The notes beneath the pieces were generated by a model that searched no databases, was not told where the DNA came from, and saw only the letters and a list, made by a program, of their open reading frames with translations. Below, one piece after another: positions 1 to 64,000 of a stretch of DNA of 64,000 bases. How positions within the stretch are numbered: the first letter of the stretch is position 1; each line of letters begins with the position of its first letter. The DNA is from Shewanella oncorhynchi (lineage in GTDB: Bacteria > Pseudomonadota > Gammaproteobacteria > Enterobacterales > Shewanellaceae): positions 310,001 through 374,000 of the forward strand of contig NZ_JABAEB010000002.1 of the NCBI RefSeq assembly GCF_012584455.1, given 5' to 3'. The translations under genes were made by a program, and so were the position numbers.

Positions 1-215
1 TCGGCATTGGCATAAAGCTCAACCATCAAGGCGCCGGTTTGTACTTGAATATTATCGATATCCACAGTCAGGGTATGTGCCTGAATCCCTGTGGAAATGC
101 TCGCTGCAGACAAGAGCAAGCAAGCTAAGCCTGCACCCCGAATCGCTGATAACGTCCTTTTCGTCTTATTAGCTTGGCGAGCCAGTGTTGTCATAGCCGA
201 GTTCATGTGTTTCAT
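1..215 (-). CDS. DUF2141-like secreted protein (3' part cut by window edge)
   Basis: Only the first 71 codons are in the window; the gene runs off the left edge. The product starts MKHMNSAMTTLARQ and has a basic N-terminus, a hydrophobic stretch (LACLLLSAASIS) and a likely signal-peptidase site near GIQA-HT. The mature part begins LTVDIDNIQVQTGALMVELY, the typical opening beta strands of DUF2141 proteins, small exported proteins of unknown function. An AGGAG ribosome site lies just upstream of the ATG. It is divergent from a two-component system and shares with it an interval holding a long inverted repeat, so control by that system is an inference. Family assignment rests on the N-terminal pattern only. 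Confidence 0.6.
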   Translation of the reverse strand, partial: MKHMNSAMTTLARQANKTKRTLSAIRGAGLACLLLSAASISTGIQAHTLTVDIDNIQVQTGALMVELYANA

Positions 216-290
216 GTCTTACTCCTGTTATTTGCGCTCATAAGTAACTGCGATGGAGTTAGCTTAAAAAATCACAGGACTAAAAACAGG

Positions 291-335
291 TGCCAAAAGT
301 CATGAAACAAAATGATAACAACATGACTTTTGGCA
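291..335. promoter_or_regulatory. Perfect 14-bp inverted repeat, candidate response-regulator operator
   Basis: TGCCAAAAGTCATG (291-304) is repeated as its exact reverse complement CATGACTTTTGGCA (322-335) with a 17-base AT-rich spacer. It lies between the divergent DUF2141 gene and the histidine kinase gene. Arms this long with a wide spacer suit two dimer sites of a NarL/LuxR-type regulator such as the one encoded at 1607. No T-run follows, so a terminator is unlikely. Confidence 0.5.
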
Positions 336-398
336 TAGTGACATCTGGCGGTGATACCTTAGAATGGTCGGCAGAATTGGATTAAGGAATAGACATTC

Positions 399-1577
399 GT
401 GCTAGAAAATCGATTAGCGAAAGAAGAAAACATGTTGATTGCCGCTGGAGTGCTCACTTGGGCATTAGTCGCTTGGGTTGGGATAAATCAAGCCGCATTG
501 CATACATGGCAAGGCATGCTAAATGCCGTACTGTATGGGCTGTTTGTAGTGCAATTTATACTGATAGCTACCGATAAAGTTGCGCATAATAATATTCGAC
601 TTCGCTGCATAACCACGCTAGCGATGCCGTTGATCGTGTTGAGCTTAATGCTCACAGCAAACAACGCATTACTGCCTATCCTCTTCGTTATTTGGGCGTC
701 ACTGTTGCCTGAGTTTTTCAATCGCCGCCAAGCTATTTCACAGCTGCTGCTAGCCAACCTTGTTTATTACGCGCTGCTGAAATGGCAATTGCATGAACAA
801 AGCAATGTGTTCAATATTTTGATTTATCTTGGCTTTCAACTCTTTGCCTACAGCAGTAGCCAAGCAAGGCTTTCTGAACGTAAATCACGTTTGATACAAG
901 AACAGCTAAACCAACAGCTTATTGCCACTCGCGCCCTACTGAGCCAAGCCAGCGAACAGCAAGAAAGATTAAGGATATCACGCGATTTGCACGACATTCT
1001 CGGCCACCAACTCACAGCGCTTTCCCTGCAATTGGAAGTACTAAGCCATACAGCGCCCGAGGAGCTCAAACCTCAAGTAAACCAAAGTAAATCCTTAGCT
1101 AAACAGCTACTTGAAAGTATTCGCGCCGTCGTCAGGGCGCAAAGAGTGCAAGTCGGATTGAATTTAGTCCCACCTTTAGAGGCACTGATGACCCGCTTAC
1201 CCAACGTGACTCTTAACTGCAAAGGGATGAAGCCACTGCAATCAGCCGAACTGACTCAGGCACTACTGTTAGTGCTGCAGGAAGGCATCAGCAACGCCGT
1301 ACGTCACGGCAAGGCGAATCAACTGCAATTGAGCATGCAAGACTCCCAAAGCGCGCTGGTATTGCAACTAAGCGACAACGGCGTGGGGCTAACACGGGGA
1401 GCCGCGCGAAACGCATCAGTTAAAAGCGGCACAGGGCTAAACGGTACAGGACAGCTCGGTACAGGGCTCGGCGGCATGCAGGAAAGGCTACAACCCTTTA
1501 ATGGCACCTTGGAGTTAAGGGCAAATGACTCGGCGCCCGGCTGCCAACTCACCCTCACACTCCCTGCACTCGCTTAA
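399..1577 (+). CDS. Membrane sensor histidine kinase, NarL/DesK type (HisKA_3)
   Basis: Sensor kinase of a two-component pair with the regulator that follows. Several hydrophobic segments fill residues about 13-150, with no large periplasmic loop, as in DesK-like kinases that sense the membrane. A coiled linker leads to the dimerisation box RDLHDILGHQLTAL (phospho-acceptor His198). The ATPase domain has the N box (LQEGISNAVRHG, about 294-304), a G1 box (SDNGVGL, about 325-331) and a G2 box (GTGLGGMQERL, about 354-364). Between G1 and G2 is a long Gly/Thr-rich insert with repeated GTG units. The chosen GTG start has AAGGA ten bases upstream; ATG at 432 (residue 12) is an alternative. The stimulus is unknown. 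Confidence 0.85.
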   Translation: MLENRLAKEENMLIAAGVLTWALVAWVGINQAALHTWQGMLNAVLYGLFVVQFILIATDKVAHNNIRLRCITTLAMPLIVLSLMLTANNALLPILFVIWASLLPEFFNRRQAISQLLLANLVYYALLKWQLHEQSNVFNILIYLGFQLFAYSSSQARLSERKSRLIQEQLNQQLIATRALLSQASEQQERLRISRDLHDILGHQLTALSLQLEVLSHTAPEELKPQVNQSKSLAKQLLESIRAVVRAQRVQVGLNLVPPLEALMTRLPNVTLNCKGMKPLQSAELTQALLLVLQEGISNAVRHGKANQLQLSMQDSQSALVLQLSDNGVGLTRGAARNASVKSGTGLNGTGQLGTGLGGMQERLQPFNGTLELRANDSAPGCQLTLTLPALA

Positions 1578-1606
1578 CTTTTTATTAAAAACGCTTTGGG
1601 ATCACT

Positions 1607-2257
1607 ATGGATACGCAAAACAACATTATCAGTGTCGGTTTAGTGGAAGATCAGCAATTGGTTCGCCAAGGTATCGCCAGCCTGCTCGCTATTTCCGACA
1701 ACATTCGCGTGTTATGGCAAGCCGAAGACGGTCAAGATGCACTCAAAAAGCTTGCCAGCAATCCCGTCGATGTGCTGCTCAGTGATATCCGTATGCCAAA
1801 TCTTGATGGTATCGCCATGCTCAAACAGATACGCCAGAGTGCCAATCGCTTACCTGTCATCATGTTAACCACCTTCGATGACAGTGAGTTATTCCTCAAT
1901 AGTTTACAGGCGGGAGCCAACGGCTTTTTGCTCAAGGACGTGTCACTCGACAAGTTACTGCACGCCATCGAAACCGTCGCCAAAGGCGGCTACTTGATAG
2001 AGCCTTCGGTACTCAAACAGATGAGTGAGCCTAAACCTGCACCTAGCGTTGGGGTAACTAGAAATGAATTATTGTCGGAACGGGAGCGGGAAATTCTCAG
2101 TTTTATGGCGGGCGGCTTCTCCAACAAGGAAATCGCCAATGCGGTATTTTTAGCCGAGGGCACAGTGAAGAATCATGTCTCTAACATACTCACTAAACTC
2201 GATTGCCGAGACCGTACCCAAGCTGTGCTCAAGGGATTACAACTGGCATTGATCTAA
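1607..2257 (+). CDS. NarL/FixJ-family response regulator
   Basis: Partner of the upstream kinase; the genes are 29 bases apart in one transcription unit. An N-terminal receiver domain carries the acidic pair (VEDQQ, about 13-17), the phospho-acceptor Asp60 in LLSDIRMPNLDG, a conserved Thr in MLTTF and Lys110 in FLLKD. The C-terminus (about 155-216) is a LuxR-type helix-turn-helix: LSEREREILSFMAGG, then SNKEIANAVFLAEGTVKNH. The 216-residue length is typical. It probably binds the inverted repeat at 291-335 and so may control the DUF2141 gene and its own operon; this is inferred from position only. A strong terminator follows. Confidence 0.88.
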   Translation: MDTQNNIISVGLVEDQQLVRQGIASLLAISDNIRVLWQAEDGQDALKKLASNPVDVLLSDIRMPNLDGIAMLKQIRQSANRLPVIMLTTFDDSELFLNSLQAGANGFLLKDVSLDKLLHAIETVAKGGYLIEPSVLKQMSEPKPAPSVGVTRNELLSEREREILSFMAGGFSNKEIANAVFLAEGTVKNHVSNILTKLDCRDRTQAVLKGLQLALI

Positions 2258-2290
2258 CCTAATAGCATTCTGCAAAAGCCAATTGCCAAC

Positions 2291-2316
2291 AAAAAGGGCC
2301 ATTTAAGGCCCTTTTT
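2291..2316. terminator. Bidirectional rho-independent terminator
   Basis: AAAAAGGGCC-ATTTAA-GGCCCTTTTT is a perfect 10-bp stem flanked by A and T runs. It lies between the convergent response regulator gene and hpf and should serve both strands. Confidence 0.85.
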
Positions 2317-2350
2317 GTGCTCATCTAAAGCGATGAGTTATGGCTAAAAC

Positions 2351-2707
2351 CTAACGAAGATCCATCTCTTGGATAATTTCATGGGCAATAGCTGGCGTTG
2401 TACAGCTCGGGGTTTCATGCAAATCCGCTTTTAACTGACCTTTACGGTGCTTAAGTGCTGCATCTAATTTTTTCGATGCGGCTTTGATTGCTGGGTACAT
2501 AACCTCATCGGTACCTGAAGCAGAAATACGGCTTCCTTCATAATTCGTACGAAGCTCAACCTGATACTCGCCATGCTCTTTCGCAATAATAATGTCCAGT
2601 GCGATCAGAGAGGGGAAATGGGTGGCGATTTTTGCAAATTTTTCGTTAACATCTTCTCTAATAGAATCAGTAACATCGACGTGGTGACCAGAAATATTTA
2701 TTTTCAT
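2351..2707 (-). CDS. hpf: Ribosome hibernation promoting factor, short HPF type
   Basis: 118 residues, starting MKINISGHHVDVTDSIRE, the beta strand and helix that open HPF/YfiA proteins. The fold continues with LDIIIAKEHGEYQVEL and a helix MYPAIKAASKKLDAAL. Known role of the family: it binds the 30S decoding centre in stationary phase and stops translation, short HPFs promoting 100S dimers. It resembles E. coli HPF more than RaiA, and a clear RaiA is encoded at 22102, so this window has both paralogues. It is not next to rpoN, where many bacteria keep hpf. The short C-terminal tail beyond the fold ends EIIQEMDLR and does not look like the dimerisation domain of long HPFs. Confidence 0.82.
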   Translation of the reverse strand: MKINISGHHVDVTDSIREDVNEKFAKIATHFPSLIALDIIIAKEHGEYQVELRTNYEGSRISASGTDEVMYPAIKAASKKLDAALKHRKGQLKADLHETPSCTTPAIAHEIIQEMDLR

Positions 2708-2955
2708 AGGTTGTCCCTTTTAGTGTCATTACTTTTATTTTTGCTTCACTAATAGAGCTTGGGGCATGCAGGATAAAACACAAGGGTTATTGGCAAATAT
2801 TTCGGTAAACTCAGGTATTAGCATCTCCTAAATGTGACCTCCATCAAGAAGTCAAAAATAAAACAGCGAGAAAAACATGATTAAGTGATTGATTTATAAA
2901 CAGGCATTAATAATAAATCAATCACAAAATGCAATACGACATAAGGTAAATACGT

Positions 2956-4524
2956 TTAATATTTACGTTGCACACTCTGCTGCCAAAACTGTTGGGACAA
3001 ATGATGCGTCTTGGTCGATAAACGCGACACTTGATCACCCCGCGCCGCCGCATCGAGCGTCTGCTCTAAACTCTGCTGAGCCAAGTCACTGATCACATGG
3101 ATGGCTCGGCTAATTTCTGCGGCCACCGAAGTCTGCTGCGTCATCGCCGCCGCATTATCATCACTCAAAGAATTAATTCGCGAAATAGATGAAAGCAACT
3201 CGCCAAAAGCCACACTCGCATCTTGCGCTAAGCTTACCGAACGTTTTACCTGTTCCTGCCCCGCCATCATAGTCGAGGTCGCCCTTTGAGTGCTTTCCCT
3301 AAAACGGCTAACAATTAACTCAATTTGCGAGGTGGATTGGCTAGTACGGCTCGATAATTGTCTGACCTCATCGGCCACCACGGCAAAACCACGACCACTC
3401 TCTCCTGCCCGTGCCGCTTCAATTGCCGCATTTAAGGCTAATAAGTTAGTTTGGTCGGCAATGGCACGTATGACTTCGAGCACTTGGTGAATCGCACTGC
3501 TATCTTGTTCAATAGCTTGTACAACATCGGAAAAGTGGCTCACTTGTACACTTAACTGATGTATCGCATCAATAACCGTTTCTAAACGAGAATGCCCGCG
3601 TTGAGCCGCCTCATGGCTCGACACCATTTCCGAGGCTGTGCGATGAATGTTTCCCGTCACTTCAGCAAAACTGGCACTCATCTGCTCCATCGCAGTCGCA
3701 GCTTGCGTGGTTTGTTCACTCTGACTATCGGCGTGCTCCCAAGTGTTTGTAATGGTTTGTTTAAGGCTGACACTTTGTGCTTGGATCTCACTGGCAGAAT
3801 CAGCCATACGGCCAACAACGCCACCAATTTCAGTGATCAAAAAACGTAGGGCGAGGTCTAATTTACCGATCTCATCTTGGCGGCCGGTGTACACGCCCGT
3901 AGCGACGGGATCGTCAATAATGTTGGTTGCCATAGACACAAGCTTTTGCAGCGGCTGCATCAGGTAATACCATGCTAGGCACGCGAGACTCATTCCCACC
4001 ATCGCGGCAACTATGGGGGAATAACTGGCAATCATCGCCGTAGCCGTAATCGAAACCAACATGGCCAGCAATATTTTACCACTGAAACCTAACCTATCTT
4101 TACGCAATACTTTAGGTTGCTTGCCCTGATTAATATCACTGTAAATACTCTCAGCGGCTTTAATCTGCTCAGGGGTGGCTTGGCGACGAACAGATTGATA
4201 CTCATGAACTTTACCATCTTCATACACTGGCGCGACGTAGGCATTTACCCAATAATAGCCGCCCGTTTTGGTGCGATTTTTAACTATCCCCATCCAAGGC
4301 TTGCCCTGCTTAATTCGCTCCCAGAGGATCTTAAATGCAGCCGCAGGCATATCTTGATGGCGCACTATGTTATGTGGATTCCCTTGCAACTCAGCAACAC
4401 TAAACCCACTGATCTGCGAAAAGGTCTGATTCACATATTTAATGTTTCCCTTTAGATCCGTCGTTGATAGTAAAATCGCATTATCTGACAGGTGTGTTTC
4501 ACCATTTGTAGAATTTTTATGCAT
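2956..4524 (-). CDS. Aer-like methyl-accepting chemotaxis protein with N-terminal PAS
   Basis: Chemoreceptor of the energy-taxis type. Residues about 12-115 form a PAS domain with the pattern seen in E. coli Aer ([38 protein letters not shown]), which in Aer binds FAD and senses redox state. A basic linker is followed by a hydrophobic region (about 150-192) that can form one or two membrane segments, then a HAMP-like stretch and a long coiled coil. The signalling hairpin is canonical ([20 protein letters not shown], then [15 protein letters not shown]), the site that contacts CheA and CheW. There is no periplasmic ligand domain. At 522 residues it matches Aer-type receptors. It is a single gene with no chemotaxis neighbours. 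Confidence 0.88.
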
Positions 4525-4952
4525 AGGGTTATCAGGCTAGGTCTCGGTAAAAAAGATAACGCATTCTGCCAAAACCGTCGTCTATCAAAATTGATAAAGC
4601 TCACATTGGCAGCATAAAAATTAACCTAATGCTAAACAAGCAGTAACCACTAAACACATATCAACAAATAAAAACAAACAATTGTGACAGAGCGCTCGTT
4701 ACGCTACATACGTTAAACTCGTCACCCTACACTCGCTAAAGCAGATCAGCTTAAGATCACAGATTCACATTCGAATCTAAATGATATCGTTTATCATTTG
4801 AATTAACTAAGTTATACTTCTCGCGGTTAGCTATCTACTGCTATAGAAATGCATTCGTCGTTAAGCCAAAAAGCTCAAGCACACTTTGCAGAATCAACAG
4901 TAACGGATAGCCATAACAGACCCATATTGGCTCGAAATGAGAAGTGGCACTT
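4525..4952. other. 428-bp interval between divergent aer-like gene and DUF3649 operon
   Basis: No coding sequence is supported. The first part, nearest the chemoreceptor, is AT-rich with no clear motif. Around 4690-4740 there is a run of related CGCTCGTTACG / ACGTTAAACTCGT words without a clean repeat. The right part holds the Fur-like palindrome and a candidate promoter, listed separately. Confidence 0.6.
4779..4799. promoter_or_regulatory. Fur-box-like palindrome with overlapping promoter
   Basis: AAATGATA-TCGTT-TATCATTT is a perfect inverted repeat with 8-base arms and the TGATA/TATCA cores of Fur sites. A candidate -10 (TATACT, 4813-4818) lies downstream so that the palindrome would cover the -35 region, the usual arrangement for Fur repression. 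It precedes the DUF3649-PepSY-DUF3325 operon by about 155 bases and supports iron control of it. Confidence 0.65.
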
Positions 4953-5327
4953 ATGTCTAATACACCCGCGTTTGAAACCTCAACGCAATCTTCTACAACC
5001 CAAATGCGCTCGTTCTCGCTGATTTCGCGGAGAATTGTGCAATGGTTTAAGCAAGAGCAATCGCAGTTTGCCTTCAAAGTCTTTGCCCGTGCGAGTGCCG
5101 CTCTACTGGCGGGTTATGTTGCGGCAGCAACCTTGGCTTGCCTGCTGACATTAGTGCTACCTATGCCGCGCTTTGAAAGCACGATAACGGCCAATATGTT
5201 AGCTTTCCTGTTTTATGCCATTGCTATTATTTATGCCTTTTGTGTGCGTAAAACCTGGCATGCGTGGCGAGATTTAGGCTTAGTGAGTTTGTTATGTTTT
5301 GGATTAATCAAGGTATGTGGGCAATAA
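4953..5327 (+). CDS. DUF3649-family small membrane protein
   Basis: 124 residues from the ATG at 4953, which has GAGAAG eight bases upstream; an in-frame GTG at 4944 lies inside that ribosome site. A polar N-terminus of about 45 residues is followed by two to three hydrophobic segments (ASAALLAGYVAAATLACLL, then ANMLAFLFYAIAIIYAF) and a final one (LGLVSLLCFGLIKV). The pattern and the following PepSY and DUF3325 genes match the three-gene membrane cassette often found beside siderophore uptake genes. Its exact function is not established. The stop codon is one base from the next start, so it is co-transcribed with the PepSY gene. Confidence 0.72.
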   Translation: MSNTPAFETSTQSSTTQMRSFSLISRRIVQWFKQEQSQFAFKVFARASAALLAGYVAAATLACLLTLVLPMPRFESTITANMLAFLFYAIAIIYAFCVRKTWHAWRDLGLVSLLCFGLIKVCGQ

Positions 5328-5328
5328 G

Positions 5329-7002
5329 ATGAAAGAGACATTTTTTAGAACTTTATCTTGGCTACATACCTGGGCAGGCTTGCTCGTATGTTGGGTATTA
5401 TTGTTGATCTTTTTTGCGGGTAGCTTGAGCTATTTTCGCCATGAGATCAGCCTTTGGAATGAACCCGAATTACACAAAGGGGTTTATCAAGACTACCGAG
5501 CCGATACCCTCGAAAACCAATTAGATAAAGGTCAAAGTTACATAGAAGCGCATTCGCCGGCAACAGCGCAGCGCTGGATGATAGGTTTTCCAACTGAACG
5601 AACCCCCTTTCAAAGCGTTAGCTGGCAACTGCCACCAGAAAAAGGTCAGCGTCGTGGCAAGACTGAAGAACATGTAGCCTTAGCAGATGGCAGCGGCATG
5701 ATCTCAGAAGTGCGTGAGAGTCGCGGCGGTGATTTCTTCTATCGTCTGCACTTTGACTTGCACTATATGTCTGCTATTACAGCCCGCTATATCGTCGGCG
5801 TTTGCACTATGTTTATGCTGATCGCCCTTATCAGTGGCATAGTGATCCACAAACGGATCTTCAAAGATTTGTTCAGTTTTAGACGGGATAAAGGCGCTCG
5901 CTCTTGGCTAGACGCGCACAATGTGAGCTCTGTCATCGCCCTGCCCTACCATTTGATGATCACTTATACAGGGCTTATTACCCTAATGCTTATCTATATC
6001 CCATGGACGGTTAATACCGCCTATTCGGGTGATAACCAAACTTTTTTAAAAGAACTTAATCCCGCCAGACAAACCGAGAAAGCCGCGGGGATTAGTGCGC
6101 CACAGGTGCAACTGAGCCAATTACTACCTCAAGTGAAAGCCGCATGGGGCGATGCGCCAATTAAGCAAGTGATAGTGTCATACCCTAAAGATCAAAATAG
6201 CCAAGTGACCTTTTACCAAAACACAGGTAAAGATGTGACTGATGAAGCCAATATTTTGATATTCAACGGGGTAAATGGTGAGCTTAAATATGCCAGCCCG
6301 CACGAGGCCTCAGGAGCATCCGCGACTTACGATACTATGATGTCGCTGCACACGGCACGTTTTGCCGCCCCGCTGCTAAGATTTTTATTCTTTTTCTGCG
6401 GTTTATTAGGCTGCGCTATGATCGCGACAGGCACTTTGATGTGGGCCATTCGTCTACGTCAAAAACAGCAAAAATTGATCGATAAAGGCGAGAAACCAAG
6501 CTTTGGATTACGTTTAGTTGAAGGGTTAAACTTCATGTTTATCTTAGGACTCCCCTTAGGCACTGTAGCCTTCTTTTACGCCAATCGTCTCTTATCGACA
6601 AGTTTTGCAAGCCGCTCTGAATGGGAAGTTCACAGTTTCTTTATCGCGTTAGCAGCAATGGGAGTTTGGGCTTTCTTGGGTCGTTCACGTCGCCAGTGGC
6701 AAACCGCATTACGACTCACAGGGACTTTGTGCTGTGCGCTGCCCGTGCTCAATGCCTTCACATCACCAAGCAATATCATCGACAATATCCAATCCCATCA
6801 ATGGGCTTTAGTCGGATTTGACGTGCTCGCAGTGCTACTTGGTGGCGCTATGCTATTTGCCAGTAAAAGAGTGACTTTGATCGCTAAGGCCCCCTCTAAA
6901 CAACGCCCAGAAAAAGCAAAAAATGCACGTAGAAGCGAATCCCAAACATCCCTTGCCAGCGACCTTAGCTCGTCATCTTCATTGGAGGAAGCCAAATCAT
7001 GA
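5329..7002 (+). CDS. PepSY-associated TM protein, putative iron-uptake-linked reductase
   Basis: 557 residues from ATG 5329; the in-frame GTG at 5317 overlaps the upstream gene and has a poorer ribosome site. An N-terminal membrane helix (LHTWAGLLVCWVLLLIFFAG) is followed by a periplasmic PepSY-like region, two further helices around 160-225, a second soluble region and a block of helices after residue 340 (LLRFLFFFCGLLGCAMIATG). His residues in LHTW, LHFDLHYM, LPYHLM and SLHTARF are placed like the haem ligands proposed for PepSY_TM proteins that reduce ferric siderophores. The last 40 residues are a Lys- then Ser-rich soluble tail. It overlaps the next gene by four bases, and a Fur-like box lies upstream of the operon. 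Confidence 0.78.
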   Translation: MKETFFRTLSWLHTWAGLLVCWVLLLIFFAGSLSYFRHEISLWNEPELHKGVYQDYRADTLENQLDKGQSYIEAHSPATAQRWMIGFPTERTPFQSVSWQLPPEKGQRRGKTEEHVALADGSGMISEVRESRGGDFFYRLHFDLHYMSAITARYIVGVCTMFMLIALISGIVIHKRIFKDLFSFRRDKGARSWLDAHNVSSVIALPYHLMITYTGLITLMLIYIPWTVNTAYSGDNQTFLKELNPARQTEKAAGISAPQVQLSQLLPQVKAAWGDAPIKQVIVSYPKDQNSQVTFYQNTGKDVTDEANILIFNGVNGELKYASPHEASGASATYDTMMSLHTARFAAPLLRFLFFFCGLLGCAMIATGTLMWAIRLRQKQQKLIDKGEKPSFGLRLVEGLNFMFILGLPLGTVAFFYANRLLSTSFASRSEWEVHSFFIALAAMGVWAFLGRSRRQWQTALRLTGTLCCALPVLNAFTSPSNIIDNIQSHQWALVGFDVLAVLLGGAMLFASKRVTLIAKAPSKQRPEKAKNARRSESQTSLASDLSSSSSLEEAKS

Positions 7003-7349
7003 TGCCAGAATTTATTCCCCTACTTGGGATCTTAGGTTTGAGTTATCTTTCCCTCGCCCTGTTTGCCTTAGCTAAATTTGGTCACTTCAAGGATGTGTTC
7101 AATCGTCCACCAGCACAATGGCAAAGTCGTTTGCTAACCTTGTTTGCTTGGTTACTACTAGCATTTAGCTTAAGTGCCTGCGCGAGCGATCAGGGCTGGG
7201 CCTACGGGAGCATTTTGTTTATGGGAATAATTTCCCTCGCGGCAATGCTGGTCATCCTAACGTTAAGCTACAGCCCGCGCCATTTACCGATAGGAATCGT
7301 CACTGGCAGCGTGCTCACTGGCACTCTATTACTGAGTGCTGGGATCTAA
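6999..7349 (+). CDS. DUF3325-family membrane protein
   Basis: 116 residues, four hydrophobic segments and short loops: LLGILGLSYLSLALFALA, then LLTLFAWLLLAFSLSACA, LFMGIISLAAMLVILTL, and a C-terminal one. The start ATG overlaps the PepSY stop (ATGA) and has a strong GGAGGAA site nine bases upstream, so it is translationally coupled. DUF3325 proteins occur as the third gene of the DUF3649/PepSY cassette and have no proven activity. A Cys in LSACAS could suggest a lipobox, but it lies inside a membrane segment in the middle of the protein, so lipidation is unlikely. Confidence 0.72.
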   Translation: MMPEFIPLLGILGLSYLSLALFALAKFGHFKDVFNRPPAQWQSRLLTLFAWLLLAFSLSACASDQGWAYGSILFMGIISLAAMLVILTLSYSPRHLPIGIVTGSVLTGTLLLSAGI

Positions 7350-7436
7350 TGTCAAGCTAACACTGGCATGGCGATCATGGCTAAGTGAGCACCGCTAGGC
7401 TATAGTGCCCTGATGTCCTTCAGATAGGAGAAAATA

Positions 7437-7874
7437 ATGGGCTTTAACTTAACGGTTAACTGGCAAACCTCGCCCGCCGAAGAAGGCGAATTTTGTCGAG
7501 ACCACAGTATTACCTTTGGCAGCGGCCAGACGATTCAAGCCTCGTCGGCACCGGAATACAAAGGCAATGGGCAAAATGTCAATCCAGAGGAAAGCCTGTT
7601 GGCTGCATTATCCTCATGCCATATGTTGACCTTTCTAGCAATTGCGCATCTTAAGCGCTTACCTGTAACCTCCTATGTGGATAATGCCACTGCAGAGCTG
7701 GGTAAAAACGAGGCGGGCAAGTTGGCAGTGACAAAGATGGTGCTCAATCCTAAGGTCATTTTCGCTGAAGGGGTCGAAGTCAGCCAAGAAACCCTTGAGA
7801 AAATTCACGAGAAAGCACATGCAAATTGCTTTATCGCTAATAGTTTAGCAACAGATATTCAAATCAAGTTTTAG
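7437..7874 (+). CDS. OsmC/Ohr-family peroxide-reducing protein
   Basis: 145 residues. The OsmC fold is recognisable from NPEESLLAALSSCHMLTFLA, which holds the first catalytic Cys (Cys61), and from HEKAHANCFIANSL with the second (Cys131). In this family the two cysteines reduce organic hydroperoxides with lipoyl or similar thiol donors. The context EESLLAALSSCHM resembles the YhfA/OsmC-like subgroup more than Ohr proper. GGAG lies seven bases before the ATG. The gene stands alone with its own terminator downstream; the 87-base gap after the DUF3325 gene could hold its promoter. Confidence 0.85.
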   Translation: MGFNLTVNWQTSPAEEGEFCRDHSITFGSGQTIQASSAPEYKGNGQNVNPEESLLAALSSCHMLTFLAIAHLKRLPVTSYVDNATAELGKNEAGKLAVTKMVLNPKVIFAEGVEVSQETLEKIHEKAHANCFIANSLATDIQIKF

Positions 7875-7894
7875 GATTTGAGCAGATCTTTATG

Positions 7895-7927
7895 GCCCGC
7901 TGATGGTTTTCTTAAGCGGGCTTTTTT
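7895..7927 (+). terminator. Rho-independent terminator after osmC-like gene
   Basis: GCCCGCT (7895-7901) pairs with AGCGGGC (7915-7921), followed directly by TTTTTT. It ends the osmC-like transcript. Confidence 0.85.
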
Positions 7928-8098
7928 ATTGCCGCACCGTAACTTAATAGCTGTCTGAATCATTGCTATCATCGAATTATCCGCGCCACCTAACCATCCA
8001 CATAGTTTAACTTTTCACCATTATTCAGCTCAGGTCCAGCTTTTAAACAGTACGATAGAAGCCAATCTTAGCTTGGTATCATCTGTTGGAGTTAAAAG

Positions 8099-8539
8099 AT
8101 GCACATTCAACCACTGCGAAATTCCCCGTCTGTCAGCCCACAAAAAAATGTCTCCACTGCTGAATTTGCACAAGTTAACAATGCCGTTCAAACCAGCGCA
8201 CCCGCGTCAACTGATACAGTAACGCTTTCTAGCGATGCAAAACAATTGGCGGCGAATGCGCAAAAACCAGCAGAAATGCCAGCACTGAGGGATAACATAG
8301 AAACCTTAGTCGAATTGAAACACGCGAAGATGAAGTATCAAGTGATCGCCGACATGACCAATTTAGCGACAGGAACGAGCCAAGGGATTTCAGCGCCAAC
8401 GGCCTATTATCTAAGTCATAACGAAGACGCGAGAGCAATGACAGTTAATCACCTTGCCCAACAACAGCAAGTGAACACTATGCAAACCTATGCGGAAACA
8501 AGTAAAAATGGGAATAGAAGTATTAATGAATGGGCATAA
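8099..8539 (+). CDS. Conserved hypothetical protein, low-complexity Gln/Ala-rich
   Basis: 146 residues, function not recognised. GGAGTT lies upstream of the ATG. No signal peptide or membrane segment is seen. The N-terminal third is rich in Ser, Ala, Pro and Gln and contains TDTVTLSSDAKQLAANAQ, a pattern like the D-x-V-x-LS-x-x-A motif found in several flagellar rod and anti-sigma FlgM proteins; the middle (ALRDNIETLVELKHAKMKYQ) should be helical. The C-terminal part is Gln/Asn-rich. No flagellar genes are nearby, so a link to motility is only a hint from the motif. A 12-bp hairpin follows the stop codon. Confidence 0.6.
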   Translation: MHIQPLRNSPSVSPQKNVSTAEFAQVNNAVQTSAPASTDTVTLSSDAKQLAANAQKPAEMPALRDNIETLVELKHAKMKYQVIADMTNLATGTSQGISAPTAYYLSHNEDARAMTVNHLAQQQQVNTMQTYAETSKNGNRSINEWA

Positions 8540-8543
8540 AAAT

Positions 8544-8576
8544 GGGTGTTGTCTCGGGAACCAAGAGACAACACCC
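8544..8576. terminator. Long perfect hairpin between convergent genes
   Basis: GGGTGTTGTCTC (8544-8555) is perfectly complementary to GAGACAACACCC (8565-8576), with a 9-base loop. On the minus strand it is followed by ATTTTTATG, so it best fits the terminator of the tricorn-like gene; on the plus strand the T-run is weak. Confidence 0.75.
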
Positions 8577-8645
8577 TAACTTTGTACACGGACATGCTAG
8601 CCGAGATACCTTAAATTTCGGTTAAATACTGAATTTAAATATCAA

Positions 8646-11600
8646 TTACTTAGCTTTAATATCCTGTGCCATACCTTTTACAGGCAAAGGTTGCACTTTT
8701 AAGGCTGGGATTGGCTGTTTAACCAACTCATCCTTTAAATAACTTATTGCAGTTTCAAGCTGCGCATCTTTGCCATTAAAGGTAGCAAAAGGTAAGTTAT
8801 CAACTTCAATATCCGGCGTTACGCCATGGCCTTCAAGCACCCAGCGGCCATCCATTGCATACTGTGGATACTCGGCCACCCGCGCCATCCCTTTATCGGT
8901 CAACGCATTTCGCCCAGATAACCACACGCCCGCCCCTGCCGTTTGCTTACCAATTAAGGGCGCAATACCGAGTGCTTTAATCCCTGCGGAGAAGGTTTCG
9001 CCGTCGGAATAGGTCAGTTCATCGGTTAACACCACTAAATGACCGCGGAAGGTTTGTTGCATATTGGTGTTTGGCGTGCCGTGGGTCGGTTGCCAAAACG
9101 CCCAAGCGCGGCGTAGTAACTTCTCGATAATCCAACTGTCAATATTGCCACCGCGGTTACGGCGAACATCGATAATCAAACCCTCTTTATCGTAGTTGGC
9201 ATAAAACTCACGGGCGAAACTTTCAATATCACCACCGCCCATGGCATATAAGTGCAAATAACCCATCTTGCCCTGACTTGCATCCTCGACCACAGCCGCG
9301 TTATGGCTCACCCAATCTAAGTAACGTAATTGACTGTCCACCACAGCGCTAACGGGCATGACGATGGTTTTATGGGTTTGGCTACCACGCTTAAGCTGCA
9401 GCAAGACTTGCTTGTCCTGCTGATTACGTAAAAGACGCGTGACGTCGGCCACATTCACCACTGGCGTGCCATTAATAGCCAACAGCATATCGCCTTCTTT
9501 AGCATCGACTTCGATACGATTTAACGGTGATGCATTAGCCGGTAACTCAGGATCGTTACTGTAAATGTGCGCAATTTTAACACCATCAGCAGTTTGTTGT
9601 AGACGGGCGCCAAGACTTGCCGCTTTAGCCGCATCGGGATCTTGAGGTATGTCACCACCGCGCACCTGTGAGTGCAAAGAATCTAACTCGCCCATCATTT
9701 GCATGAAGATGTCATTCAGTTCGTTACGATCGGTCAGGCGGTCGAGCAAAGGTTGATACTTAGCTTTGGTCGCTTGCCAATCGAGGCCGCGCATTTTTTT
9801 GTCGAAGAAAGATTCTCGGTGCATCAACCACGCATCTTCAAACATTTGCTGCCATTCAAGCTGCGGAGAAATCGCTAGCTGCCATTGTTCCGTTTGCACT
9901 TTGGCATTATCCGTATCGCCTAATTTATCGCCGCCATCAACAATCAGGAGTGATTTCTCATTACTGTGCTTACGTAGCATCAGCTTTTTACCATCGGCAG
10001 AAACCTCATATTGGCCAATGTCCTCGGCAAAAACCTCGGCTTTGGGGCTTAATCGGTCAAATTTGATGGTCATTAAATTAGGTGCGACATCGTCGCCAAT
10101 AGCTTGATCTAACAAATAAAGTCTATCATCGACGACGCGCAGCTTACTGTAATTGCCTGAATCGACAGGCACTTGCCATAAACGCTGAGAGATCCCTGCC
10201 CAATCGATTTTTACTGGACTCGGTTTATCCTTAGCATCGGTTTTTTCAACTTGATTCGATTCGAGTTCATTGGGTTTACTAAAGGGGAATTTGGCATTTT
10301 TGACCAGTGCGATGGCAAAAATTTGGCTGCGTTTATCAAACACAGGGCCCATGTTTCTATCGCCCCAAGGTGAACTTGGTGTTGCGCTGAATTGGCGGTT
10401 TGACAGGAAATATAGCCACTGGCCGTCACTGCTAAAGGTTGGCGAATAGGACTCGTATTTGTCGCTTGTGAGCGTCTCGGCCTTATTTTCATCCACAGAA
10501 TACAGGACGATTTGCGGACGTTGTTTACCGATTTCCGACTTAGTTAATGCAATAAAACGGCTGTCACTGGACCAGCGGATATCGGCGTAAGGCCCAAGTC
10601 CCTCGCCGTTAGTGATGATTTTTTGATTAGTATTTTTCTTTAAGTCGAACAGCCAAACATTACCATCGTTATCGTCATGGGCGATAAATCGACCGTCACT
10701 GGACAAATTAAGACTCATTCTTAAAGTATGACCGTCTTTGGTTAACTGTTTAGCGCCACTGCTGCCATCAGTAGGGAATTGCCAAATTTCCTGCTGACCT
10801 GTCATGTCGCTAATCGCATAAACCGACTTGCCATCTTGGCTCAACACCGCTTCCCTTACGCGATAAGTCCCCGGCAGTGCAACTTGAACTAAACGCGAGC
10901 CATCAATACCCGCGATCGCCACGTGGCTGCGGGCGGTAATCACCACTTTATCGCCAGCGGGGGCCAAATTAGTCGAAGAAGCGTAATCCATAGGATCTTT
11001 TACCCAATGCTCACGGCGCTCGGCAAAATCGGAAGTGAGTTCAATATTGAGTAACGAGTCTTTAGCGGCCGCAATATCAAACACATGGATATCCGCACCT
11101 AACTGGAATACCACTTTGCCTTGGTCCATCCGCGCACCGCGGACTTGCCAATCTTTAAATTGAGTCAACTGTTTTGCATCTGAACCATCGAGCGCACTCG
11201 ACCAGAGGTTGTCGTTGCCATCGCTGTCGCTAATAAAATAGAGTCTGTCCTGCCATGGCATAGGTTGGCGCACTGAGCCGTCGTGTTGGCCGCTGAGCAA
11301 CTGTGCTTCGGTTTTGCTGCCGAGTTTAAAGCGCCATAATTCACCTTTTGCGCCGCCACGGTACACTTTGGCATTATCGCCAGTCACTTGCAGACCAAAG
11401 CGGGTGAAGTACACGTATTCGTTGCGATCATCAATCACACCTTCAACTGCATCGGCTAAGGGTAAATCTGTGGTGGTGAGGGTTTGAGGATCGACGCTGC
11501 GCAGCATCCAATTATTAGCAGGACCAAAGCCCGTGTCGGTGGAATATAAAATCTCGCCTATGGCAGTCCAGCCCTGAACTCGTACACGGCTATTCTCAAA

Positions 11601-11930
11601 AGTCACCCGTTTAGCAACACCGCCCGTAATGGGGATCACATACACTTCGCTCGCGCCTTCATAGTTGGCAACATAAGCAACCCACTTACCGTCGGCCGAA
11701 ATAGTCGCCCCTAGCTCTTCCGCAGGTAAACTCGTTAAGCGAGTAGCCGCTTTTTGACCTAAGGTCTGAGTCCATAAATCCCCTTCTGCAGTAAAGACTA
11801 AGGTTTGATCGTGCAACGCGGGCGCACGGTAATACCCATGATTGCTCACCGCATCGGCAGCGATGGTTTGGAACGCTGTTAATGTGCCTAGGGCAAGCAT
11901 ACAGCAGGCGACAGAATGGCGAAGTTTCAT
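8646..11930 (-). CDS. Tricorn-like S41 peptidase with beta-propeller and PDZ domains
   Basis: 1094-residue exported protease. A signal peptide (MKLRHSVACCMLALGTLTAF, cleavage near IAA-DA) is followed by about 600 residues of WD/TolB-like repeats (for example SADGKWVAYVANYEG, SSDGRFIAHDDNDGNVWLF) that form the two propellers of tricorn proteases and gate access to the active site. A helical C1 domain starts near EQWQLAISPQLEWQQMFEDA, a PDZ domain near NRIEVDAKEGDMLLAINGTP, then the S41 core. The nucleophile is Ser975 in ELTYSDGETFSAG; YDKEGLIIDVRRNRGGNID is also conserved. In archaea tricorn digests proteasome products; in bacteria a periplasmic peptide-processing role is inferred. It is monocistronic, with a 346-base upstream gap. 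Confidence 0.9.
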   Translation of the reverse strand: MKLRHSVACCMLALGTLTAFQTIAADAVSNHGYYRAPALHDQTLVFTAEGDLWTQTLGQKAATRLTSLPAEELGATISADGKWVAYVANYEGASEVYVIPITGGVAKRVTFENSRVRVQGWTAIGEILYSTDTGFGPANNWMLRSVDPQTLTTTDLPLADAVEGVIDDRNEYVYFTRFGLQVTGDNAKVYRGGAKGELWRFKLGSKTEAQLLSGQHDGSVRQPMPWQDRLYFISDSDGNDNLWSSALDGSDAKQLTQFKDWQVRGARMDQGKVVFQLGADIHVFDIAAAKDSLLNIELTSDFAERREHWVKDPMDYASSTNLAPAGDKVVITARSHVAIAGIDGSRLVQVALPGTYRVREAVLSQDGKSVYAISDMTGQQEIWQFPTDGSSGAKQLTKDGHTLRMSLNLSSDGRFIAHDDNDGNVWLFDLKKNTNQKIITNGEGLGPYADIRWSSDSRFIALTKSEIGKQRPQIVLYSVDENKAETLTSDKYESYSPTFSSDGQWLYFLSNRQFSATPSSPWGDRNMGPVFDKRSQIFAIALVKNAKFPFSKPNELESNQVEKTDAKDKPSPVKIDWAGISQRLWQVPVDSGNYSKLRVVDDRLYLLDQAIGDDVAPNLMTIKFDRLSPKAEVFAEDIGQYEVSADGKKLMLRKHSNEKSLLIVDGGDKLGDTDNAKVQTEQWQLAISPQLEWQQMFEDAWLMHRESFFDKKMRGLDWQATKAKYQPLLDRLTDRNELNDIFMQMMGELDSLHSQVRGGDIPQDPDAAKAASLGARLQQTADGVKIAHIYSNDPELPANASPLNRIEVDAKEGDMLLAINGTPVVNVADVTRLLRNQQDKQVLLQLKRGSQTHKTIVMPVSAVVDSQLRYLDWVSHNAAVVEDASQGKMGYLHLYAMGGGDIESFAREFYANYDKEGLIIDVRRNRGGNIDSWIIEKLLRRAWAFWQPTHGTPNTNMQQTFRGHLVVLTDELTYSDGETFSAGIKALGIAPLIGKQTAGAGVWLSGRNALTDKGMARVAEYPQYAMDGRWVLEGHGVTPDIEVDNLPFATFNGKDAQLETAISYLKDELVKQPIPALKVQPLPVKGMAQDIKAK

Positions 11931-12277
11931 GTATGACCTCTATCCTATTGTTATTTTTAGCAATAGACCCTTTACTACGAGATTTTGCTAGCAGATTTAG
12001 CGAAGAAATTCTTGCCATGGGCTTTTGTAAAAAAACCACAATCAAGTCCAAAGCATGACAATTGAGCCCAACAAGCTAGCAGAATTTGATAGAGAGTTCA
12101 GTAACTTCGAGTCAGAGAAGTTTTAGCAAATGTGTCACATCTTAAATCGTGGAGGAACAACTGAATAAAAGACAGGATTCATTAGAGGAAAACATCAAAG
12201 ATCATAGCGTTACCATATTGCACTAGGATAAAAATATACCAGAGTCGGACATGAGTGGCTAATGCGAAGGGCTAATG
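11931..12277. other. 347-bp interval without a gene
   Basis: This lies between the start of the tricorn-like gene and the end of the binding-protein gene, both on the minus strand. It must hold the tricorn promoter, but I see no convincing -35/-10 pair. No repeat, terminator hairpin or conserved site is evident. Confidence 0.5.
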
Positions 12278-13135
12278 TTAAGGGCTGACATACAGCGTCG
12301 TTAGCGGACTGTTTAGGCGGCTCATATTAGACTGTTTCGCCAGTGTCATTTGTTGCCATTTATTGATCACTCGTGCAATTTCACCGTTATCCATCAATGC
12401 CTTAATCGCATGATTAAACTGCTCTAACTGGCTTGTCTTGATACTCGCTTTACTGAACATTAAATGAATATGGTTTTGATCTAACACTAACTTAAGTGGT
12501 ACTAGCTTGATGCGTTGATGCTGGCTGGCGATATAGGGCATAGCTAAGGTATCTCCGACGATCATATCTCCCCTACCGTAGATAAGCATTTGCACAGACT
12601 TATTTGAGTCGGGACTTAATACTAACAAGTGCTCCTGCTCTAATCGATATTGAGATTCTTGATAATCTGCACCATACCAACCGCTAGAAGGGACAAGTAG
12701 ACGCAATTTTTGGGTAAAAATGTCCTCCCATTTATCGATATTAATCTGATCTTTTTGCTCATAAAGTACAAATAAGCGCAGCTCTTCATCTCGGTAATAG
12801 GTTGAAAAAAGAGCATAGTTTTGACGTTCATCCGTCATAGTCGCTCCCATCAACACATCTAACTGTCCTGCTCGCAACATCTGATGCGAGCGCTTAGCGG
12901 GCACATTAATAAAATGAACTTCACAACCAAGGTACACTGTAAATGCCCGCATCAGATCCACATCTAAGCCTTGGGCTTCTCCTTGAGGATCTTGCCAAGC
13001 ATAGGGAGGCCAATCGTTGTAACCGACTTTAATCGTGTTCTTACAAGGTAAAGGGCTATTGACCTGCGACGCACTTACAGCGGGCAAGACTAAAAAAAGC
13101 ATAAATAAGACAGGAACGTATTTAAACCATGGCAT
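12278..13135 (-). CDS. Periplasmic solute-binding protein, family 3 (amino-acid type)
   Basis: 285 residues with a signal peptide (FKYVPVLFMLFLVLPAVSA). The mature part has the family-3 signature: IKVGYNDWPPYAWQDPQGE, GLDVDLMRAFTVYLGCEV, and GQLDVLMGATMTDERQNYA. These proteins bind polar amino acids or other small ligands through two lobes and usually serve an ABC transporter. No permease or ATPase gene is adjacent, which is common for the many orphan family-3 proteins of Shewanella; some act as sensors or have lost transport. Cys31 and Cys71 could form a disulphide. The ligand cannot be predicted. Confidence 0.8.
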   Translation of the reverse strand: MPWFKYVPVLFMLFLVLPAVSASQVNSPLPCKNTIKVGYNDWPPYAWQDPQGEAQGLDVDLMRAFTVYLGCEVHFINVPAKRSHQMLRAGQLDVLMGATMTDERQNYALFSTYYRDEELRLFVLYEQKDQINIDKWEDIFTQKLRLLVPSSGWYGADYQESQYRLEQEHLLVLSPDSNKSVQMLIYGRGDMIVGDTLAMPYIASQHQRIKLVPLKLVLDQNHIHLMFSKASIKTSQLEQFNHAIKALMDNGEIARVINKWQQMTLAKQSNMSRLNSPLTTLYVSP

Positions 13136-13294
13136 AGGCTAAGTTACTTGCCTCTTAAGTTGACGATCCTCTCTTGATTAAGATGAAGTATAACAATTCA
13201 GCGTCAGACTTCCGCGAGGGGGTTCTACCTCAGTAAGCGTAGTTGTCACTTAGATAGCGCGCCATAAACACCAGCGAGATCACAGTAATTAGCC

Positions 13295-13318
13295 TAAAAA
13301 AGGGAGCCAAGCTCCCTT
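13295..13318 (-). terminator. Terminator of the thr operon
   Basis: On the minus strand AAGGGAGC-TTG-GCTCCCTT is followed by TTTTT. It lies about 60 bases after the thrC stop codon. Confidence 0.85.
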
Positions 13319-13375
13319 CCTGCTTTTACGCCATGTTATTCCACTGCTAGGCAGACATCAGTAGGGCTAAAGCCC

Positions 13376-14659
13376 TTAAGCTAATATTTTGAATAAATGC
13401 ACTTTTAATGCAGCAAAATCTGCCGCTAATTCCGCGGATAAGATGGGCTTACTCGCAACAGCTTCAAGCTCAGGCGGCAAGGGTAAGTTAAGCGTTAACT
13501 CTCTATCCACAACATCCTTAAATTTAGCGGGATGGGCAGTCCCCAAAAATATGCCCACTTCATCGGGCACTAAGGTTAAAGATAAGGCCTTAGCTGCAAT
13601 CGCCGCGTGGGGTTCAGACACATAACCCTGTGCATGCAACTCAGCTAATGCCTGTGACGTTTGTTCCTCCGATAAGCGAATACCCACTAAGCTACTCAGT
13701 GGCCAGCCTAATTTCTCACAAATGGCTTCCACACGCGGCCAGTTACTGGGTTCACTCACATCCATGGCATTGGACATAGTCGCTTGAGTCGGATTGGGCT
13801 GCCATTGACCATTGTCTAAATAACGCGGCACTGTATCGTTGGCATTGGTCGCGGCAATAAAGCGTTTAACTGGTAATCCCATCGCTTTAGCGAATAAACC
13901 TGCGGTGAGGTTGCCAAAGTTACCACTTGGCACTGAAATCACAGGATCGGCTTCATGGCGTTGTTTAGACTGGGCAACCGCTTCAAAGTAATAGCAAATT
14001 TGCGCGAGTAAGCGGCTGATGTTGATAGAATTTGCCGAGTTTAAGCTCAACCCATCGCGGACTTCGGGATCATCAAAGGCGCGCTTAACCAGATCTTGGC
14101 AGGCATCAAAATCGGACGAGACGGCAACTGTATGGATATTTTTGCCCAAAGTCGTGAACATCTTTTCCTGTAGTTCACTGATCTTGCCCTTAGGATAGAG
14201 CACCACCACATTGACTTTCTCAAGCCCATAAAAAGCATCGGCAACCGCGGCGCCAGTGTCGCCCGAGGTCGCAGTCAGGATGGTTAAGCGCGTGTCGCCC
14301 ACAAAGGCATTGACGCATTGCGCCATAAAACGCGCCCCAAAATCTTTAAACGCCAGTGTTGGACCGTGGAATAATTCGAGGCAAGCGCGCTGCTCATCGA
14401 CGGCAACCAAAGGTAAATCAAAGTTAAAGGCACGCTCAACTAATTCATCGACCGCATCTTGGCCTAACTCAGAGGCAAGCCATGCGCCGAGTACTTTTTT
14501 ACTGCGCTCAACGAATGGCAACGCCAGCAGCCCTTCAATATCGTCTAGTACGGGTATTTGACTAGGAAAAAACAAACCTCTGTCTTTACCTAACCCCAGT
14601 TGTACCGCTTCTTTAAAGCTCACTTTCTGCGAAGGGTGTTTTAAATTATATAGTTCCAT
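13376..14659 (-). CDS. thrC: Threonine synthase
   Basis: Last step of threonine synthesis: O-phosphohomoserine plus water to threonine plus phosphate, PLP-dependent. The start ATG at 14659 gives MELYNLKHPSQKVSF, aligning with the E. coli start MKLYNLK; a TTG two codons upstream is less likely. The PLP lysine is in HGPTLAFKDFGARFMAQ; the phosphate-binding loop SVPSGNFGNLTAGLFAKA and the TATSGDTGAAVADAF segment are intact. 427 residues, the E. coli length being 428. Third gene of thrABC, separated from thrB by a 71-base gap, and followed by a terminator. It is controlled with the operon by thrL attenuation. Confidence 0.96.
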   Translation of the reverse strand: MELYNLKHPSQKVSFKEAVQLGLGKDRGLFFPSQIPVLDDIEGLLALPFVERSKKVLGAWLASELGQDAVDELVERAFNFDLPLVAVDEQRACLELFHGPTLAFKDFGARFMAQCVNAFVGDTRLTILTATSGDTGAAVADAFYGLEKVNVVVLYPKGKISELQEKMFTTLGKNIHTVAVSSDFDACQDLVKRAFDDPEVRDGLSLNSANSINISRLLAQICYYFEAVAQSKQRHEADPVISVPSGNFGNLTAGLFAKAMGLPVKRFIAATNANDTVPRYLDNGQWQPNPTQATMSNAMDVSEPSNWPRVEAICEKLGWPLSSLVGIRLSEEQTSQALAELHAQGYVSEPHAAIAAKALSLTLVPDEVGIFLGTAHPAKFKDVVDRELTLNLPLPPELEAVASKPILSAELAADFAALKVHLFKILA

Positions 14660-14730
14660 GCTCAACTCAACCTTTTGATGCTAAACCTTAAATGCTAATT
14701 TGGGGTACTTAGTCTTAGCTAAATTAACTA

Positions 14731-15693
14731 TTAATCGACTCTACGCGTGCCTTGCTCATCGAGGCGACACACGTGGGCAAAGCCACCCACCTCGGTGAGA
14801 TAATGCGCTTCTAACCAAGCTTTAGCGGTATTTGCCGTGGCTAAATCATCGGTAATCGAAAACAGCGTTGGGCCGCTGCCCGAAATCCCCGTAGTCAACA
14901 TGCCTAAATCGGCTAAAGCGGCTCTGGCCTTGTCGTAACCCGGGATCGCGGCGGCGCGATAGGGCTCGGCTAACACATCCTTTAATACGCTGATCGCAAG
15001 CTTGGCATTCTGCTGGTAAGACGCATGCACAAAGGCGCTTAAATAACGGCCAAAATCGATAGTGACACTTTTATCATATTGATCAGGCATGAGTTTGCGC
15101 ATCATTGCCGTTGAGAGTGAAATCCCTGGATAGGCCACAACCCAATACCATTCTTTAAAGCTGGGTATTGCTTCGCAAACTGTGCCCGGCACATTGAGCA
15201 TCAATTGCATGCCGCCCAAATAACAGGGGGCAACGTTGTCATAGTGCACACTACCGCTGATCTTCCCTTCAAACTCGCCCATCAGTTCCAGCAGTGCTTG
15301 CTCGTTATAGGGTCTGTCAAAATGTTCATTCAAGGCATATAACGCCGCCACGACTGAGCTTGCACTCGACCCTAAACCACTGCCGACGGGCAGGTTCTTT
15401 TCCAGTGTGAGTGCCACACCTTCATCTGCTTTACCCTGCGCAGTTAAAAACTCCTTACTCATGGCTGTTAAGAAGAATTCGGCACATTGGTACACAATAT
15501 TGTCTTGCTGATTATCAGGCAGTTTATGGGCCCAAGCGCCGGTTTGCATAAGACTCACACCCGACGCTGCTGCGGCGATAGTCACTCTATCGCCCAGTAA
15601 ACTACCATCAATCGGCGCTAATGCTGCACCGAGTAAATCAAATCCGACTCCTACGTTACCCATAGAGGCTGGAGCGTAAACGGTCAAACTCAT
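14731..15693 (-). CDS. thrB: Homoserine kinase
   Basis: GHMP-family kinase that phosphorylates homoserine for ThrC. The N-terminus [19 protein letters not shown] is the family's first motif, the ATP loop is [19 protein letters not shown], and the third GHMP motif is [12 protein letters not shown] near the C-terminus. 320 residues (E. coli 310). Its ATG overlaps the thrA stop codon by four bases (ATGA), so translation is coupled to thrA. Confidence 0.96.
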
Positions 15694-18158
15694 ACACTCA
15701 CCTCACGAGTCCAATTCAAGGTTCTTAATACATCGGCAAAGGCACCAGCAGCGGTCACTTCAGTCCCTGCGCCATAGCCGCGTAGCACAAAGGGAATGGG
15801 CTGATAATAGCGGCTATAGAACGCCAAGGCATTTTCACCGCCTTTAACGCTATAAAGCGGATCCAGTGCATCCACTTCGGCGATACGCACACGGCACACA
15901 CCATCCTCAATTTGCCCAACATAACGCAGCACTTTACCTTGGGCTTTGGCCTGCGCCACTTTTGCGGCAATTGCGGCATCAACTTGCGGTAATCGTGCCA
16001 TAAAGCTTTCAACATCACCTGAATCATCAAACTCGGCTGGCAATACAGATTCAACCTGCACGTCACTGAGCTCTAACTTTAGTCCCACTTCACGGGCAAG
16101 AATGAGCACTTTACGCGCCACATCCATACCACTCAAATCATCACGGGGATCGGGCTCAGTAAAACACTTTTCCCGCGCAAGACCTGTCGCTTCAGAAAGT
16201 GTCATGCCTTCATCGAGCATGCCGAAGATAAAGGATAAAGAGCCCGATAAAATACCGTTAAACTTATGCAGTTTATCACCCGCAAATAACAGTTTTTTCA
16301 GGTTATCGATCACAGGTAACCCCGCACCGACTGTGGTTTCGTATAAAAATTGGCGACGCTGTTTTAATGCCGTTTGGCGCAGTGCTTGATAATAAGCATA
16401 ATCGCGAGTGTTCGACTTTTTGTTCGGCGTGACCACATGTAAACCTGAGTTCATCACATCCAAATACAGATCCGATACTTGCTCGCTCGAAGTGCAATCC
16501 ACCAGCACTGGATTAAGCAATTGTTGCTCTTTTGCCCATGCGAGTAACGCTGGGATATCGCAGGTTTGCTGACTATCGGCAAGCAAGCTAGACCAGTTGC
16601 TTAAATCGATGCCTGCGCTGTCGAGTAACATCTTGTTCGAATTCACTATGCCGCAAACACGGATACTGATGTGCTGCTCTTTGAGCATGGCAGACTGTTG
16701 TTTTATCTGCTCGAGCAGGCCTGCCCCCACATTGCCGCAACCCACTAAAAACACATCTAAATACTGCTGCACATCGAAAAAGCCTTGATGACAAGCCGCC
16801 ACCGCATGCTTAGTCTTACGCTGCTCGATCACAGTCGAAATAGACCGTTCGGACGAACCTTGGGCGATGGCGATAATGTTCACGCTCGCCTGTGCTAACG
16901 CTTGGAAGAAACGCGCCGCCACCCCTTTATGAGTGCGCATGCCATCACCAATCAAGGACACAATTGCGAGCTCATGACGCATAGCAATAGGTTCAAGCAA
17001 GTCACTTTTTATTTCTAATTCAAACTCTTGCTCTAAGGCCCATTTCACTTTGGCCGAGTCAGACGTCGCCACACAGAAGCTAATACTGTATTCAGAGGAA
17101 CTTTGGGTGATTAAAGACACAGACACGCCGCTGCGGGAAATCGCAGCAAGGGTACGGCTCGCCATGCCAACCATGCCTTTCATGCCTGGGCCTGATATAT
17201 CGAACATGGTCTGGTTATCTAAATTGGAGATAGCTTTAACCTGCAAGCCGGTTTCATCGGCTTGGTTTGATACCAGAGTGCCGGGCGCATCGGGGTTAAA
17301 ACTGTTTTTGATATAACAGGGAATATGGAACTGGGCGATAGGCGCAATCGTCTTAGGATGCAGCACCTTAGCGCCAAAATAGGAGAGTTCCATCGCCTCT
17401 TGATAGCTAAGTTGTGATAACAGCTTAGCATCGGCAACCACACGGGGATCGGTATTATAAACACCGTCAACATCAGTCCAGATTTCACAACTTGACGCAT
17501 CTAAACAGGCGGCGAGCACGGCAGCAGAATAGTCAGAACCATTACGGCCTAATGTCACCACTTTGCCCTGTTCGTCGGCGGCGGTGAATCCCGGCATTAC
17601 CCATACGCGCTTTTCACCTAATGCCAACGCACGAAACCTTGGCTTACTCACAGCGATATCGACCACGGATTCTAACGGCCGACCACGACCTAGAAACAAG
17701 GCGCGCGGATCGAGTTGAGCAGACGTGATCCCCTTAGATAGCATCACTTGTTCCATCAAGGCTGCAGATAAACGCTCACCTGCCACCACGATTTCAGCAC
17801 GTATGCCATCGGGACACTCTTGCAGTAAGCTAATGCCACGTAATCTATCCTGCCAAATCACCAGCTGTGCATTAAGTCCAGAAAAGAGCTGTTCACTCTG
17901 CTCACTCGACAACATTGAAGTAACTGCATCTTGGTATAGCGAGGTAAATACTCGCTCAACATGCTGCAGCACAGACGAATAATCTTCACCTTTAACGGCT
18001 ACATCAACCATTTCTAGTAACGCATTTGTCACAGTCGCCGGGGCCGATAGCACAGTGGCTATGGGTTCAAGCTTAGATGACTTAGCAACGATATCCGCCG
18101 CCATCGAGAATCGCTGCCAATTTGCAAGCGAGGTACCACCAAATTTCATTACTTTCAT
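15690..18158 (-). CDS. thrA: Bifunctional aspartokinase I / homoserine dehydrogenase I
   Basis: First and third steps from aspartate to threonine in one polypeptide. The aspartokinase part opens with [17 protein letters not shown] and has the [16 protein letters not shown] motif; two ACT-like regulatory segments follow (near [19 protein letters not shown] and [19 protein letters not shown]), and the C-terminal half is homoserine dehydrogenase ([16 protein letters not shown], then [18 protein letters not shown]). 822 residues against 820 in E. coli. The start is ATG 18158, with AGGAGA upstream; the longer reading frame to 18239 runs into the attenuator hairpin and is excluded. In E. coli both activities are inhibited by threonine. 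Confidence 0.96.
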
Positions 18159-18204
18159 CTTGTTCTCCTGTACCGCGCCCGACTTAGAAATAAGAGCTAG
18201 AAAC

Positions 18205-18236
18205 AAAAAAGCCCGCTTCTTTGTGGGAAGCGGGCT
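18205..18236 (-). terminator. thr attenuator terminator hairpin
   Basis: On the minus strand AGCCCGCTTC (18236-18227) pairs with GAAGCGGGCT (18219-18210), followed by TTTTTTG. It lies 25 bases after the thrL stop and about 47 bases before thrA. The 5' arm (AGCCCGC) can instead pair with GCGGGCT at 18270-18264, which overlaps the thrL stop codon and would form the antiterminator. Confidence 0.92.
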
Positions 18237-18261
18237 CATCGTTAAAATTCTTTAGGGTGTA

Positions 18262-18333
18262 TCAGCCCGCCCCCACTGTTGTTGTAGTGGTGGTTGTAAT
18301 AATGGTAGTTACTACGAAACCTAGGCTATGCAT
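18262..18333 (-). CDS. thrL: thr operon leader peptide
   Basis: A 23-residue leader: it opens MHSLGFVV, then has two Thr, two Ile and seven consecutive Thr codons, and ends VGAG before TGA. Nine Thr and two Ile codons match the Thr/Ile control seen in E. coli, where low charged tRNA stalls the ribosome and prevents attenuation. The GCGGGCT that covers the last codon and stop can pair with the 5' arm of the terminator, so a ribosome that finishes the peptide masks it and lets the terminator form. No strong Shine-Dalgarno is seen before the ATG. Confidence 0.93.
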   Translation of the reverse strand: MHSLGFVVTTIITTTTTTTVGAG

Positions 18334-18798
18334 GTGTTTGGGCTAATCCATGTTAATTTCTTGATAAACAGAATTGCTTTTTTTACCCGCGCTTGTCAAC
18401 CCCTAAAATGGATTATTTATAGGCAAATATTAACGCTCGATAAAATACTGCATCAAGATTCGTTAATATGAAGTTTTCTAGGGGTAAAAATGCGATTTAC
18501 GCAATGGATAACTGTTAACGTCAACGTAACATGGCACGAAAACCATTAGATAATCACTTGTTTTTAATCTAATTATTTATAATACACTTTCAAATAATGC
18601 GTTATTTGTTCTACCTCATCACTCAGGCTAAATTGACAGGCTAACGAGCAAAAATCACATTACTCATCCTTTCTACCGTAAAGCACCGACAAATTTGCCT
18701 AAAAAAACCTGTGCGATATCTAACATAAGCCACTTCAAATTATCGCCAGCACTAAAAAAGCACGTTATTATGCGCGCACATTACGAATTGGAGGCGAT
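18334..18798. other. 465-bp divergent interval thrL / slyD
   Basis: The left part holds the thr promoter (listed). The rest is AT-rich and carries no ORF. A run of A/T (18560-18610) has no recognisable site, and no terminator is expected between divergent genes. The slyD promoter must lie near the right end, where TTATTAT (around 18765) could serve as a -10, but no good -35 accompanies it. Confidence 0.5.
18372..18399 (-). promoter_or_regulatory. Candidate thr operon promoter
   Basis: A perfect -35 TTGACA (minus strand, 18399-18394) is followed 16 bases later by GCAATT, a weak -10. The start would lie near 18365, about 30 bases before the thrL ATG, a normal leader length. Confidence 0.4.
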
Positions 18799-19455
18799 AT
18801 GAAGATCACTCAACACAGCGCGGTAACCATTCATTACCGTTTATCAGATCAAGAAGGCAGACTATTAGAAGACTCTTTCGACTCTGAACCTATGCTATAT
18901 CTACACGGCACTGAAAACCTGATCCCAGGTTTAGAAGCCGCATTAGATGGTAAAAGCAAAGGCGAAAAACTCGATGTCACTATTAGTGCCGAAGAAGCCT
19001 ATGGCCCTTATCACGATGGCCTACGTCAAGCAGTGCCATTAGAAGCCTTTGGTGATATCGAAGATATCGTCCCAGGTATGCGCTTCATCGCTGAAACTGA
19101 AATGGGTCAGCGCCCAGTTCAAGTCATGGAAGTGAAAGACGATGTGGTTATCGTCGATGGCAACCATCCTTTAGCGGGCCAATCGCTCAATTTCAGCGTC
19201 GAAATCGTTGACGTTCGTGAAGCCTCAGCCGAAGAAATCGCTCATGGCCACATTCATGCCCAAGGTGGTTGTGGAAGCCATGGACATGATCACGACCACG
19301 GCGGTGGATGCTGTGGCGGTTCAGGCAAACAAGAAGCGGGCGGATGTTGTGGTGGTTCAGACCACGATCATGGACACCACCATGAAGAGCACGAAGCCTG
19401 TGACACACCTAAAACAGGTTGTGACGGTAATGGCGGCTGTGGTTGCCGCGGCTAA
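18799..19455 (+). CDS. slyD: FKBP-type peptidyl-prolyl isomerase SlyD with metal-binding tail
   Basis: Proline isomerase and chaperone that in E. coli also hands nickel to hydrogenase maturation. The FKBP half starts MKITQHSAVTIHYRL and contains PGLEAALDGKSKGEK; the inserted-flap chaperone domain is around AEEAYGPYHDGLRQAVP to VIVDGNHPLAGQ. From about residue 147 on, the protein is a His/Cys/Gly-rich tail with clusters such as GCGSHGHDHDHGGGCCGG and DHDHGHHHEEHE. It ends CDGNGGCGCRG. At 218 residues the tail is longer than in E. coli SlyD (196 in all). GGAGG lies seven bases before the ATG. It is a single gene with its own terminator. Confidence 0.93.
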   Translation: MKITQHSAVTIHYRLSDQEGRLLEDSFDSEPMLYLHGTENLIPGLEAALDGKSKGEKLDVTISAEEAYGPYHDGLRQAVPLEAFGDIEDIVPGMRFIAETEMGQRPVQVMEVKDDVVIVDGNHPLAGQSLNFSVEIVDVREASAEEIAHGHIHAQGGCGSHGHDHDHGGGCCGGSGKQEAGGCCGGSDHDHGHHHEEHEACDTPKTGCDGNGGCGCRG

Positions 19456-19533
19456 ACAAAGCCTGATACCAGAAGTTAAACGAGAAGTTGTTTATCCGTA
19501 AGTGATTAAACTGCCATGGTTTAACCTTTTAAG

Positions 19534-19567
19534 ATGCACGCCCTTAATTTAAGGTCGTGCATTTTTT
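19534..19567 (+). terminator. Terminator after slyD
   Basis: ATGCACG (19534-19540) pairs with CGTGCAT (19556-19562) and an inner CCTTAA/TTAAGG-like stem extends it, followed by TTTTTT. Confidence 0.85.
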
Positions 19568-19692
19568 ATACACAAGCGTTTATAATATTCGTAATAGATA
19601 AATAACTGACTGGTAAATTGAAGTATTCAAATTTTATATGAATATTTTCAATTAGATATTGATATCAACCTAAGTTAAGCGACGGAGTGCTT

Positions 19693-20064
19693 ATGTTAAC
19701 CAAACCACTTTACGAAATTTTGCCTTTTGGCTACATGGCGCTCGGTAGTTCGAGTTTTATTGCACTCAACATCAGCTATGCCTTGATAGCGGCAACTGTG
19801 GTATTTGTATTAGGTGCGAGGATCTACGTTATGCGTTCTCAAAACCGTCGAACAGACTCGGCTAAGCGGCGTAAATCGGGTTATCTTCCCGAGATAATTT
19901 ATAACTTTCTACCTTTTATCTATCTCTTAGCGGCGCTGGCTATCTTTAAATTCCTTCCCAAGGATCTTTACCCAATTCTGGCTATCTGTTTACTCAGCTA
20001 CGGCTTATACATTCTGGTTCGTCGTTCCCTCTATCGTCGTCATAAGCTTCCCATCACGCCTTAA
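19693..20064 (+). CDS. Hypothetical inner-membrane protein
   Basis: 123 residues from ATG 19693, which has CGGAG five bases upstream; the GTG at 19687 lies within that site. I do not recognise the family. Hydrophobic segments are at about 20-43 (IALNISYALIAATVVFVLGA) and two near the C-terminus (LPFIYLLAALAIFKFLP and LYPILAICLLSYGLYILV), with a basic loop (RSQNRRTDSAKRRK) between that should be cytoplasmic. It ends in another basic stretch. It sits alone between slyD and trpR, with no sign of an operon. Confidence 0.6.
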   Translation: MLTKPLYEILPFGYMALGSSSFIALNISYALIAATVVFVLGARIYVMRSQNRRTDSAKRRKSGYLPEIIYNFLPFIYLLAALAIFKFLPKDLYPILAICLLSYGLYILVRRSLYRRHKLPITP

Positions 20065-20120
20065 GACTTAGTTCTATTCACCACAATAAGAGCATCACAA
20101 GAGTTGTATCCAGGTGAACA

Positions 20121-20396
20121 CTAACCAATTAATTTTTGAACTTTCGCCCTATGCTCAGAAGACATATTCTTCAAATAATTAGAACAACGTGTAATCGTTG
20201 CAATACTGACTTCATATTCCGCAGCGATATGCCTTTGACTCATTTCCCCGTCTAGCAGCAATTGAAAGACCTTCAAACGTCCGGCAACGGCACTACGTTC
20301 TTCTTCGGTTAACAGTAAATGAAACAACACAGAAAGATCTTCATAATTGCTGTGGCTCAAAATTTTTTCTAATACTAGATCCCAGTTAGCTCGCAT
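20121..20396 (-). CDS. trpR: Trp operon repressor
   Basis: 91 residues from ATG 20396, which has GAGG six bases upstream; an ATG four codons earlier lacks one. The sequence has the TrpR core: FHLLLTEEERSAVAGRLKV, LLDGEMSQRHIAAEYEVSIA, then ATITRCSNYLK, the helix-turn-helix that reads the trp operator. In E. coli [22 protein letters not shown] is the matching segment. It binds tryptophan as corepressor and represses trp, aroH and trpR. Shorter than E. coli TrpR (108) mainly at the N-terminus. No target gene is adjacent, although aromatic biosynthesis genes lie 4-13 kb away. Confidence 0.9.
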   Translation of the reverse strand: MRANWDLVLEKILSHSNYEDLSVLFHLLLTEEERSAVAGRLKVFQLLLDGEMSQRHIAAEYEVSIATITRCSNYLKNMSSEHRAKVQKLIG

Positions 20397-20586
20397 AATC
20401 ACCCTCATAAGTACTGTTCAAGCATTACATTAGCAGTCTAACAGATTTGGCCTACTTACAAATAAATTGTTACGTTTAGCCGTCTTATCCAGACAAAAAC
20501 TGACAAAATTGCTTCTAGTACATCAAGTTAATTTGTGTACAATAGGAGTGCAATGTCACACTTCGACGCTAATTTGTGAGAATACG

Positions 20587-21036
20587 ATGAAAAAATTACT
20601 ACTTACTCTCGTTGCCAGTACCTTATTGGCTTCAACTGCTCAAGCACACAATTTCGAAGACTCTAAAGATGCAATTGAATACCGCCAATCTGCATTTGGT
20701 CTTATTGCTTATAACTTCGGCGATATGGCTGCCATGATGAAAGGTAAAAAACCTTTCGAAGCAGAAACCTTCGCAATGCGCGCAACGAATGTTGCTGCAT
20801 TATCCAAAATTCCTTTCGAAGGTTTTATTGATGGCTCAGACAAAGGTGATACCGAAGCCCTAGCCAAAGTTTGGCAAGACAGAGCTGATTTTGATGCAAA
20901 AATGAAAACCTTCCAAGAGAATGCTGCCATTCTGGCTACTGTAGCTCAAAAAGGTAATCAAGCTGAAATCAAACAAGCCTTTATGGACACAGGAAAAAGC
21001 TGTAAAAGTTGTCACGACATTTATAAGAAAGATTAA
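20587..21036 (+). CDS. Periplasmic monohaem cytochrome c' type
   Basis: 149 residues with a clear signal peptide (MKKLLLTLVASTLLASTAQA, cleavage before HNF). The haem site CKSCH is at 139-143 near the C-terminus, as in the four-helix cytochromes c'. Helices include IEYRQSAFGLIAYNFGDMAA and FDAKMKTFQENAAILATVA. The family carries one haem and may bind NO or carry electrons in the periplasm. The start at 20587 is chosen because it gives the signal peptide; the longer frame from 20467 has none. Convergent with the cytochrome b561 gene, which may be its membrane partner; that link is inferred from position. Confidence 0.88.
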   Translation: MKKLLLTLVASTLLASTAQAHNFEDSKDAIEYRQSAFGLIAYNFGDMAAMMKGKKPFEAETFAMRATNVAALSKIPFEGFIDGSDKGDTEALAKVWQDRADFDAKMKTFQENAAILATVAQKGNQAEIKQAFMDTGKSCKSCHDIYKKD

Positions 21037-21057
21037 TTTGACGTTGTTTTCCCCATC

Positions 21058-21084
21058 AAAAAGCCTGCTAAATAGCAGGCTTTT
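21058..21084. terminator. Bidirectional terminator between cytochrome genes
   Basis: GCCTGCTA (21063-21070) pairs with TAGCAGGC (21073-21080), flanked by A5 on the left and TTTT on the right, so it can work on both strands between the convergent genes. Confidence 0.8.
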
Positions 21085-21109
21085 AGATGTTCCAAAACTA
21101 AGTATAAAT

Positions 21110-21802
21110 CTACAGAACTTGCACTATTGGCCACATTAAATAGCCAAATACCACTGCCGCGCATACTGTGAACAGCACTAAAGCAAGCCACTCAGACTTG
21201 AATCGAAGCTCGCTCTTCGCACTTGATGAAAAAGCAACCTTCGAGACTTTCTTGTAACCACTGATCATAGCACCAACTAACTTATCCCCTTTCATGGCAT
21301 GAATAATCACAGCCAGTACATGAATGGCACTCAGCAAGAGAATAAGGTTAAAGTTCGTTTTGTGTAACCAAGTCAAAAATCCACTGGTATCTGAACTGAC
21401 ATAGCTATATAGCGGACCTTCGGTAAAAATATCATCGGTCGCAAAAAGGCCTGTAACTAATTGAAGGCTAATGATCCCAATCAACGCGATGACCATATAG
21501 CCACCGATAGGATTGTGTCCAAGTACCACAGACATCCCTTCAGTTCGAATCGATCTCAAGTAATCGAGTACAACTTTGGGGTGATGAACAAAGTGGCTAA
21601 ACCTTGCCGTATCGCTACCAATGAGCCCCCAGAGGATCCTAAATCCAATAAGGATCAGCAAACTATAAGCAAAAATTTGATGCCACTGCATTTCGCCCGC
21701 ATCGGCACTCCACCATAAAAGTGCCAACAGACACACCATGCCCCAATGGAAAATTCGCGTGGGTAAATCCCAGACCTTAATTTTAACGTGTTCAGTATTC
21801 AT
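21110..21802 (-). CDS. Cytochrome b561-family dihaem membrane protein
   Basis: 230 residues, opening VKIKVWDLPTRIFHWGMV, the first haem-ligand helix of prokaryotic b561/Ni-Fe hydrogenase b-type cytochromes. Further helices: IFAYSLLILIGFRILWGLIG, MVIALIGIISLQLVTGLFA, then LILLLSAIHVLAVIIHAMKG with a His pair spaced as haem ligands, and an extra C-terminal helix (LALVLFTVCAAVVFGYLMWP). Such proteins pass electrons between quinones and periplasmic cytochromes. Convergent with the cytochrome c' gene. Confidence 0.86.
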   Translation of the reverse strand: MNTEHVKIKVWDLPTRIFHWGMVCLLALLWWSADAGEMQWHQIFAYSLLILIGFRILWGLIGSDTARFSHFVHHPKVVLDYLRSIRTEGMSVVLGHNPIGGYMVIALIGIISLQLVTGLFATDDIFTEGPLYSYVSSDTSGFLTWLHKTNFNLILLLSAIHVLAVIIHAMKGDKLVGAMISGYKKVSKVAFSSSAKSELRFKSEWLALVLFTVCAAVVFGYLMWPIVQVL

Positions 21803-22101
21803 AAAATGGGCAAACTCAAAGTGACCGAATGGAATAAGTAGAGGTATTTTATCGGGATTCGGGATGAAACTTAAAGTAAATATAAGTAAATAAGGGCAAA
21901 GACTGCGGAGTTATCCCATCGAATATGACCCCATTTAGCTGGCAATACAAGGCTTGTGGGCCAAGAATTATTGATATTTGTCTAAGTGATCAAATATCCA
22001 ACGAACAGTATCTAATGGGCACAAAAACGTGATCTACATCTCGTTTTATAGTGCGAACCTTGGTAATCTGAAATCCAAGGAAACAACAGAAGGTTCGAAA
22101 T
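21803..22101. other. 299-bp divergent interval b561 / raiA
   Basis: No ORF is supported. GATATTTG (21973-21980) and CAAATATC (21991-21998) form an inverted repeat with a 10-base spacer, of unknown role. The CRP-like site at 22025 and a possible -10 (TAATCT, 22064-22069) near raiA lie at the right end. Confidence 0.5.
22025..22046 (+). promoter_or_regulatory. CRP-like site upstream of raiA
   Basis: The 22 bases match the CRP consensus at 18 positions by eye, with an intact GTGATCTA left core and ATCTC in place of ATCAC on the right. A possible -10 (TAATCT, 22064-22069) would put the site near -41.5, the class II activation position. This fits stationary-phase control of a hibernation factor. 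Confidence 0.55.
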
Positions 22102-22458
22102 ATGCTAAAGATTACTAGCAAGCAACTTGAAGTCACATCTCCTATTCGCGAACGCATTGAAAGCCGTTTTGAAAAACTTTCAAGGCATGATGTGCAAATG
22201 ATAAATCCCCATGTAATCATTACGGAGGAGAAACCTGGTTTCAAAATTGAAGCATCGGTTGGCATCCCAAATGGAGAACTCTTCGCTCAAGCAAAACATG
22301 AAAATTTATATACTGCGATTAACGCTATGGGCCAAAAATTAGAGAAGCAGCTCAATCGCATAACACACAAACCTGAAGCTCAACGCTCCACATCACTAAC
22401 ACCGACTAATAATGTTGTTGAAATTGACGACGAGTACGAGGAGGAAGATGCGGCATAA
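22102..22458 (+). CDS. raiA: Ribosome-associated translation inhibitor RaiA (YfiA)
   Basis: 118 residues, MLKITSKQLEVTSPIRERIE, close to E. coli RaiA (MTMNITSKQMEITPAIR) through NPHVIITEEKPGF and LYTAINAMGQKLEKQLNRI, ending in an acidic tail (DDEYEEEDAA) as RaiA does. RaiA binds the 30S A and P sites in stationary phase and blocks both translation and 100S dimer formation, opposing HPF. The acidic tail distinguishes it from the HPF paralogue at 2351. AAGG lies nine bases before the ATG. In E. coli raiA is likewise immediately upstream of pheL-pheA; here an unusually long interval separates them. Confidence 0.93.
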   Translation: MLKITSKQLEVTSPIRERIESRFEKLSRHDVQMINPHVIITEEKPGFKIEASVGIPNGELFAQAKHENLYTAINAMGQKLEKQLNRITHKPEAQRSTSLTPTNNVVEIDDEYEEEDAA

Positions 22459-22581
22459 TTTAAATCTGGTGAGTACGAGAAACGCATCACTTTGAGAGCA
22501 ATAAAGTAGAAATATTTAATCAGATCACAGTTTTTACAAAAGCTTAGTGCAATCATTTTAATGATGAAAAAAACAGTTCTT

Positions 22582-22610
22582 TTGACTAAATACCTACTAC
22601 ACTTTACAAA
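22582..22610 (+). promoter_or_regulatory. Candidate sigma-70 promoter for the raiA-pheL interval
   Basis: TTGACT (22582-22587), exactly 17 bases, then TACAAA (22605-22610): a good -35 and a 4/6 -10. It lies 124 bases after the raiA stop and points into the gene-free interval. Transcription would begin near 22617. Confidence 0.45.
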
Positions 22611-22616
22611 GTGACA

Positions 22617-23992
22617 GCAAGAATCGAAGTGGTGCGGATTTAAATCGTTTCAAATGTTGATTTACTTTAAATTTTGATTTACAAATATTGATTAACAGAT
22701 CTTAAGTTCTAAGTAACGTTACTGGATATAACTAAGGAGCACTACTAATCTAAGCTATATAGTTTTAAGTACTAAGGTTTACTGTTAATGATTAATTTTA
22801 CTTATAATTTCTACGTTTAAAAGTTCAATTTTTATTTTCAACTAGGTTCCACTTTCAATAGCAAGTTTGGAAAGGAGGCAACACAAGAGCGAACAATTTG
22901 ATTTTAGAAACAATCAAGTATGTTGGCATTCACTAAAAGCAGTACTCAATTTTGACCCAATATCAGGATGACCACCAGAAACAGGCGGCATTGCTGAATA
23001 CCAGAGTTAACATAAGGAGCCGAGTACAGTACAACGAGTACATTAGCAAAACCTTTAACTATCAAATTTTTTATATCCACAATGGAGGCCTAGGTAAACA
23101 TAAAAAAAAGTCACATTAACAAAAGCTACATGAATAAAAGCGTTTATTGTAAAACGGGTCAGCACCAATACGTGCTAAACACTGAGATAAATGAGGTAAC
23201 AACTGTCACGTTTAGTTAGATGTAGATTAGTTATATGAAGAGAGTCATATTTACACTGATATGTTAGTTAGCGTTTTTAGCGTGTGATTTAATATAAGTG
23301 CAATACGTTGATTTGATTAAAAGTAATTAGTTTACTTAGTGTTATTTGTATAGTAAAAACTGTAAAACGTATAAATGTTTATTTATGTAATGTGTTAACG
23401 TTTACCATTAGTTGAGTTTTGATATTTATAGACACCTTAAATAATGTTTAATTATCAACTAAAAAGGAGGAAATCTAGACTTGACGAAAATTGTAATAAC
23501 AGTAAATGAAAGTTTTTATACGCTCCATGTATTAACATGTTAGGTTTTAAAGTAAAAAGTAATAATGTAAGTAGCAAGACCTAAACGCGTGACAAGGCTA
23601 AGCTGTTCTTACAGCAAAATGTACCTAGTACAACCAATGAGCCGTAAATCGTTTATTTTTAAGTGTTCGTTTTGTTAGTGTTAGTTTTTAATGTTATAGC
23701 TCCATGCAAGTGTTAATTGTTAAAATATAAGTGCAAGACATGTCAACGTAAGTTCGCTGGTACTGCAAACTGCATAGTTTCAAGGTTATACGCTATGCCG
23801 CATAAAGTACTTGTTAATGTTCATTGTAAATGCAAGTCGTTATCGAGTGAGTTGTCAACGTTTTACTGTTACACGTAAATGTAAGATAAACGAATGTGTT
23901 ACCTTGTCCCACACTGACCATAAGGAGGATAAACTCGCTTGACCATATACATACTTGAACCAAACCAGCGCACCCTCGGGTGCGCTTTTTTT
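22617..23992 (+). ncRNA. Putative long noncoding transcript between raiA and pheL
   Basis: About 1.4 kb with no credible coding sequence. Sampled lines have 25-30% G+C in the middle (23281, 23521) and 47% near 22981. A promoter-like pair lies at its 5' side and a strong terminator at 23967-23992 closes it, so it is either an independent RNA or a very long raiA 3' UTR. Six Shine-Dalgarno-like words on the plus strand (AAGGAGC 22734, AAGGAGG 22872, AAGGAGC 23014, TGGAGG 23083, AAGGAGG 23464 and 23922) are not followed by real ORFs; none occurs on the other strand. Two share a further match, AAGGAGG-N10-TTGAC. Small hairpins are seen at 23161-23176, 23527-23540 and 23602-23615. Being an RNA gene is an inference. 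Confidence 0.4.
23967..23992 (+). terminator. Strong terminator upstream of pheL
   Basis: AGCGCACC (23967-23974) and GGTGCGCT (23979-23986) with a CTCG loop, then seven T. It separates the interval transcript from the pheL-pheA unit. Confidence 0.9.
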
Positions 23993-24016
23993 AGATTACC
24001 TTTAAGAAAGTTTTGA

Positions 24017-24045
24017 TTGACAGCTAAGCCCTAGCCCTTTAGTTT
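24017..24045 (+). promoter_or_regulatory. Candidate pheL-pheA promoter
   Basis: A perfect -35 TTGACA (24017-24022), 17 bases, then TAGTTT (24040-24045). The start would fall near 24052, almost on the pheL ATG, so either pheL is nearly leaderless or another promoter is used. Confidence 0.4.
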
Positions 24046-24052
24046 TAAGACT

Positions 24053-24106
24053 ATGAAAATGATAACAGCAGCTTTTTTTACTTTCTTTTTTACACCCCCA
24101 CTCTAG
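24053..24106 (+). CDS. pheL: Phenylalanine operon leader peptide
   Basis: A 17-residue ORF, MKMITAAFFTFFFTPPL, with five Phe codons among six (TTT TTT ACT TTC TTT TTT), followed by the phe attenuator. This is the counterpart of E. coli PheL. When charged Phe-tRNA is low the ribosome stalls on these codons. The GGAGGC overlapping and following the TAG stop is then free to pair with GCCTCC of the terminator stem. Confidence 0.93.
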   Translation: MKMITAAFFTFFFTPPL

Positions 24107-24144
24107 GAGGCGGATTTACTGTGTAAAAACGAAAGTAAAAATCC

Positions 24145-24172
24145 AAAGCCTCCCAACTGGGAGGCTTTTTTG
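24145..24172 (+). terminator. phe attenuator terminator hairpin
   Basis: AAAGCCTCCC (24145-24154)-AACT-GGGAGGCTTT (24159-24168), then a T-run. The alternative antiterminator is GGAGGC plus GGATTTACT (24106-24120) pairing with AGTAAAAATCC and GCCTCC (24134-24153). The hairpin ends about 45 bases before the pheA start. Confidence 0.93.
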
Positions 24173-24215
24173 TCTTAAACGATTGATAAAATACATGGCG
24201 GCAATTGAGGTCAGA

Positions 24216-26210
24216 ATGCATACACCACAGCCTTTAAATCAAACCCGAGAGCAGATCACCCATCTGGATAATGAACTGCTGGCATTACTCGCAGAGCGCC
24301 GTCGCTTAAGTTTAGAAGTAGCCCGTAGCAAAGAAGTGGATGTTAGACCCATCAGAGATACTCAAAGGGAAAAAGAACTGCTCGCTCGACTCGTGAAAGA
24401 AGGCAGAGAGAAAGGATTAGATGCCCACTATGTTATCTCCCTTTACCAGAGCATCATTGAAGATTCAGTATTGAATCAACAAGCTTACCTTCACGGCCGC
24501 GCCAATCCAGAGACACAAAAACAACAGTATTGTATCGCTTACCTCGGTGCTAGAGGTTCATACTCTTATCTCGCAGCTACACGCTATTGCCAACGTCGCC
24601 AAGTTGAAATGCTGGACTTAGGTTGCCAAAGTTTCGATGAAATAGTGCAAGCCGTTGAGTCTGGACATGCTGATTATGGTTTCCTGCCGATTGAGAACAC
24701 ATCTTCAGGTTCAATCAACGAAGTCTACGACGTGCTACAGCACACCAGTCTGTCGATTGTTGGCGAAACGACGATTGAAGTCAGCCATTGCCTACTAGGA
24801 AAAGCTGGCAGTAAATTAGCTGAGATCAAAACTGTCTATGCCCACCCTCAGCCTATTAGCCAATGCAGCAGATATTTAACTCAACACAAAGACTTGAGAC
24901 TGGAATACTGCTCAAGCAGCGCAGAAGCAATGGAAAAGGTAAACCAAAGTCCAGATAACAGTGCAGCAGCGATTGGCAGCGCCGAAGGTGGTGCACTCTA
25001 TCAACTTGAGTCCATAGAAGCAGGTTTAGCTAATCAGAAGATCAACCAAAGTCGCTTTATCGTTGTTGCTCGCAAAGCCGTTGCCGTACCAGAGCAGTTA
25101 CCCGCTAAGACTACATTGATCATGGCAACAGGCCAAAAAGCCGGTGCTTTAGTGGAAGCCTTACTGGTTCTAAAAGCGCATCAGTTAAACATGAGCAAAT
25201 TAGAGTCACGCCCGATTCCAGGGACTCCTTGGGAAGAGATGTTCTATTTGGATATCGACGCGAATATCTCCAGTGAATCTATGCAGGCGGGTTTAAAGCA
25301 ACTCGAGCGGATCACCCGTTTTATCAAAGTATTAGGCTGTTATCCTTGTGAAACAGTCAAGCCCACACAGCTGAGCAACAGCCAGCTACTGATTGAGCCC
25401 AGCACCTCTAAGGATCAAGTCATCAGCGAAAATGGTGCTAATGCCAGTCCAGTTCGATATAGCAAAGCCTATAAAGAGCAAGCCAGTGAAATCAACTGTG
25501 GCGCAATGACAATCGGTGCAGGGCATGTCGGTGCCATAGCCCAAATCACACTGAATAATGACATTTCACATTTAGCATTATCGGCTTTCGAGCAGCAAGT
25601 GAAGCAGCTTAAAGAAGCGGGATTCCAAGCCGTTTTGCTCAGCGCTGTTAATCAACTGACTATGGCAGAAGTTACTCTCGCTAAACTACGCCAAATCCTG
25701 CATCAATATGGCCTAGTGTGCATTATTGCCATAGCGCAAGAAGCTGATATGCCATTAGCAGTCCAGCACGCCGATATGTTATTCCTCGCAGGCAAGCAGA
25801 TGTTTAACCAAACTTTACTGACTCAAGCAGGAACCCTACCGATACCTTTAATACTTGAGCGTAACGATATGGCAAGTTTTGAAGAATTACTCACGGCAAC
25901 AGAAGTCATTTTAAGCCAAGGCAATCAGCAACTGGTTCTGTGTGACTCAGGCATTAGAACCTTAAATAACGCCAATCTACCTACACTCGATTTAGCGAGT
26001 CTGATCCAGATTAAAGCCACGAGCCATTTGCCGATTTTGATCAACCCAAGTTATGCCGTATCAGATGATGCCCTATTGGTTCAAACACAAGGTATTAAAC
26101 AGCTTAAAGTGGATGGATTGATACTCAATTGTCCACTAGCTAGCAGTGATGACCATGAGTCGCTTAACTTAATAAGCGCTGTGGTACGGGAATTATATCG
26201 GGCGAACTAA
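24216..26210 (+). CDS. pheA: Chorismate mutase / prephenate dehydratase with fused degenerate DAHP-synthase domain
   Basis: Start ATG 24216 has GAGG five bases upstream. Residues about 1-90 are an AroQ chorismate mutase (LLALLAERRRLSLEV, REKELLARL). Residues 105-285 are prephenate dehydratase (AYLGARGSYS, PIENTSSGSINEVYD); its usual TRF motif reads SRF (279-281). Residues 295-380 are an ACT domain with GALV and ESRP, which bind Phe. E. coli PheA ends here at 386. The remaining 280 residues contain a region (about 425-660) that follows type I-beta DAHP synthase: GNQQLVLCDSGIRT, LDLASLIQIKATSHLPILIN, VDGLILN. Key catalytic positions are changed (see findings), so it is probably a regulatory or structural relic. 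Confidence 0.93.
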   Translation: MHTPQPLNQTREQITHLDNELLALLAERRRLSLEVARSKEVDVRPIRDTQREKELLARLVKEGREKGLDAHYVISLYQSIIEDSVLNQQAYLHGRANPETQKQQYCIAYLGARGSYSYLAATRYCQRRQVEMLDLGCQSFDEIVQAVESGHADYGFLPIENTSSGSINEVYDVLQHTSLSIVGETTIEVSHCLLGKAGSKLAEIKTVYAHPQPISQCSRYLTQHKDLRLEYCSSSAEAMEKVNQSPDNSAAAIGSAEGGALYQLESIEAGLANQKINQSRFIVVARKAVAVPEQLPAKTTLIMATGQKAGALVEALLVLKAHQLNMSKLESRPIPGTPWEEMFYLDIDANISSESMQAGLKQLERITRFIKVLGCYPCETVKPTQLSNSQLLIEPSTSKDQVISENGANASPVRYSKAYKEQASEINCGAMTIGAGHVGAIAQITLNNDISHLALSAFEQQVKQLKEAGFQAVLLSAVNQLTMAEVTLAKLRQILHQYGLVCIIAIAQEADMPLAVQHADMLFLAGKQMFNQTLLTQAGTLPIPLILERNDMASFEELLTATEVILSQGNQQLVLCDSGIRTLNNANLPTLDLASLIQIKATSHLPILINPSYAVSDDALLVQTQGIKQLKVDGLILNCPLASSDDHESLNLISAVVRELYRAN

Positions 26211-26309
26211 AGCTTTGATCTTGATTGATTTAATTTAAAGTGAAATGTGGTTAGTTCGAAGTGTGTTAAGGGAAAAATAAGACATCTTTTATCCCTAATT
26301 GACTCAGAC

Positions 26310-26343
26310 AAGCTTGCTAGCCAGTGTGATGACTAGCAGGCTT
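26310..26343. terminator. Hairpin between convergent pheA and antiporter genes
   Basis: AAGCTTGCTAG (26310-26320) pairs with CTAGCAGGCTT (26333-26343) with one wobble pair and a 12-base loop. No T-run follows on either strand, so termination is uncertain. Confidence 0.4.
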
Positions 26344-26384
26344 AATATTGTTTAGTATTGCAGCGCAGTGATCCTTTATGCATT

Positions 26385-27680
26385 TTAAGAAGAGCCAACA
26401 GCACTCGATGGTTTAGTAACGGCATTACTCCTACGGATAAGCCCTGTCATAGTAGAGCCCTGCACTAAAATCGAAAATACGACGACGGCATAGGTCATCA
26501 CTAACAACAACTCCCGCAGCTCTACACCACCAATAGCATCTATGACGATACCCTCAGGCAAACTCATCGCCATAGCGAGGGCTAATCCTCCCCTTAAACC
26601 ACCCCAAATCAAAATCGTCTCAGCATAGGGGTTGTATGACTTAAACAATCGAAAGCCCAAATAAGGTAATAACACACTCATTGCACGCGCCAACAACACT
26701 ATTGGTATAGCCACAAACATAAACCACCATAATGGCGCTTTAAAAGTGACTAACAAAAGTAATAAACCAAGCAATAGGAAGAGTAAGGCATTAAAGAAGG
26801 ATTCAATCAGCGACCAAAAAGTAAATAGTTTCACTCGCTCATTACGAGCAAAAAACTTAGGCACGCTGAAATTTCCTATGATGATCCCCGCACTCACCAT
26901 AGCTAAAGGACCAGAAACACCAAGCACATCCGCCATGACATATCCCGCGGTTGGGATCAGCAGGGTAACCAGCATTAATTGCGTTTCTTCCTCGCAGTAG
27001 CGGAAAAAATGATGCAGCAGAAAACCAAGCACGCCACCGTAAATAACCCCACCTACTGCCTCACGAATAAATAACTCAGAGATATGGATAAACGTCAGTG
27101 GCTCGGTGGAGAAAGCCAATTGCGATATTGCCACAAAAATCACTAACCCTATGCCATCGTTAAATAAAGATTCTCCTTCTACTTGAATCGCAATATCTTC
27201 CGGCGCACCCATTTTCTTTAAAATAGCCAAAACAGCGATAGGATCGGTGGGCGAAATCAAGGCGCCGAACAGTAAGCAGTGGCTGAATTGTAGCGGGAGA
27301 CCCAGCATAGGCGCGAACCAAAATAACAGCCCACCTATAATAAATGTCGACAATAAGGTGCTTATAAAAGCAAGGATTAGGATCTCCCACTTTTGATGCC
27401 TCAGTATTTTTAAGCGGATTTGTAATGCGCCAGCAAAGAGTAAAAAACCGAGCATGCCATTGAGCAGTAAAGCTTGAAAATCGAGTTTCTCTAAGCCAGA
27501 GACAAAATAAACATAAACGTCCCCACCTAAGGCCTTTCCCCCAAGGAGGAGCAACAAACTCATTCCTAGGGCAATAGCAGTAATGGCCACAGTTTCCTGC
27601 AGTTTATGGACGCGAGAGGAGATAACCGAAGTCACTAGCGCCAACGCGCAGAGGACACACAGAATTTGGTAGCTGGACAT
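26385..27680 (-). CDS. CPA1-type Na+(K+)/H+ antiporter, NhaP-like
   Basis: 431 residues with about 12 hydrophobic segments. The conserved core motifs of CPA1 exchangers are present: FGALISPTDPIAVLAILKK, with the acidic residue of transmembrane segment 5, then EGESLFNDGIGLVIFVAI, which has the ND pair at the ion site. Arg in WGGLRGGLALAMAMSLP is typical of NhaP. There is no long C-terminal cytoplasmic regulatory domain. It exchanges Na+ or K+ for protons at the inner membrane; ion choice cannot be read from sequence. It lies between convergent pheA and a small membrane-protein gene and is probably its own unit. Confidence 0.88.
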   Translation of the reverse strand: MSSYQILCVLCALALVTSVISSRVHKLQETVAITAIALGMSLLLLLGGKALGGDVYVYFVSGLEKLDFQALLLNGMLGFLLFAGALQIRLKILRHQKWEILILAFISTLLSTFIIGGLLFWFAPMLGLPLQFSHCLLFGALISPTDPIAVLAILKKMGAPEDIAIQVEGESLFNDGIGLVIFVAISQLAFSTEPLTFIHISELFIREAVGGVIYGGVLGFLLHHFFRYCEEETQLMLVTLLIPTAGYVMADVLGVSGPLAMVSAGIIIGNFSVPKFFARNERVKLFTFWSLIESFFNALLFLLLGLLLLLVTFKAPLWWFMFVAIPIVLLARAMSVLLPYLGFRLFKSYNPYAETILIWGGLRGGLALAMAMSLPEGIVIDAIGGVELRELLLVMTYAVVVFSILVQGSTMTGLIRRSNAVTKPSSAVGSS

Positions 27681-27723
27681 AAGAGCCTCTAAAAATCATC
27701 AATTTAGAGACTCTAGCACAAGT

Positions 27724-28059
27724 TTAGATTTCTAAACCATCCAATAGACTTAACCACCCTTTAATGATCCTGTGGCAAAACCAAATGATCCCAAAGAGAT
27801 AAATCGAAAGACTGAGCCAAGTCAGTGGAACGCAATAGCCGAGCACTAGCAAGCCAAGAAAGGCGAGATTAGAATGCCGTTGCCAACGTAAATGCGACGC
27901 CAATAATGGATTACCATGGAATTGGCGTTGGGAAACATTAATGAACAAACTTAGCAGCACAGGAAGTAATAATAAGGGAAAACCCGACATCAAGGCGTAC
28001 AACAAATGTCCCAGAGTACGGTCTTCAATTTTTGCGGCATAAGTGGTTGTCATTGTCAT
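27724..28059 (-). CDS. Small DUF4870-like membrane protein
   Basis: 111 residues with hydrophobic segments around 17-43, 68-82 and 83-96. The order resembles DUF4870/Tic20-like proteins: a helix, then SHLRWQRHSNLAFLGLLVLG and IIWFCHRIIKGWLSLLDG, the latter like the family's Y-R-I-I-R-G-W-x-x-L end. GGAG lies eight bases before the ATG. It is 43 bases upstream of the antiporter gene on the same strand and may be co-transcribed. Its function is unknown. Confidence 0.6.
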   Translation of the reverse strand: MTMTTTYAAKIEDRTLGHLLYALMSGFPLLLLPVLLSLFINVSQRQFHGNPLLASHLRWQRHSNLAFLGLLVLGYCVPLTWLSLSIYLFGIIWFCHRIIKGWLSLLDGLEI

Positions 28060-28215
28060 TGAGAGACTCCAGCCAGACTAATAGACTGGGCGCAAACATC
28101 ATACGCCCTTGTCATTAACCTTACGTTCTCACTGAGATAAGCGCAACTAAGGATTAGAAATATTTCCATCCATTTAAAAATAAGTCACAAGTAAATGACG
28201 CTAATTAGCAGCGCG

Positions 28216-29391
28216 TTAAAGTTTAAGCGTCACGTCGGATGCTAATGTTGTGGAGCAAGCGAGTACAAAACCGGCCTCAATTTCTGCAGCAGTCAGTGTC
28301 ATCACGCTTGTCGATACCGTTTCTCCCTCCAAGACTTGACACTTACACGCGCCGCAAACGCCCGAACGACAGGCTGCAATAATCGGCAACCCTTCGGCCT
28401 CAATTCCCTCCAGCAGACTTTGTCCTTGATTTAGCGTCGTGCTTCGATCGCCAATAGACAAGGTAAAAGCCCCTTCAGGTAGGTTTTCACTCGTTCCATC
28501 TGACGAGTTTGCTTGCATAAGCTGACTGCGGGCAACTTTCTCGGCCGTGGCAAAACTCTCATGGTATAACCGACTCATATCAAAATTGAGTTCGACCAAT
28601 AAGATTTTTACCGCTTGCATATAGGGTTCTGGCCCACAAAGGTAGATAGTACGCTCTGCAAAATCAGGTACTAAGGTTTTTAGCATCTGTGCACTTAACC
28701 GCCCGAAATCGAATGCTATCTTTGGTGAACACCCCAGTGTTTCAGTGACAGTCTCAAGTACGTATCTGAGCTTAAATGCATTAAAACGGTTGGCCATAGT
28801 CGCCAATGATGACTTAAAAATAATATCATTCTCTGATCGCGCACTGTGCACAAAGGCAATATCGGCATCAATTTGCGTATCAGTCAGATAACGCAACATA
28901 GAGTACATGGGGGTAATACCGCAACCAGCACTCAAAAAAAGGTATTTCTGCGCCGTTATAGCTAACAGATTAGCATCTAACTTTTCAGTCTCTGGCTGTT
29001 TATGGCTTAGCCGAGCAATATCAAACAGATTAAATTGCCCCGCGGGCGGCAGCACTCGCACACTCTGGCCGAGTAATAGATTGTCGATAAGATAATTAGA
29101 TACGAGTCCACCCGCAACACGCTTAATCGTCACCATCAAGGAATAGGGCCTAGATGGCGATGATGACAAGGTATAACTGCGGCACACTTGCTCGCCATTA
29201 ATCTCAAGCACAAAGGTCATAAACTGACCGGGCTTATAGTCAAACTTCATCGGCTCGCCCGCTTGAAAACGAAAACTCACGACATCCGAGGTTTCATTCC
29301 AGCGTTCGACGCACACTAATTGATTAACACTTCCGGGTTTATGGGGCGAAACCGATAATGCCCGCGCTCCCGCTATCACACTCATGTTCAT
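28216..29391 (-). CDS. hcr: NADH oxidoreductase Hcr (Hcp reductase)
   Basis: Transfers electrons from NADH to Hcp. Residues about 15-120 are an FAD-binding ferredoxin reductase domain (GQFMTFVLEINGEQVCRSYT, LPPAGQFNLFD), then an NAD domain (KYLFLSAGCGITPMYSMLRY, IYLCGPEPYMQ), and a C-terminal plant-type [2Fe-2S] ferredoxin (ACRSGVCGACKCQVLEGE, then LACSTT). 391 residues from the chosen ATG at 29391; a second ATG two codons on and a TTG five codons upstream are possible. Downstream of hcp in the same direction, with a 74-base gap, so likely one operon. Confidence 0.92.
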   Translation of the reverse strand: MNMSVIAGARALSVSPHKPGSVNQLVCVERWNETSDVVSFRFQAGEPMKFDYKPGQFMTFVLEINGEQVCRSYTLSSSPSRPYSLMVTIKRVAGGLVSNYLIDNLLLGQSVRVLPPAGQFNLFDIARLSHKQPETEKLDANLLAITAQKYLFLSAGCGITPMYSMLRYLTDTQIDADIAFVHSARSENDIIFKSSLATMANRFNAFKLRYVLETVTETLGCSPKIAFDFGRLSAQMLKTLVPDFAERTIYLCGPEPYMQAVKILLVELNFDMSRLYHESFATAEKVARSQLMQANSSDGTSENLPEGAFTLSIGDRSTTLNQGQSLLEGIEAEGLPIIAACRSGVCGACKCQVLEGETVSTSVMTLTAAEIEAGFVLACSTTLASDVTLKL

Positions 29392-29465
29392 AGCATTTAC
29401 CCACAAAACACTGCGGCCTCAGTAAACAAGCCAAAACCGCAGTTCAGCAACAATTCTTGGTTGAT

Positions 29466-31130
29466 TTAAGCCACGTTTAACATATTTTTTAAATCGGCTT
29501 CGACTGTCGTGGTATTACGCAAGCCAAACTTATCTTCTAAAATTTTGGCTAAATTGGCCGTCAGGAACGCAGGTGGCGTCGGGCCTGTTCGAATATTTTT
29601 AACGCCAAGTGACAACAGCGTCAGCAGTACTACAATGGCTTTTTGCTCAAACCAAGAAAGCACTAAGCTCAGAGGTAATTCATTGATATCACATTCAAAC
29701 ACTTCAGCTAATGCAATCGCTAACTGAATCGCTGAATAGGCATCGTTACATTGGCCCACATCGAGCAAACGTGGAATACCGTTAATGTCACCAAATTCGA
29801 GCTTATTGAATTTGTACTTACCACAGCCTAGCGTCAGGATTATTGAATCCTTAGGTGTGGATTTAGCAAGTTCAGTGAAGTAGCTTCTGTCGGCTTTGTC
29901 GCCATCGCAACCGCCAACAAGGAAGAAATGCTTAATCGCACCACTTTTCACATTTTCAACCACGGCGGGCGCTGCGGCCATCAAGGCATTGCGGGCAAAA
30001 CCAATAGTGATAGTGTGTGGGATTTCATCATAGATAAAGCCTTCTAAGGCTAACGCTTTATCAATGACAGCCGAGAAATCATCTCCTTCGATATGCACCA
30101 CACCAGGCCAGCCCACTATGCTGCGAGTAAAGATACGATCACTATAACTACCCACATTTGGATCGATAATACAGTTAGATGTCATCACTACAGCGCCAGG
30201 GAAATTGGCAAATTCTTGCTGTTGATTCTGCCAAGCACTGCCGTAATTTCCGACAAGATGTGCATATTTTTTAAAGGCTGGATACGCTAGTGCAGGAAGC
30301 ATTTCACCGTGGGTAAACACATTGATACCCTTGCCTACAGTCTGCTCGAGAATAAGCTCTAAATCCTTCATGTCATGGCCAGAGACTAGTATGGCTTTGC
30401 CCTTAACTGACTTAGTGTTGACCACAGTTGGCTCAGGATGACCAAAGGCTTGAGTTTCCCCCGCATCCAACATTGCCATTATGCGGTAGTTCAACTGACC
30501 TATGTCCATAGCCGTAGTAAACAGCTTATCGCCATCTACACTAGGCTCACCTAAGAAAGACATGATTTCATGGAAGCGCCCTGCCACATCAGCATCAGTC
30601 TGACCCAACACGCGAGCATGCTCCATATAAGCAGCCGCCCCCTTAAGGCCATATAAACACAATAACCTCAATCCCATGATGTCTTCATGAACTTCATGCT
30701 TATCTTTATTCAACAGTGCAATCGGTGCCTGCGCTAGCATTTCAACCTTACTGGTCCCCAGCACTAACTGAGCGACTTGCGGCACTTGCTCAGCAGCAAT
30801 ACCGGCTTGTTCACAAGCCGCTTCGTAAGAAGCTTTTAACTGAGCACGATACTTAGCCGCCTGCTGGGTATAGGCCATAATACGCTCATCATCGAAGTTG
30901 ACGTTGGTGAGGGTCGCGAAAAAGGCTTTAGGCACAAAACTATCAATTTCAGCATCGATAATGCCCAGCTCGCGAGCTTTAACCGCATATACAGACACGC
31001 CTTGTAGCATGTAAATCAGCAAGTCTTGCAGATCGGACGTTGCCGCCAACTTGCCACACATACCTTGGGAATAACTACAACCATTGCCAGCGGGTGTACG
31101 AATGGTTTGCTCACACTGAATACAGAACAT
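29466..31130 (-). CDS. hcp: Hybrid cluster protein, hydroxylamine/NO reductase
   Basis: 554 residues. N-terminal cysteines C3-X2-C6-X11-C18-X6-C25 are the spacing of class II Hcp, which carries a [2Fe-2S] cluster and works with Hcr, unlike class I with its [4Fe-4S]. The hybrid-cluster ligands lie in the C-terminal two thirds (for example [33 protein letters not shown] and [11 protein letters not shown]). In E. coli it reduces NO to N2O under anaerobiosis and limits nitrosative stress. Operon order hcp-hcr matches enterobacteria. A partial NsrR-like half site close to the start is too weak to call. Confidence 0.94.
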
Positions 31131-31296
31131 GGATAGACTCCTAATTTAAATTCATGCTTTATTTTTGCATGTTTAAAACTAGTCTACCTAAACGTGCCAT
31201 AAGCGACAGTCATTTCTAAAGTGAGATGCTAAATGTTAGAGAAAGATCACCTTAAGCAATTGCTAATTAATACAATGTGAACTGTTAAAAATCCAT

Positions 31297-31322
31297 AAAA
31301 AAACGCCCATCAATGATGGGCG
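31297..31322 (-). terminator. Terminator of aroF-tyrA
   Basis: CGCCCAT (31304-31310) and ATGGGCG (31316-31322) with flanking A and T pairing; on the minus strand the hairpin is followed by seven T. It lies about 25 bases after the tyrA stop. Confidence 0.88.
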
Positions 31323-31346
31323 TTTTAAAAAGTAACTGTTTATTTA

Positions 31347-32486
31347 TTAATTGGTTTTCATATCATTAACCGATTGCAGCATAATACGGCTTTCACGCTG
31401 GAATTGAGGTGCAAAATCCCCAAACCATTTGGCGACACTTTGGAACTGCTTAATAAACTCGTTCCTGTCACCCCGTTTTAGCAGTTCTAACGCTTCACGG
31501 TAGTTATCTAAATAATCACCAATAGCATGCTGGCTATCTTGCTGGGCAAAAATAATATCGGCGTAAAGCTCTGGGCTTTGGGCGAATAAGCGCCCTACCA
31601 TAGCCAATTCTAATCGGTAAATCGGCGAGCTAAATTGCAGTAAAGTATCGATATCTGCCTCTTCCTTACACAGATTCAAACCATACACAAAGGTCGAGAA
31701 GTGACGCATTGCCTGCACTAGCTGCATCGCATTGTCGTGACGCTCTGGTTCCGCTTCGACAATCCGCGCCCCCCAAATGGCGATCTGCTCAAGTAGCCAC
31801 TGGTATTTTTCCGGCGAGCGACCATGGCACACCACCACGACTTGCTTCGCCAGACTGCCCACATCAGGACCAAACATAGGATGAAAACCAACGACGGGAC
31901 CAGAATGCGCCTCAAGCATGGCTTTAACTGGCTCAGTCTTGATGGAGGTCAAATCTGCCAGAATGCAGTCGGCTGGTAATTGGGTCAGCTTTTCACGAAT
32001 AAGCTCGCAAGTAATCGCAATCGGCACAGTCACTAACACCATCCCCGCATCGGCAAATAGGTTATCCGCTTGCTGCCAATCATCTTTATCGAGCAGATTC
32101 ACTTGGTAGCCAGATAAGGTCAGCATTTGTGAGAACAGTCCACCGAGTTGCCCTTTACCGCCGACAATCACCACTGAGCCAAGATCTTTTTTAACTTGCT
32201 TAAAACCAACATCTTTTTCATTGAGGTAAGACTCACGCATCAAGCGACGCAAAATATCTTCGATCAACTGCGGCTCGATCCCCATAGTTTTTGCTTCTTC
32301 ACGACGTTTAGCCAGCATGGCGGCTTCACGCTGAGGAGCATAAATAGGTAAACCGGCGCCGTGTTTCACCGTGCCCACTTGCGCAACGAGATCCAAGCGC
32401 TTACGCAGTAAGTGCAGTAATTGCTGATCAACACCATCAATCAGGCCGCGAAGGTGTTCTAATTCGGCCGTTGTTTTTTCATTCAT
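31347..32486 (-). CDS. tyrA: Bifunctional chorismate mutase / prephenate dehydrogenase
   Basis: Tyrosine branch: chorismate to prephenate to 4-hydroxyphenylpyruvate. The start at 32486 gives [20 protein letters not shown]; an ATG four codons earlier lacks a ribosome site. Residues about 1-90 are AroQ mutase ([20 protein letters not shown]), then a NAD-binding dehydrogenase with [18 protein letters not shown] and [12 protein letters not shown]. 379 residues (E. coli 373). It lies 27 bases after aroF in the same operon, as in E. coli, and is convergent to pheA through hcp-hcr and the antiporter, which are absent from that place in E. coli. Confidence 0.96.
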
Positions 32487-32513
32487 ACCTGAGTCCATTA
32501 AGCTGTAGCCAAT

Positions 32514-33605
32514 TTAAGCGTTAGCTACTTTAAGCATATCGAAACGCGTTGGAAGTATTGAAGATAACTTCGCTGCGCCTTCCCGTAAAATGGTTTCTGT
32601 TTTTTCCCAATTAATACAAGAATCTGTTACAGAAACACCGTAAGCAAGCTCGCTTAATGGCTTATCACAACTTTGATTGCCTTCATTTAAATGACTTTCT
32701 AGCATGACGCCAATAATCGACTTATTGCCGTTAAAAATCTGCTCGAACACATCTTCACAGACAGGCTTTTGGCGGCTGTAGTCTTTGGATGAATTGCCAT
32801 GGCTGCAATCGATGATCAAACGTGCATTGAGTTTGGCTTTATGGAGCTGCGTTTCACACTCTGCCACACTCGCCGCATCATAATTGGGCGTTGCACCGCC
32901 ACGTAAAATCACATGACCATCGGGATTGCCCGCAGTTTGCAATAATGCGACTTGGCCCTGCTGGTTTATGCCCATAAATCTGTGGCTACTGGCCGCCGAT
33001 TTTAGCGCATTAATCGCCACATCGAGCTTACCATCGGTGCCATTTTTAAAGCCCACCGGCATAGAAAGACCCGATGCCATTTCCCTATGGGTTTGCGATT
33101 CAGTGGTGCGAGCGCCAATGGCAGACCAAGTCACTAGCTCAGAAATGTACTGAGGACTGATAGGATCAAGCGCTTCGGTGGCAACAGGCAGTCCTAACTC
33201 GGCCAACCAAATCATCAGCTCACGGGCCATTTTCAGGCCTTTTTCGACATCGAAGGATTCATCCATATCGGGGTCGTTGATCATGCCCTTCCAACCTACC
33301 GTGGTACGCGGCTTTTCAAAGTACACTCGCATTAAGATGTAAAACTCATCACTGAGTTCATCGTGCAGGGTTTTAAGCCTTAAAGCGTATTCCTTAGCAG
33401 CGGCGATATCATGGATGGAGCAAGGCCCGGTGACGATCAATACTCGATTGTCACGCTTATGAACAATATCAGCCACGGTTTTGCGGGCATTGAGGATATA
33501 ACGATAAGCATGCTCAGAGAGTGGCAAGGCATTTTTAAGCTCTTGCGGCGTGATTAAGACTTTCTCTGAACTGATGTGTACGTTGTTAATCGTATCTTGT
33601 TGCAT
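32514..33605 (-). CDS. aroF: DAHP synthase, Tyr-sensitive type
   Basis: First step of aromatic biosynthesis, from phosphoenolpyruvate and erythrose-4-phosphate. The start at 33605 gives MQQDTINNVHISSEKVL, aligning with E. coli AroF; AGGTGG lies five bases upstream. Type I-alpha core motifs are intact: VTGPCSIHD, RVYFEKPRTTVGWKG, GARTTESQTHREMASGLS, ILRGG and IDCSHGNSSKDY. Asn8, which sets Tyr sensitivity in E. coli AroF, is present, so Tyr feedback is likely. First gene of aroF-tyrA. A 26-codon ORF precedes it. Confidence 0.95.
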   Translation of the reverse strand: MQQDTINNVHISSEKVLITPQELKNALPLSEHAYRYILNARKTVADIVHKRDNRVLIVTGPCSIHDIAAAKEYALRLKTLHDELSDEFYILMRVYFEKPRTTVGWKGMINDPDMDESFDVEKGLKMARELMIWLAELGLPVATEALDPISPQYISELVTWSAIGARTTESQTHREMASGLSMPVGFKNGTDGKLDVAINALKSAASSHRFMGINQQGQVALLQTAGNPDGHVILRGGATPNYDAASVAECETQLHKAKLNARLIIDCSHGNSSKDYSRQKPVCEDVFEQIFNGNKSIIGVMLESHLNEGNQSCDKPLSELAYGVSVTDSCINWEKTETILREGAAKLSSILPTRFDMLKVANA

Positions 33606-33621
33606 GCTTACCACCTAAGAC

Positions 33622-33702
33622 TTAGTGTTTAACCCAGTTGTCGAAGCAGGACTTCAAGTCAGCTTGGGTATTCATTTCGGATATAAAATAGCGTAAATCC
33701 AT
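33622..33702 (-). CDS. Small upstream ORF (26 aa) before aroF
   Basis: Starts ATG GAT TTA CGC TAT TTT (MDLRYFISE), with AGAGGT eight bases upstream, and stops with TAA 16 bases before the aroF ATG. It has Asn, Trp, Phe and one Tyr (N-terminal Y5, then CFDNWVKH at the end). It is not Tyr-rich and no terminator follows, so classic attenuation is not supported. Translational coupling to aroF or a small peptide are the alternatives. Confidence 0.45.
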   Translation of the reverse strand: MDLRYFISEMNTQADLKSCFDNWVKH

Positions 33703-33715
33703 CGCAACGTACCTC

Positions 33716-33735
33716 TGTAATGCTACACCATTACA
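33716..33735. promoter_or_regulatory. Palindrome near the aroF start region
   Basis: TGTAAT-N8-ATTACA is a perfect inverted repeat just upstream of the small ORF. It resembles a TyrR box (TGTAAA-N6-TTTACA), but the spacer is two bases too long. A candidate promoter (TTGATC, 17 bases, CATAGT on the minus strand) lies further upstream. Confidence 0.35.
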
Positions 33736-33800
33736 ATCAGGCGACCACTATGCCTGTTCATTCTCTTTAGATCAAGTATAAATACTCAAAAAACAGCAAC

Positions 33801-33825
33801 AAAAAACCGCCACTAGGGCGGTTTT
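33801..33825 (-). terminator. Terminator after rplS
   Basis: AAAACCGCC (33803-33811) pairs with GGCGGTTTT (33817-33825); on the minus strand the hairpin is followed by a T-run. It ends the rpsP-rimM-trmD-rplS operon. Confidence 0.88.
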
Positions 33826-33865
33826 CTGTGCGAACACTACGTCTTGTTTTCTGTAGCGGTAACTA

Positions 33866-34219
33866 TTACTTAGTTGCCAGCTTCTCACGGATACGTGCAG
33901 ATTTACCTGAACGATCACGCAGATAGTACAGTTTGGCGCGACGAACGCGACCACGACGCTTAACTTCAATGCTAGCGATCAGTGGGCTGTGCGTTTGGAA
34001 AGCACGCTCAACACCTTCGCCATTAGAGATTTTACGTACTGTGAATGCAGAGTGCAGACCACGGTTACGCTTAGCAATTACAACGCCTTCAAAAGCCTGT
34101 AAACGCTCTTTATCGCCTTCTTTAACACGAACCTGAACGACTACTGTATCACCAGCACCAAACGCAGGTACGTCTTGTTTCATTTGCTCATCGTTGAGCA
34201 TTTTAATGATGTTGTTCAT
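33866..34219 (-). CDS. rplS: 50S ribosomal protein L19
   Basis: 117 residues, one more than E. coli L19 as I recall it. Conserved: [60 protein letters not shown], ending [10 protein letters not shown]19 lies at the interface between subunits and contacts 16S rRNA. Last gene of the operon, 34 bases after trmD. Confidence 0.97.
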
Positions 34220-34253
34220 AACTTACTCCGTTCTAGAATTAACTGAGCTACGA

Positions 34254-35000
34254 CTAAGCATGCTTGTTCATTGCTTCAACGAACTGCGCTAATAGAGTCG
34301 TTTGTTCGTCAGTCAGAGCTAGATTTTGCAATAATTCTGGCCGTCTAAGTAAAGTCCTACCAAGGCTTTGCTGTAAACGCCAGAGTCTAATTTGTTCGTG
34401 GTTGCCACTTAGCAGCACTGCCGGTACGTCAAGACCATCAAGGCTTTCAGGGCGAGTGTAATGTGGACAATCCAGTAAACCGTCGGAGAAAGAATCTTGC
34501 TCCGCCGAAGCTTGTTTTCCTAGCACGCCAGGAACCAATCTCGATACTGAATCTATCAGAGTCATCGCCGGTAATTCGCCGCCCGAAAGCACGTAATCCC
34601 CTATCGACCACTCTTCATCCACTTCCGTTTGAATGATGCGTTCATCAATACCTTCGTATCGACCACAGACCAAAATCAAACGTGATGATTGAGCCAACTC
34701 AGTGACGCCTTGCTGATCCAGCTTGCGTCCTTGAGGTGACAAGTAAATCACCTTCGCACCTTCACCCGCTGCAGCTTTCGCTGCATGGATGGCATCGCGT
34801 AAGGGTTGCACCATCATCAACATTCCGGGACCACCGCCGTAAGGCCTGTCATCTACCGTATTGTGTCTATCATGGGTGAAATCACGGGGATTCCACGTAT
34901 GCAACTCGAGCAGGCCGTTTTTCACGGCTCGACCCGTAACACCAAAGTCTGTCACGGCACGGAACATCTCTGGGAACAGGGTTATTACCCCTAACCACAT
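34254..35000 (-). CDS. trmD: tRNA (guanine-N1)-methyltransferase
   Basis: 248 residues. It methylates G37 of tRNAs reading CUN, CCN and CGG codons, using S-adenosylmethionine in a deep trefoil knot. Conserved: [59 protein letters not shown], then [17 protein letters not shown]. Asp in DCPHYTRPE belongs to the catalytic region. Third gene of the operon, between rimM and rplS. Confidence 0.97.
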
Positions 35001-35015
35001 CTGTTGTACCTCGAC

Positions 35016-35546
35016 TTAGAAGTCAGGATCCCAATCCACTAAAATCTGTTTACCTTGCAGGTCCACCGTTTTGATGAACTGCTCAGGGACAAAGGGGATC
35101 ATACGTTCCACTTTGCCGAAACTATCTTTAGCGTTGGCTTTAACGAGTAATACGTCGTTCGATCCTGTTTCCACGATCTGATCGACAATCCCCATGTTAT
35201 AGCCTGTTGTATTGACCACTTCGCAACCGATGAGATCACGCCAGTAGAATTCATCTGCTGGCAAATCGTTCATCTGTTCCGGCAAAATCGCAATCTCACA
35301 ATTTGTGAGCATTTGCGCTTGCTCCCGTGTTTCTACGCCATCAAGTAAGGCAACAACGGCCTTGCCTTGATAACGCCACTGGGTGACCTTTATTTCGCGC
35401 CATTCACCATTTTCTTTAATAAGCCAAGGTGAATAGTCAAAGATACCTTCAACAGAATCGGTATAGGCGGTGATTTTCAGCCAACCTTTAATGCCATGAC
35501 AGGAGCCTAATTTCCCCAGTACGACTGGCTGTTGGTTACTGCTCAT
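35016..35546 (-). CDS. rimM: 16S rRNA-processing protein RimM
   Basis: 176 residues from ATG 35546; the preceding TTG is discounted. Helps 30S maturation near S19 and helix 31-33. The N-terminal RimM domain ([20 protein letters not shown]) and C-terminal PRC-barrel ([30 protein letters not shown]) are both recognisable. AAGG lies ten bases upstream. Second gene of the operon. Confidence 0.96.
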
Positions 35547-35566
35547 CAATCTATACCTTAACGCTA

Positions 35567-35818
35567 TTAAGCTGTTGCTTTACGAGCGTCTTTGATCAGT
35601 TTTGCTACACGTTCTGTAGCAGCTGCACCGTTAGAAACCCAGTGCTCAACGCGAGCTAGGTCTAAACGTAAAGTTTCTTCTTGGCCACGGGCCAATGGGT
35701 TGAAGAAACCAACACGCTCGATGAAACGACCGTCACGAGCGTTACGGCTATCAGCAACAACGATGTTGTAAAATGGACGCTTTTTTGCGCCGCCACGAGC
35801 TAAACGAATGGTAACCAT
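35567..35818 (-). CDS. rpsP: 30S ribosomal protein S16
   Basis: 83 residues. [34 protein letters not shown] and [15 protein letters not shown] are diagnostic. S16 is needed for 30S assembly, stabilising the 5' domain of 16S rRNA. First gene of rpsP-rimM-trmD-rplS; an attenuator-like hairpin lies in its leader. Confidence 0.97.
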
Positions 35819-35850
35819 GCGTTTTCAATCCTCTAATGATTTGCTTGAAG

Positions 35851-35892
35851 CAAAAATAAAAACTGGAACCCCGTGTTCGCGAAGAGTCCCAG
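35851..35892 (-). terminator. Attenuator-like terminator in the rpsP leader
   Basis: On the minus strand CTGGGACTC (35892-35884) pairs with GGGTTCCAG (35871-35863) with two wobble pairs, followed by TTTTTATTTTT. It ends 33 bases before the rpsP ATG. With the promoter at 35908-35935 it lies inside the rpsP leader. Confidence 0.6.
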
Positions 35893-35907
35893 ATAGAAAG
35901 CCGGAAG

Positions 35908-35935
35908 ATTTTACCTGACTTTCCAACGAATGCAA
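35908..35935 (-). promoter_or_regulatory. Candidate rpsP operon promoter
   Basis: Minus strand TTGCAT (35935-35930), 16 bases, then TAAAAT (35913-35908). Transcription from it would run directly into the hairpin at 35851-35892 about ten bases later. Confidence 0.55.
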
Positions 35936-36035
35936 CCAAAGATGGCGATTATTACGCCTGCGCCCTCAGTAAGCGGTTCATTGTTGCCAGAGTCAACCGA
36001 CTGATAAAGTGCTAAGTTTAACTAAAAATGCCCGA

Positions 36036-37409
36036 TTAACGTCCCGGAAATTTCATTCCTGGCGGCATCATACCGCGCATTCCGCGCATCATTTTTTGCA
36101 TGCCGCCCTTAGCAGACATTTTTTTCATCATCTTTTGCATTTGAGTAAACTGTTTCAACAAACGGTTTACATCTTGAATTTGCGTGCCAGAACCAGCTGC
36201 GATGCGACGTTTGCGTGAGCCCTTGATTAAATCAGGGTTCTTACGCTCCTTGGAAGTCATCGAATTAATGATGGCTTCCATTTGGCCTGTCATCTTGCCG
36301 TCTTGGATTTGCGCTAAGGCTTCAGGGGGCAATTGACCGACACCGGGCAGTTTTTCCAGCATATTCATCATGCCGCCCATGTTTTTCATTTGCTGTAACT
36401 GCTCACGGAAATCTTCTAAATCGAAACTGCCACCTTGCTTCACTTTCGAAGCCAGCTTCATGGCCTTTTCTTTATCGACGCCGCGCTCAACTTCTTCGAT
36501 AAGCGATAACACATCGCCCATGCCCAAAATGCGTGAGGCAATACGGTCTGGATGGAATGGCTCTAACGCGTCGGTCTTTTCACCCACACCAAGGAATTTA
36601 ATCGGCTTGCCCGTAATGTGGCGAATCGATAACGCCGCACCACCGCGCGCATCACCATCGACTTTAGTTAAGATAACCCCTGTCAGTGGCAAAGCTTCAT
36701 TAAAGGCCTTAGCGGTGTTTGCCGCATCTTGACCTGTCATAGCATCAACAACGAACAAGGTTTCGATAGGCTTAACCGCTGCGTGTAAGCCTTTGATCTC
36801 GTCCATCATGGCTTCGTCGACATGCAGACGACCCGCGGTATCGAGGATCACCACATCGATAAACTTTAATTTAGCGTGGGCAATCGCCGCTTTCGCAATG
36901 TCGATTGGCTTTTGGCTAACGTCCGATGGGAAAAACTCCACCGCCACTTCTTGCGCTAACGTCTCAAGCTGTTTAATCGCCGCGGGGCGATAAACGTCAG
37001 CACTGACGACTAATACCGATTTTTTATGGCGTTCGCGTAAAAATTTACCCAGTTTGGCCACACTGGTGGTTTTACCCGCACCTTGCAGACCCGCCATCAT
37101 AATCACAGCTGGCGGCTGAGTGGCTAAATCTAGGGCTTCATTCGCCTCGCCCATGGATTTTTCAAGTTCACTTTGAACTATCTTAATAAAGGCTTGGCCA
37201 GGGCTTAAGCTTTTAGAGACTTCTTGGCCTACGGCACGTTCTTTTACGTTATTAACAAATTCGCGCACCACAGGCAGGGCAACATCGGCCTCCAGCAGTG
37301 CCATACGCACTTCGCGCAGGGTTTCCTTAACGTTTTCTTCAGTTAAGCGACCACGGCCACTGATATTTTTCAGTGTGCGTGACAGTCTGTCGGTTAGGTT
37401 CTCAAACAT
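36036..37409 (-). CDS. ffh: Signal recognition particle protein Ffh
   Basis: 457 residues (E. coli 453). NG domain: G1 loop MAGLQGAGKTTSVAKLGKFL, DTAGRLHVDE, TKVDGDARGGAAL. The C-terminal M domain is Met-rich (QQMKNMGGMMNMLEKLPG, then MQKMMKKMSAKGGMQKMMRG) and binds 4.5S RNA and signal sequences. GTPase that targets nascent inner-membrane proteins to FtsY. Single gene with a 217-base gap to rpsP. Confidence 0.97.
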   Translation of the reverse strand: MFENLTDRLSRTLKNISGRGRLTEENVKETLREVRMALLEADVALPVVREFVNNVKERAVGQEVSKSLSPGQAFIKIVQSELEKSMGEANEALDLATQPPAVIMMAGLQGAGKTTSVAKLGKFLRERHKKSVLVVSADVYRPAAIKQLETLAQEVAVEFFPSDVSQKPIDIAKAAIAHAKLKFIDVVILDTAGRLHVDEAMMDEIKGLHAAVKPIETLFVVDAMTGQDAANTAKAFNEALPLTGVILTKVDGDARGGAALSIRHITGKPIKFLGVGEKTDALEPFHPDRIASRILGMGDVLSLIEEVERGVDKEKAMKLASKVKQGGSFDLEDFREQLQQMKNMGGMMNMLEKLPGVGQLPPEALAQIQDGKMTGQMEAIINSMTSKERKNPDLIKGSRKRRIAAGSGTQIQDVNRLLKQFTQMQKMMKKMSAKGGMQKMMRGMRGMMPPGMKFPGR

Positions 37410-37698
37410 CGTCCTGTTCTATACCTTTAAGAATCTCGATTGATGGGCTGTATTATAACGATGCATGCGCATTATGCTACTGCTGCACCCATCTTGATTG
37501 TGGTTAAGTGTTTTACTTGCGCTGAGTCATGTTTTATTGTCGTCGACACACTATTTAACCCTAACAATAAGAATCTGCTAAATTTTGCAACTCATGTCAC
37601 TGCCCATTTGCCGACAGCTCATGTTATTCTAGGGAAAATATTGATCTGTATGCCCCGTTTTTAAGGCACCTTTAACTACACAAATAGGTTAATTACCC

Positions 37699-38487
37699 AT
37701 GGTCATCTTTTCTGCCTCAGCCATGTTTTTTTATTGCATTGCATTGGTACTAGTGACGAGTAGATTGTTTCACCCAGACGGTCCGAATCGCCGTGCTGTC
37801 GCAGGTTTTGCCGCTATTGCGGTTATTTTACATGCCGCAGCATTATCACAAGTGATTTTCACCACAGATGGCCAAAACTTTAGCCTGACGAATGTGATTT
37901 CCTTAGTGAACTGGATTATCGCTTTTACTTTTACGATATTGATGTTCAGGCTGAAGGTCATCGTCGTCGTGCCAGTGGTTTATGCCTGCTCAGTGCTTTC
38001 GGTTGCCCTACTCTGGTTATTGCCGCCTAAATTCATCACGCATTTTGAGCTTTATCCTGAAGTATTAGCCCACGTCGTATTGTCACTCATGGCCTACAGC
38101 GCCCTGATGATTGCCGCCCTATATGCAATACAACTGGCGATGATCCAAAATAAACTGAAGAAAAAACAATTTATGCTGAGCCCTGGCATTCCGCCGCTGA
38201 TGACAGTTGAAAAACAACTTTATCACCTGGTGATTATCGGCGTTATCTTGCTCAGTTTGTCGCTCGCGACTGGTTTTATCTTCCTTGAAGATATGTTCGC
38301 CGATGGTAAAGGTCATAAGGCAATTCTGTCGATAATGGCTTGGTTTGTATACATTACTATGCTGTGGCAACAGTATTGGGTCGGTTGTAAAATTCGTACC
38401 GCAGTCATTTACACTCTGACTGGCGCATCCTTACTTTCGCTCGCATATTTTGGCGCGCGCATTGTCAAAGAGTTAATCCTCAACTAA
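37699..38487 (+). CDS. ypjD: CcsA-like cytochrome c assembly family membrane protein (YpjD)
   Basis: 262 residues with about eight hydrophobic segments. The order (N-terminal helix, HAAALSQVIFT, then VLSLMAYSALMIAALYAIQL, with YHLVIIGVILLSLSLATGFI and the final SIMAWFVYITMLWQQYW) fits the CcsA/HemX-like family that includes E. coli YpjD. The WxWD haem motif of true CcsA is not evident, so it may have a different role. Divergent from ffh, as in E. coli, and followed by corC. No ribosome site is convincing. Confidence 0.85.
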   Translation: MVIFSASAMFFYCIALVLVTSRLFHPDGPNRRAVAGFAAIAVILHAAALSQVIFTTDGQNFSLTNVISLVNWIIAFTFTILMFRLKVIVVVPVVYACSVLSVALLWLLPPKFITHFELYPEVLAHVVLSLMAYSALMIAALYAIQLAMIQNKLKKKQFMLSPGIPPLMTVEKQLYHLVIIGVILLSLSLATGFIFLEDMFADGKGHKAILSIMAWFVYITMLWQQYWVGCKIRTAVIYTLTGASLLSLAYFGARIVKELILN

Positions 38488-38493
38488 ACATTT

Positions 38494-38540
38494 AAGTCGG
38501 CTGGGGCAGTTATTGCTGCGGCCGACTTGACACTTTTTTT
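38494..38540 (+). terminator. Terminator between ypjD and corC
   Basis: AAGTCGGC (38494-38501) pairs with GCCGACTT (38521-38528), with an inner GCAG/CTGC stem, followed by an eight-base T-run (38533-38540). Transcription through it into corC may be partial. Confidence 0.8.
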
Positions 38541-38586
38541 AAATGTCGGTATTTACTTAAGTTTACTGGCCACATTGGAGCCTTTT

Positions 38587-39861
38587 TTGGACGCTATATC
38601 GACAAGCGCACTCCTGATAGTTTTACTAGTGCTTATCCTATTCTCTGCCTATTTTTCAGGCTCAGAAACCGCAATGATGACTCTAAACCGTTACCGTCTA
38701 CGCCACTTAGCCAACAATGGCCATAAAGGGGCGATTAGAGCCTTGAAGTTACTTGAGCGTCCTGACCGTTTGATTGGATTGATCTTAATTGGCAATAACT
38801 TAGTCAATATTTCCGCATCGGCTATTGCGACTATCATTGGTATGCGTCTTTGGGGCGACTTAGGGGTCGCTGTTGCAACTGGCGTGCTTACGTTAGTCGT
38901 GCTCGTTTTTGCTGAAGTCACGCCAAAAACCATCGCCGCGCTAAATCCTGAGCGTATTGCTTTTCCCTCTAGCATATTGCTACTTATACTTTCCTCTACC
39001 TTTGCCTATGTTGTCTCAAGCGTTAATTTAATAACCACAGGTATCTTACGTTTGATGGGGATAAAAACCGTTAATAGTAGCGATGCACTAAGCCAAGAAG
39101 AGTTGCGCACTGTGGTACATGAGGCAGGGGCACTCATCCCCCGACGCCACCAAGAAATGCTGTTATCTATCTTGGATTTAGAGAAAGTCACCGTTGAAGA
39201 TATTATGGTGCCACGCTCAGATATCTACGGAATTAACGTCAATGATGAATTTAAGGTTATCAATCGTCAGGTGATCCAAAGTCCACATACCCGAGTGTTA
39301 GTGTATCGCGACACCATAGACGATGCAGTGGGCTTTATTCATCTACGCGATGCCCTGCGCCTCCAATCTAAAGAGCAATTTAGCAAGTCATCTTTGCTAC
39401 GTGCAGTGAAAGAACTCTACTTTGTGCCAGAAGGTACGCCACTCAATGTGCAGCTAGCTAACTTCCAACAAAATAAAGAGCGCATCGGCTTAGTCGTTGA
39501 TGAATATGGTGATATTCAAGGTCTAGTAACACTCGAAGATATTCTCGAAGAGATTGTCGGCGACTTTACCACTTCTATGTTGACCACCCCGAGTGAAGAC
39601 ATTAAGGTCCAGCAAGATGGCAGCTACTTAGTTGATGCGGGCATTACGATCCGCGATTTGAATAAAGAAATGAAGTGGAACTTTCCCACCGATGGCCCTA
39701 AAACCCTCAATGGTCTGATTCTGGAGTATCTGGAGGAAATTCCTTCTGCGAATACTAGTTTACGTTTAGCAGGTTATCCACTAGAGATAATTGATGTGTC
39801 AGAAAATATGATTAATACAGTGAGAATTATCCCGCTGTATTATCATCCCCCCAGAGTTTAA
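38587..39861 (+). CDS. CorC/HlyC-family transporter with DUF21 and CBS domains
   Basis: 424 residues from TTG 38587, which has GGAG six bases upstream and aligns with the E. coli YfjD start. A longer frame from 38527 lies inside a terminator stem and is rejected. N-terminal DUF21 membrane domain (SAYFSGSETAMMTLNRYRLR, LVLVFAEVTPKTIAAL), two CBS domains (VEDIMVPRSDIYGINVND, GLVVDEYGDIQGLVTLEDIL) and a CorC_HlyC C-terminus (PTDGPKTLNGLILEYLEEIP). Members are linked to magnesium and cobalt efflux or resistance. Order ypjD-corC is conserved with E. coli. Confidence 0.9.
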   Translation: MDAISTSALLIVLLVLILFSAYFSGSETAMMTLNRYRLRHLANNGHKGAIRALKLLERPDRLIGLILIGNNLVNISASAIATIIGMRLWGDLGVAVATGVLTLVVLVFAEVTPKTIAALNPERIAFPSSILLLILSSTFAYVVSSVNLITTGILRLMGIKTVNSSDALSQEELRTVVHEAGALIPRRHQEMLLSILDLEKVTVEDIMVPRSDIYGINVNDEFKVINRQVIQSPHTRVLVYRDTIDDAVGFIHLRDALRLQSKEQFSKSSLLRAVKELYFVPEGTPLNVQLANFQQNKERIGLVVDEYGDIQGLVTLEDILEEIVGDFTTSMLTTPSEDIKVQQDGSYLVDAGITIRDLNKEMKWNFPTDGPKTLNGLILEYLEEIPSANTSLRLAGYPLEIIDVSENMINTVRIIPLYYHPPRV

Positions 39862-39880
39862 TCCTCAATTTTGAGCATAA

Positions 39881-39919
39881 AAATTGGCCGAACCACACAA
39901 GTTAAGATGTGGTCCGGCC
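39881..39919 (-). terminator. Terminator after the Mpo1-like gene
   Basis: GGCCG-A-ACCACA (39886-39897) pairs with TGTGGT-C-CGGCC (39908-39919). On the minus strand it is followed by AATTTTTATG, so it serves the DUF962 gene; the plus strand has no T-run. Confidence 0.65.
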
Positions 39920-40001
39920 GACGATTTCCTCCAAGCGATGATGCCCCCCGAACTATACCTTTAGTGCTAATCTATCTACTCTAATTCACTATCTAGCCAA
40001 G

Positions 40002-40526
40002 CTAAGCAGACTTTTTCGCCTCAAGTATACGACGCTTCTCAAGCGCCATTGGCGTTATCTGGGCATTCAGCGCCTTTTCTAAGCCCAACATAAAATACAC
40101 TTCCGCCATTAAGAAAAATGGCCCAATTAATAACTGATTTAAGTCATCCACAAAGGCAGGCTTGGCTTTTTCATATTGATGGCCAATTAGCTGGAACACC
40201 CAGCCCACCACAAATACTCCAAGGGCAAGCCAAGTGGCACCGGCGATATGCGCCGCCCATTCAGTCGTGAACAGCACAGGAACCATAAATAATATGAGCC
40301 CCATTGAAAGCCTTAAGTGTAAACGGACATAATAGGCCAATACGAATATACCGACTATCACAGCTAAACTTGTCTCTCCCATACTGCCCAGCGGAATACG
40401 CACTGTGGCCAACAACAGGAAAGCAGACCAAATAATCAGTGGGATGCCAATAAAATGGGTCTGAATATTACGCTGATTTAAATGCACACTTTTGTAGGTC
40501 GATAACTGCTCTGCGGCGGATTTCAT
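40002..40526 (-). CDS. Mpo1-like (DUF962) membrane protein
   Basis: 174 residues from ATG 40526, with GAGG eight bases upstream; the longer frame to 40589 is discounted. It has the family pattern YKSVHLNQRNIQTHFIGIPL with three conserved His, then four hydrophobic segments, including VVGWVFQLIGHQYEKAKPA with a further His and a final LIGPFFLMAEVYFML. Yeast Mpo1 is a 2-hydroxy fatty acid dioxygenase; the bacterial function is not shown. Its own terminator follows and it is separated from acpS by another. Confidence 0.8.
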   Translation of the reverse strand: MKSAAEQLSTYKSVHLNQRNIQTHFIGIPLIIWSAFLLLATVRIPLGSMGETSLAVIVGIFVLAYYVRLHLRLSMGLILFMVPVLFTTEWAAHIAGATWLALGVFVVGWVFQLIGHQYEKAKPAFVDDLNQLLIGPFFLMAEVYFMLGLEKALNAQITPMALEKRRILEAKKSA

Positions 40527-40682
40527 GTCGGGTTCCTCTTCATTTGCCCCTGCTTTTACGTGCGCCAAATTGAGCGACGCGCAAGCCATAAACTAACGTA
40601 AAACAATTAAGCTGAACAGTAAAAGTAAATAAATTGTTGCACTCACTGATTTGGCACTGATTTGGATACCCATCCAGAAATG

Positions 40683-40710
40683 AAAAAAGGAACCCTAAGG
40701 TTCCTTTTTT
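40683..40710. terminator. Bidirectional terminator after acpS
   Basis: AAAAAAGGAACC-CTAA-GGTTCCTTTTTT: a 12-bp stem with A and T ends. It closes the minus-strand lepB-acpS transcript. Confidence 0.9.
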
Positions 40711-40735
40711 ACCACCAACAGACGCAAACTCGGGT

Positions 40736-41119
40736 TTATTGAGACTCTATGATTACCGTCGCAATCGCATAGGATTTTTCATCGGCAATAGAGATATGCC
40801 CAACCGTCGCTTTAAGCTGCTGTAAACGCGTCAGCGCCCCCTCGGTAAAGTGAATCGTCGGTGCACCATCCTCATTGTTGCCAATGTGAATATGCTGAAA
40901 CGACACACCGCGGCCAATACCCGTACCGAGAGCTTTGGCTGCGGCCTCTTTTGCCGCAAAACGCTTGGCAAGATAACGACTTGGCTGACTATGGGCAGTA
41001 TAAATGGCCAACTCAGACTCGGTCAGCACTCGTTTAGCGAGCTTGTCACCTGCGCGCGCCACATGCACCTGAATACGCTCAATCTCGACGATATCTGTGC
41101 CTAGGCCGACAATCGCCAT
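40736..41119 (-). CDS. acpS: Holo-[acyl-carrier-protein] synthase
   Basis: 127 residues. It moves 4'-phosphopantetheine from CoA to apo-ACP. Mg2+ ligand Asp9 is in [16 protein letters not shown], and RFAAKEAAAKALGTGIGRGV has the conserved Glu and Lys. The start overlaps the pdxJ stop by one base (TAATG). Last gene of the lepB-rnc-era-recO-pdxJ-acpS order, as in E. coli, followed by a terminator. Confidence 0.95.
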   Translation of the reverse strand: MAIVGLGTDIVEIERIQVHVARAGDKLAKRVLTESELAIYTAHSQPSRYLAKRFAAKEAAAKALGTGIGRGVSFQHIHIGNNEDGAPTIHFTEGALTRLQQLKATVGHISIADEKSYAIATVIIESQ

Positions 41120-41856
41120 TATTCGCCTCGACGACCTTCAAGCATTAACACTTTCATGTCTTTCACTGCTGTCGCTAAACCATCAATAGCGGCACGTGCG
41201 ACAATCGCATGGCCGATATTAAGTTCATATAACTCAGGAATCGCCGCGATGGGTTTCACGTTGTGATAATGCAAACCATGACCCGCGTTAACCACTAAAC
41301 CTTTGCCATGGGCGTATTTTGCCATTTCGCTAATACGCGCTAACTCAGTGGCTTCTTCTGCTTCCGTTTTAGCATCGGCATAACAGCCCGTATGAATTTC
41401 AATAAGCGGTGCGCCAGAGGCAACAGCGGCATCAATTTGAGTTTTATCGGCATCGATAAATAAGGAGACTTGAATACCCTCAGCAGCTAAACGAGTCACT
41501 GCAGCAGTGATTTTATCTAACTGCCCCGCTACATCTAAACCGCCTTCAGTGGTGACTTCTTGACGTTTTTCTGGCACTAAACAGACATAGGTCGGCTTAA
41601 TTTCACAGGCGATGTTAAGCATTTCTTCGGTCACAGCGCATTCAAAATTCATGCGGGTTTTCAAGGTTTTTGCCAACAGATATACATCGCGGTCTATGAT
41701 ATGGCGTCTGTCTTCACGCAAATGGATAGTGATGCCATCGGCGCCAGCATGTTCAGCAACGGCAGCAGCATGCACAGGATCAGGATAACTGGTGCCACGG
41801 GCTTGGCGCAGAGTAGCAATATGGTCGATATTCACGCCCAATAAGATACGGCTCAT
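41119..41856 (-). CDS. pdxJ: Pyridoxine 5'-phosphate synthase
   Basis: 245 residues, a TIM barrel that joins 1-deoxyxylulose 5-phosphate to aminoacetone phosphate to give PNP. Conserved segments: [78 protein letters not shown]. Overlaps acpS by one base. 70 bases separate it from recO upstream. Confidence 0.96.
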
Positions 41857-41926
41857 CGGGAACTCCTTAATGTTTAACGCTGATATTGCGGCCTATTGTA
41901 CTTAGGCTCACGCTAAAAAACAGGAG

Positions 41927-42637
41927 CTAGGGCGAATTATTCCCATCAATCTTAGTTGGCACGGCAGTGCTGACGAACAATTGTCGACTCAACAAAGGTT
42001 TAGTCCCGAGTAATGGCGTTAACAGGGAGCGCATCAACAACTTAGCGCTCAAAAAATGTGCTTCGGTGAGCTGGTTATCGTTAAGCGCCGTCAACATGGC
42101 GCCTTGATAGGCATTGCGAGCACGGGAGTTGAGTACAAATTGAAAACCTAACTCAGGCACGAGCTGGTAATAATAGTCAGGCACGAGTGTTTCACCTTGA
42201 GTATCGCGGCTAAGAGAAGGCATAAAACCTAATTCCCGCAGCAAGGCAAGCTCAATATAACGCAGTTGGGATTGGCAAAACTTCGCGGCAAGGCCGACTA
42301 AGGCTTGATGATAAATGAGGAACAACTCTTCGGCATTGTGCTGTACAGACAAAGTGCGAACCAATAACTCATTGATATACATGCCAGCAAACAAGCTTTG
42401 ACCAGAAAGAGGCACAGCAGGCGCAGCGGCTTCGACTTGAGTTAAGGTTTTTAATTCAGACTTACCGCTAAATTCGAAGATCAGCGGTTGAAAGGGCTGG
42501 AGAATACTCTTGATAGAGCGCTTACCGCTGCCGGTTCGGGCAACCACATCAACCCGTCCAATGCCGTCAACTAACAGGTTAACTAAGACACTGGACTCTC
42601 GATATGGGCGATGATGTAAAACGTAACCACGTTTCAT
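41927..42637 (-). CDS. recO: DNA repair protein RecO
   Basis: 236 residues. Helps RecR and RecF load RecA onto SSB-coated DNA. The N-terminal OB domain is MKRGYVLHHRPYRESSVLV, then RVDVVARTGSGKRSIKSIL, and a helical C-terminal domain (LLRELGFMPSLSRDT) follows. The Zn-binding cysteine cluster of some RecO proteins is not seen, as in E. coli. 28 bases after era. Confidence 0.93.
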   Translation of the reverse strand: MKRGYVLHHRPYRESSVLVNLLVDGIGRVDVVARTGSGKRSIKSILQPFQPLIFEFSGKSELKTLTQVEAAAPAVPLSGQSLFAGMYINELLVRTLSVQHNAEELFLIYHQALVGLAAKFCQSQLRYIELALLRELGFMPSLSRDTQGETLVPDYYYQLVPELGFQFVLNSRARNAYQGAMLTALNDNQLTEAHFLSAKLLMRSLLTPLLGTKPLLSRQLFVSTAVPTKIDGNNSP

Positions 42638-42665
42638 CGGTAAGCGCGCTCGCTGAAATTAATGC

Positions 42666-43682
42666 TTAATCGTCGCCGTAACCTAAGCTACGCAAGGCGC
42701 GTTCATCATCGGCCCAACCGGATTTCACTTTCACCCACACTTCGAGGAAAACTTTATTATCAAACAAGGTCTCCATGTCTAAGCGAGCTTGAGTTGCGAT
42801 AGTACGAATACGTTCGCCCTTGCTACCAATCACCATACGTTTTTGACCTTCACGCTCAACAAGGATCAGGGCATTGATTTGATAAACGCCATTTTCCATC
42901 ATCTTGAACTGTTCAATCTCAACTGTCGCATCATAGGGTAATTCATCACCTAAGAAGCGCATCAGTTTTTCACGCACAATTTCCGACGCCATAAAACGTT
43001 GCGAACGGTCGGTAACATAGTCTTCAGGGAAGAAGAAAGGTCCTTCAGGAATAGACGCCGCCGCCAGCTCTAAAATGCGCTTAACGTTGGTACCTTTACT
43101 GGCTGAAATCGGCAAAATTTCATCGAAAGGATATTTTTTGGCGACTTCTTCCAAATACGGGAATAGCGATTCTTTGTCTTTGATATTGTCGACTTTGTTG
43201 ATCGCCAGAATTGTCTGACGCTCTTCACCGCCACGGCGTAATTTACTCAACACCATCTCATCATCGGCGGTCCACGTCATGCCATCAACCACGAAAATCA
43301 CCATAGCCACATCGGCAAGCGAACTGGCAGCTGCGCGGTTCATCAGGCGGTTAATCGCCCGCTGCTCTTCTATGTGTAAACCTGGTGTATCGATGAACAC
43401 AATTTGCTTCGGACCATCGGTATGAATACCCATGATACGGTGGCGCGTTGTTTGTGGCTTTTTAGAAGTAATACTTACCTTCTGACCAAGCAAACGGTTG
43501 ATTAACGTTGATTTACCGACGTTAGGGCGACCAATGATCGCCACCATGCCGCAATAAGTGACATCGTATTGGGCCGACGGCGTTGGCGCGGCCGCATTCA
43601 TCCTTGCCAGTAATTCATCTAAACTCGGCTCAGTTGCCGCTTTTGCAGCATCGATACCTGACAAGTCTGTTTTTTTGGTCAT
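42666..43682 (-). CDS. era: GTPase Era
   Basis: GTPase that binds 16S rRNA and supports 30S maturation. G1 is [21 protein letters not shown]3 DTPGLH, G4 NKVD, and G5 SASKG; the C-terminal KH domain includes [20 protein letters not shown]. At 338 residues it exceeds E. coli Era (301), with an extra N-terminal stretch of about 35 residues (rich in Ala, Thr and Pro) before the G domain. The start overlaps the rnc stop by four bases. Confidence 0.96.
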
Positions 43683-44359
43683 TTCTTTAGTAACTCCAAT
43701 ACTTGAGCGGCCGCGATTTGCTCGGCTTTGCGGCGTGAACTCGCCACACCAATGACGCTTTGGCTCAAGTCTTCAATACGACATTCAACGGTAAATGTCT
43801 GATCGTGGGCATCGCCTTCTATGTTGATTACTTGGTAATCAGGCAGCGGCTTTTTAAACCCTTGTAAATGTTCTTGCAGTAATGTCTTAGCGTCTTTCTG
43901 ACTGATCCCAGGTTGGATTTCGGCCAAACGCTCGGCATACCATTTCAACAGTAATGCACGGCAAACTTCGAGATCGGAATCAAGGTAAACGGCGCCAATA
44001 ATGGCTTCAACTGCATCGGCAAGAATCGACTCGCGTCTAAATCCGCCACTTTTCAACTCGCCAGGACCGAGATATAAATAATCGCCGAGCTTAAACTCTT
44101 GGGCGATGATAGTTAAGGTATCACCGCGAACTAAGGTGGCACGCATCCGGCTTAAATCGCCTTCGGTTGCCTTCGGAAACTGATGATACAAAGCATCAGA
44201 AATCACGATAGATAAAATTGAATCACCTAAAAACTCTAAGCGCTCATTATGCTTATTTGCCGCACTTCTGTGGGTCAGCGCTTGAGTCAAAAGCTCAATA
44301 TTCTTGAACTCATAACCTAAGGTACGACACAAACGTGGCAAATTTTTAATCGGTTCCAT
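43679..44359 (-). CDS. rnc: Ribonuclease III
   Basis: 226 residues from ATG 44359, the same length as E. coli; the in-frame GTG at 44374 lies inside the ribosome site (AGGTGGA). Catalytic motif [13 protein letters not shown], then [20 protein letters not shown] with further acidic residues. The C-terminal dsRNA-binding domain ends [16 protein letters not shown]. It cuts rRNA precursors and other structured RNAs. Directly follows lepB and overlaps era by four bases. Confidence 0.96.
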
Positions 44360-44360
44360 G

Positions 44361-45278
44361 CTATTTAATTCCACCTACACGCTCAAAACGCACACCGCTA
44401 GGCACCCAAGTTGGGAGGAAGTCGGCTTTTGAACGGTCAAATTCAAAACTAATCCAAATCGCTACCGCTTTACCAACAAGGTTCTCTTCTGGCACAAAGC
44501 CCCAGAAACGACTGTCGGTACTGTTATCGCGGTTATCACCCATGGCAAAGTAATGGCCTTCTGGCACTAAAAATTCACCCGCGGGTAAATTACCTTCGCG
44601 CTTAAAATACCCCAGCATGTCAGGTCGACTTGGGTTGATCAAGATATCGTGGGCGACATCACCCAATTCCTCTTTATAACGCAGCAACGGCACACCATCT
44701 TGGCTGTAATCACCACGACTGATCTCAGTGCGGGCGATAACTTGCGGTTCTGGGCAAGCTGTTTGCTCAACGCCACAGGCCTTCTGGATCATCAACTGCT
44801 TGTTACGGTAAATAATTCTATCACCCGGTAAACCGACAACACGTTTGATGTAGTCAATTTGCGGATTTTCAGGATATTTAAATACCACCACATCACCGCG
44901 TTTGGGCTCACCAGTTTCAACCAGTTTAGTGCGCCATACGGGATCTTTAAGCCCATAACTAAATTTTTCCACCAGAATGAAGTCGCCCACTAAGAGGGTT
45001 GGCATCATAGAACCCGATGGGATTTGAAATGGCTCATAAATGAATGAACGTAGGATCAACACAAAGGCAATCACAGGGAAGATAGAATGCGCGGTTTCGA
45101 CTATGGTCGACTCACGAATGATTTGGTACTCAGCTTCTTCAGTTAAATTCGCTTGTGATGCCTTTGCTAACGCTAAACTCTCACGACGCTTTGGGGCGAA
45201 AACGAGCACATCGACTAACCAAATAAGTCCTGAGATCAGGGTGATTAGCACTAGAATAATGGAAAAATACGCTGCCAT
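44361..45278 (-). CDS. lepB: Signal peptidase I
   Basis: 305 residues. Two N-terminal membrane helices ([20 protein letters not shown], then [10 protein letters not shown]-like near 65-82), then the periplasmic catalytic domain: nucleophile Ser90 in [17 protein letters not shown], general base Lys145 in [13 protein letters not shown], and [17 protein letters not shown]. It cleaves exported-protein signal peptides. Next gene rnc starts two bases after its stop codon. Confidence 0.96.
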
Positions 45279-45406
45279 TGCTTATTGAACTCCTGCCTTA
45301 AAAATAATTAAAGGTGCCTAACTCAGCGAATATCATACTTTAGTTAACTTACCGTATTCGACCTTGGTAAACCAAAGTGATAAACCAATGCGATAACCTA
45401 ACTAAA

Positions 45407-45425
45407 GCGCCGCAAACAGCGGCGC
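45407..45425 (-). terminator. GC-rich hairpin after lepA
   Basis: GCGCCGC-AAACA-GCGGCGC, lying 37 bases after the lepA stop on the minus strand, followed by TTTAGTTAG. The stem is strong but the T-run is short, so partial readthrough into lepB is likely. Confidence 0.5.
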
Positions 45426-45461
45426 AATAGTCAACTAAATTGTCACTTCTTATGCTAACGA

Positions 45462-47252
45462 TTACTCGTTTAGCTTAAGTACCGCTAAGAATGCTTCTTG
45501 TGGCACCTCAACGTTACCTACTTGCTTCATCCGTTTCTTACCCTCTTTTTGTTTATTTAAGAGTTTTTTCTTACGAGAAACGTCGCCGCCATAACACTTA
45601 GCCGTTACGTCTTTACGCAGGGCTTTCACGGTTGAACGTGCAATAATTTGACTGCCCACCGCCGCTTGAATCGCAATATCAAACATCTGACGTGGAATAA
45701 GTTCTTTCATCTTATCCACTAAAGCTAAACCACGGTGACGAATGTTTGATCTATGGATAACCATAGCCAAGGCGTCGACTCGGTCGCCGTTGATGAGAAT
45801 ATCTAAACGCACCATGTCTGCTGGATCGAAACGAATAAAGTTATATTCGAGTGATGCATAGCCACGGCTAGTGGATTTCAAACGGTCGAAGAAATCCATG
45901 ACCACTTCCGCCATTGGCAGATGGTAAGTTACAGCCACTTGGTTACCGTGGTAAACCATGTTCACTTGAGTGCCACGTTTTTCAATACACAGGGTAATCA
46001 CGTTACCTAAGTATTCTTTTGGCACTAAAATGTTGGCCTCAACAATCGGCTCACGCATTTCTTCAATGTTGTTAATCGCAGGCAGATCAGACGGGTTATC
46101 AACGTAAATCGTTTCACCGCTGGTCATGACGACTTCGTACACTACGGTTGGCGCAGTGGTGATCAACTCTAGGTTGTATTCACGCTCTAAACGCTCTTGT
46201 ACGATTTCCATGTGGAGCAGGCCTAAATAGCCAATGCGGAAACCAAAACCGAGTGCCGAAGAACTTTCAGGTTCAAAGAATAATGACGCATCGTTCAGGC
46301 TGAGTTTGTTCAGCGCATCACGGAAGTTTTCATATTCGTCGGTCGAAATGGGGAATACGCCAGCGTATACCTGTGGCTTCACTTTCTTAAAACCAGGTAA
46401 CGGCTTTTCAGCACCATTTTTGGCTAAAGTTAACGTATCACCTACAGGCGCACCGTGAATTTCCTTCAGACCCGCAATCACAAAGCCGACTTCACCGGTT
46501 TTAAGTTCGGTTTTATCAGTTTGTTTTGGGGTGAAAATACCGACGCGATCCGCAGTGTGGTTTTGTCCTGTAGACATGACCTTAAACTTGTCACCTTTTT
46601 TCAGGCTACCGTGTTTAATTCGCACTAACGACACTACGCCTAGGTAGTTATCAAACCAAGAATCGATGATCAAGGCTTGCAGTGGTGCGTCAGGATCGCC
46701 TTCTGGCGGTGGAATTTTGGCAACAATGACTTCTAAAACCTCGTCGACACCGACACCGGTTTTAGCCGAACAACGCACAGCATCCATCGCATCAATACCG
46801 ACGATATCTTCAATCTCGGCAGCAACACGTTCTGGATCGGCTTGTGGTAAGTCAATCTTGTTTAAAATGGGTACCACATCTAGATTCATATCCAGCGCGG
46901 TATAACAGTTTGCCAGTGTCTGAGCTTCAACGCCCTGACCCGCATCAACCACCAGCAAAGCACCTTCACAGGCAGCTAATGAGCGCGAGACCTCGTAGGA
47001 GAAGTCAACGTGACCTGGGGTATCAATAAAGTTGAGTTGATAGACAAGGCCATCTTTGGCTTTATAATCCAAAGTGACACTTTGTGCCTTAATCGTAATA
47101 CCACGCTCACGTTCTAGATCCATAGAATCTAAAACTTGAGAATCCATTTCACGGTCGGTTAAACCGCCACAAACCTGAATAAGACGATCTGATAGCGTCG
47201 ATTTACCATGGTCGATATGGGCAATAATTGAGAAGTTTCTAATTTGTTTCAT
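45462..47252 (-). CDS. lepA: Elongation factor 4 (LepA)
   Basis: 596 residues. Translational GTPase that backs up or remodels stalled ribosomes. [20 protein letters not shown] starts the G domain; [20 protein letters not shown] and [10 protein letters not shown] are G3 and G4. The EF4-specific C-terminal domain ends with [20 protein letters not shown]. Upstream of lepB, as in E. coli. Confidence 0.97.
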
Positions 47253-47418
47253 TATGCTGCAATGACTAATACTGAAAATGGATACGGTTCAAAGGAGCGA
47301 AATTGTACCTGATTGCGGTTTCAATACCAATCACATTCACTCCTACTTAAGACAGGCCGATAAAACAACGTCAAAAACCGCAGTTAGCTGTTATTTGATA
47401 AAAAATAACACATTGAAA

Positions 47419-47892
47419 TTATTGAGCTAATTCGTTTAAATTGATGCTCCTACCTAAATAGGCCAAAATCACAGGCTGAGCATCAACTTCTAAACGTTTG
47501 GCCTGTTGCTTACCAAAAGACCACGCAATCAAGGCACCAACGGCCGCAAAGCCCATGGCACCTAGGTTAGGATTAAACTCAAGCAACTGGCCTAAAAATT
47601 GTCCTAACGCCGCGCCGACAAACAGGCCAAACAGCGGCATTAAATAGATTAATGCTGCTGCTTTGAGGATCACGCTCTCGGGAAGGCCTAATTTGAGTAA
47701 TTCACCAGCCTCACAGCGGCGGTCACTCTGAATAGAAAATTGCTGGGTTTTCGAGGAAAAAGCCTGAGCGACAGCAGAGGTCCCGCAAGACTCACTGTTA
47801 CTGCAGCTCTTGCAGGTACTCTTAAGTTCCACTTCAACCGTCAACCAGCCTTGACTATCACTGGAGACGACTCTGGCAATTTCTTCCATCAT
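47419..47892 (-). CDS. rseC: SoxR-reducing-system protein RseC
   Basis: 157 residues. Cytoplasmic N-terminus with a Cys-rich segment (CKSCSNSESCGTSAVA), then two hydrophobic helices (ILKAAALIYLMPLFGLFVGA, LGAMGFAAVGALIAWSF) and a polar tail. In E. coli it forms part of the SoxR-reducing system and affects sigma-E. Fourth gene of rpoE-rseA-rseB-rseC. Confidence 0.92.
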   Translation of the reverse strand: MMEEIARVVSSDSQGWLTVEVELKSTCKSCSNSESCGTSAVAQAFSSKTQQFSIQSDRRCEAGELLKLGLPESVILKAAALIYLMPLFGLFVGAALGQFLGQLLEFNPNLGAMGFAAVGALIAWSFGKQQAKRLEVDAQPVILAYLGRSINLNELAQ

Positions 47893-47902
47893 AATCGGCG
47901 TC

Positions 47903-48835
47903 CTATTCTAGCGTCAGACTTTTAGCAATGCGCGTTAAGGTTTCTGTCGGCACTTTACCCACAGCAACCACTTCGGCATTACCGACTTTTTCTGAGACTA
48001 ACGACAAGCCATTACGGGTAATTAATTCTTCAGGCAATGGACTCGTGCCCGCACGCGCCACATAAACAGAAATATTTGCCAGTCCATCGGTCAGTGCTAT
48101 GTATTCCACCGCTTCGTGACTGCCAATTAATCTATGGTGGTCGCGCACTACCACAGTAAAACCTGCGGGTAACCAAGCAAATTGCCAGTTTTGACCGTCT
48201 TGGCGCTCGGCTTGATCGATAACTGCCGGCCACTCTTGCTTATAAGCCTCTTGCAAAATGGCTGGCGGCTCACTGAATTCAATAAGTTCAATCACCATGA
48301 TCTGCTCAAGTAATTGCTTATCTTGAGTCAGCATGTCGTATCTCAGCGGCAGATAGGTTTCCATATCAAGCCAAATTTGAAAGCCATAACGGAATTCATC
48401 ATTAGGCAACAGGCGGATCATTTGCCCCGGACGCCCAGCGATACGGGTACGGCCACCGAGCACAAACTGATAACCCACTTCTAAGTCCGCCATATTGGCA
48501 GAGAAAGCAGCGGGCCAAACACCTTGAATATGATTAGAAACGATACTATACGCAGGCTCATCGTGCTCAATAAAGGTGACACGATTACCGACACGCACTG
48601 CATTTTTGGGTGGACCGTTAAGGTATTCTAGAAAGGCAACTTCTTGATTATTCACCTTACCGTGCAGGTAAACCAAAGGCCGAATATGATCGGCCTGAAG
48701 TTGAATAATCGATGCTTTAAACTCTTTCTCTCGTAAAGCCTGACTCATTTTCTCGAGCCAAGCTTTGGCAGGCATATCTTCCTGCGCGGTTGCAGGAAAG
48801 ACCAAGGCTAATAAAGCCAACAGGATTAGACGCAA
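47903..48835 (-). CDS. rseB: Periplasmic sigma-E regulator RseB
   Basis: 310 residues with a signal peptide (MRLILLALLALVFPATAQ). It binds the periplasmic part of RseA and blocks its cleavage until lipopolysaccharide signals displace it. The N-terminal domain resembles lipoprotein-carrier folds (KEFKASIIQLQADHIRPLVY), and the C-terminal one includes WQFAWLPAGFTVVVRDHHRL. Third gene of the operon. Confidence 0.93.
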   Translation of the reverse strand: MRLILLALLALVFPATAQEDMPAKAWLEKMSQALREKEFKASIIQLQADHIRPLVYLHGKVNNQEVAFLEYLNGPPKNAVRVGNRVTFIEHDEPAYSIVSNHIQGVWPAAFSANMADLEVGYQFVLGGRTRIAGRPGQMIRLLPNDEFRYGFQIWLDMETYLPLRYDMLTQDKQLLEQIMVIELIEFSEPPAILQEAYKQEWPAVIDQAERQDGQNWQFAWLPAGFTVVVRDHHRLIGSHEAVEYIALTDGLANISVYVARAGTSPLPEELITRNGLSLVSEKVGNAEVVAVGKVPTETLTRIAKSLTLE

Positions 48836-48847
48836 GCTAACTCCTCG

Positions 48848-49474
48848 TTATTGATTGACCGGAACGGGTACGACCTCGGTATTGTCCTCTACAACCGCAC
48901 CAGTATTCAATCGTTGTTGCAACATATGATCTTGGATATAAGTATTAATTCGGCGACGTTGTTCATTCACCTGATCATTGGTATAGCCTTGATTCTGTTG
49001 TACAGGACCGGTTTGTAGGCTCACAGGTGATGCGCTACCAATCAGCGGCCTTGTAATTAACACGGGCGATGGTGACGCGGCATCATCGGCGGTTTGATTG
49101 TAATTCTGCACACCCACAATCGCAAACATAGCAACCGTCGCAGCAATGGCATATTGACCAAATTGCTTAAATAAAGGTATGACGCGGCTTTGCTCCGAAT
49201 TGGCGGCAATTTGTGGCGTTACAGGTGCAGTGACTTTAGACACATGATGCTTAGGCGCAACTATCGCTGGCTCAAGTTCAATGGCGGCAGCAATGCTAGC
49301 AGAGAGATCTAACACAATAGTCTGCGGCAATTCGCCACGCATGGCATCGCCTATCATATGATAGTTATGCCATTTATCATGTGAATGTGTATCAGCAGAT
49401 AACTCTGCCATGGTCTGCTCATCAGTCTCTCCATCGACTGCGGCAGATACCCATTCTTGACCTAATTTATCCAT
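48848..49474 (-). CDS. rseA: Anti-sigma-E factor RseA
   Basis: 208 residues. The cytoplasmic N-terminus (DKLGQEWVSAAVDGETDEQT, WHNYHMIGDAMRGELP) binds sigma-E. A single membrane helix (about 110-122, FGQYAIAATVAMFAIVGVQN) leads to a periplasmic domain rich in Gln, cut by DegS and then RseP under envelope stress. The end is QHQ-like (DHMLQQRLNTGAVVEDN). Second gene of the operon. Confidence 0.92.
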   Translation of the reverse strand: MDKLGQEWVSAAVDGETDEQTMAELSADTHSHDKWHNYHMIGDAMRGELPQTIVLDLSASIAAAIELEPAIVAPKHHVSKVTAPVTPQIAANSEQSRVIPLFKQFGQYAIAATVAMFAIVGVQNYNQTADDAASPSPVLITRPLIGSASPVSLQTGPVQQNQGYTNDQVNEQRRRINTYIQDHMLQQRLNTGAVVEDNTEVVPVPVNQ

Positions 49475-49515
49475 TTTTCACCTGTCTAAATATAAGGGTT
49501 TCTTAAAATAAGAAT

Positions 49516-50094
49516 TTAGGCTTCCAGCAAAGGCTGGAGCTTTTTATCGATTGCTTCTCGTGCTCGGAAGATACGTGATCTTACGGTCCCGACAGGACAA
49601 TCCATGACTATGGCAATATCTTCGTAACTCATACCATCGAGTTCACGCAATGAGATGGCCATTCGTAATTCTTCAGGCAAGGTCTCTAATGTATCGAAAA
49701 TCACTTTTTTGATTTCATCCGATAACATTAGCCGTTCTGGGGAGGCAAACTCCTTCAGCGCGTCACTACCTTCGTAATATTCGGCATCTTCTGCATCAAC
49801 ATCATTCGCAGGCGTTCTACGCCCCTGTGATACGAGATAATTCTTCGCAGTGTTTACTGCGATGCGGTACAACCAAGTATAAAATGCACTTTCACCGCGA
49901 AAGTTTGGCAAAGCTCTGTAAGCTTTGATAAACGCTTCCTGTGCGACATCAGCAACGTCCGCTTGGTTCCGTACATAACGGGATATCAAGCTAATGACTT
50001 TACTTTGATATTTAAGCACTAACAGGTTAAAAGCGTTTTTATCACCTTGTTGTACGCGCTCAACTAATTGTTGATCACTTAATTGTCCACTCAT
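49516..50094 (-). CDS. rpoE: Extracytoplasmic stress sigma factor RpoE
   Basis: 192 residues. ECF sigma: region 2 (LLVLKYQSKVISLISRYVRN, DVAQEAFIKAYRALPNFRGE, ESAFYTWLYRIAVNTAKNYL) and region 4 (LRMAISLRELDGMSYEDIAI, DCPVGTVRSRIFRAREAID). It turns on outer-membrane assembly and small-RNA genes when RseA is cleaved. A sigma-E promoter lies upstream, so it activates itself and rseABC. Confidence 0.97.
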   Translation of the reverse strand: MSGQLSDQQLVERVQQGDKNAFNLLVLKYQSKVISLISRYVRNQADVADVAQEAFIKAYRALPNFRGESAFYTWLYRIAVNTAKNYLVSQGRRTPANDVDAEDAEYYEGSDALKEFASPERLMLSDEIKKVIFDTLETLPEELRMAISLRELDGMSYEDIAIVMDCPVGTVRSRIFRAREAIDKKLQPLLEA

Positions 50095-50157
50095 CCGAGC
50101 CGACTTCTCCTAAATCTAAAATGCTGATTTCTCAGTCGCTCGAATCATATTCACTTA

Positions 50158-50185
50158 TGTAGACTCGCGGGCTTTGAAAAAGTTC
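50158..50185 (-). promoter_or_regulatory. Sigma-E-dependent promoter of rpoE-rseABC
   Basis: Minus strand GAACTT (50185-50180), exactly 16 bases, then TCTACA (50163-50158). This matches the sigma-E pattern GAACTT-N16-TCTRA at all but the last base and lies 64 bases upstream of rpoE, consistent with autoregulation. Confidence 0.8.
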
Positions 50186-50284
50186 TAAAAATTAAACAAA
50201 AAAAGTAAGGTAAAAAGGAAAGTACCCATAATCGGTGAGTTGGTTTACCATAGTTGGCACTCTTCAGTCACATCATGATACCCG

Positions 50285-51898
50285 ATGAAACAAGTAGTTG
50301 AACACCAATCTGACATATTAGTCATAGGTAGCGGTGCCGCAGGTCTGACACTAGCTTTGCATCTTGCTGAAAAAGCAAAAGTAATTCTGCTTTCAAAAGG
50401 CCCACTCTCGGAAGGGTCGACTTACTACGCCCAAGGCGGTATCGCCTCCGTCTTCGACGAAAGTGACACTATCGAATCCCATGTTGCAGACACCTTAATC
50501 GCAGGGGCGGGTTTATGTGACAAAGACGTTGTCACTTTCACAGCTGAAAATGCCAAGAGTGCGATGCAATGGCTTATCGAATGTGGCGTCGCCTTCGATA
50601 AAGAAGAAACCACAGACGGCAACGCAAAAGATGCACCTTACCATTTAACCCGTGAAGGCGGCCATAGCCACAGACGTATTCTGCACGCTGCCGATGCCAC
50701 AGGCAAAGAAGTGCAAACCACACTGCAAGAACGCGCACTCGCCCACCCCAATATTCAAGTTTTAGAACGCTATAACGCCATCGACCTCATCACCACCCGT
50801 AAATTAAATCGCCCAGGTAATCGTGTGTTAGGCGCTTATGTCTGGAATCGCAATGAAGAACACGTCGAAACCGTTAAGGCTAAGTTTGTCGCGTTAGCGA
50901 CTGGTGGTAGCTCAAAGGTTTATCAATATACCTCAAACCCTGATGTCGCTAGCGGTGATGGTATTGCCATGGCATGGCGTGCAGGTTGCCGCGTGGCGAA
51001 TATGGAGTTCAACCAATTCCATCCGACGTGTTTGTACCACGCAGATGCGCGCAACTTCTTACTCACCGAAGCCCTGCGTGGTGAAGGGGCTTATCTGCGT
51101 CGTCCAGATGGCAGCCGCTTTATGCCGGACTTTGATGAACGCGCTGAGTTAGCTCCCCGTGACATCGTTGCCCGCGCCATCGATTATGAGATGAAACGTC
51201 TGGGTGCCGATTGCGTCTATCTAGATATCAGCCATAAAGATGCTGACTTTGTGATGAAGCATTTCCCGACCATCTATAGCCGTTGCTTAGAGCTGGGAAT
51301 CGATATCACTAAAGATGCGATTCCTGTGGTACCCGCCGCACACTATACCTGCGGTGGTGTAATGACAGATATGCACGGTCAGACGGATCTCAATGGTCTC
51401 TATGCTATTGGTGAAGTCGCCTATACGGGCTTACATGGCGCCAATCGTCTGGCGAGTAACTCGTTACTCGAATGTTTAGTGTTTGCCCGTGCGGCGTCAC
51501 AGGACATAGAAAGCCAACTGCATAAAATTCAAATCCCGGGACAAATTCCAGCATGGGATGAAAGTAAAGTATCGAACTCGGATGAGGAAGTGGTCATCGC
51601 CCATAACTGGCACGAGCTGCGGTTATTCATGTGGGACTACGTTGGAATTGTACGCTCTGATAAACGTCTGGAGCGAGCACTGCGCCGCTGCCTGATGTTA
51701 CAGCAAGAAATTCAGGAATATTACAGTAACTTCAGGGTTAGCAATAACTTGCTCGAATTACGTAACTTAGTGCAAGTGGCCGAATTAATTATTCGCTGTG
51801 CCATGGAGCGTAAAGAAAGCCGTGGGCTGCATTTTAATATCGATCATCCAGAGAAATTAGACGCGCCTCGCCCGACTATTTTACTACCAGAAAAGTAA
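50285..51898 (+). CDS. nadB: L-aspartate oxidase
   Basis: 537 residues (E. coli 540). First step of NAD synthesis: aspartate to iminoaspartate, FAD-dependent. FAD loop [16 protein letters not shown] at 15-30, active-site segment [40 protein letters not shown] and [20 protein letters not shown]. Divergent from rpoE, as in E. coli. No NadB feedback element is visible. Confidence 0.97.
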
Positions 51899-51927
51899 CC
51901 GCATACGCATAGGTGACTTCATCATAA

Positions 51928-51960
51928 ACAGACTAAATCTCAGAATGAGGTTTAGTCTGT
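51928..51960. terminator. 15-bp hairpin between convergent nadB and ygfX
   Basis: ACAGACTAAATCTCA (51928-51942), GAA loop, TGAGGTTTAGTCTGT (51946-51960): one wobble pair. It overlaps the ygfX stop codon. T-runs are weak (ATTTTAG on plus; TTTATGATG on minus), so it probably ends both transcripts imperfectly. Confidence 0.6.
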
Positions 51961-52373
51961 TGCATTTTAGCCCGCAGCAACAGCCGACATAAATGTCGAT
52001 AGTCAGTATCATTTAACATATCAGCCCAAACCAGCAAGAGCCGCAGCTGAGTATCCACTTCGATATAAATCAAGCAAACAAAGGGCGTGACCCAAGTGCG
52101 TTTTAGTACCTGAAAGTGCTCCCCCGTTGACAAACGTCCCTCGCCTTTATCACTCAGCACAAAATCTAAACGCCAATGCTGCAGTCGCCACAACTGCGAC
52201 AGCAAAAAAATACTGACAAGTACGATAAACAAATATTTAAGCAGAGATAAGGCGATAATGTCGCTTTGGGGCCAAAGCAGAAATGAGCTAGAACAAACAC
52301 AAATAAAAACGACCAACGAGAGTCGTTGGTCGAAAGAGGCTTTTACACTGAAACTATGGTGCCGGTCTTCCAC
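51933..52373 (-). CDS. ygfX: YgfX/CptA-like inner-membrane protein
   Basis: 146 residues. Two membrane helices (LSLVVFICVCSSSFLLWP, LKYLFIVLVSIFLLSQLW), then a soluble domain with RLSTGEHFQVLKRTWVTP and RLLLVWADMLNDTDYRHLCR. This resembles E. coli YgfX (also called CptA), reported as an inhibitor of FtsZ and MreB assembly but also grouped with sdhE. It overlaps sdhE by 20 bases using GTG as start. Confidence 0.82.
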   Translation of the reverse strand: MEDRHHSFSVKASFDQRLSLVVFICVCSSSFLLWPQSDIIALSLLKYLFIVLVSIFLLSQLWRLQHWRLDFVLSDKGEGRLSTGEHFQVLKRTWVTPFVCLIYIEVDTQLRLLLVWADMLNDTDYRHLCRLLLRAKMQQTKPHSEI

Positions 52374-52602
52374 GGACTTTTACTATCATACGAGCCAGTT
52401 CAGTATCAGGGCACACTTCATGGCCCATAAACCAAGCAAACAATTCTGGATCTTCACATTCCAACAAACGGATAAACACGGCTTTATCTTCATCGGACAT
52501 TTCTTGATAGAAGTTTTCAACAAAAGGTTGAAGCAAGACGTCTAATTCCAGCATCCCACGACGACATGCCCAGCGAACCCTTGCGATGTTCATTAATTCC
52601 AA
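52354..52602 (-). CDS. sdhE: Succinate dehydrogenase flavinylation factor SdhE
   Basis: 82 residues. It promotes covalent attachment of FAD to SdhA and FrdA. The RGxxE motif is in WACRRGMLELDVLL, followed by FIRLLECEDPELFAWFMGH. The TTG start at 52602 has GGGAGA six bases upstream and gives the same 11 residues before the Trp as E. coli; the ATG three codons later lacks a ribosome site. In an operon with ygfX, as in E. coli, next to nhaR here. Confidence 0.93.
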   Translation of the reverse strand: MELMNIARVRWACRRGMLELDVLLQPFVENFYQEMSDEDKAVFIRLLECEDPELFAWFMGHEVCPDTELARMIVKVRGRPAP

Positions 52603-52687
52603 GGTATTTCTCCCAACACAGATTTGGCATTAGTCTATCAGTTCACTGACTAAAGTGTCGATTAACCCTTCATATTGACTCACAAAA

Positions 52688-53596
52688 TTAGCATTGTTGT
52701 ACTTGCGTATCGAGTCCCTCAAAGAGATCGCTAAAATCTGTATCCAATAATCGCTTTACCGCAGGATGTTGGATCATACGTTCGGCAAACATCACATGGT
52801 ATTCCTCTTTCACATCGGTGGTTTCACCGAGCAAATTCATACCATGGGAAATCACTTCTTGGCGATAAATCGACGGTGTGACAAAAATACCTCGTTTAAG
52901 GTAACCAAAGGCTTTCATCATGGCCGCATCATCGAACTCGCCCAAAATACTGACTTTAAGATTTTGCTCGTCAAACCAGCGATATAGCTGTTGTCCAAGT
53001 GAGGTTCTACGGCCGGGGATTAATAGCTGGCCTTGCTCTAAACAAGCAGGAAAATCAGCGCTATAAGTCTCCGCGGAGAAAAAACTCACGCCACATTCGC
53101 CCAATTTTTTAGATAAAATTTCAGGGTATTTCAGTGACTCACCTGCACAATCCGAAAGGATCATATCCAGTTTATGCTCACGTAAACGCGCCATTAGGCT
53201 CTCGTGAGTCGCCTCATAGCAGGCTAAGTGCATAGAATTGTCATTAGGCACTACGGATAATAAAACTCGGCTGACTAAAGCTTTAGATAAGGCATCGGCA
53301 ATACCCACCTCGAATAACATGGCATCCGCTTTTTGATAATTAAGTAAATCGAGCATTTCATAGCTAAGGCTAAACATCTTATCGGCGTAGCGAAACACCA
53401 ATTCACCTAACTCTGTCGCCTCCAATGTCCGCCCGACTCGCTTGAACAGACTGCCGTTTAACCTATCTTCTAAGGCACGAATTTGCCCCGTTATCGTTTG
53501 CGGCGTTAAACATAGGGCTTCGGCCGCCTTCGCGACTGAGCCCTTTTTCTTAATCATCCAAAAATAATACAAGTGGTTATAATTCAAGTGCAGCAT
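52688..53596 (-). CDS. nhaR: Transcriptional activator NhaR (LysR family)
   Basis: 302 residues. N-terminal HTH (NYNHLYYFWMIKKKGSVAKA, then LCLTPQTITGQIRALEDRLN) and the substrate domain ending in EYHVMFAERMIQHPAVKRL match E. coli NhaR closely. In E. coli it senses Na+ and activates nhaA. Here it is encoded downstream of nhaA on the same strand, with the small gene at 53711 between. Confidence 0.93.
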   Translation of the reverse strand: MLHLNYNHLYYFWMIKKKGSVAKAAEALCLTPQTITGQIRALEDRLNGSLFKRVGRTLEATELGELVFRYADKMFSLSYEMLDLLNYQKADAMLFEVGIADALSKALVSRVLLSVVPNDNSMHLACYEATHESLMARLREHKLDMILSDCAGESLKYPEILSKKLGECGVSFFSAETYSADFPACLEQGQLLIPGRRTSLGQQLYRWFDEQNLKVSILGEFDDAAMMKAFGYLKRGIFVTPSIYRQEVISHGMNLLGETTDVKEEYHVMFAERMIQHPAVKRLLDTDFSDLFEGLDTQVQQC

Positions 53597-53710
53597 GCTA
53601 ACCCGCTGTTAATGCTCCCTCAAACGCCAAGGCGCTGAGGGGGGACTGTGTTATTTTAAACTCGATAGTTTAAAATCAGATGATTAAAAACCTGATGATT
53701 CCCAGTCAAG

Positions 53711-54097
53711 TTACTTTAAACGCTGGCAGTCGAGTAAGTTAGTAACTATGCCTTGTAACTGCTCCAAATCGGCAGCATTCCCCAGACTTACCGCTTCAGT
53801 GACTCCTGAAACTAAAACGTTACGTTCAGGAATACGTTCGGCGCAATAGGTTCGATTCGCTTCTTGGAAACGTTTACCACCGCGATACTTAAGTGCCCTC
53901 GATTCATAACCATTAGTTTCTAATCTCGCCCCTAAGGAATCAGATTTAAACATCAAAGCGCCATCCACTATTCCTTCAAGATAGCTTTGGCAAGTCTGCG
54001 AGTTTGCATCCTGATTACAGGCCGAAATTTGCGATGCCGTCGCGGTTGTCGATAAACATAAGAGCGTTGCTATTCCCATTAATTTCAACTTTATCAT
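53711..54097 (-). CDS. Secreted Rap1a/Tai-like small protein
   Basis: 128 residues with a signal peptide (IKLKLMGIATLLCLSTTATA). The mature part has CNQDANSQTCQSYLEGIVDG, a YCAERIPERNVLVSGVTEAV segment and a final Cys, so four cysteines for two disulphides. The C-x-x-Y-L-x-G and C-x-x-x-x-P pattern resembles Rap1a/Tai-type immunity proteins, but no toxin gene is adjacent, so that name is tentative. It starts two bases after nhaA on the same strand and is probably co-transcribed with it, between nhaA and nhaR. Confidence 0.65.
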   Translation of the reverse strand: MIKLKLMGIATLLCLSTTATASQISACNQDANSQTCQSYLEGIVDGALMFKSDSLGARLETNGYESRALKYRGGKRFQEANRTYCAERIPERNVLVSGVTEAVSLGNAADLEQLQGIVTNLLDCQRLK

Positions 54098-54099
54098 AG

Positions 54100-55269
54100 T
54101 TATACTCCTTTCTTAGGTAACACTTTTGATAACCAGAAATACCCGACTAACGCTGCCATAATCGAACCGATTAAGGTCCCTAGGCGTGCTAAGTCACCGT
54201 ACATAGGGTCTGCATGTTCAAAGGCTAACGACGCAATAAACATAGACATAGTAAAACCAATACCGCACATGGCCGCGACGGGGGCAATTTGCTTCCAACC
54301 TACGCCATCGGGCAATTGAGCTAATTTTAGTTTCACCGCAATAAAGCTAAATAACATTACACCGATTGGCTTACCTAACATCAGGCCCAATGCAATACCA
54401 ACAGGAACAGGAGAAATTAACGTCTCCAAATTCATATTGCCGACATAAACGCCCGCATTGGCAAAAGCAAACACTGGCAAAATGAGGAAAGTACTCCAAG
54501 GATGCAAACTATGCTCTAAGCCTTCTGAGGGTGAACTGCCATCCTTTGCCCGCAATGGAATACAAAAAGCAATGATGACGCCAGCCAGAGTCGCATGCAC
54601 TCCAGACTTAAGTACGGCAACCCAAAGGATTAACCCTAAGATGCCATAGGGTAAAAGTGAGGTAACCCCTTTGCGGTTTAACCCAACCAAGCCCGCAATC
54701 GCTAAACTGGCAATCACTAAACTGATGGTTGATAAGTCAGTACTGTAAAACAGCGCGATAATCACTATGACGCCTAAGTCATCGATGATAGCTAAAGCAA
54801 GTAAGAAGACTTTCAGTGAAACAGGAACGCGGCTTCCGAGCAGCGCCATAATACCTAAGGCAAAGGCAATATCGGTCGCGGCAGGAATCGCCCAGCCCGC
54901 TTGTGTGACAGGATCACCGTAGTTAAACAGTAAGTACACACCAGCAGGGACTAACATGCCGCCAATGGCTGCAAAGGTAGGCAGGGAAGCTTGAGCGACA
55001 CTCGATAAGGCGCCTTCAAGTAGCTCACGTTTCACTTCTAAACCAATCAGCAAAAAGAATATGGCCATCAAGCCATCGTTTATCCACAGGATGAGTGGCT
55101 TGTGTATATTGAGCTCGCCAATTTTGACTTGAACGTCAGTGCCTAAAAAGCCTTGATAAAGTCCAGATAAGGGGGAATTGGCCATCAGCATGGCTAAGGC
55201 AACAGCAACCAATAACAGGATACCGCCAGCCGACTCTTGGCTTAGAAAATTTCTAATTGCTTTTTCCAT
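54100..55269 (-). CDS. nhaA: Na+/H+ antiporter NhaA
   Basis: 389 residues (E. coli 388). pH-activated exchange of one Na+ for two H+. The ion-site residues fall at the E. coli positions: Asp133 in [17 protein letters not shown], and Asp163/Asp164 in [14 protein letters not shown]. About 12 hydrophobic segments. It is followed two bases later by the small secreted-protein gene and then nhaR, its expected activator. Confidence 0.96.
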
Positions 55270-55386
55270 CTTGCACTCCTAAAAATCATAATGAATTGAG
55301 TGTAGACGAATTGTAATAACAAATATAATCGTAAGTTTCTCCCTAACACCTCGGCTATCCCGAAGTGTTAGACTAAAAAACATACA

Positions 55387-56181
55387 TCACACAGCAACAG
55401 GGGCTTTGATATGAGGGTGTGGAGCGTAGTTTGTTAATTCAAAATCATCGAATTGATAGTCAAAAATCGACTCAGGTCTGCGTACAATAGTCATGGTCGG
55501 CAACGGTTTTGGATCACGACTTAACTGCAGTGCCGTCTGTTCCATATGATTAGAATATAAATGGGTATCGCCACCCGTCCACACAAAATCACCTAAGGCC
55601 AAGTCACATTGCTGGGCGACCATCATAGTTAACAAAGCATAACTGGCAATATTAAATGGCAAACCAAGAAACACATCACAACTACGCTGATACAGCTGAC
55701 AAGATAATTTACCATCGGCTACATAGAACTGAAAAAACGCGTGGCACGGTGCCAAAGCCATTTTATCCAGTTCGCCCACGTTCCACGCAGAAACGATAAG
55801 ACGGCGAGAATCTGGCTGAGATTTTATCTGGGCGATAACTTGCGAAATCTGATCGATAGCATCACCACTCTGGGTTGGCCAGCTGCGCCACTGGGCACCA
55901 TAAACTGGGCCCAAATCGCCATTATCATCGGCCCATTCATCCCAAATGCTGACCTTATTTTCGCGTAAATAGGCAACGTTAGTTTCACCCTTCAGAAACC
56001 ACAGCAATTCATGGATGATAGAGCGCATATGGCATTTTTTGGTGCTCACCAAAGGAAAACCTTTGCTCAAATCGAAGCGCATTTGATAGCCAAATACCGA
56101 GCGAGTCCCAGTACCTGTGCGATCCGATTTATCCACGCCTTCGGCTAATATGTGCTTCATTAAGTCTAAATACTGTTTCAT
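55387..56181 (-). CDS. thyA: Thymidylate synthase
   Basis: 264 residues, the E. coli length. It methylates dUMP with 5,10-methylene-tetrahydrofolate. Catalytic Cys146 is in [14 protein letters not shown], at the E. coli number; [16 protein letters not shown] and [11 protein letters not shown] are the other signatures. Overlaps lgt by four bases, in the same order as E. coli lgt-thyA. Confidence 0.97.
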
Positions 56182-56987
56182 TGCTGCTTACCTTGCTTAC
56201 GAAAAATCAAGTACAAACCGATTAACACCATAGGCACAGAGAGTATCTGCCCCATAGTTATAAATCCCCAGTAGAGTCCCAACTGTGTGTCGGGTTGCCT
56301 CACAGTTTCAACCATAATACGGAACATACCGTAACCGACTAAGAACATACCAGAGACTGCACCGACTTTATCGGTACGTTTGCTAAACCAGTAAAGTAAT
56401 AGGAATAATGCTACGCCTTCAAGGGCGAACTGATACAACTGGGATGGATGACGTGGGTCAGGCCCACCAGTTGGAAACACCATAGCCCAAGGCAGATCAG
56501 TGGTTCGTCCCCAAAGCTCGCCGTTGATAAAGTTACCAATACGACCAGCGCCTAAACCAATAGGCACAACAGGTGCCACCATATCGGCGACAGCAAAAAA
56601 AGTACGTTTTTGTTTCCACGCGATATAGAGCATCGCCGTAATCACGCCCATCAAACCGCCGTGGAAGGACATGCCACCTTCGGAGATTTTAAATAAATAG
56701 AGGGGACTGGCGAGGAAATAATCGAAATGATAAAAAAGCACGTAACCGATACGGCCACCTAAAATCACCCCAAGAAAACCATAAAAGAGTAAATCTGAAA
56801 CTTGCTCCCGCGTCCATATCCCCTTTGAACGGTCGGCTTGGCGGTTCAACAACCACATGGCCGCAACAAATCCGACTAAATAGGTAAAACCATACCAACG
56901 CAGTGCCGGTTCAAAGGTTTGTCCAAAAAGATTAAACGGTCCAAATGAAACGATCACGGGATCGATATTGGGGAAACTCAACGCCAT
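56178..56987 (-). CDS. lgt: Prolipoprotein diacylglyceryl transferase
   Basis: 269 residues. First step of lipoprotein modification. Conserved: [22 protein letters not shown], and the long [16 protein letters not shown] signature, then [14 protein letters not shown]. Seven membrane helices. It precedes thyA with a four-base overlap, so translation is coupled. Confidence 0.97.
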
Positions 56988-57029
56988 AACACATCCATTA
57001 GCAGCCTCAAACTGAGATAAACATAAAAA

Positions 57030-57830
57030 CTAGGTCAGAATTAACTTAAGGCCGACACATAGAAGTAACAGTGCAAATATCTTTTTAAGTACAGGTGTTG
57101 GCCAAGTGCTCGCCGCTTTTACCCCCACAGGCGCCATCAAGACAGAAGTGATCACTAAACCAAACAATGCAGGTAAATAGATATAGCCTAAGGTACCATA
57201 GGGCAACTCAGGGGCATTCATTCCTGCAATAATATAGCCGAAACTGCCAGAAAGAGAGATTAAGAAGCCCATCGCCGCAGAAAAGCCCACGGCTTGACGC
57301 ATCTGTAAACCATAAAAAGTCAAAAATGGCACTATCAGTATACCGCCACCTATCCCGGTCAAACCTGCCAAAACCGCAACAAAAGCCGATACAACAAAAA
57401 GCACTACTGAATTAGGTAATTGACGATTTGATTCGGCCTTAACGGGATAAGCCATTTGAATTGTCATTAAAATCACAAAGATGGCAAAACCTTGTTGTAA
57501 CTTATCAGCGGGAATACGCTCAGCAATAAAACCTGAAGCCAGCGCGCCTATAATCAGGCCCGGTAACATTGATTTGAATAAATCCCAAGGCACATTGCCA
57601 CGCTTATGGTGGGCACGTGCCGACGAAATAGAGGTGAGAATAATGGCTGCTAGCGAAGTGGCAATTGCAATATGGGGGAGCTGAGTAGAGCTAATACCGA
57701 CCGATGGCAAAATATAAAGCAGTGCCGGCACTACAATCAAGCCGCCACCGATACCTAATAATCCTGCCATAAAGCCGACAAATGCGCCTAAAGCCAAGCA
57801 AATAAAGAACACCAACAACAAACTATCCAC
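57030..57830 (-). CDS. TauE/SafE-family sulfite exporter-like membrane protein
   Basis: 266 residues from GTG 57830, which has AGGT five bases upstream; the longer frame from 57881 has only a weak start. Two halves each carry the family motif (GLLGIGGGLIVVPALLYILP and GLTGIGGGILIVPFLTFYGL), with about eight hydrophobic segments. Members move sulfite, sulfoacetate or similar anions; the substrate here is unknown. It lies between ptsP and lgt, with a 42-base gap to lgt. Confidence 0.85.
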   Translation of the reverse strand: MDSLLLVFFICLALGAFVGFMAGLLGIGGGLIVVPALLYILPSVGISSTQLPHIAIATSLAAIILTSISSARAHHKRGNVPWDLFKSMLPGLIIGALASGFIAERIPADKLQQGFAIFVILMTIQMAYPVKAESNRQLPNSVVLFVVSAFVAVLAGLTGIGGGILIVPFLTFYGLQMRQAVGFSAAMGFLISLSGSFGYIIAGMNAPELPYGTLGYIYLPALFGLVITSVLMAPVGVKAASTWPTPVLKKIFALLLLCVGLKLILT

Positions 57831-57889
57831 ACGAGTACCTACAGCGTGATAAATTGAGGGCCTTAGCTTAAAGCAAAACACAGCATTAG

Positions 57890-60124
57890 TTAATTAAGAA
57901 TTGTTGCGAGACCCTGCTGGGTCAAATATTCTTTAACCAGCTCACGCACTTGGAAGCCGTTTGATAGGCTCAGCGCTTTAGCAAGTAATTGATCTAAATC
58001 AGCCCGCGCAACACGACGCAATAGATAATTGATCCGCGCTAAACTGCCCTGATTCATACTCAACTGATCGTATCCCATAGCCACCAGCAAAATGGCCCCC
58101 ATAGGTTCGCCCGCTAACTCTCCACAGATACTAATATCGAGTTTATGGTATCGACAATCGAGGTGCGCCTGATGCAAAGCCCGCAATATTCCAGGATGAT
58201 AACTGTCAAATAACGAGCTCACCCGCGGGTTATTACGGTCAACAGCCAGCAAATATTGGGTTAAATCATTACTACCAACAGAGACAAAATCCACTCGTTT
58301 TGCCACATCATCCAACTGATATAGCATGGCGGGCACTTCAAGCATAATGCCTATTCGTGGCATCACTATGTCGCTGTTAACATCGTTTTTTAATTCGACA
58401 TAGGCTTGTTGCAAATATTCTAAGGATTGATCGATTTCATCTAAGTTGCTGACCATAGGCAGCAAAATACTTAACTGTTTACCGTCTCCCCCAGCCTGTA
58501 GCATGGCCCGTAACTGCACCAAAAAAAGCTCAGGATGATCCAGAGACAAGCGAATACCGCGCCATCCAAGGAAAGGATTGTCTTCTTTAATCGGGAAATA
58601 CGGTAAAGGTTTATCGCCTCCCACATCTAAAGTACGCATCACCACAGGTCGACCGGACGCGGCCGATAAGACCTGTTGATAGACTTTGACTTGCTCAGAT
58701 TCACTCGGGAAGCGCTGTTGTAACATAAAAGGAATTTCAGTGCGATAAAGCCCAATACCGTCGGCGCCCTCTGCAATTTCAGAGGCCACACCACTGAGTA
58801 ATCCCGCATTGAGATACAAGCGAATACGTGAACCATCTAAGGTTACAGAAGGCAGCGCTAATTCTTGGGCATACTGGCGTTGCAAGGCTTTTTGTGCCGA
58901 AATCAGGCTACGATACTCACCGACAATCGCAGGTGATGGCGACACCAATAACTGACCACGGCTTGCGTTTACGACTAAAAGTTTTTGGTCAATATTGGCG
59001 GATAACAGTTGCTCTACACCTGTAATAGCAGGCACACCTAAGGCACGGGCTAAAATGGCGGCATGGGAGTTTACGCCACCAAGCTCCGTGACAATACCCG
59101 CAAGCTTTTGCCTTGGGAACTCAGCCAACATAGTCGCATCGGCTTCACGGGTAATGAGGATTACAGGTTTATCGGGCTCAAGCTCTAGACGTTCTGGCTC
59201 AATAAGTTGGCGCAATACTTTTTGACCTAAATCGCGAATATCGCTAGCCCGCTCCTTAAGGTAAGGGTCTTCCATTGCTAAAAACTGTTGAATATAACGT
59301 AGAGACACTCGGCTCACCGCCGACTCAGCAGCCCAGCCTAATTGCACTTCACGGGTATATTCGCCGCCTAAACTAGCATCATCAAGCAGTAACTGTAATG
59401 CATTGAAAATGGAGACAACTTCGTCATCTTGCTCGCGATCAAACCGTTGAGATAAGGCACCTATCGCTTCTTTACAACGCACCATAGCCGTGGTTAAGCG
59501 ACTCGATTCATAGGCAATATCGTCAGAACGCACCTCAGGCTGTTCAAGGGGGATTTCCCCACCAAGTACGAAGGCATACGCAATGGCGATACCGTTTGAT
59601 GCTGAAGTACCTTGAAACAGAATTTGTTGATGATGGGAGCTGACTTGTGCTTTTTGTTTTAACCCACGCACTGCCATCGCTAATTGGGCGGCGAGGGTCA
59701 TTAGGAAGGCTTCTTCGCCCTCACTGAATTGACGAGCACTCGCCTGCTGTACCACTATCACCCCAACCACAGCCTTCTGGTAGATAATAGGTACAGCTAA
59801 AAAAGCGCGGTATTCTTCTTCGGCGACTTCAGGAAAAAGCTTAAACCTTGGATGAAGCCGAGCATCCGCTAAATTAACGGCCTCTTCTCGCTGGGCAGCG
59901 AGTCCAACTAAACCTTCAGTCAGCGGCATACGTACTCGACCAACGGCGCTTTTTTCAAGACCATCGGTTGCAGATAACACGAGTTCTTGCTCTTCTAGGA
60001 TATAGATGGAGCAACATTGGGTTTCCATCGCCGCTTTAGTCGATGAAACTAAGATTTCTAATGCGGTTTCCAAACTGTGGGCAGATGCCACAGCCTGAGT
60101 AATATCCCTAAGCGTATTTAACAC
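57890..60124 (-). CDS. ptsP: Nitrogen-PTS phosphoenolpyruvate phosphotransferase (EI-Ntr)
   Basis: 744 residues from GTG 60124, with GAGG nine bases upstream; a TTG three codons earlier has a poor spacing. N-terminal GAF domain (about 1-150, VGLAAQREEAVNLADARLHP), then an EI-like PEP-using domain with the phospho-His in GGVNSHAAILARALGVPAIT. C-terminal barrel: MRTLDVGGDKPLPYFPI, MLEVPAMLYQLDDVA, SVGSNDLTQYLLAVDRNN and ICGELAGEPMGAILLVAMGY. It starts the PtsP-NPr-EIIA-Ntr relay. 23 bases after rppH, so probably one operon. Confidence 0.95.
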   Translation of the reverse strand: MLNTLRDITQAVASAHSLETALEILVSSTKAAMETQCCSIYILEEQELVLSATDGLEKSAVGRVRMPLTEGLVGLAAQREEAVNLADARLHPRFKLFPEVAEEEYRAFLAVPIIYQKAVVGVIVVQQASARQFSEGEEAFLMTLAAQLAMAVRGLKQKAQVSSHHQQILFQGTSASNGIAIAYAFVLGGEIPLEQPEVRSDDIAYESSRLTTAMVRCKEAIGALSQRFDREQDDEVVSIFNALQLLLDDASLGGEYTREVQLGWAAESAVSRVSLRYIQQFLAMEDPYLKERASDIRDLGQKVLRQLIEPERLELEPDKPVILITREADATMLAEFPRQKLAGIVTELGGVNSHAAILARALGVPAITGVEQLLSANIDQKLLVVNASRGQLLVSPSPAIVGEYRSLISAQKALQRQYAQELALPSVTLDGSRIRLYLNAGLLSGVASEIAEGADGIGLYRTEIPFMLQQRFPSESEQVKVYQQVLSAASGRPVVMRTLDVGGDKPLPYFPIKEDNPFLGWRGIRLSLDHPELFLVQLRAMLQAGGDGKQLSILLPMVSNLDEIDQSLEYLQQAYVELKNDVNSDIVMPRIGIMLEVPAMLYQLDDVAKRVDFVSVGSNDLTQYLLAVDRNNPRVSSLFDSYHPGILRALHQAHLDCRYHKLDISICGELAGEPMGAILLVAMGYDQLSMNQGSLARINYLLRRVARADLDQLLAKALSLSNGFQVRELVKEYLTQQGLATILN

Positions 60125-60147
60125 TGTTTTCAATCCTCTTTTGAAAA

Positions 60148-60672
60148 TCAGCCCGTTGTTTTTTGTCTTCCCCGTTTCCTAGGTATTTCTAGGGTTTGGA
60201 ATGACAATGCCGTTACCGCAAACTCTTTCATCACCTTACGATAAACATCACGCTTAAATGACACAACTTGCCGCACAGGATACCAATAACTTACCCAGCG
60301 CCAATCGTCAAATTCAGGATGCCCAGAAGAACTCAAATTAATCGCACTATCTTGGCTTTTCAGTTGTAACAGAAACCACTTTTGTTTTTGCCCGATACAC
60401 ACAGGTTTACTGTCTTGCCTCACTAAACGCTTTGGCAAACGATAGCGCAACCAAGAACGGGTCGAGGTTAATATATGCACGTGTTCAGGTCTTAGGCCCA
60501 CTTCTTCATACAACTCACGGTACATAGCCTCTTCTGCTGTCTCGCCATCATCGACGCCACCTTGAGGAAATTGCCATGAGTGTTGACCGAAACGTCTAGC
60601 CCACATTACTTGGCCATATCTGTTACAAATTATAATGCCCACATTTGCGCGAAAGCCGTCGCTATCAATCAC
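60148..60672 (-). CDS. rppH: RNA pyrophosphohydrolase RppH
   Basis: 174 residues (E. coli 176). Removes pyrophosphate from the 5' end of mRNA and so starts decay by RNase E. Nudix box at 38-60: [20 protein letters not shown] then [20 protein letters not shown] lies just before. Operon rppH-ptsP matches E. coli. Confidence 0.95.
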
Positions 60673-61362
60673 ATGGACTCCAAATCACATTAAATTTTAA
60701 TAAACTGATTGTTTCATAAAGCTAGTCTCTCAGCAAACCTCTATTTTATCCTAAGCTTTGGATAACATCTGACTTAAAAGACATTTATCAACAATGCTAG
60801 GGGATGGAATCCGGGGATATCCACATTTTCTGTGGATATCTCTGTTTGAAACTCAGGTGAACTTGTTATAACGTTCAAAAAACATCTATTTACCATCGTT
60901 TTTAAAATTTAGCGTTAAAACTTAATAGCAAACAAATTCATAAACTTACACATTAATCATGATTTATCTTAGACTAAAAAACCAATAAAGCTCATTATTT
61001 GACCAGCAAGAAGTATTTCTATCATTCTCGCGATATTACTCAACTTTATACACAAATAGTGTCCACAACTGTCCACAAAAGCCAGAATAAATGCACTTTA
61101 TTCGCATTGACTTAGGATTTTTATTAGGTTAAGAGGCTCACTTTACTGAGTTATCCATAATATCTGTGGATAAGTATGTGGGGAACGCAAGGGAAAGCAG
61201 AGAGTAACTTTGAACACTTTTTTGCAAAACGGGGGGTAACACGGATATAAAATTGAAAATCAGTCACTTAGAATAAAAACATTCGGTACAAGTTAACCCA
61301 CCCTGTAGAGCTCGTTTTTTAACCGCCATTGCTAAGCGGTTATTTTTAAGTAAAATCCAGCC
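60673..61362. other. 690-bp interval with a cluster of DnaA-box-like sequences
   Basis: Between divergent rppH and mutH; no ORF. TGTGGATAA (61165-61173) is a perfect DnaA box (reverse of TTATCCACA). TTATACACA (61046-61054) and TTATCCATA (61151-61159) differ by one base, and ATATCCACA (60817-60825) and its mirror TGTGGATAT (60831-60839) do too. TGTCCACAA occurs at 61060 and, shortened, at 61070. A perfect palindrome, GATATCCACA-TTTTC-TGTGGATATC, spans 60816-60840. TTATCC-N8-GGATAA is at 60746-60765. The stretch around 60880-61040 is AT-rich. Confidence 0.55.
61321..61346 (+). terminator. Hairpin just upstream of mutH
   Basis: AACCGC (61321-61326) pairs with GCGGTT (61336-61341), with a 9-base loop, followed by ATTTTTA. 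It lies 16 bases before the mutH ATG, where no upstream coding gene on this strand needs a terminator. It might end a small RNA or act as a leader attenuator. Confidence 0.5.
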
Positions 61363-62034
61363 ATGAATCGAATTATCCCCCCCGAAAATCTATCTGAACT
61401 ACTCGAACGTGCCAACATGATGGCGGGCGTGAGTTTGGCGCAGATAGCCAGCCAAAGAAGCATTCGTGTCCCCAAGGATCTTAAACGCGATAAAGGTTGG
61501 GTCGGTCAATTAATCGAAATGGAATTAGGCGCAACGGCGGGTTCTAAACCTGAGCAAGATTTTCTACATTTAGGGGTCGAGCTAAAAACTATCCCCATTG
61601 ATACACAGGGGCGACCGCTGGAGACCACTTATGTCTGCGTGGCGCCGCTATCGAATATCCAAGGATTAACCTGGCAAAACAGCTTAGTCTGCCATAAGTT
61701 ACAGCGAGTACTTTGGGTACCCGTTGAAGGAGAGAGGCATATTCCTGTGGGTGAGCGCCGTATAGGTACACCAATATTGTGGGAACCGGATCCGCACGAG
61801 TTGCAATTACTGCAACAGGATTGGGAAGAGATCATGGAGCTTATCGCCCTCGGAAAAGTAGAGAGGCTTACAGCGCGCCACGGCGAAGTACTGCAATTGC
61901 GCCCTAAGGCCGCGAATAGTAAGGCGTTAACACAAAGCATTGCCGAAGATGGTCGCCTCAAAATGACCAACCCTAGGGGCTTTTATTTAAAGACCAGTTT
62001 CACTGCTATGATACTTAATAAGGTATTTGGTTAA
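61363..62034 (+). CDS. mutH: Methyl-directed mismatch repair endonuclease MutH
   Basis: 223 residues. It nicks the unmethylated strand at hemimethylated GATC when MutL and MutS signal a mismatch. The D-X6-E-X-K catalytic set is at 66, 73 and 75 in [22 protein letters not shown] and [20 protein letters not shown] follow. Presence fits a Dam-methylating gammaproteobacterium. No clear Shine-Dalgarno precedes the ATG. A hairpin lies directly upstream. Confidence 0.95.
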
Positions 62035-62156
62035 TTTTTAGTAACGATATGGACTTGGATTGATCCAGATCACAAATTTCACTGGCACTAAGGTGACTCT
62101 TTTCTATAAACTACGGCATCCTGAAATCACAGCCGTATTCGGATACCAATCAAGCA

Positions 62157-63224
62157 GTGAGAGCACGTAGACAAGCGAAAAAACTCCTTTTTGCGATTTT
62201 AGCTTGGGCGATTGCCATGGCTGCATTCGTGTTTTTTCGATATGCCCAATCACCAGAGCTGCCCCAATGGGCGGTAAGTTCGGCTGATCTCGCAACACTT
62301 GCTATCTACATGGGGATTATTTTCGGCAGCTTACATTGGATGTCGAACGTCATTGCCGATTTCAGTGCAATCAATCGCCTCCCCTATGTGTTTTCAGTCA
62401 TCTTTAAGGGCTTGTTTTTATTACTGGGTGCTACGACGTTAGCTTACATGACTCAGTTTTTAAATATGTGGGCCATCGAAAATCACATGTCGACCCTCAG
62501 ACAAATGCTGACGGCGCACATTCTCTATAGTCCTTCATTCCAAGCATTGATCGTATATTTGGTCGTCGTACGAGTCAGCTTAGCTTTTGTCGAGCAAATG
62601 GCATTATTAGTCGGGCCGCGTATTTTACTCAACATAGGCCTTGGTAAATACCATAAGCCAAGATATGAGCAGCGTTTATTCCTCTATTTAGATATGGTCG
62701 CCTCAACCACACATGCCGAATCACTTGGCGATTACCGCTTTAGTCGATTGATCCAAGACAGCTTTAGTTTACTTTCAGATACTGTGTCCAATAACGAAGC
62801 TGAAATCTACCGCTATATGGGAGATGCAGTGCTGCTTCACTGGCCATTAGAAGAAGGGATAGTTCACGACCGCTGCATGAATATCTATTTTGAATTTAGC
62901 CAACAACTGAACTGGCAACGCCGCTACTTTGAAGAGCATTATGGCTTTGTGCCGAAATTTAAAGCGGCGGCCCATTGTGGACAAGTCGTCGCTGCGGTTG
63001 TTGGTGTACAGAAACAAGAAATTAGTTTCTTTAGTGACGTGCTCAATACCTTAGCAAGACTGCAAGATCAATGTAATCCACTAGGACAGCGCATGTTGAT
63101 TTCGGGCGCACTCGCGGGACGTTTAGATAACCCCAACACTCAGTATCACCTATCAAATCTAGGCCCAGTCAAACTCAAAGGGAAACAACACTCGATTGAA
63201 GTGTTTGGCGTTTCCCCGCTCTGA
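62157..63224 (+). CDS. Membrane-bound class III adenylate/guanylate cyclase-domain protein
   Basis: 355 residues from GTG 62157. Four to five hydrophobic segments occupy about 8-165 (KKLLFAILAWAIAMAAFVFF, IYMGIIFGSLHWMSNVIAD, VFSVIFKGLFLLLGATTLA, ALIVYLVVVRVSLAFVEQ). The C-terminal half is a class III cyclase domain: FLYLDMVASTTHAESLGDYR with the metal-binding Asp, IYRYMGDAVLLHWP, KFKAAAHCGQVVAAVVGVQ. Makes cAMP or cGMP, or is a degenerate regulator; the second metal-binding Asp is in GDAV. The sensor region has no recognised domain. Between mutH and oxyR. Confidence 0.82.
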   Translation: MRARRQAKKLLFAILAWAIAMAAFVFFRYAQSPELPQWAVSSADLATLAIYMGIIFGSLHWMSNVIADFSAINRLPYVFSVIFKGLFLLLGATTLAYMTQFLNMWAIENHMSTLRQMLTAHILYSPSFQALIVYLVVVRVSLAFVEQMALLVGPRILLNIGLGKYHKPRYEQRLFLYLDMVASTTHAESLGDYRFSRLIQDSFSLLSDTVSNNEAEIYRYMGDAVLLHWPLEEGIVHDRCMNIYFEFSQQLNWQRRYFEEHYGFVPKFKAAAHCGQVVAAVVGVQKQEISFFSDVLNTLARLQDQCNPLGQRMLISGALAGRLDNPNTQYHLSNLGPVKLKGKQHSIEVFGVSPL

Positions 63225-63278
63225 TTTGTAATCGACTTTAAGCTTTAGCTTGAATTAATGCTTGCAGTTACAGTCAGT

Positions 63279-64000
63279 TTATTCCTCGTCCTTAGTTAAT
63301 AATTTTTGGATCATTAAACCTAAAGTGCGGAAAGTTAAGATGCGACTGGTGGTTTGACGCCAAACAAGGCCGATATCACGGTAAGGAGCTTCACCCGGTG
63401 GCGTCATCACCACTAAATCTGTGTCATTCAAAATACCCGCGTCAATGGCCATTTGCGGAAGAAACGTGGTGCCCAGTTTACTGTTCACCATCTGCACTAA
63501 AGTATGCAAACTGGTGGCGGCAAACGGATTGACTTTCGCACTATCACCTAGCTGACATGCAGTAATAGCATGGCCTGTGATGCAATGCTCACTTTGCAGA
63601 AGAAAAATGCTCTCGTCCGGCAGAGTTTGATAATCAATAGGTTGATGTATGCCACCCGCTAAATCTTTGTGAGCCACCATTTTGAAAGGATCTATGCCCA
63701 CTTTCATGCTGTGGTAACCGCTAGTATCAACGGGTAGCGCTAGGATCAATAAGTCCAGCTCTCCTTTACCCAAAGCATCTAGCAAACGCTCAGTGGTATC
63801 TTCCTTCAATAATAAACTCATCGCCGGATAAGATTGCTGACACTGGCGGATCACACGACTCAATAGGAAAGGCGCTATGGTTGGAATACAGCCTAAGCGA
63901 ATATCCCCCGTCATCGGCTCACCTTGATTTTTCACTAATTCCACCAAATCATCCACATCAGTGAGAATTTTACGAGCGCGCTGCACCACTTCTTCACCAA
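63279..64000 (-). CDS. oxyR: LysR-type peroxide regulator OxyR (N-terminal part beyond the window)
   Basis: The reading frame continues through the right edge (GEEVVQRARKILTDVDDL near 64000), so the HTH lies outside the window. The regulatory domain follows E. coli OxyR: GDIRLGCIPTIAPFLLSRVI, LDLLILALPVD, and EHCITGHAITAC, where two cysteines with eight residues between them match the redox pair Cys199/Cys208. It should form a disulphide with peroxide and activate antioxidant genes. Convergent with the cyclase gene. Confidence 0.86.
   Translation of the reverse strand, partial: GEEVVQRARKILTDVDDLVELVKNQGEPMTGDIRLGCIPTIAPFLLSRVIRQCQQSYPAMSLLLKEDTTERLLDALGKGELDLLILALPVDTSGYHSMKVGIDPFKMVAHKDLAGGIHQPIDYQTLPDESIFLLQSEHCITGHAITACQLGDSAKVNPFAATSLHTLVQMVNSKLGTTFLPQMAIDAGILNDTDLVVMTPPGEAPYRDIGLVWRQTTSRILTFRTLGLMIQKLLTKDEE

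Follow-up and report, generated by a model that had tools for sequence, protein, structure and literature searches.

The raiA gene of Shewanella is associated with a conserved RNA element that shows a reciprocal distribution, lying within the coding sequence (CDS) in many short-tail species and in a noncoding tail downstream of the stop codon in the long-tail clades, one of which includes the window (the whole 64-kb stretch of DNA analysed here). We propose that in the window and its relatives the raiA 3'UTR carries this element, and that its Shine-Dalgarno (SD) words may pair with the 16S anti-SD of free or idle 30S subunits, a proposal that we regard as evenly balanced between right and wrong. 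The element combines folded domains, AAGGAG(G) words without start codons and a constant AAGGAGG-N10-UUGA module about 20 nt before the raiA terminator. Mechanism aside, an RNA element is found in the CDS of some species and in the noncoding 3'UTR of others, where the coding copy is relaxed, and this contrast provides a natural experiment on the origin of 3'UTR RNAs such as RaiZ. No title or abstract found by searching open-licence PMC papers, a scope outside which most subscription journals fall, deals with an RNA in the Shewanella raiA tail, and the excerpts of an S. oneidensis transcriptome report that name yfiA and raiA among the regulated genes do not mention the tail (PMC5955497).

Layout and distribution of the raiA 3' region

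In the window, raiA (ribosome-associated inhibitor A, by homology) occupies positions 22102-22458 of the plus strand, and the phe leader (RF01859) follows at 24058-24174 with pheA downstream, the whole raiA-pheA interval measuring 1760 nt. The stretch of about 1.6 kb between raiA and the phe leader had been described from the sequence alone as gene-free and AT-rich, and it is: its longest ORF has 55 amino acids and its G+C is 0.235-0.31 in 200-nt windows around 23100-23600. The strong plus-strand terminator claimed at 23967-23992 is also present, as a GCGCACC..GGTGCGC stem (23967-23986) followed by a T-run. In the tail and the related loci scanned, matches to Rfam 15 families stayed below cut-off, the downstream phe leader being the sole exception. 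A sub-threshold match to STnc370 (37.2 bits, cut-off 54) was seen at 21019-21091.

We used 128 of 129 Shewanella genomes with raiA, leaving out one (G131) without a full raiA match. A RaiA protein search across the class also returned low-identity matches (25-41%, the window's own aside), which we took to be hibernation paralogues and set aside. A locus was called short if a terminator lies within 40 nt of the stop codon (66 loci) or pheA lies within 375 nt (13 loci), which gave 79 short and 49 long-tail loci. The interval is thus far longer than usual, as had been claimed, only by comparison with the 79 short loci; it shares its length class with the other long ones. Long tails measure 635-1560 nt in the census, with 391 nt in one further locus, and carry up to eight AGGAG words each; 47 of them have a detected terminator (for L216 that end is really the phe leader), and these contain no ORF above 92 amino acids. 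A GCGCACC hairpin is the terminator in 41 of the 47 tails and in 42 of the 79 short loci, rising to 45 and 63, respectively, with a relaxed pattern. Three loci (L097-L099) extend only to 1497 nt, their full versions being the window, L002 and L003, which were used for the accessibility, start-codon, motif-terminator spacing and terminator counts; two others (L144 and L194) stop at contig ends. In L092 and L093 the 3' region is of another kind, with a single AGGAG close to the stop codon.

The sequence-only reading had placed a promoter at 22582, implying a long noncoding RNA with a start of its own. We rejected this promoter, because its -35 word varies among 20 aligned related loci and its -10 word, TACAAA, belongs to a hairpin, CACTT-TACA-AAGTG (22600-22613, plus strand), in which it covers the loop and reaches into the 3' arm; this hairpin is kept in 18 of the 20 rows (not in L018 and L023). 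Nor was the promoter listed by a promoter scan, which accepts only -10 hexamers that end in T. A separate gene with a promoter of its own at this site is not supported. Since nothing shows an independent transcript, and since a terminator closes raiA directly (within 40 nt) in 66 of the 79 short loci, the plus-strand interval from stop codon to terminator (22459-23992) is best read as a very long raiA 3'UTR that would be co-transcribed with raiA and end at raiA's own terminator. In seven oneidensis-type loci (L019-L022 and L024-L026) pheA was not found within 4 kb downstream, yet the long tail still follows raiA, so the element goes with raiA and not with pheA. The raiA-pheA order is broken at these loci, and in the two for which ORFs were listed, L019 and L022, another gene, which by eye we take to be HolC-like, follows raiA and its tail. 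AAGTAGC tandem repeats occur downstream of the raiA terminator in L020 and L026.

On a midpoint-rooted PheA tree of 108 tips (79 short and 29 long, relatives without adjacent pheA being omitted), the long state requires at least three changes, against a mean of 25.8 when states are shuffled. The window's group makes up a single clade of five tips (support 1.0), and the other 24 long tips form a second clade (support 0.987) in which one short tip, L212, is nested; this locus has lost its tail and kept neither form of the element. Because the long tips fall into two clades with one nested loss, the contrast between long and short loci (47 vs 78) reflects few independent events. A further locus, L209, has a 635-nt tail without any AGGAG word and, together with the loss in L212, indicates that the element is dispensable there. 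Some tens of nucleotides before its terminator, L209 has a G-rich variant, GAGGGGGATAGAAACCGATTTGA.

Shine-Dalgarno words and folded domains in the tails

AGGAGG is rarer than chance in the window as a whole (seven occurrences vs 16.9 expected by shuffling), and the plus-strand segment 22439-24110 holds five of these seven, of which one is near the end of the raiA CDS (22439-22444, within the codons of the acidic C-terminus), three are in the interval and one is in the phe leader. The six SD-like words that had been reported in the interval are all present on the plus strand, and their conservation among ten representative relatives is uneven. The first, AGGAG at 22735-22739 (GGAG at 22736), has a GGAG within a few columns in 9/10; the second, AGGAGG at 22873-22878 (GGAG at 22874), in 4/10. 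The positions of the third (AGGAG, 23015-23019, GGAG at 23016) and the fourth (GGAGG preceded by T, 23084-23088) are not conserved, each having a counterpart in only 1/10. The fifth, an AGGAGG-N10-TTGA at 23465-23484 (GGAG at 23466), is found in 7/10, and the last, the distal module AAGGAGG-N10-TTGA at 23922-23942 (GGAG at 23924), in 10/10. The earlier statement that such words occur on the plus strand only is true of AGGAG and false for GGAG, which also has two minus-strand occurrences within the element.

In the 49 long tails together, the mRNA strand has 176 occurrences of AGGAG and the opposite strand a single one. Across 20 tails from the window's group no 6-mer is more enriched than AGGAGG (58 vs 2.2 expected, none on the opposite strand), and in eight representatives of this group it still occurs 23 times vs 0.9 expected. 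GGAG is enriched in the window's group (116 vs 34.6 expected) and mildly so in the 18 tails of the second group (59 vs 42.1 expected). At the 138 GGAG sites of 35 non-redundant tails out of the 47, start codons (ATG, GTG or TTG) 4-9 nt downstream are depleted, six being found vs 34 expected, while TTG at 11 nt after GGAG, mostly as part of TTGA, occurs 33 times vs 1.9 expected.

The tails also contain folded domains. In the window, a 5' structured domain (22475-22641, plus strand; model R2) is closed by a 13-bp helix, in which 22483-22495 pairs with 22624-22636, and has two further helices inside it. It was found in 19 of 126 genomes of the genus, once in each and always at raiA. In its alignment 96.1% of cells are paired, against 26-42% when the structure is slid, and compensatory changes affect 6/23 pairs, all of them in the closing helix; pair types, one of five covariation measures, did not rise above shuffles (452 of 500). 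A conserved segment at 23592-23650 on the plus strand has the form GGCT-AAGCTG..CAGC-..GTAC..GTAC-..AGCC, by inspection a possible three-way junction. Of the three 12-column stretches with the highest conservation, one falls within it.

Tails of the second clade are built of tandem units of about 185 nt, each with a closing helix and two inner helices, a second hairpin domain, and then AAAGGAG(G). A model of this unit (R1), built from ten units, recovers 23 units (E < 2e-6), spread over 14 of 16 loci searched; 21 of these units end in GGAG and two lack it. In the R1 alignment, which like that of the R1 CDS matches was fitted to the model and so favours R1, 92.7% of cells are paired, against 25-43% when slid, and 15/25 pairs show double changes. 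The SD word is unpaired in the R1 consensus structure; the accessibility of the SD words in the tails, as predicted by single-sequence folding, is not above controls (0.346 vs 0.360). Among 148 genomes of the order, from 65 genera, R1 matched only in two Shewanella. In the window's own tail R1 has no match even at E 5, so the link between the tails of both clades consists of the distal module and the SD words; the best R1 score in the window's group, about 16 bits (E 0.095), is one that we do not claim. The check proposed with the earlier reading, for structure and motifs conserved between species, is answered positively by these helices and SD words, and what is supported is a noncoding region, structured and conserved, that has its SD words on a single strand. 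In the 3'UTR of L047, about 390-820 nt past the raiA stop codon, an array of some 430 nt of GATGTTAGA / GACGCAAGATGTTA tandem repeats lies between two units.

The element inside the raiA coding sequence

R1 has 71 matches in the 126 genomes of the genus, all of them at raiA, with 27 in tails and 44 in the CDS. The latter, among them that of L051, cover the last ~176 nt of raiA, and all belong to short-tail genomes. P4 covaries in these 44 matches (7/7 pairs) and P1 and P3 hardly vary, so that covariation in the CDS comes from P4 and P5. We examined the CDS further in a codon alignment made without the model, by comparison with synonymous-codon shuffles and with identical rows merged (78 short, 47 long). 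The closing helix is complete in 43/78 short-tail CDSs (0.9 expected), P3 is present in 59/78 (7.8 expected) and P4 in 22/78 (8.1 expected), and AGGAG occurs near the end in 64/78 (12.3 expected). None of the three helices occurs in any of the 47 long-tail CDSs, and the mean folding z is -2.07 for the short-tail and 0.03 for the long-tail CDSs, at similar GC3 (0.393 and 0.374, respectively). AGGAG in the last 60 nt of long-tail CDSs is still above chance, with 26/47 vs 12.0 by synonymous shuffle. Near its end the window's raiA has an AGGAGG, and the RNA structure found there in many short-tail species is missing.

Of the 79 short loci, 64 have a CDS that closes with GGAG-N9-12-TTGA, the TGA serving as stop codon, and none of the 49 long ones does; this motif stands before the terminator in 35 of the 47 tails (40 by a looser pattern). 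The median distance from motif to terminator is 20.5 nt in short loci (n=54) and 20 nt in tails (n=37), and the distal module of the window is the counterpart of the raiA CDS end and TGA stop of short-tail species. The motif and the full closing helix are both absent from 13 of the 79 short loci, among them L212. In the short-tail locus L150 the stop codon has shifted upstream, leaving the GGAGGAAAAAGCAGCTTGA motif noncoding but intact, and this locus is possibly an intermediate of relocation.

These observations lead us to infer that the element may have left the ORF when the raiA 3' end was duplicated, and that the CDS would then have been freed from it. In both clades, one of them the window's, the CDS does not carry the element and raiA has the noncoding tail instead, which in the second clade holds tandem copies of the unit that short-tail species have at the CDS end. 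By sequence alone the duplication is weakly supported: the best nhmmer match between a tail unit and the raiA CDS has a marginal E of 0.045 (best shuffled value 7), and that for the window's group has an E of 3.3. In the window's clade the distal module is the only link to the CDS end that can be recognised.

Possible functions of the element

Anti-SD partners on the mRNA of a hibernation factor would, if our proposal is true, constitute a direct idle-ribosome sensor. The AAGGAGG of the tails is complementary to the 16S tail GGATCACCTCCTTA, which is present in 5/5 relatives searched (with one GGGTCACCTCCTTA among the matches) and which a search of the draft genome of the window itself did not recover. 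This complementarity, the bias to a single strand and the absence of start codons are all features that one would look for in a docking site for 30S subunits. SD cores on a single strand, a lack of starts behind them and a host gene that encodes a hibernation factor make 30S docking, in our view, the most likely explanation. Its most likely mechanism, which the earlier reading had offered as a guess, would be pairing with the anti-SD (CCUCCUUA) at the 16S rRNA 3' terminus. The raiA message, or a RaiZ-like fragment released from it, would thus receive free or idle 30S subunits; docking might protect the message and make RaiA output depend on how many ribosomes are idle, or else it might serve to park 30S. 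With distinctly more doubt, we suggest that the tandem SD decoys could form a multivalent 30S dock that reads out idle ribosomes, with bound 30S subunits stabilising the message or being stored there, from an element that began in the CDS and escaped from it twice.

A mimic of SD/anti-SD pairing has a precedent in OLE RNA, which is described as long, structured, containing such a mimic and bound by ribosomal protein bS21 (PMC12054373). OLE differs from the Shewanella element in also carrying an anti-SD and in occurring mostly in Bacillota, whereas the Shewanella tail has many SD copies within the tail of an mRNA and no Rfam match. The raiA RNA motif of Gram-positive bacteria, named for its raiA neighbourhood, is likewise distinct, as no Rfam 15 family but the phe leader was found at cut-off in the loci scanned.

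The main rival, which is not exclusive of 30S docking and which we hold to be possible but rather unlikely, is a trans-acting sRNA from the raiA 3' end, similar to RaiZ, in which AAGGAGG..UUGA would pair with mRNAs or C-rich sRNAs instead of 16S rRNA, the multiple copies making it a multi-target RNA or a sponge. RaiZ, as the sections of the report devoted to it describe, is a ProQ-bound RNase E product that overlaps the CDS end and the 3'UTR and acts in trans on hupA, the step concerned being 30S loading (PMC5391140). The Shewanella element lies at the raiA 3' end like RaiZ, which takes in the last third of the CDS plus the 3'UTR (PMC5391140), ProQ is encoded in the window's genome, and the layout of structured domain, linker and terminator is similar. 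In short-tail Shewanella structure and motif lie at the CDS end and the terminator about 20 nt further. The window departs from RaiZ in that its element is outside the CDS, in the 3'UTR only, and in that its tail is about ten times as long as the 160 nt of RaiZ. What speaks against a RaiZ-like sRNA is that little beyond the SD core, itself a complement of the 16S tail, is common to the internal copies, and that E. coli raiZ has neither the R1 structure nor AGGAGG: the best R1 score in the E. coli raiA region is 6.7 bits, outside raiZ, and no AGGAGG occurs in the stretch inspected at the end of E. coli raiA.

It is improbable, in our view, that the tails are relics without function, left when the raiA 3' end was duplicated in tandem, which would have inherited their strand bias and missing start codons from coding sequence. 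The units do resemble the raiA 3' coding end, L047 has simple tandem repeats as well, and L212 lost its tail. However, helices are kept by compensatory changes, the distal GGAG persists in 10/10 representatives of the window's group and its distance from the terminator is nearly constant, and short-tail CDSs favour this structure in their choice of synonymous codons.

CsrB, CsrC, RsmY and RsmZ are noncoding RNAs with many repeats of a short G-rich word, and the tails, long noncoding RNAs with repeated GGA words on one strand, could by analogy act as a sponge in which these words bind CsrA. We consider this slightly less probable still. CsrA needs only GGA, but the tail word is AAGGAG(G) and not GGA generally: in the window's group GGAG alone is enriched, and GGAA (33 vs 62.5), GGAT (25 vs 40.6) and GGAC (20 vs 31.0) fall below expectation, which points to the SD core. 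In addition, no CsrB match was found in the interval or the related loci scanned with Rfam, whereas the genome already has, outside the window, two separate, neighbouring CsrB-like genes (G000:C12:113463-114775; 58.8 and 55.6 bits, Rfam cut-off 71).

Least probable of all are small ORFs translated from behind the SD words, for which the excess of TTG at 11 nt past GGAG might be cited, or a separate promoter-driven gene, since normally spaced starts are depleted, the TTGA occupies the place of the short-tail raiA stop codon, the 47 tails are free of ORFs above 92 amino acids, and the promoter words are not conserved.
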